Shown one piece after another: positions 1 through 13,278 of a stretch of DNA of 13,278 bases. The position numbers and the translations under genes are program-made. Position 1 is the first letter of the stretch; every line of letters starts with the position of its first letter. The notes beneath the pieces are model-generated. The model was given only the letters and a program-made list of their open reading frames with translations, was not told the DNA's origin and made no database searches. This DNA comes from Candidatus Hydrogenedentes bacterium CG07_land_8_20_14_0_80_42_17 (GTDB lineage: Bacteria > UBA8481): contig PEWQ01000081.1 of the NCBI GenBank assembly GCA_002780065.1, positions 1 to 13,278 of the forward strand, given 5' to 3'.

Positions 1-42
1 CATTTCATTTTGCTTTTATCTCGCTTTATGAGAATCGGAGGA

Positions 43-237
43 TTAATCTTTATATCTATTTTCTTTGCCCTGAGAATTGTCTGAAATATTTCTACTGCAA
101 TATGAGCAGGAAAAGTTGCATCGATTCGTAGTAAATACATTAAGAACAGATGGACCAGTATTGTGATAAAAAAGCTGAATCATTCTTTTTGTAAAATTAT
201 TTTTTAGATTCTTCCAATTCATCTTTCGTTTACTCAT
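43..237 (-). CDS. Radical SAM protein, N-terminal part, apparently frameshifted
   Basis: The 64-codon frame carries a CX3CX2C motif (C40, C44, C47, in the context NRCNFSCSYC), the signature that binds the 4Fe-4S cluster in radical S-adenosylmethionine enzymes. It is preceded by a short basic segment and a beta-strand-like stretch (VLNVFTT), typical of the first strand of the radical-SAM barrel. A family member should have 250 or more residues, but a TAA at 43-45 ends the frame 17 residues after the last cysteine. The +1 frame remains open from there to base 1 and reads plausibly (IDIKINPPILIK...), so a one-base change in the A-rich stretch around 55-66 would explain the break. The ATG overlaps the end of the upstream small gene by 8 bp, which suggests translational coupling. 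Substrate unknown. It could be a pseudogene, a sequencing error, or a truncated gene. The radical-SAM assignment is fairly safe; the state of the gene is not. Confidence 0.55.
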   Translation of the reverse strand: MSKRKMNWKNLKNNFTKRMIQLFYHNTGPSVLNVFTTNRCNFSCSYCSRNISDNSQGKENRYKD

Positions 238-523
238 CTATTTGGCGGTTCGACGCTTCTTTCAGCCGCTCAACAAGTTTATCTCTGCAACGTTTACACA
301 GAACGGCTGAAAAAGAAATATGAATATCATCCTCAAGTTCTTTTGGATCGCATGCGTTTAATTCTTCGATTGTCTTTTCAATTTCTTCTATGAGATCTTT
401 TTTTAAATCTGATTGATTGACTTCAAGAACACCGGCTGTTTGCTGAAGAGTTATTATCAACCGATAAGTATTTTTGGAGCTCAATAAAGAGCTGCAACGA
501 TCGCATAAAATTATTTCACTCAT
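230..523 (-). CDS. Small protein with two CxxC motifs (putative zinc ribbon)
   Basis: A 97-residue soluble protein of unknown function. It has CDRC at residues 7-10 and CKRC at 76-79, a spacing consistent with a single Zn(2+) site formed by four cysteines from the two ends. Between them are a beta-rich segment (YRLIITLQQT), a strongly acidic helical stretch (about residues 38-66) and a single extra Cys58. There is no signal peptide or membrane segment. The layout recalls a family of hypothetical proteins in Planctomycetes and related lineages, which have CxxC, a strand such as YRVKIEV, an acidic helix with ELED, then LCxxC. That match is from memory and not verified. It lies downstream of tRNA-Ser and its stop overlaps the start of the radical-SAM gene (ATGAGTAA), so the two are probably cotranslated. 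The Shine-Dalgarno sequence upstream of ATG 523 is weak. Confidence 0.7.
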   Translation of the reverse strand: MSEIILCDRCSSLLSSKNTYRLIITLQQTAGVLEVNQSDLKKDLIEEIEKTIEELNACDPKELEDDIHISFSAVLCKRCRDKLVERLKEASNRQIDE

Positions 524-551
524 GTAGACTCACATCTCTATTTCACAGCTT

Positions 552-573
552 TTCGCTTCGGAGAGGGAGGGAT
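552..573. repeat. 22-bp direct repeat copy of the tRNA-Ser 3' end (distal copy)
   Basis: Bases 552-573 are identical to 653-674. The unit comprises the last 14 transcribed tRNA bases before the discriminator, the discriminator itself and the 7 bases that follow the gene. The copies are 101 bp apart and in the same orientation. A duplicated tRNA 3' end is the usual footprint of integration at a tRNA gene or of tandem tRNA duplication followed by loss. No integrase is visible in this window. Confidence 0.75.
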
Positions 574-610
574 GTGCGTTTGACTTCCTGTCAAGCCGCG
601 AATCCCATAG

Positions 611-635
611 GTTGCAATGCATCCTGCATTGCGAC
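611..635. other. Hairpin between tRNA-Ser and the 97-aa gene
   Basis: Bases 611-621 (gttgcaatgca) pair with 625-635 (tgcattgcgac) through an 11-bp stem with one G-T pair and a 3-base loop. On the plus strand the stem is followed by a T-rich run (cttttatttt, 635-644), as in an intrinsic terminator. No plus-strand gene ends here, however, and on the minus strand, the direction of tRNA transcription, no U tract follows. It could block antisense readthrough into the tRNA gene or be a small dispersed palindrome. The structure is seen in the sequence; the role is a guess. Confidence 0.4.
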
Positions 636-652
636 TTTTATTTTCTCCTCGC

Positions 653-674
653 TTCGCTTCGGAGAGGGAGGGAT
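653..674. repeat. 22-bp direct repeat copy at the tRNA-Ser 3' end (tRNA copy)
   Basis: This copy overlaps the acceptor and T-arm 3' strand of tRNA-Ser (660-674) plus 7 bases downstream of it. It is identical to 552-573. Confidence 0.75.
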
Positions 675-746
675 TCGAACCCTCGATACCCTTGCGGGCA
701 TACCGGTTTTCGAGACCGGCCGATTCAACCACTCTCGCACCTCTCC
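660..746 (-). tRNA. tRNA-Ser(CGA)
   Basis: Read on the minus strand, the 87 bases fold as a class II tRNA. The acceptor GGAGAGG pairs with CCTCTCC. There is a D arm, then a CCGGT/ACCGG anticodon stem around the loop CTCGAAA, giving anticodon CGA, which reads UCG serine codons. A long variable arm (TGCCC-GCAA-GGGTA) follows, then a T arm GAGGG-TTCGAAT-CCCTC. The base after the acceptor is G, the discriminator expected for bacterial tRNA-Ser. The next bases are AAGCGA, so CCA is not encoded and must be added enzymatically. A perfect TATAAT lies only 4 bp upstream of G1, which is too close to be the -10 of a promoter starting outside the gene. Confidence 0.95.
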
Positions 747-769
747 AATTATTATAATGCCAAAATAAG

Positions 770-799
770 TTTACATCATTTCTAAAAAAAAGATATTAT
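770..799 (+). promoter_or_regulatory. Putative sigma-70 promoter of the OmpA-family gene
   Basis: TTTACA (770-775) and TATTAT (794-799) are separated by 18 bp, each matching 5 of 6 consensus bases. Initiation would fall near 806, giving a leader of about 27 bases that includes the Shine-Dalgarno sequence at 816-824. It lies in the 80-bp divergent gap between tRNA-Ser and the lipoprotein gene. Confidence 0.5.
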
Positions 800-832
800 G
801 ATTCAACTTATGAAAAAGGCGGAGAAATGTCT

Positions 833-1642
833 ATGCGAAAATTATTAATCTTTTTTGCTCTGCTTTTATTAATTTCAGCTTGCCTTCAGCCTCAAATTTC
901 CGAGCGTGAACTTCATCGTCAGCTTGCTCTTGCTAGAGCGGAATCTGACAGCAAAATTGCTTCTTTGAAGAGCGAAGTTGAGAGGCTTCGAAAAATAGAA
1001 TCGGAGAATAAACTCAATCAGGATGAATCGACGCGTCTGCAGAACGAAATCGAGCGGCTAAAAAATGCTTATACCTCTATTGAACAGGAAAAGATTCAAT
1101 TGTCGGAAAGCGTATCGAAACTTCAGTCATTAGCAGAAGATGCAAAACGGCTGGAAACGGAGGCGCGCGAAGCAAGGGAACGCGCTGAGGCTATTGAACG
1201 CGAGAGAGACCAGATGAAAAATGAATTGAAGAAATTTATCGATATTGGAGACATCGGCGTGGATATAACTCCAGACGGAATTAGGATAACGATGCGCGAA
1301 ACCATCCTCTTCGATTCAGGAAAATCGGATTTGAAACAGACTTCATTTGAAATGCTCCAAAAACTTTCTGAACTTTTAATTAAGACTAATGCTAAGGAAA
1401 TTCGAATAGCAGGTCATACTGACAATGTGCCGATCAATTCTCCTCAATTCCCTTCTAACTGGGAACTTTCAACTGCCCGCGCGCTTTCTGTTTTGCATCA
1501 ACTCTCGGAAAAATTTGGCGTTCCTTCATCAAAACTCGTTGCAATAGGTTTTGGCGAGCACAAACCGATTGCCGGCAATTCAACTGCCGAAGGACGGTCC
1601 AAAAACAGAAGAGTCGAAATTTATCTCGTGCCGGCAAAGTAA
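833..1642 (+). CDS. OmpA-family peptidoglycan-associated lipoprotein with coiled coil
   Basis: A 269-residue protein when started at 833. It opens with a lipoprotein signal, MRKLLIFFALLLLISAC, with lipobox ISAC and lipidated Cys17. The residue after Cys17 is Leu, not Asp, so outer-membrane sorting is likely. Residues about 20-135 are charged heptad-like sequence, a long coiled-coil spacer. The rest is an OmpA/MotB-like domain: FDSGKSDL, GHTDNVPI (Asp197) and NRRVEIYL (Arg259/Arg260), the Asp and Arg expected to hold diaminopimelate of peptidoglycan. It probably tethers the outer membrane to the cell wall. The Shine-Dalgarno sequence aaggcggag (816-824) sits 8 bases before the ATG at 833 but only 2 before the in-frame ATG at 827, so 833 is preferred. 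It is not Pal or OmpA itself: the coiled coil is too long and there is no beta barrel. HTDNVP also occurs in MotB, but MotB has a membrane helix rather than a lipobox. Confidence 0.88.
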   Translation: MRKLLIFFALLLLISACLQPQISERELHRQLALARAESDSKIASLKSEVERLRKIESENKLNQDESTRLQNEIERLKNAYTSIEQEKIQLSESVSKLQSLAEDAKRLETEAREARERAEAIERERDQMKNELKKFIDIGDIGVDITPDGIRITMRETILFDSGKSDLKQTSFEMLQKLSELLIKTNAKEIRIAGHTDNVPINSPQFPSNWELSTARALSVLHQLSEKFGVPSSKLVAIGFGEHKPIAGNSTAEGRSKNRRVEIYLVPAK

Positions 1643-1737
1643 AAAATTATACTTAGATACGGCTCGACGCTTTCATATTTCTCTGGTAATTTTATTAATA
1701 AGAATCGAAAACTGATTCAAAAAAAGGAGGTTCTTTT

Positions 1738-2415
1738 ATGAAGAGAACTTTTATGTTTCAAGCATTGTTATTGTCGATAATTTTGTCCATTATTCCCGCG
1801 CATGCGGATAACGCAAAATATAATGCAAAACTGCTCGCGGCCGAATCAGTATTATCTGATGCGTTGGCAAAAAGTGGAGATGCAATTCCAGCGCGTTTCA
1901 TTAAGGAATGCAAAGCAATTGCTATCTTCCCCGGTGTAGTCCGAGGCGGATTTCTTTACGGAGCGCGTTACGGCGAAGGAGTTGTATTCGGCAAGACAGA
2001 AGACGGCAAGTGGACAGCTCCGGCGTTCTTCACAGTGACAGGCGGAAGTTTTGGATTGCAGGCAGGACTCGAGTCCATGGATGTAATACTTCTCATCATG
2101 AATCAGCGCGGATTGCAATCGCTTTTGAAACAGAGATTTACGCTCGGGGGCGACATTGCGATTACTGCAGGTCCCAACAGTGCGGCTGCGGCAGGCGACA
2201 TCGATGTAGCTTTGAAAGCTGAGATTCTTTCTTATGTCAAATCGCGCGGAGTCTTTGCCGGTATCTCTGTAAACGGCGCTCGGCTTGCATACAGCCCCAA
2301 GATAAACAGGCAGTTTTATACCAGAGCGTATTCGGTTGATGACATAATTATCCGCAACCAAGCTCCAATGCCGGAAGCGGCCAAGGGCATAGTTGCAAAA
2401 CTGAAAGCTCAATAA
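1738..2415 (+). CDS. Secreted SYLF (Ysc84-like) domain protein
   Basis: A 225-residue protein with a Sec signal peptide (KR at the N terminus, hydrophobic core, probable cleavage after AHA at residues 21-23). The mature protein is one SYLF/DUF500 domain: an opening helix with CKAIAIFPGVVRGGFLYGAR, then VTGGSFGLQAG, DVILLIMNQRGLQSLL, the glycine/alanine-rich stretch AITAGPNSAAAAGDIDV, and RGVFAGISVNGARL. Eukaryotic SYLF proteins bind phosphoinositides. Bacterial members are secreted or periplasmic with no established reaction, so a lipid-binding role is inference. The gene has an ideal ribosome site (aaaggagg, 7 bases before ATG). It follows the OmpA-family gene by 95 bp and could be cotranscribed with it; I see only weak promoter-like sequence in that gap. 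The family assignment is confident, the function is not. Confidence 0.9.
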   Translation: MKRTFMFQALLLSIILSIIPAHADNAKYNAKLLAAESVLSDALAKSGDAIPARFIKECKAIAIFPGVVRGGFLYGARYGEGVVFGKTEDGKWTAPAFFTVTGGSFGLQAGLESMDVILLIMNQRGLQSLLKQRFTLGGDIAITAGPNSAAAAGDIDVALKAEILSYVKSRGVFAGISVNGARLAYSPKINRQFYTRAYSVDDIIIRNQAPMPEAAKGIVAKLKAQ

Positions 2416-2431
2416 CAATCGTTAGGCGTGG

Positions 2432-2470
2432 TGCATGAAGAATACAACAGACTTACCAAAACTTCATGCA
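2432..2470 (+). terminator. Terminator-like inverted repeat after the SYLF gene
   Basis: tgcatgaag (2432-2440) is the exact reverse complement of cttcatgca (2462-2470), with a 21-base loop, and is followed by the T-rich run aataattttctta. The stem is short and the loop large, so this is a weak candidate. The remaining convergent gap to the end of nuoN (2471-2603) holds only small palindromes (2537-2551, 2576-2592) without U tracts, and no gene that I can support. Confidence 0.3.
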
Positions 2471-2603
2471 GAATAATTTTCTTATTGAAAGGGTGCATGG
2501 CGAATTATTGGCAATTACCTTCAGACTTCCAGAGAACAGGTAGCGCCTGTCAAGTTGTAACTTTCTTGCCGTCCTGCCATAGTTTTTGGCATTGGGGCTA
2601 AGG

Positions 2604-4013
2604 TTAAATTCCAGCAGCAATTTCTGCAATCTTACCGATAGCCTGCCACATGATTCCAAGTATCAAAAGCATTGCGGTTATTCCTGCAATGACTGTCTGT
2701 GAAATTGGCGAGATATCTATTTTTTCTCCTTCGCCTTTTTCAAAATACATAGCCTTTAAAATTCGCGCATAGTAGTAAAGAGATATTACCGAATTAATGA
2801 TAAGCACTCCGACAAGAAGATGCTGTTCCTTCATAAGCGCGGCGGAAATTATGAATAACTTTCCGGTCAATCCTCCGAATGGAGGAAGCCCTGTAAGAGA
2901 AAAGAGTATGACTGCCATACAGAATGACAGAAATGGAGTTCTGGCGGATAATCCTTTTAACTCATCGATGCGCGAATGTTCTGAGCTCAAACCGATAATA
3001 TAAAACGCGCCGAGATTCATGAAAGTATAAACAGTGAGATAGTAGAGAATTGCAAACGATCCGTATTGAGTTCCTAGCGATGCGGCGGCGAGCATATATC
3101 CTGCGTGAGCGATTGTCGAATAAGCCATGAGGCGTTGAAGATTATTCTGATGGATTGCCGCAAGATTTCCAAAAGTCATAGACAGAATCGAGACAGCGTA
3201 GATTAAAGATAACCAGACTGCTGAACCGTAGAAGATGGAGTTGAGAATGATCAATAAACCGAATCCCGCTATTTTAGGCACAACAGAGATAAAACCTGCT
3301 ATTGACGGCGAAGCCGCCTCTAAGGCATCAGGAACCCAGTAATGGAATGGCGCGGCTGAAAGTTTAAACATAATTCCTACAATTATCATTACGAGAGAGA
3401 TAATGATAAGAGGCGACGAGAGGGAAACTATTTCGGAGTTAGAAAATGCGAATTGAATGTTCGAATAGCTGAGACTTCCAACTGCTCCGTAAAGCAGAGA
3501 AAAACCGTAAAGCATTGTCGCGGATGCAGTGCCTCCAAATACGGCATACTTCAATCCTCCTTCCGTTCCTTTTGACGATGACGGAATTGATCCTACAAGC
3601 GCATAAGCCGGAACAGATAAGAGTTCGAATGCCAGCCATGTAAGTATCAGATGCCTTGCAGAGACAATAATCATTGCGCCACAAAGCATGAAGATAAGGA
3701 GAGATACAATCTCCGAAAAGTGTAGTTTAATTTTTTTGTCGTCTTTCAGCAGAAAGAGTGAAATAGCTCCGGCAATCAGCGCAATATCTTTAAGATATGC
3801 TTCTAATTTTCCTGAATGATATGTGCCTGAAAAAACATCGAGAGTATTCTTCCATGGAGCGAGAGTTAATAAGAGCGCTGCGCAGATTCCAAGAAGTGTC
3901 AGAAGAACTGCAACAGGTTTCTTCGGCCGAAATAAGAGAAGCAATGCCGCAACGGCGAGAAGTGAAATTTCACCTCCAACCGCTGATATTTCGCTGAACG
4001 CAATACTGTACAT
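2604..4013 (-). CDS. nuoN: NADH-quinone oxidoreductase subunit N
   Basis: An antiporter-like membrane-arm subunit of complex I, 469 residues, in the usual range for NuoN. It has about 14 transmembrane helices. The proton-channel residues are recognisable: Glu130 in LTWLAFELLSVPAYALVG, Lys217 in FKLSAAPFHYWVPDALE, and Lys247 in SVVPKIAGFG. The PFHYWVPDALEAA segment separates NuoN from NuoM (PFHTWLPDAH) and NuoL (PLHVWLPDAM). It is the last gene of the operon, starting 5 bp after the nuoM stop. The ATG lacks a strong Shine-Dalgarno sequence (only a distant GGCAGG), which fits translation coupled to nuoM. Confidence 0.96.
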   Translation of the reverse strand: MYSIAFSEISAVGGEISLLAVAALLLLFRPKKPVAVLLTLLGICAALLLTLAPWKNTLDVFSGTYHSGKLEAYLKDIALIAGAISLFLLKDDKKIKLHFSEIVSLLIFMLCGAMIIVSARHLILTWLAFELLSVPAYALVGSIPSSSKGTEGGLKYAVFGGTASATMLYGFSLLYGAVGSLSYSNIQFAFSNSEIVSLSSPLIIISLVMIIVGIMFKLSAAPFHYWVPDALEAASPSIAGFISVVPKIAGFGLLIILNSIFYGSAVWLSLIYAVSILSMTFGNLAAIHQNNLQRLMAYSTIAHAGYMLAAASLGTQYGSFAILYYLTVYTFMNLGAFYIIGLSSEHSRIDELKGLSARTPFLSFCMAVILFSLTGLPPFGGLTGKLFIISAALMKEQHLLVGVLIINSVISLYYYARILKAMYFEKGEGEKIDISPISQTVIAGITAMLLILGIMWQAIGKIAEIAAGI

Positions 4014-4018
4014 TCTTT

Positions 4019-5530
4019 CTACAAACCTGCCTGAAGAATATTGTCGACTATGCTTTGCATTGTGGCGCTGATGTATCTCAATGCAGGCGCGGGATAGACT
4101 CCGATCCAGATGACGATAAGACCTAGAGGAACCAGTGTTATGATTTCACGAAGATTGATGTCAGGCAGTTTGGCGCATTCAGGATTCTCCTTGCCGAGAA
4201 ATGCTCTGTGAATAAGCCACAGATGATATCCGGCTGTGATGACAATACCCACTGCCGCGATGCCGACGAATATTCGGTATATTCCTGCGGCCTTCCACGT
4301 TCCTAATAAAACCAGCGCCTCACCGATAAAACCGGAAAGTCCCGGAAGCCCGAGAGAAGCGAAGAACGCAAGACCCACAAATCCCGTGTATATCGGCATT
4401 GTTATAGCGAGGCCGCCGAGCCGTGTAATGTCGCGGTGATGAGCGCGGTCGTAAATGACTCCGACAAGTAGAAACATCATTGCCGTTATTGTGCCGTGAT
4501 TCCACATCTGAAGGGTACCGCCGAGCAATCCTTCGTATACTGCGCTTCCGCGTCCAACTGACATGAATGCGCTCATTCCGAGCATGACATATCCCATGTG
4601 GCTAATCGAGGAATATGCGACAAGGCGCTTCATGTCGGTTTGCGCCATAGCGCAAAGCGTTCCGTAAATAATGTTTATGACTCCGAAGACTCCTACGGTT
4701 ATTGCCATCATAACGGTCGCATCGGGAAACAGAAAATAGTTAAACCGAATGATTCCGTAAGTTCCCATTTTAAGTAATACGCCTGCAAGCACTACAGAAA
4801 CGGCAGTAGGAGCTTCTACGTGAGCGTCGGGAAGCCATGTGTGAAAAGGAAACATTGGAATTTTAATTGCAAATGCAATGAAGAAAAGTGTCCAAAGTAT
4901 GACTTGAAACTGAATATTTCTGTCAGGATCAGTCCATTGCCTGAAGTCGAAGGTTCCGTTTTGGTTCCAGAGCCAGAGTATTGCGACGAGCATCAAGAGA
5001 GAGCCTATGAGAGTGTAGATGAAAAACTTAATTGCGGCGTAGGGACCGCCTCTAGTCCTTCCATCGGCGTCAACGCGCGGAGGCGCACCCCAAATTCCGA
5101 TTAGGAAATACATCGGGAGCAGCATCAGTTCCCAGAAGACATAGAAGAGAAACATGTCGAGCGCGATAAAGACTCCGGTCATTGCCGATTGAAGTAACAG
5201 AAAGAGAGAAAAATAACCTCTCACGTGCTTCTCGATATTCCACGACGCGATTATGCAGATCAGCGAAAGCAGAACAGTGAGAATTACCAGCGGTAAGGAT
5301 AAGCCGTCAACTGCAACAATGTAATTAATTCCAAATGTAGGAATCCAGTACCTTTCTTCAAGAAATTGAAATCCGCTGATAGATGTATCGAAATAAATTA
5401 AAAGTGGAATTGCGGCTATTAGAGTCACTATTGTAATCACCAGAGCCAGCGGCTTTACTGCTTTTTCCGGAACAAATAGCGCGATTACGCTTCCCAAAAG
5501 CGGAATCAAAAGAAGAAGTGAGAGTGTCAT
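4019..5530 (-). CDS. nuoM: NADH-quinone oxidoreductase subunit M
   Basis: A proton-pumping, Mrp-antiporter-like subunit of the complex I membrane arm, 503 residues, normal length. Signatures are FYVFWELMLLPMYFLIGIWG with Glu134, KIPMFPFHTWLPDAHVEAP with Lys223, and VLLKMGTYGIIRF with Lys254. A small hydrophilic insertion (about residues 151-162, VDADGRTRGG) sits in the loop after GIWGAP, before AAIKFF. It begins after the longer of the two operon spacers and has its own ribosome site, AAGGTGG, about 9 bases before the ATG. Unlike its neighbours, it can therefore initiate independently of the upstream gene. Confidence 0.97.
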   Translation of the reverse strand: MTLSLLLLIPLLGSVIALFVPEKAVKPLALVITIVTLIAAIPLLIYFDTSISGFQFLEERYWIPTFGINYIVAVDGLSLPLVILTVLLSLICIIASWNIEKHVRGYFSLFLLLQSAMTGVFIALDMFLFYVFWELMLLPMYFLIGIWGAPPRVDADGRTRGGPYAAIKFFIYTLIGSLLMLVAILWLWNQNGTFDFRQWTDPDRNIQFQVILWTLFFIAFAIKIPMFPFHTWLPDAHVEAPTAVSVVLAGVLLKMGTYGIIRFNYFLFPDATVMMAITVGVFGVINIIYGTLCAMAQTDMKRLVAYSSISHMGYVMLGMSAFMSVGRGSAVYEGLLGGTLQMWNHGTITAMMFLLVGVIYDRAHHRDITRLGGLAITMPIYTGFVGLAFFASLGLPGLSGFIGEALVLLGTWKAAGIYRIFVGIAAVGIVITAGYHLWLIHRAFLGKENPECAKLPDINLREIITLVPLGLIVIWIGVYPAPALRYISATMQSIVDNILQAGL

Positions 5531-5684
5531 TTAAAGTTCACCACCTTATTAAATTTGAAATTGCAAACCGAAAATTTTATCATTCCAATTTTCATTTTTA
5601 AATTATTTCACACCTTTCCAACGGCAGAATGGTGGATATCGAATAAATCTGTATTTTTATCCACGCGCCACGCATCACAATTTT
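5531..5684 (-). other. nuoL-nuoM spacer with A+T-rich repeat-like sequence
   Basis: This is the largest gap inside the nuo operon and carries no gene. The nuoL-proximal part has a 7-base-period stretch (read on the minus strand as GTGATGC-GTGGCGC-GTGGATA, 5658-5678). The nuoM-proximal part is very A+T rich and contains 5588-5608, nearly identical to 12155-12175 in the nuoB/nuoC spacer. No clear hairpin terminator or promoter was found. Confidence 0.5.
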
Positions 5685-7754
5685 TCATATTGCCACCCAT
5701 ACCACTAGAATAATGAATGCGACCATTAGACCCAGTATGTAGTCTCCAAGCCTGCCAGTCTGAATCATTCGAATTTTGTCGCCGGCATCTCGTATTAAAT
5801 CCGCAGTACCGTTTGCAACATAATCGATGCCTCTGAAGTCGGCAATTCCTGCTCCTTTAGAAACAATGACCGATGCAGTTCCAAAAGAATCTACAATTCG
5901 GTCGATTACTCTTCTATCGAAGATTCCGAGAGCTTTTGAAATTTCGATAACTTTTTTAATAAGCCAGAGATAAAAGTCGTCAACCCACCAGAGATTTACA
6001 AGAGCTTTATGAATTGATCGCCCGATAATTCCGCGCGTAAATATTTCGGCAGATATTTTTTCAAAGTGATAGACAATGAATGCGAGACCGATTCCGCTCA
6101 AACTTACAATTATAGACAGCACCATTGCTACAGTGTGCGCGCTATGCGGAATTTCTTCTTCCCCCCCGCCGAGCGCCCCACTGCCGAGCGCCCCACCGCC
6201 GAGCGCCCCACCGCCGAGCGATACAATAGATTCAAACGGCGTTCTCAACCACGACCAGCCCGACGCTATTGCAAATAGAGAAAGAATAATTAGAGGAACA
6301 GTCATTGATGCTGAACTTTCATGAGCATGTTCGAAGCGATGATGATCCTTTGGTTTTCCGTGAAAGACAAGGATCATCATTCTGAATGTGTAAAACGCAG
6401 TGAACGCAGTAGCGGAAATAAGCAGAAGAAAAGGAATGTAGCCTGCCGCACCGCGCTTCATGCCCCAGCCCAACGATACAGCGAGAATTTCATCTTTGGA
6501 GAAAAAACCTGAAAATCCAGGAAACCCTGTCAGTGCCAGTGCGCCGATCAGCATTGTAAAATAAGTGATCGGCATTTTTTGCTTAAGCCCACCCATCTCT
6601 CTCATGTCGCGTGTGTGCACTGCGTGGAGTACTGACCCTGAACCGAGAAAGAGTAGTGCCTTGAAGAACGCGTGCGTTACAAGATGAAATAAACCCGGCG
6701 TCCATCCTCCGACACCGAGCGACGCAAGCATGAACCCGAGCTGAGAAATAGTCGAGTATGCGAGTACTTTTTTGAAGTCCATTGCAGCGAGTGCCATTGA
6801 AGCCGCAAAGAGCGCAGTGAAACTTCCAACACCTGCTGTGACGATAAGCGCGGACTCAGGAAAGAACCCGAACGATATCGATCTGCCAACAAGATAAATT
6901 CCTGCGGCGACCATTGTTGCGGCGTGAATTAAAGCTGAGACCGGAGAAGGACCTTCCATTGCATCAGGCAGCCATACGTGAAGAGGAAACTGCGCCGACT
7001 TTCCAATTGCTCCAAGAAGTATGAGAAGTGATGCGGCTAACAATGCGGATTGCGATACTGCTCCGTTCGCAATTGCAGAATGAATTCCTCTAAAGGTAAA
7101 TGAACCTGTTGCTGAATAAAGAATAGCTATTGCAACGAAGAGCGCGGCGTCTCCGACTCGAGTTGTAAGAAACGCTTTCATTCCGGCTTTTCGCGGGGCG
7201 TCTCGGTCGTAGCCGACATCGGGGCACCACGAATAAAATCCGATTAGAAGATATGAACAGAGCCCCATGAGTTCCCAGAAAATAAAGAGGAAGAGGAGAT
7301 TGTCGGAGATGACCAATCCCAGCATTGCGAATGTGAAGAAAGATGTCTGTGCGAAGAAGCGCGAGTAGAGTGGATTTCCGTGCATGTAGCCGGAAGAGAA
7401 GATATGTATCAGAAGCGATACTGTAGTGACCATGAAGAGTGTTGCAATAGAAAGACCGTCAGTAAAAAAACCTAATTTGAACGCCTCGCCGAGCGCCCCC
7501 CCGCCGAGCGCCCCACCGCCGAGCGCCCCACCGCCGAGCGCCCCCCCGCCGAACGCCCAATCGACGGAGAGCGAAATATGAGGAACAGTCTGTTTTAGAA
7601 AAAAAGTAGGAATGAATAACGATAAAGCAGTTATCCAAGAAATTGTAATGCCAAGAATCGGGAGCCAGTCGCCTTTGCGGGGAAGTTTTCTTCCGATTAG
7701 AAGCTGAATCACGCTTGCGAAGAGTGGAGGAAAAAGAATCAGCAATATTTTCAT
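5685..7754 (-). CDS. nuoL: NADH-quinone oxidoreductase subunit L with two GGGAL repeat insertions
   Basis: The distal proton-pumping subunit of complex I, with the lateral helix and C-terminal extension expected of NuoL. At 689 residues it is longer than most family members. Signatures are GLSIATLFMVTTVSLLIHIF, FIFWELMGLCSYLLIGFYS with Glu161, GKSAQFPLHVWLPDAMEGP with Lys252, and HAFFKALLFLGSGSVLH. Two low-complexity insertions explain much of the extra length: (GGGAL) repeats at about residues 69-89, in the loop before the conserved DGLS segment, and at about 513-530, in the loop after GWSWL. Both are in loops between predicted helices of the same parity, so probably on the same membrane face. 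The core motifs are intact, so the protein is likely functional. It overlaps nuoK by 4 bp and has a clear AAAGGA ribosome site. Confidence 0.96.
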   Translation of the reverse strand: MKILLILFPPLFASVIQLLIGRKLPRKGDWLPILGITISWITALSLFIPTFFLKQTVPHISLSVDWAFGGGALGGGALGGGALGGGALGEAFKLGFFTDGLSIATLFMVTTVSLLIHIFSSGYMHGNPLYSRFFAQTSFFTFAMLGLVISDNLLFLFIFWELMGLCSYLLIGFYSWCPDVGYDRDAPRKAGMKAFLTTRVGDAALFVAIAILYSATGSFTFRGIHSAIANGAVSQSALLAASLLILLGAIGKSAQFPLHVWLPDAMEGPSPVSALIHAATMVAAGIYLVGRSISFGFFPESALIVTAGVGSFTALFAASMALAAMDFKKVLAYSTISQLGFMLASLGVGGWTPGLFHLVTHAFFKALLFLGSGSVLHAVHTRDMREMGGLKQKMPITYFTMLIGALALTGFPGFSGFFSKDEILAVSLGWGMKRGAAGYIPFLLLISATAFTAFYTFRMMILVFHGKPKDHHRFEHAHESSASMTVPLIILSLFAIASGWSWLRTPFESIVSLGGGALGGGALGSGALGGGEEEIPHSAHTVAMVLSIIVSLSGIGLAFIVYHFEKISAEIFTRGIIGRSIHKALVNLWWVDDFYLWLIKKVIEISKALGIFDRRVIDRIVDSFGTASVIVSKGAGIADFRGIDYVANGTADLIRDAGDKIRMIQTGRLGDYILGLMVAFIILVVWVAI
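6166..6220. repeat. 15-bp minisatellite in nuoL, distal array
   Basis: About 3.7 tandem copies of ccgccgagcgcccca (plus strand). Copy 2 (6181-6195) differs by one base (ctgcc), changing GGG to GSG in the protein. On the coding strand the unit reads GGGAL. It abuts a run of seven C at 6161-6167. The G+C content is far above that of the flanking gene. Confidence 0.92.
7486..7560. repeat. 15-bp minisatellite in nuoL, proximal array
   Basis: Five tandem copies of the same 15-bp unit as at 6166-6220. Two central copies (7501-7515, 7516-7530) are perfect, 7531-7545 has one change, and the outer two (7486-7500, 7546-7560) are degenerate. It encodes four consecutive GGGAL units between DWAF and EAFKLGF. 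Two C7 runs occur at 7496-7502 and 7541-7547. Confidence 0.92.
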
Positions 7755-8059
7755 CTCGCTAATTCCTTTCTGGACTCTATGTCGGAACTTCTCATTATTG
7801 CGAAGAATGCAAATACGAGAGCAAGGCTCACAGCCGCCTCTGCCGCGGCTCCTGCCATAATCATTATCGCGAATACTGCTCCGTTTGCATCGCCGTATCC
7901 CGCTCCAAACGCAACAAAATTCAGAATGGCCGCATTCAGCATGAGCTCAATTCCGAAGAGCATTCTGATTATAGACCTATGCAGAGTAATAGCTGCCAAC
8001 CCGAGTGCGAAGAGAATGGAACCGACAACTAGAGCAAAGAACGGAGGCAAAGCGTTCAT
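7751..8059 (-). CDS. nuoK: NADH-quinone oxidoreductase subunit K
   Basis: A 102-residue, three-helix membrane subunit of complex I and relative of MrpC, of normal length. The two buried glutamates of the proton path are present: Glu38 in RMLFGIELMLNAAILNFVAF and Glu74 in MAGAAAEAAVSLALVFAFF. It overlaps nuoJ upstream and nuoL downstream by 4 bp each (ATGA), so the three are translationally coupled. An AAGGA ribosome site precedes the ATG. Confidence 0.97.
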   Translation of the reverse strand: MNALPPFFALVVGSILFALGLAAITLHRSIIRMLFGIELMLNAAILNFVAFGAGYGDANGAVFAIMIMAGAAAEAAVSLALVFAFFAIMRSSDIESRKELAR

Positions 8060-8559
8060 GACTTGAGTTCCTTTCGAATGAGGATTATTGAAGCAATTAG
8101 AGCCGCAAGAAGTAGAATAGATATAACCTCGAATGCGAGCAGATTAGTTGTCAGCAATGAAAATCCGATCTCTTTCGCTGAAATATTTGTCATGCTGTAA
8201 CTCCAGATGGGATCGAGAAAGAAAGGTGTTGCAGATGCAATAAGAAGAATGCCTGCTACTGCTATTGATAAAACTCCTGACATAATCAAAGAACTTTTAT
8301 TTCTCCTGAAAAATGCTTGTTCGATATTCTCGGTCACAAGTATCGAGAAGAGAAACAGAACAAAAACTCCTCCAACGTAAATCAATACTTGAAGTGCGGC
8401 TACGGTTGTATTTCCGTAAAGAACCATGAGCCCTGCGATTCCGCATAGAGTGCCCATAAGCCCGAATGCGGCTCGAAAGACGCGTTTTGCTAGAACGACA
8501 ACCAGCGCGAATCCAAGCGCCATTGCGGCAAAGAATGCGAATAAAGAGAGTTTGAGCAT
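8056..8559 (-). CDS. nuoJ: NADH-quinone oxidoreductase subunit J
   Basis: A 167-residue membrane subunit of complex I with about five helices, normal for NuoJ. The most conserved segment, helix 3 (QVLIYVGGVFVLFLFSILV), matches the family pattern in which a pi-bulge region couples quinone chemistry to pumping. It starts on the last A of the nuoI stop (TAATG), with a strong GAGGAG ribosome site 8 bases upstream, and overlaps nuoK by 4 bp. Confidence 0.96.
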   Translation of the reverse strand: MLKLSLFAFFAAMALGFALVVVLAKRVFRAAFGLMGTLCGIAGLMVLYGNTTVAALQVLIYVGGVFVLFLFSILVTENIEQAFFRRNKSSLIMSGVLSIAVAGILLIASATPFFLDPIWSYSMTNISAKEIGFSLLTTNLLAFEVISILLLAALIASIILIRKELKS

Positions 8560-9167
8560 TATTTCGACTCCTCGGCGATATTTATTTTTGTTGAGGCTAT
8601 TGCCGCCGCCGCCGACTTTGCTTCTTCAGATTTCTTTTTTGCCTCTGCCGCTTTTTTTACACGTTCTTCAGCATCTTTTCTTTTTCTTGCAAGGCCATCT
8701 TCAGTTTGTTTGAAATAATATTTTATCTGCTCTTTTGAATCCGACGAGTATTCATAATCGCTGACGAAGATAAGGCATTTTTTGCCTTTGGCATTTTTGG
8801 TTGTTTCCGGGCACGCTTCAGTGCATAGCCCGCAAAATAGGCATGCTGTCATGTCGAGCGAATATTCAGTGAGAATTCGTTTTTTATCCGCACCCATTTC
8901 GTGTTTTACTGTTATGCATTTAGTAGGGCATGCTCTAGCGCAAAGTTCGCAGGAAATGCATCGTTCAGGATCGTTTAAAAGCCTTCCGCGGAAATTTTCG
9001 GGAACGTTCAATTTTTCGCGCGGATAGCGAACCGTGACTATTTCGTTTGGTCTAACAAAATACTTTCCGGTGATAAGCATTCCTTGAACCGATGTGACAA
9101 GAATATTAACGAGCCATCCGACGGATTCAAACATCTCTTTGACGATAGGCCTTGCCTGCATATTCAT
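8559..9167 (-). CDS. nuoI: NADH-quinone oxidoreductase subunit I (8Fe ferredoxin-type)
   Basis: A 202-residue peripheral-arm subunit that carries clusters N6a and N6b between the electron input and NuoB. The two 4Fe-4S motifs are complete: C70-ISCELCARAC80-P and C109-LFCGLCTEAC119-P. The N-terminal amphipathic region (about 1-45, including VKEMFESVGWLVNILVTSVQ) is the expected membrane-surface anchor. Beyond residue about 155 is an unusual tail of roughly 48 residues, very rich in Lys, Glu and Ala (KRKDAEERVKKAAEAKKKSE), predicted helical. Most NuoI proteins end soon after the ferredoxin domain. It overlaps nuoH by 4 bp and has an AAAGG ribosome site. It is part of the complex I operon rather than a free ferredoxin. 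Confidence 0.96.
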   Translation of the reverse strand: MNMQARPIVKEMFESVGWLVNILVTSVQGMLITGKYFVRPNEIVTVRYPREKLNVPENFRGRLLNDPERCISCELCARACPTKCITVKHEMGADKKRILTEYSLDMTACLFCGLCTEACPETTKNAKGKKCLIFVSDYEYSSDSKEQIKYYFKQTEDGLARKRKDAEERVKKAAEAKKKSEEAKSAAAAIASTKINIAEESK

Positions 9168-10378
9168 TCAGTGGCCTTTCTCGAAATGCTTTTTGTTCTG
9201 ATTCCTTTAGCTACTTCGAACGCAAAGAGTGCGAGAAGAATAAGGATACAGAAGCGCCAGAAGATTGCGAAAACAAGAGAGGTTTGAAATAATGCGGCGG
9301 CGGCTCCGACAAAAGCGATTATTGAAAGAGGGAGCATAGCTTTCCAGCAGAGCGTCATCAGTTGATCGACTCTGAATCTCGGAAGAGTCCATCTCAGCCA
9401 GATCATTATTATGACAAGCAGAAGAGCTTTTGCTCCAAGAACAAACGGACCAAGAAAATAATATCTGTCGAGCCATTGAATGCCGGAATAATAACCGCCA
9501 AAGAAAAATACAGAGGCGATCAAAGAGACGAGAAGCATGTTGATGTATTCGGCGAACATGAAGAGCGCAAACCGCATTCCCGAATATTCCGTGTGATATC
9601 CGGCAACAAGTTCGGCTTCCGCTTCAGGAATGTCGAACGGAGTTCGATTAGTTTCCGCGAGTGAAGATATGATGTAGATGATTGCAGCGATGAAGAGCCA
9701 GACATTCGAGAAAGCGTGCCAGTTCCATGCCCAACCGCTTTGATTGTCTGCGATGTCCGCCAGCGCGAGGCTTCCTGTTGTCATTACTACGGAGAGCAAT
9801 GCAAGTCCCATTGGTACTTCGTAGCTGACTACTTGCGCAACCGATCGTATGGCTCCGTAGAGCGACCACTTGTTGTTGGAAGCGTAACCTCCCATAACGA
9901 TTCCGACGGCAACAATAGAAGATGCTGCGAGGATAACGAGAATTCCGGCATCGATATCCGCAGGCGTAAAGAACGGAGCGAACGGGATGACGACAAAAGA
10001 CGTAATCGTCGCCGCAAAAACGATTGCCGGCGCAAGTTTAAAGATAAGCGAATCTGCTTTCGCAGGCACTGTGTCTTCTTTGCCGAGCAGTTTTATTCCA
10101 TCAGCAATCAACACTCCAAGTCCGTACCAGCCTTTGGGAAGAATTTTCATTCCGGCAATTCTCAGTTCTATTTCAGGCCCAACTTCCATGGGCCCTAGTC
10201 TGCATTGCATGAATGCCATGATTTTTCGTTCAGCGTAAACTGCTAGAGCTCCATAAGCAGAGAGCACTCCAAGAATTACAGCTCCTGAAATTATTCCGTA
10301 GAGAATCCACGCAAGAGGCTGATGATTTAATAAACCGGCAATAAAAGAGACAAAATAATTTTGCAAGAAGGAACTCAT
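9164..10378 (-). CDS. nuoH: NADH-quinone oxidoreductase subunit H with insertion in loop 1
   Basis: The membrane subunit that forms the quinone chamber with NuoD and NuoB and joins the two arms of complex I. It has 404 residues, somewhat longer than usual. Typical segments are AVYAERKIMAFMQCRLGP, ADGIKLLGKEDTVP, GGYASNNKWSLYGAIRSVAQ, and ETNRTPFDIPEAEAELVAGY followed by HTEYSGMRFALFMFAEY. The sequence after RLGPMEVGP would normally run straight into G-L-x-Q-x-x-A-D. Here about 17 extra residues (70-86, EIELRIAGMKILPKGWY) lie between, in the first cytoplasmic loop near the quinone tunnel. Its start overlaps the nuoD stop by 4 bp. GAGG precedes the ATG by about 8 bases. Confidence 0.97.
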   Translation of the reverse strand: MSSFLQNYFVSFIAGLLNHQPLAWILYGIISGAVILGVLSAYGALAVYAERKIMAFMQCRLGPMEVGPEIELRIAGMKILPKGWYGLGVLIADGIKLLGKEDTVPAKADSLIFKLAPAIVFAATITSFVVIPFAPFFTPADIDAGILVILAASSIVAVGIVMGGYASNNKWSLYGAIRSVAQVVSYEVPMGLALLSVVMTTGSLALADIADNQSGWAWNWHAFSNVWLFIAAIIYIISSLAETNRTPFDIPEAEAELVAGYHTEYSGMRFALFMFAEYINMLLVSLIASVFFFGGYYSGIQWLDRYYFLGPFVLGAKALLLVIIMIWLRWTLPRFRVDQLMTLCWKAMLPLSIIAFVGAAAALFQTSLVFAIFWRFCILILLALFAFEVAKGIRTKSISRKATE

Positions 10379-11487
10379 CTATCAACCTCGCCCAATACAA
10401 TATCTATTGAGCCGAGAAGCGCGACCAGGTCCGCAATCATCAAATTGCGGCTGTACTCATGGAAACCGGAAAGTGCGCAGAACGAAGGAGATTTTGCTTT
10501 TACTCGAAACGGCTTCAAGTCTCCATCGGAAATTACATAAAAACCTATTTCGCCTCGAGCGCCTTCAGTACGCGCGTATATCTCTCCAGGTGCAGGTTTA
10601 AAGACTTTAATCGCGGCGGATATCGGACCGGCTGGAATCTGCTCGACAGCCTGCTCTAGTATCTTAAGCGATTCTTCAATCTCGATTAGTCTGACCATAT
10701 AACGATTCCACGAATCGCCGCTAACTCCGTGTTCGCACGTGCCTACGGCGATTTTAAATTCAAATCTGTCGTATATGCTGTAAGGATCGCATTTGCGCAG
10801 ATCCCATTCCATTCCTGTGGCTCTTAGATTCGGACCTGTAATGTTGTAATTGATTGCCTGCTCTCTGGTGATTATGCCGACATTAGCCGTGCGCTCGATG
10901 AAGATTCTATTGTATGACAAAAGCTGATGATATTCGGGAAGCCGGGTTCTCATATCTTTGATAAAGAGCTTAATCATTTCGCATATTTTAGAGTCGCAAT
11001 CGGACATGACTCCGCCTATTCTTATGTAGTGATACAACAACCGAGCTCCGGACATCATTTCGAGAATATCCAAAATTTTTTCGCGGTCGCGGAACGCATG
11101 AAGAAACGGAGTGAACGCGCCCATATCAATTCCAAATGTTCCGAACGCAACGAGATGCGAAGCAATACGCTGAAGCTCTGCAGAAATGACTCTGCAATAT
11201 TCGCCGCGCTCGGGTACGGTCGCATTTCCGAGTTTTTCCGCCGCAAGCACAAACGACCATTCGTTCGATATTGCCGCAACATAATCCATTCTGTCAGTGT
11301 AAGGAACAACTCCGTTCCATGAAACACGTTCTGCGCTCTTCTCGAAACAGCGGTGCAGGTATCCGATCTGAGGCAATGCCTCGCCTACAACCTCGCCGTC
11401 AGTCTTCAGAAGCAGTCGAAGCACTCCGTGAGTTGACGGGTGCTGAGGTCCCATGTTGATTACGAGTTCTTCGCCGTGCACTGTCAT
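10375..11487 (-). CDS. nuoD: NADH-quinone oxidoreductase subunit D
   Basis: The 49-kDa-type peripheral subunit related to the large subunit of NiFe hydrogenases. It forms the quinone-reduction site with NuoB. At 370 residues it matches the stand-alone NuoD family; it is not fused to NuoC, which is encoded separately upstream. GPQHPSTHGVLR holds His20, and TDRMDYVA holds Tyr69, equivalent to the quinone-head-group His and Tyr of Thermus complex I. The C terminus GEVDR is typical. It lacks the CxxC pairs that bind NiFe in hydrogenases, so it is not an energy-converting hydrogenase subunit. It overlaps nuoC (ATGA) and nuoH. GGAG precedes the ATG by 10 bases. Confidence 0.97.
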   Translation of the reverse strand: MTVHGEELVINMGPQHPSTHGVLRLLLKTDGEVVGEALPQIGYLHRCFEKSAERVSWNGVVPYTDRMDYVAAISNEWSFVLAAEKLGNATVPERGEYCRVISAELQRIASHLVAFGTFGIDMGAFTPFLHAFRDREKILDILEMMSGARLLYHYIRIGGVMSDCDSKICEMIKLFIKDMRTRLPEYHQLLSYNRIFIERTANVGIITREQAINYNITGPNLRATGMEWDLRKCDPYSIYDRFEFKIAVGTCEHGVSGDSWNRYMVRLIEIEESLKILEQAVEQIPAGPISAAIKVFKPAPGEIYARTEGARGEIGFYVISDGDLKPFRVKAKSPSFCALSGFHEYSRNLMIADLVALLGSIDIVLGEVDR

Positions 11488-12056
11488 TGTTTTTTTTCTC
11501 CATCGAGGAACTCTGCGCCTGAAGGTTTGCGTTTGTGCTCAACGTCATGATATCGCTCAGGAAAAACATAATCTTTTCTCAGCGGCCATCCTTCCCAATC
11601 TTCGGGACAGAGTATTCTTGAGAGCGCAGGATGCCCGTCAAAGATTACTCCGAACATGTCGTAAGCTTCGCGCTCATGCCAGTTTGCAACTCCCCAGATA
11701 CTGCTTACTGAGGGAAGACGCGGAGATGTGCGGTCGAGGCAGACCTTCAAAGCGATTTTATCGCGCGTAAAAGTGGAATTGAGGTGATACACAACTTGAA
11801 TCTCTTCTTTCGGCGGCGCAGGTTTTTGAGTTTTATTTTCTTGAGGCGACGAGGAAATTTTCATTCCTTTAGTATCCACTGCTGAGAGACACATTAGAGA
11901 ATCGAAACCGAGTTCTTTGCAGAATCTTGCTACTTCGCGTATAGATTCGGATTTAACTTCTATGAATGGAGAAGCAGTTTCAATATATTCTCCAATTGCA
12001 TCTCCGAACTGAGTCTTCAATTGGTTGTAAACAGTTTTACTCACAGTGATACCCAT
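11484..12056 (-). CDS. nuoC: NADH-quinone oxidoreductase subunit C
   Basis: The 30-kDa-type peripheral-arm subunit, 190 residues, structural and without cofactors. The family signature WHEREAYDMFGVIFDGHP is at 126-143, followed by LSRILCPEDWEGWPLRKDY. Between the N-terminal beta domain (ending SAVDTKG) and IQVVYHL is a Pro/Lys/Ser-rich low-complexity insertion (about 65-86, containing QENKTQKPAPPKEE) that most relatives lack, probably a flexible surface loop. The ATG at 12056 has no good Shine-Dalgarno sequence. A GTG four codons later is an alternative start. It lies 108 bp after nuoB, one of only two real gaps in the operon, and overlaps nuoD by 4 bp. Confidence 0.95.
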   Translation of the reverse strand: MGITVSKTVYNQLKTQFGDAIGEYIETASPFIEVKSESIREVARFCKELGFDSLMCLSAVDTKGMKISSSPQENKTQKPAPPKEEIQVVYHLNSTFTRDKIALKVCLDRTSPRLPSVSSIWGVANWHEREAYDMFGVIFDGHPALSRILCPEDWEGWPLRKDYVFPERYHDVEHKRKPSGAEFLDGEKKQ

Positions 12057-12164
12057 TGATGCGGAGCTTATGTGCCTTCATGATGTCTCTCATGACTGTT
12101 ATTGTATTTGATATTGCAAAGTGTAAAGTGCAAATTAAAGATTTTAATTTTTCTATTTTCATTT
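12057..12164 (-). other. nuoB-nuoC spacer with A+T-rich repeat-like sequence
   Basis: This 108-bp gap carries no gene. It contains three degenerate 7-base units (gcaaagt-gtaaagt-gcaaatt on the plus strand, 12116-12136). It runs into an A+T-rich stretch whose end (12155-12175) closely matches 5588-5608 in the nuoL/nuoM spacer and overlaps the last codons of nuoB. A short inverted repeat (catga/tcatg, near 12078-12094) is too weak to call a terminator. Confidence 0.45.
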
Positions 12165-12794
12165 TCAATTATTTTGAACGTCCTTTGTGAGAGGGGCAGT
12201 GGTGAGGGTATTATTCGACCACCTCGATCTTTCCCATGCGGCTCGAATTTGCCGATCGCGTCCTGTTCGAATATTGTCCTGAAGTTTAATCAAAGCATTC
12301 AGCAATGATTCGGGTCTTGGCGGGCATCCCGGCGCGTATACGTCTACAGGTACAACGAGATCGACTCCTTTCATTACGTGATATCCATTAAGATCGTATG
12401 GACCTCCGTTTGTAGCGCATGCGCCCATTGCAATGACCCATTTCGGCTCAGGCATTTGATGCCATAATCTTCTGACGCGTTCTCCCATTTTGTAGGTGAC
12501 GGTTCCTGCGACAATCATTAGATCAGCTTGTCTGGGCGAAGCTCGAAAAACTCCTGCGCCAAAACGATCCATGTCAAAACGCGATGCCGCAGTGGCCATC
12601 ATCTCGATTGCGCAACACGCAAGTCCAAAAGAAAACGGCCAAAGAGAATTCAGTCGTGAAGTCGATATGCACCAATCCGCCCATTTCAGCATTAGGTCAA
12701 GTCGCATGGCGACAGCAGATTCTCCTAGACGTGTAGATGTCGAGCGAATCGAATGCAGAAGATCTTCGAACTCTTCTATTCTGCCTTCATTCAT
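12165..12794 (-). CDS. nuoB: NADH-quinone oxidoreductase subunit B
   Basis: The peripheral-arm subunit that binds cluster N2, the last Fe-S cluster before quinone, 209 residues. The four ligands are visible: adjacent Cys60-Cys61 in [10 protein letters not shown], Cys126 in [10 protein letters not shown], and Cys157 in [11 protein letters not shown]. The N-terminal region before the conserved LNSLWPF segment is about 48 residues, longer than in many NuoB proteins and predicted helical. The C-terminal end ([15 protein letters not shown]) reads into the A+T-rich spacer repeat and may be a recently altered tail. Its ATG overlaps the nuoA stop by 8 bp (ATGAATGA), so the two are translationally coupled. 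Confidence 0.97.
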
Positions 12795-13182
12795 TTCGCT
12801 CTCGCTTATTTGACGGAAGAATCCATCGAAGCTCGCCGATCTTCCAGAACCAAATGTATCCTAGGAGAAGTATAGCCAGAAAAACAATCATGTCCCAAAA
12901 AGCAACTATTCCGAATTCTTTGGCAGTCACACCCCAGGGAAATAGGAACGCAGTTTCAATATCAAAAATAATAAAGACGATAGCCAAAAGAAAGAATCGC
13001 GGATTGTATCTGATCCACGCCTCGCCTATGGGAAGTTCTCCGCATTCGTAAGTAGCCTTCTTTTCAGGCGTAGCTACTTCTTTGCCGCGCAATATTCGAC
13101 CGGCAAAATCCATCGCCAAAAGTACGAAGATGAATCCGCAGGCGGTAAAGATGAAGAGAGTTATTACATTAGCATTTAACAA
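12787..13182 (-). CDS. nuoA: NADH-quinone oxidoreductase subunit A (TTG start)
   Basis: A three-helix membrane subunit next to NuoH at the quinone site, 131 residues. Signatures are [12 protein letters not shown] (45-56), with the loop cysteine, and [20 protein letters not shown] ending in FPW (62-83), with conserved acidic residues in helix 2. Helices lie at about 5-24, 62-82 and 93-113. The start is TTG at 13180-13182. AGGAG (plus-strand ctcct at 13190-13194) lies 7 bases before it. The nearby ATGs at 13173-13175 and 13167-13169 are out of frame, and the next in-frame Met is residue 24, past the first helix. First gene of the operon, with a leader of about 42 bases from the predicted start site. 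Confidence 0.96.
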
Positions 13183-13189
13183 ATATCTA

Positions 13190-13194
13190 CTCCT
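13190..13194 (-). promoter_or_regulatory. Ribosome binding site of nuoA, supports a TTG start
   Basis: AGGAG on the minus strand, 7 bases before the TTG at 13182. This optimal spacing decides in favour of the non-ATG start. Confidence 0.7.
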
Positions 13195-13230
13195 AATAAA
13201 TATCTACGCTGAAGATAAGTTTAGAAAGAA

Positions 13231-13258
13231 ATTATATAGAATTCATTTTTTTCGTCAA
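13231..13258 (-). promoter_or_regulatory. Sigma-70-type promoter of the nuo operon
   Basis: On the minus strand, TTGACG (13258-13253) and a perfect TATAAT (13236-13231) are separated by 16 bp, an excellent match to the vegetative consensus. Initiation is expected near 13224, about 42 bases before the nuoA start. The spacer is A+T rich. No operator is evident in the 20 remaining bases upstream. Confidence 0.7.
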
Positions 13259-13278
13259 TCAAATCATAATTAAATAGG

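Follow-up and report, generated by a model that had tools for sequence, protein, structure and literature searches.

The nuoL gene and its two tandem arrays

The window, that is, the whole 13,278-nucleotide stretch of DNA analyzed here, contains a nuoL gene (5685..7754, minus strand) that encodes the antiporter-like subunit L of complex I in an intact frame of 689 amino acids. The assignment is based on two Pfam domains, Proton_antipo_N (PF00662; residues 92-134, from profile position 9) and Proton_antipo_M (PF00361; residues 150-433), on alignment to solved structures, among which NdhF and NuoL are the best relatives, and on the neighborhood: the frames on both sides read as other nuo subunits, in an apparently complete run of complex I genes.

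Two arrays of the same 15-bp unit lie within this gene in one orientation and one reading phase, as claimed in a preliminary description of this DNA and in agreement between TRF, the reading frame and the translation. Array 1 (7487..7558, minus strand; TRF period 15, 4.8 copies, 94% matches) encodes (GGGAL)n at residues ~69-89 in the loop between TM2 and TM3, directly upstream of the Proton_antipo_N match, and array 2 (6161..6220, minus strand; period 15, 4.0 copies, 93% matches), the proposed derived copy, encodes (GGGAL)n at residues ~513-532 in the TM14-TM15 loop. On the coding strand the unit reads GGT GGG GCG CTC GGC, or GGALG, in a phase equal to that of GGGAL. Array 1 begins with GGG GGG GCG CTC GGC, continues with two units that start with GGT and ends with GGG GGG GCG CTC GGC; array 2 consists of CTC GGC, two units that start with GGT, one that starts with AGT and a terminal GGG GGG. 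Synonymous codons match across the arrays, including GGG GCG CTC GGC in every full unit, and the longest identical stretch that they share is 38 bp (7503..7540 in array 1 and 6183..6220 in array 2, both on the minus strand); each array also has private variants. With up to three mismatches allowed, the unit is matched nine times in the window, always inside the two arrays, against 0.36 matches expected. The GC content of the arrays (0.87-0.89) is far above that of nuoL (0.48), as reported before, and that of the genome (0.42), and the unit indeed contains no stop codon in any of its six frames, a property that is true by inspection and carries little weight for a GC-rich 15-mer. Short, near-identical units arranged head to tail (93-94% matches in TRF), with a length that is a multiple of three and with the nuoL frame kept, are the features of an intragenic coding minisatellite.

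Conserved NuoL sequence is found on both sides of both arrays and, because the two Pfam domains are in place between them, the catalytic part of the protein is intact, as originally described. Both array-bearing loops presumably face the periplasm, given the known topology of NuoL and the alignment to solved structures, in line with the earlier proposal that they lie on the same side of the membrane. A structure model of NuoL, based on only three aligned proteins of the window, has a mean pLDDT of 38 and shows coil at both array sites; it is otherwise too poor to add anything on loop orientation. A literature search on tandem repeats in nuoL returned nothing relevant.

Comparison with homologous NuoL proteins

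Among the genomes compared, this one is alone in its genus and family, and the phylum is represented by one further genome, a sister at family distance. The nuoL of this sister (L022), 57% identical to the gene studied here, has no array. The comparison of the two genes, which the preliminary description had suggested as a check, turned out clear-cut at TM2-TM3: the loop from W to D is exactly 20 residues shorter in the sister, and the excess of 60 bp (7488..7547, minus strand) amounts to four 15-bp units, with WAFG(GGALG)4EAFKLGF aligned to WFGFGGLRLGF. The sister has WFGFGGLRLGFHAD in place of WAFG(GGALG)4EAFKLGFFTD, and the lengths are equal once the four units are discounted. In solved homologues, this W and the D of the next helix are ~13-15 residues apart, with small differences in length. 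Relative to the sister, array 1 is thus an exact insertion of four units, and the short hairpin that received it otherwise hardly varies in length. The TM14-TM15 region is variable and is 12 residues longer here than in the sister, so that array 2 is no clean multiple of the unit in this comparison. With one relative compared in the phylum, at family distance, intermediate states are unseen.

Distribution of the unit

The assembly consists of 2,388,137 bp in 207 contigs, with a completeness of 86.9%. Across the whole assembly, the tandem unit (searched as a 30-mer with up to three mismatches) was found in nuoL only, and a (GGGAL)6 protein query against six frames of the genome recovered only the two nuoL sites. 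These searches contradict the suggestion that the unit is scattered through the proteome. Single-unit matches with one or two mismatches do occur elsewhere in the genome; they are solitary, and their rate is not far above that of a reversed-pattern control. None of 40 additional genomes contains the tandem pattern, and neither the unit nor relatives of NuoL were found in viral contigs. A dispersed in-frame element would be expected to place the same unit in several genes, and in this 87%-complete assembly nuoL is the only carrier; further sites may be hidden in the missing 13% of the genome, given that contigs often end in repeats.

A single exact copy of the 30-mer is present among GTDB species contigs: it belongs to Candidatus Microthrix (L021, 2365-2394), falls in an ispE-like frame and reads TAERPTAERP. 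Given the different frame (TAERP) and the GC-rich genome, we judged this match to be unrelated and probably a coincidence.

Tandem repeats in the rest of the genome

A TRF survey of 1.44 Mb of this one genome yielded 177 arrays, most of which belong to a 14-bp AT-rich family or are 17-bp hairpin arrays. Almost a third (58 of 177) are no more than 60 bp away from a locus end, some of these ends being 20-kb cuts made for the analysis, which suggests that the arrays break the assembly. The dispersed 14-bp family (TTTCCAATTTGCAC) comprises about 50 arrays, which are frequently located at the ends of contigs (for example, L058 3-247; L070 1-221; L052 4-198; L094 8609-8756). The 17-bp unit forms ~30 arrays (for example, L067 2262-2348; L121 3724; L082 853-895; L107 1-97), in many of which a 5-bp stem encloses a loop of AATG/CATT. 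Stem sequences differ from array to array (GCGTC, GACAC, GAATC, GTATC), and the frequency of AATG enclosed by a 5-bp stem is ~4 times that expected. There are also 21-bp arrays with an inverted-repeat unit, GAACACATAGGTTC (L106 7083-7199; L112 1-102; L061 6283-6374; L064 3002-3047).

Period 15 dominates the perfect tandem duplications in gene-like frames, as delineated by greedy frame calling, which over-calls genes. Besides the nuoL pair, the 1.44 Mb contain eight in-frame arrays of period 15 (L036 16559-16619; L044 570-606; L049 16701-16746; L168 17202-17261; L058 2747-2792; L116 13009-13058; L167 1-45; L040 11983-12011), with units unrelated to that of nuoL. The notion of recurrent in-frame repeats in this genome thus survives in part: other 15-bp arrays exist in frame, each with a unit of its own. 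Pfam-supported carriers include an opp-type ATPase with the array inside oligo_HPY, TrpG with the array inside GATase, a UvrD/PcrA helicase with the array in the N-terminal tail, a secretin with HHH repeats and a CARDB protein. A perfect 18-bp array (LPDGIK, 3.6 copies; L079 1965-2028) is located in the N-terminal tail of ScpA, a carrier that Pfam likewise supports.

Of the eight period-15 units outside nuoL, six contain a 5-bp inverted repeat, compared to 3.7% of random 15-mers; against shuffles of their own composition the signal is weaker, with p<0.05 for three of the five units tested. In the nuoL unit the longest stem is 3 bp, no more than its composition would lead one to expect (p about 0.8), which lends no support to the idea that the arrays in nuoL arose because their unit forms a hairpin.

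The survey suggests that in-frame pentapeptide arrays repeatedly enter conserved proteins of this genome. A speculative and rather doubtful generalization is that some process in this lineage keeps creating hairpin-forming arrays of ~14-17 bp, of which only the 15-bp, pentapeptide versions survive inside genes. Should this be the case, the process would continually supply housekeeping proteins with in-frame loop spacers, and the nuoL pair would exemplify such arrays even spreading within one gene. The class of period-15 in-frame arrays may be of greater interest than the nuoL pair itself.

Probable origin of the nuoL arrays and proposed direction of copying

At best rotation and strand, the eight other in-gene 15-bp units agree with that of nuoL at no more than 7-8 of 15 positions, whereas the two nuoL units are identical, and shuffled units of the same composition are identical in ~1/10,000 trials. 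Given the identity of the unit and of its synonymous codons, in contrast to the other in-gene units, an independent origin of the two arrays is unlikely, as was argued from the outset; the assembly has no third site either, which makes copying within the gene the most parsimonious explanation. The original proposal on the origin of the pair therefore stands with respect to transfer between the loops, which is the best reading, and falls with respect to a dispersed minisatellite built of the nuoL unit.

A candidate seed adjoins array 1. In a scan of nuoL for in-phase similarity to the unit, the best stretch other than full units is GAT TGG GCG TTC GGC (DWAFG; 7548..7562, minus strand), which matches GGT GGG GCG CTC GGC in register at 12 of 15 positions, a level reached by ~1e-5 of random genomic 15-mers (about 1 in 100,000). 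The Trp of DWAFG aligns in E. coli NuoL, the NdhF chains and the sister, and the DWAFG copy thus overlaps native sequence, which is why we read it as the seed; the match could partly reflect degeneration or conversion of the array. Beside array 2, the best match is that of the IVSLG codons (10 of 15), carried by the 8-bp CGCTCGGC at the 5' coding edge of the array (6213..6220, minus strand), a possible microhomology anchor that may be native or part of the array. The comparison of 12 with 10 matches favors, without proving, the direction from TM2-TM3 to TM14-TM15. The order of the first Gly codons in array 2 (GGT-GGT-...-GGG) is compatible with a segment taken from the GGG-GGT-GGT-GGG of array 1, a weak indication. 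The arrays share no flank beyond the unit and, accordingly, the mechanism of copying is undocumented; a literature search found no paper that combines template switching, intragenic repeats and bacteria.

Taken together, we consider it probable that the pair is an intragenic coding minisatellite that was born by slippage at TM2-TM3 and then copied by way of short homology into TM14-TM15. Under this scenario, the native DWAFG codons would have been duplicated to yield the 15-bp unit, slippage would have expanded it to four or five copies, and a stretch of array 1 would have been copied in frame into the already variable TM14-TM15 loop, via short-homology (microhomology-guided) template switching or non-allelic recombination. 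Each addition would make a non-catalytic loop on the periplasmic side longer by a flexible, Gly-rich spacer that is tolerated and needs no special function, so that the effect on the protein is probably that of a neutral spacer. The arrays, their phase and identity, their confinement to nuoL in the assembly and the 60-bp excess over the sister are direct observations, whereas the copying step, its direction and the neutrality are inferred.

The opposite direction, with the array born at TM14-TM15 from the seed TCG CTC GGC and copied into the TM2-TM3 hairpin, is unlikely, although of the alternatives it fares best: the IVSLG codons with CGCTCGGC offer a potential seed, and, of the two loops, that of TM14-TM15 varies more in the alignment, but 10 of 15 is a weaker match than 12 of 15, the matching codons may themselves be array, and it is the DWAFG match that contains the conserved Trp. 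Somewhat less likely still is a scenario in which both arrays were seeded from a third source, namely a dispersed minisatellite unit, mobile or foreign, with the capacity to enter genes in frame. The genome is full of dispersed minisatellites (the 14-bp and 17-bp families) and contains other in-frame 15-bp arrays, and the composition of the unit is foreign to a 42%-GC genome; yet the unit occurs nowhere else in tandem in the assembly, the in-gene units are mutually unrelated, and the sole exact 30-mer elsewhere, that of Microthrix, is explainable by chance.

An assembly artefact appears improbable. The 38-bp shared stretch is longer than small k-mer sizes, many contigs of this assembly end in arrays, and errors of this kind, including wrong copy numbers of tandem repeats, are known (PMC6868369), so the copy numbers of the arrays may be wrong; nevertheless, both arrays keep the frame and carry private variants and, given that each loop is flanked by the parts of NuoL that normally adjoin it, no chimaeric joint needs to be invoked. 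Two independent expansions that converged on one unit because selection favored a flexible, Gly-rich spacer in the periplasm are the least probable of all: both loops carry, and by inference plausibly tolerate, Gly-rich additions, but convergence would not account for the shared synonymous codons or for a coincidence of about 1e-4 at equal composition.

The pair looks like a home-grown minisatellite copied from loop to loop, an unusual but understandable case of genome wear and tear. If the two-step history is true, nuoL provides a snapshot of a minisatellite that was born from native codons and moved within a gene, and of a respiratory enzyme left unbroken by such movement.

Comparison with known repeat systems

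PARCEL repeats resemble the nuoL arrays as bacterial tandem repeats within coding DNA; they occur in membrane-targeted proteins, and some have dyad symmetry. They differ in that PARCEL units are 25 residues long (PMC2996958) and make up a family of related sequences, for which horizontal spread has been proposed, whereas the nuoL unit encodes 5 residues in place of the 25-residue motif and is confined to nuoL. The nuoL unit also lacks a 5-bp dyad, its stem being 3 bp at most. The palindromic elements of Rickettsia are dispersed elements of about 100-150 bp that add in-frame segments to housekeeping genes, with function kept. The nuoL arrays share with them the in-frame addition to a housekeeping gene with function apparently intact, but consist of a 15-bp tandem unit in one gene. 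The closest likeness is to the intragenic coding minisatellites of bacteria (VNTRs with 3n-bp units), which likewise form short in-frame arrays in surface-exposed, length-tolerant parts of proteins, a likeness drawn from one genome; in contrast to these, the nuoL unit occupies two sites of one housekeeping membrane gene instead of one site in a surface protein.
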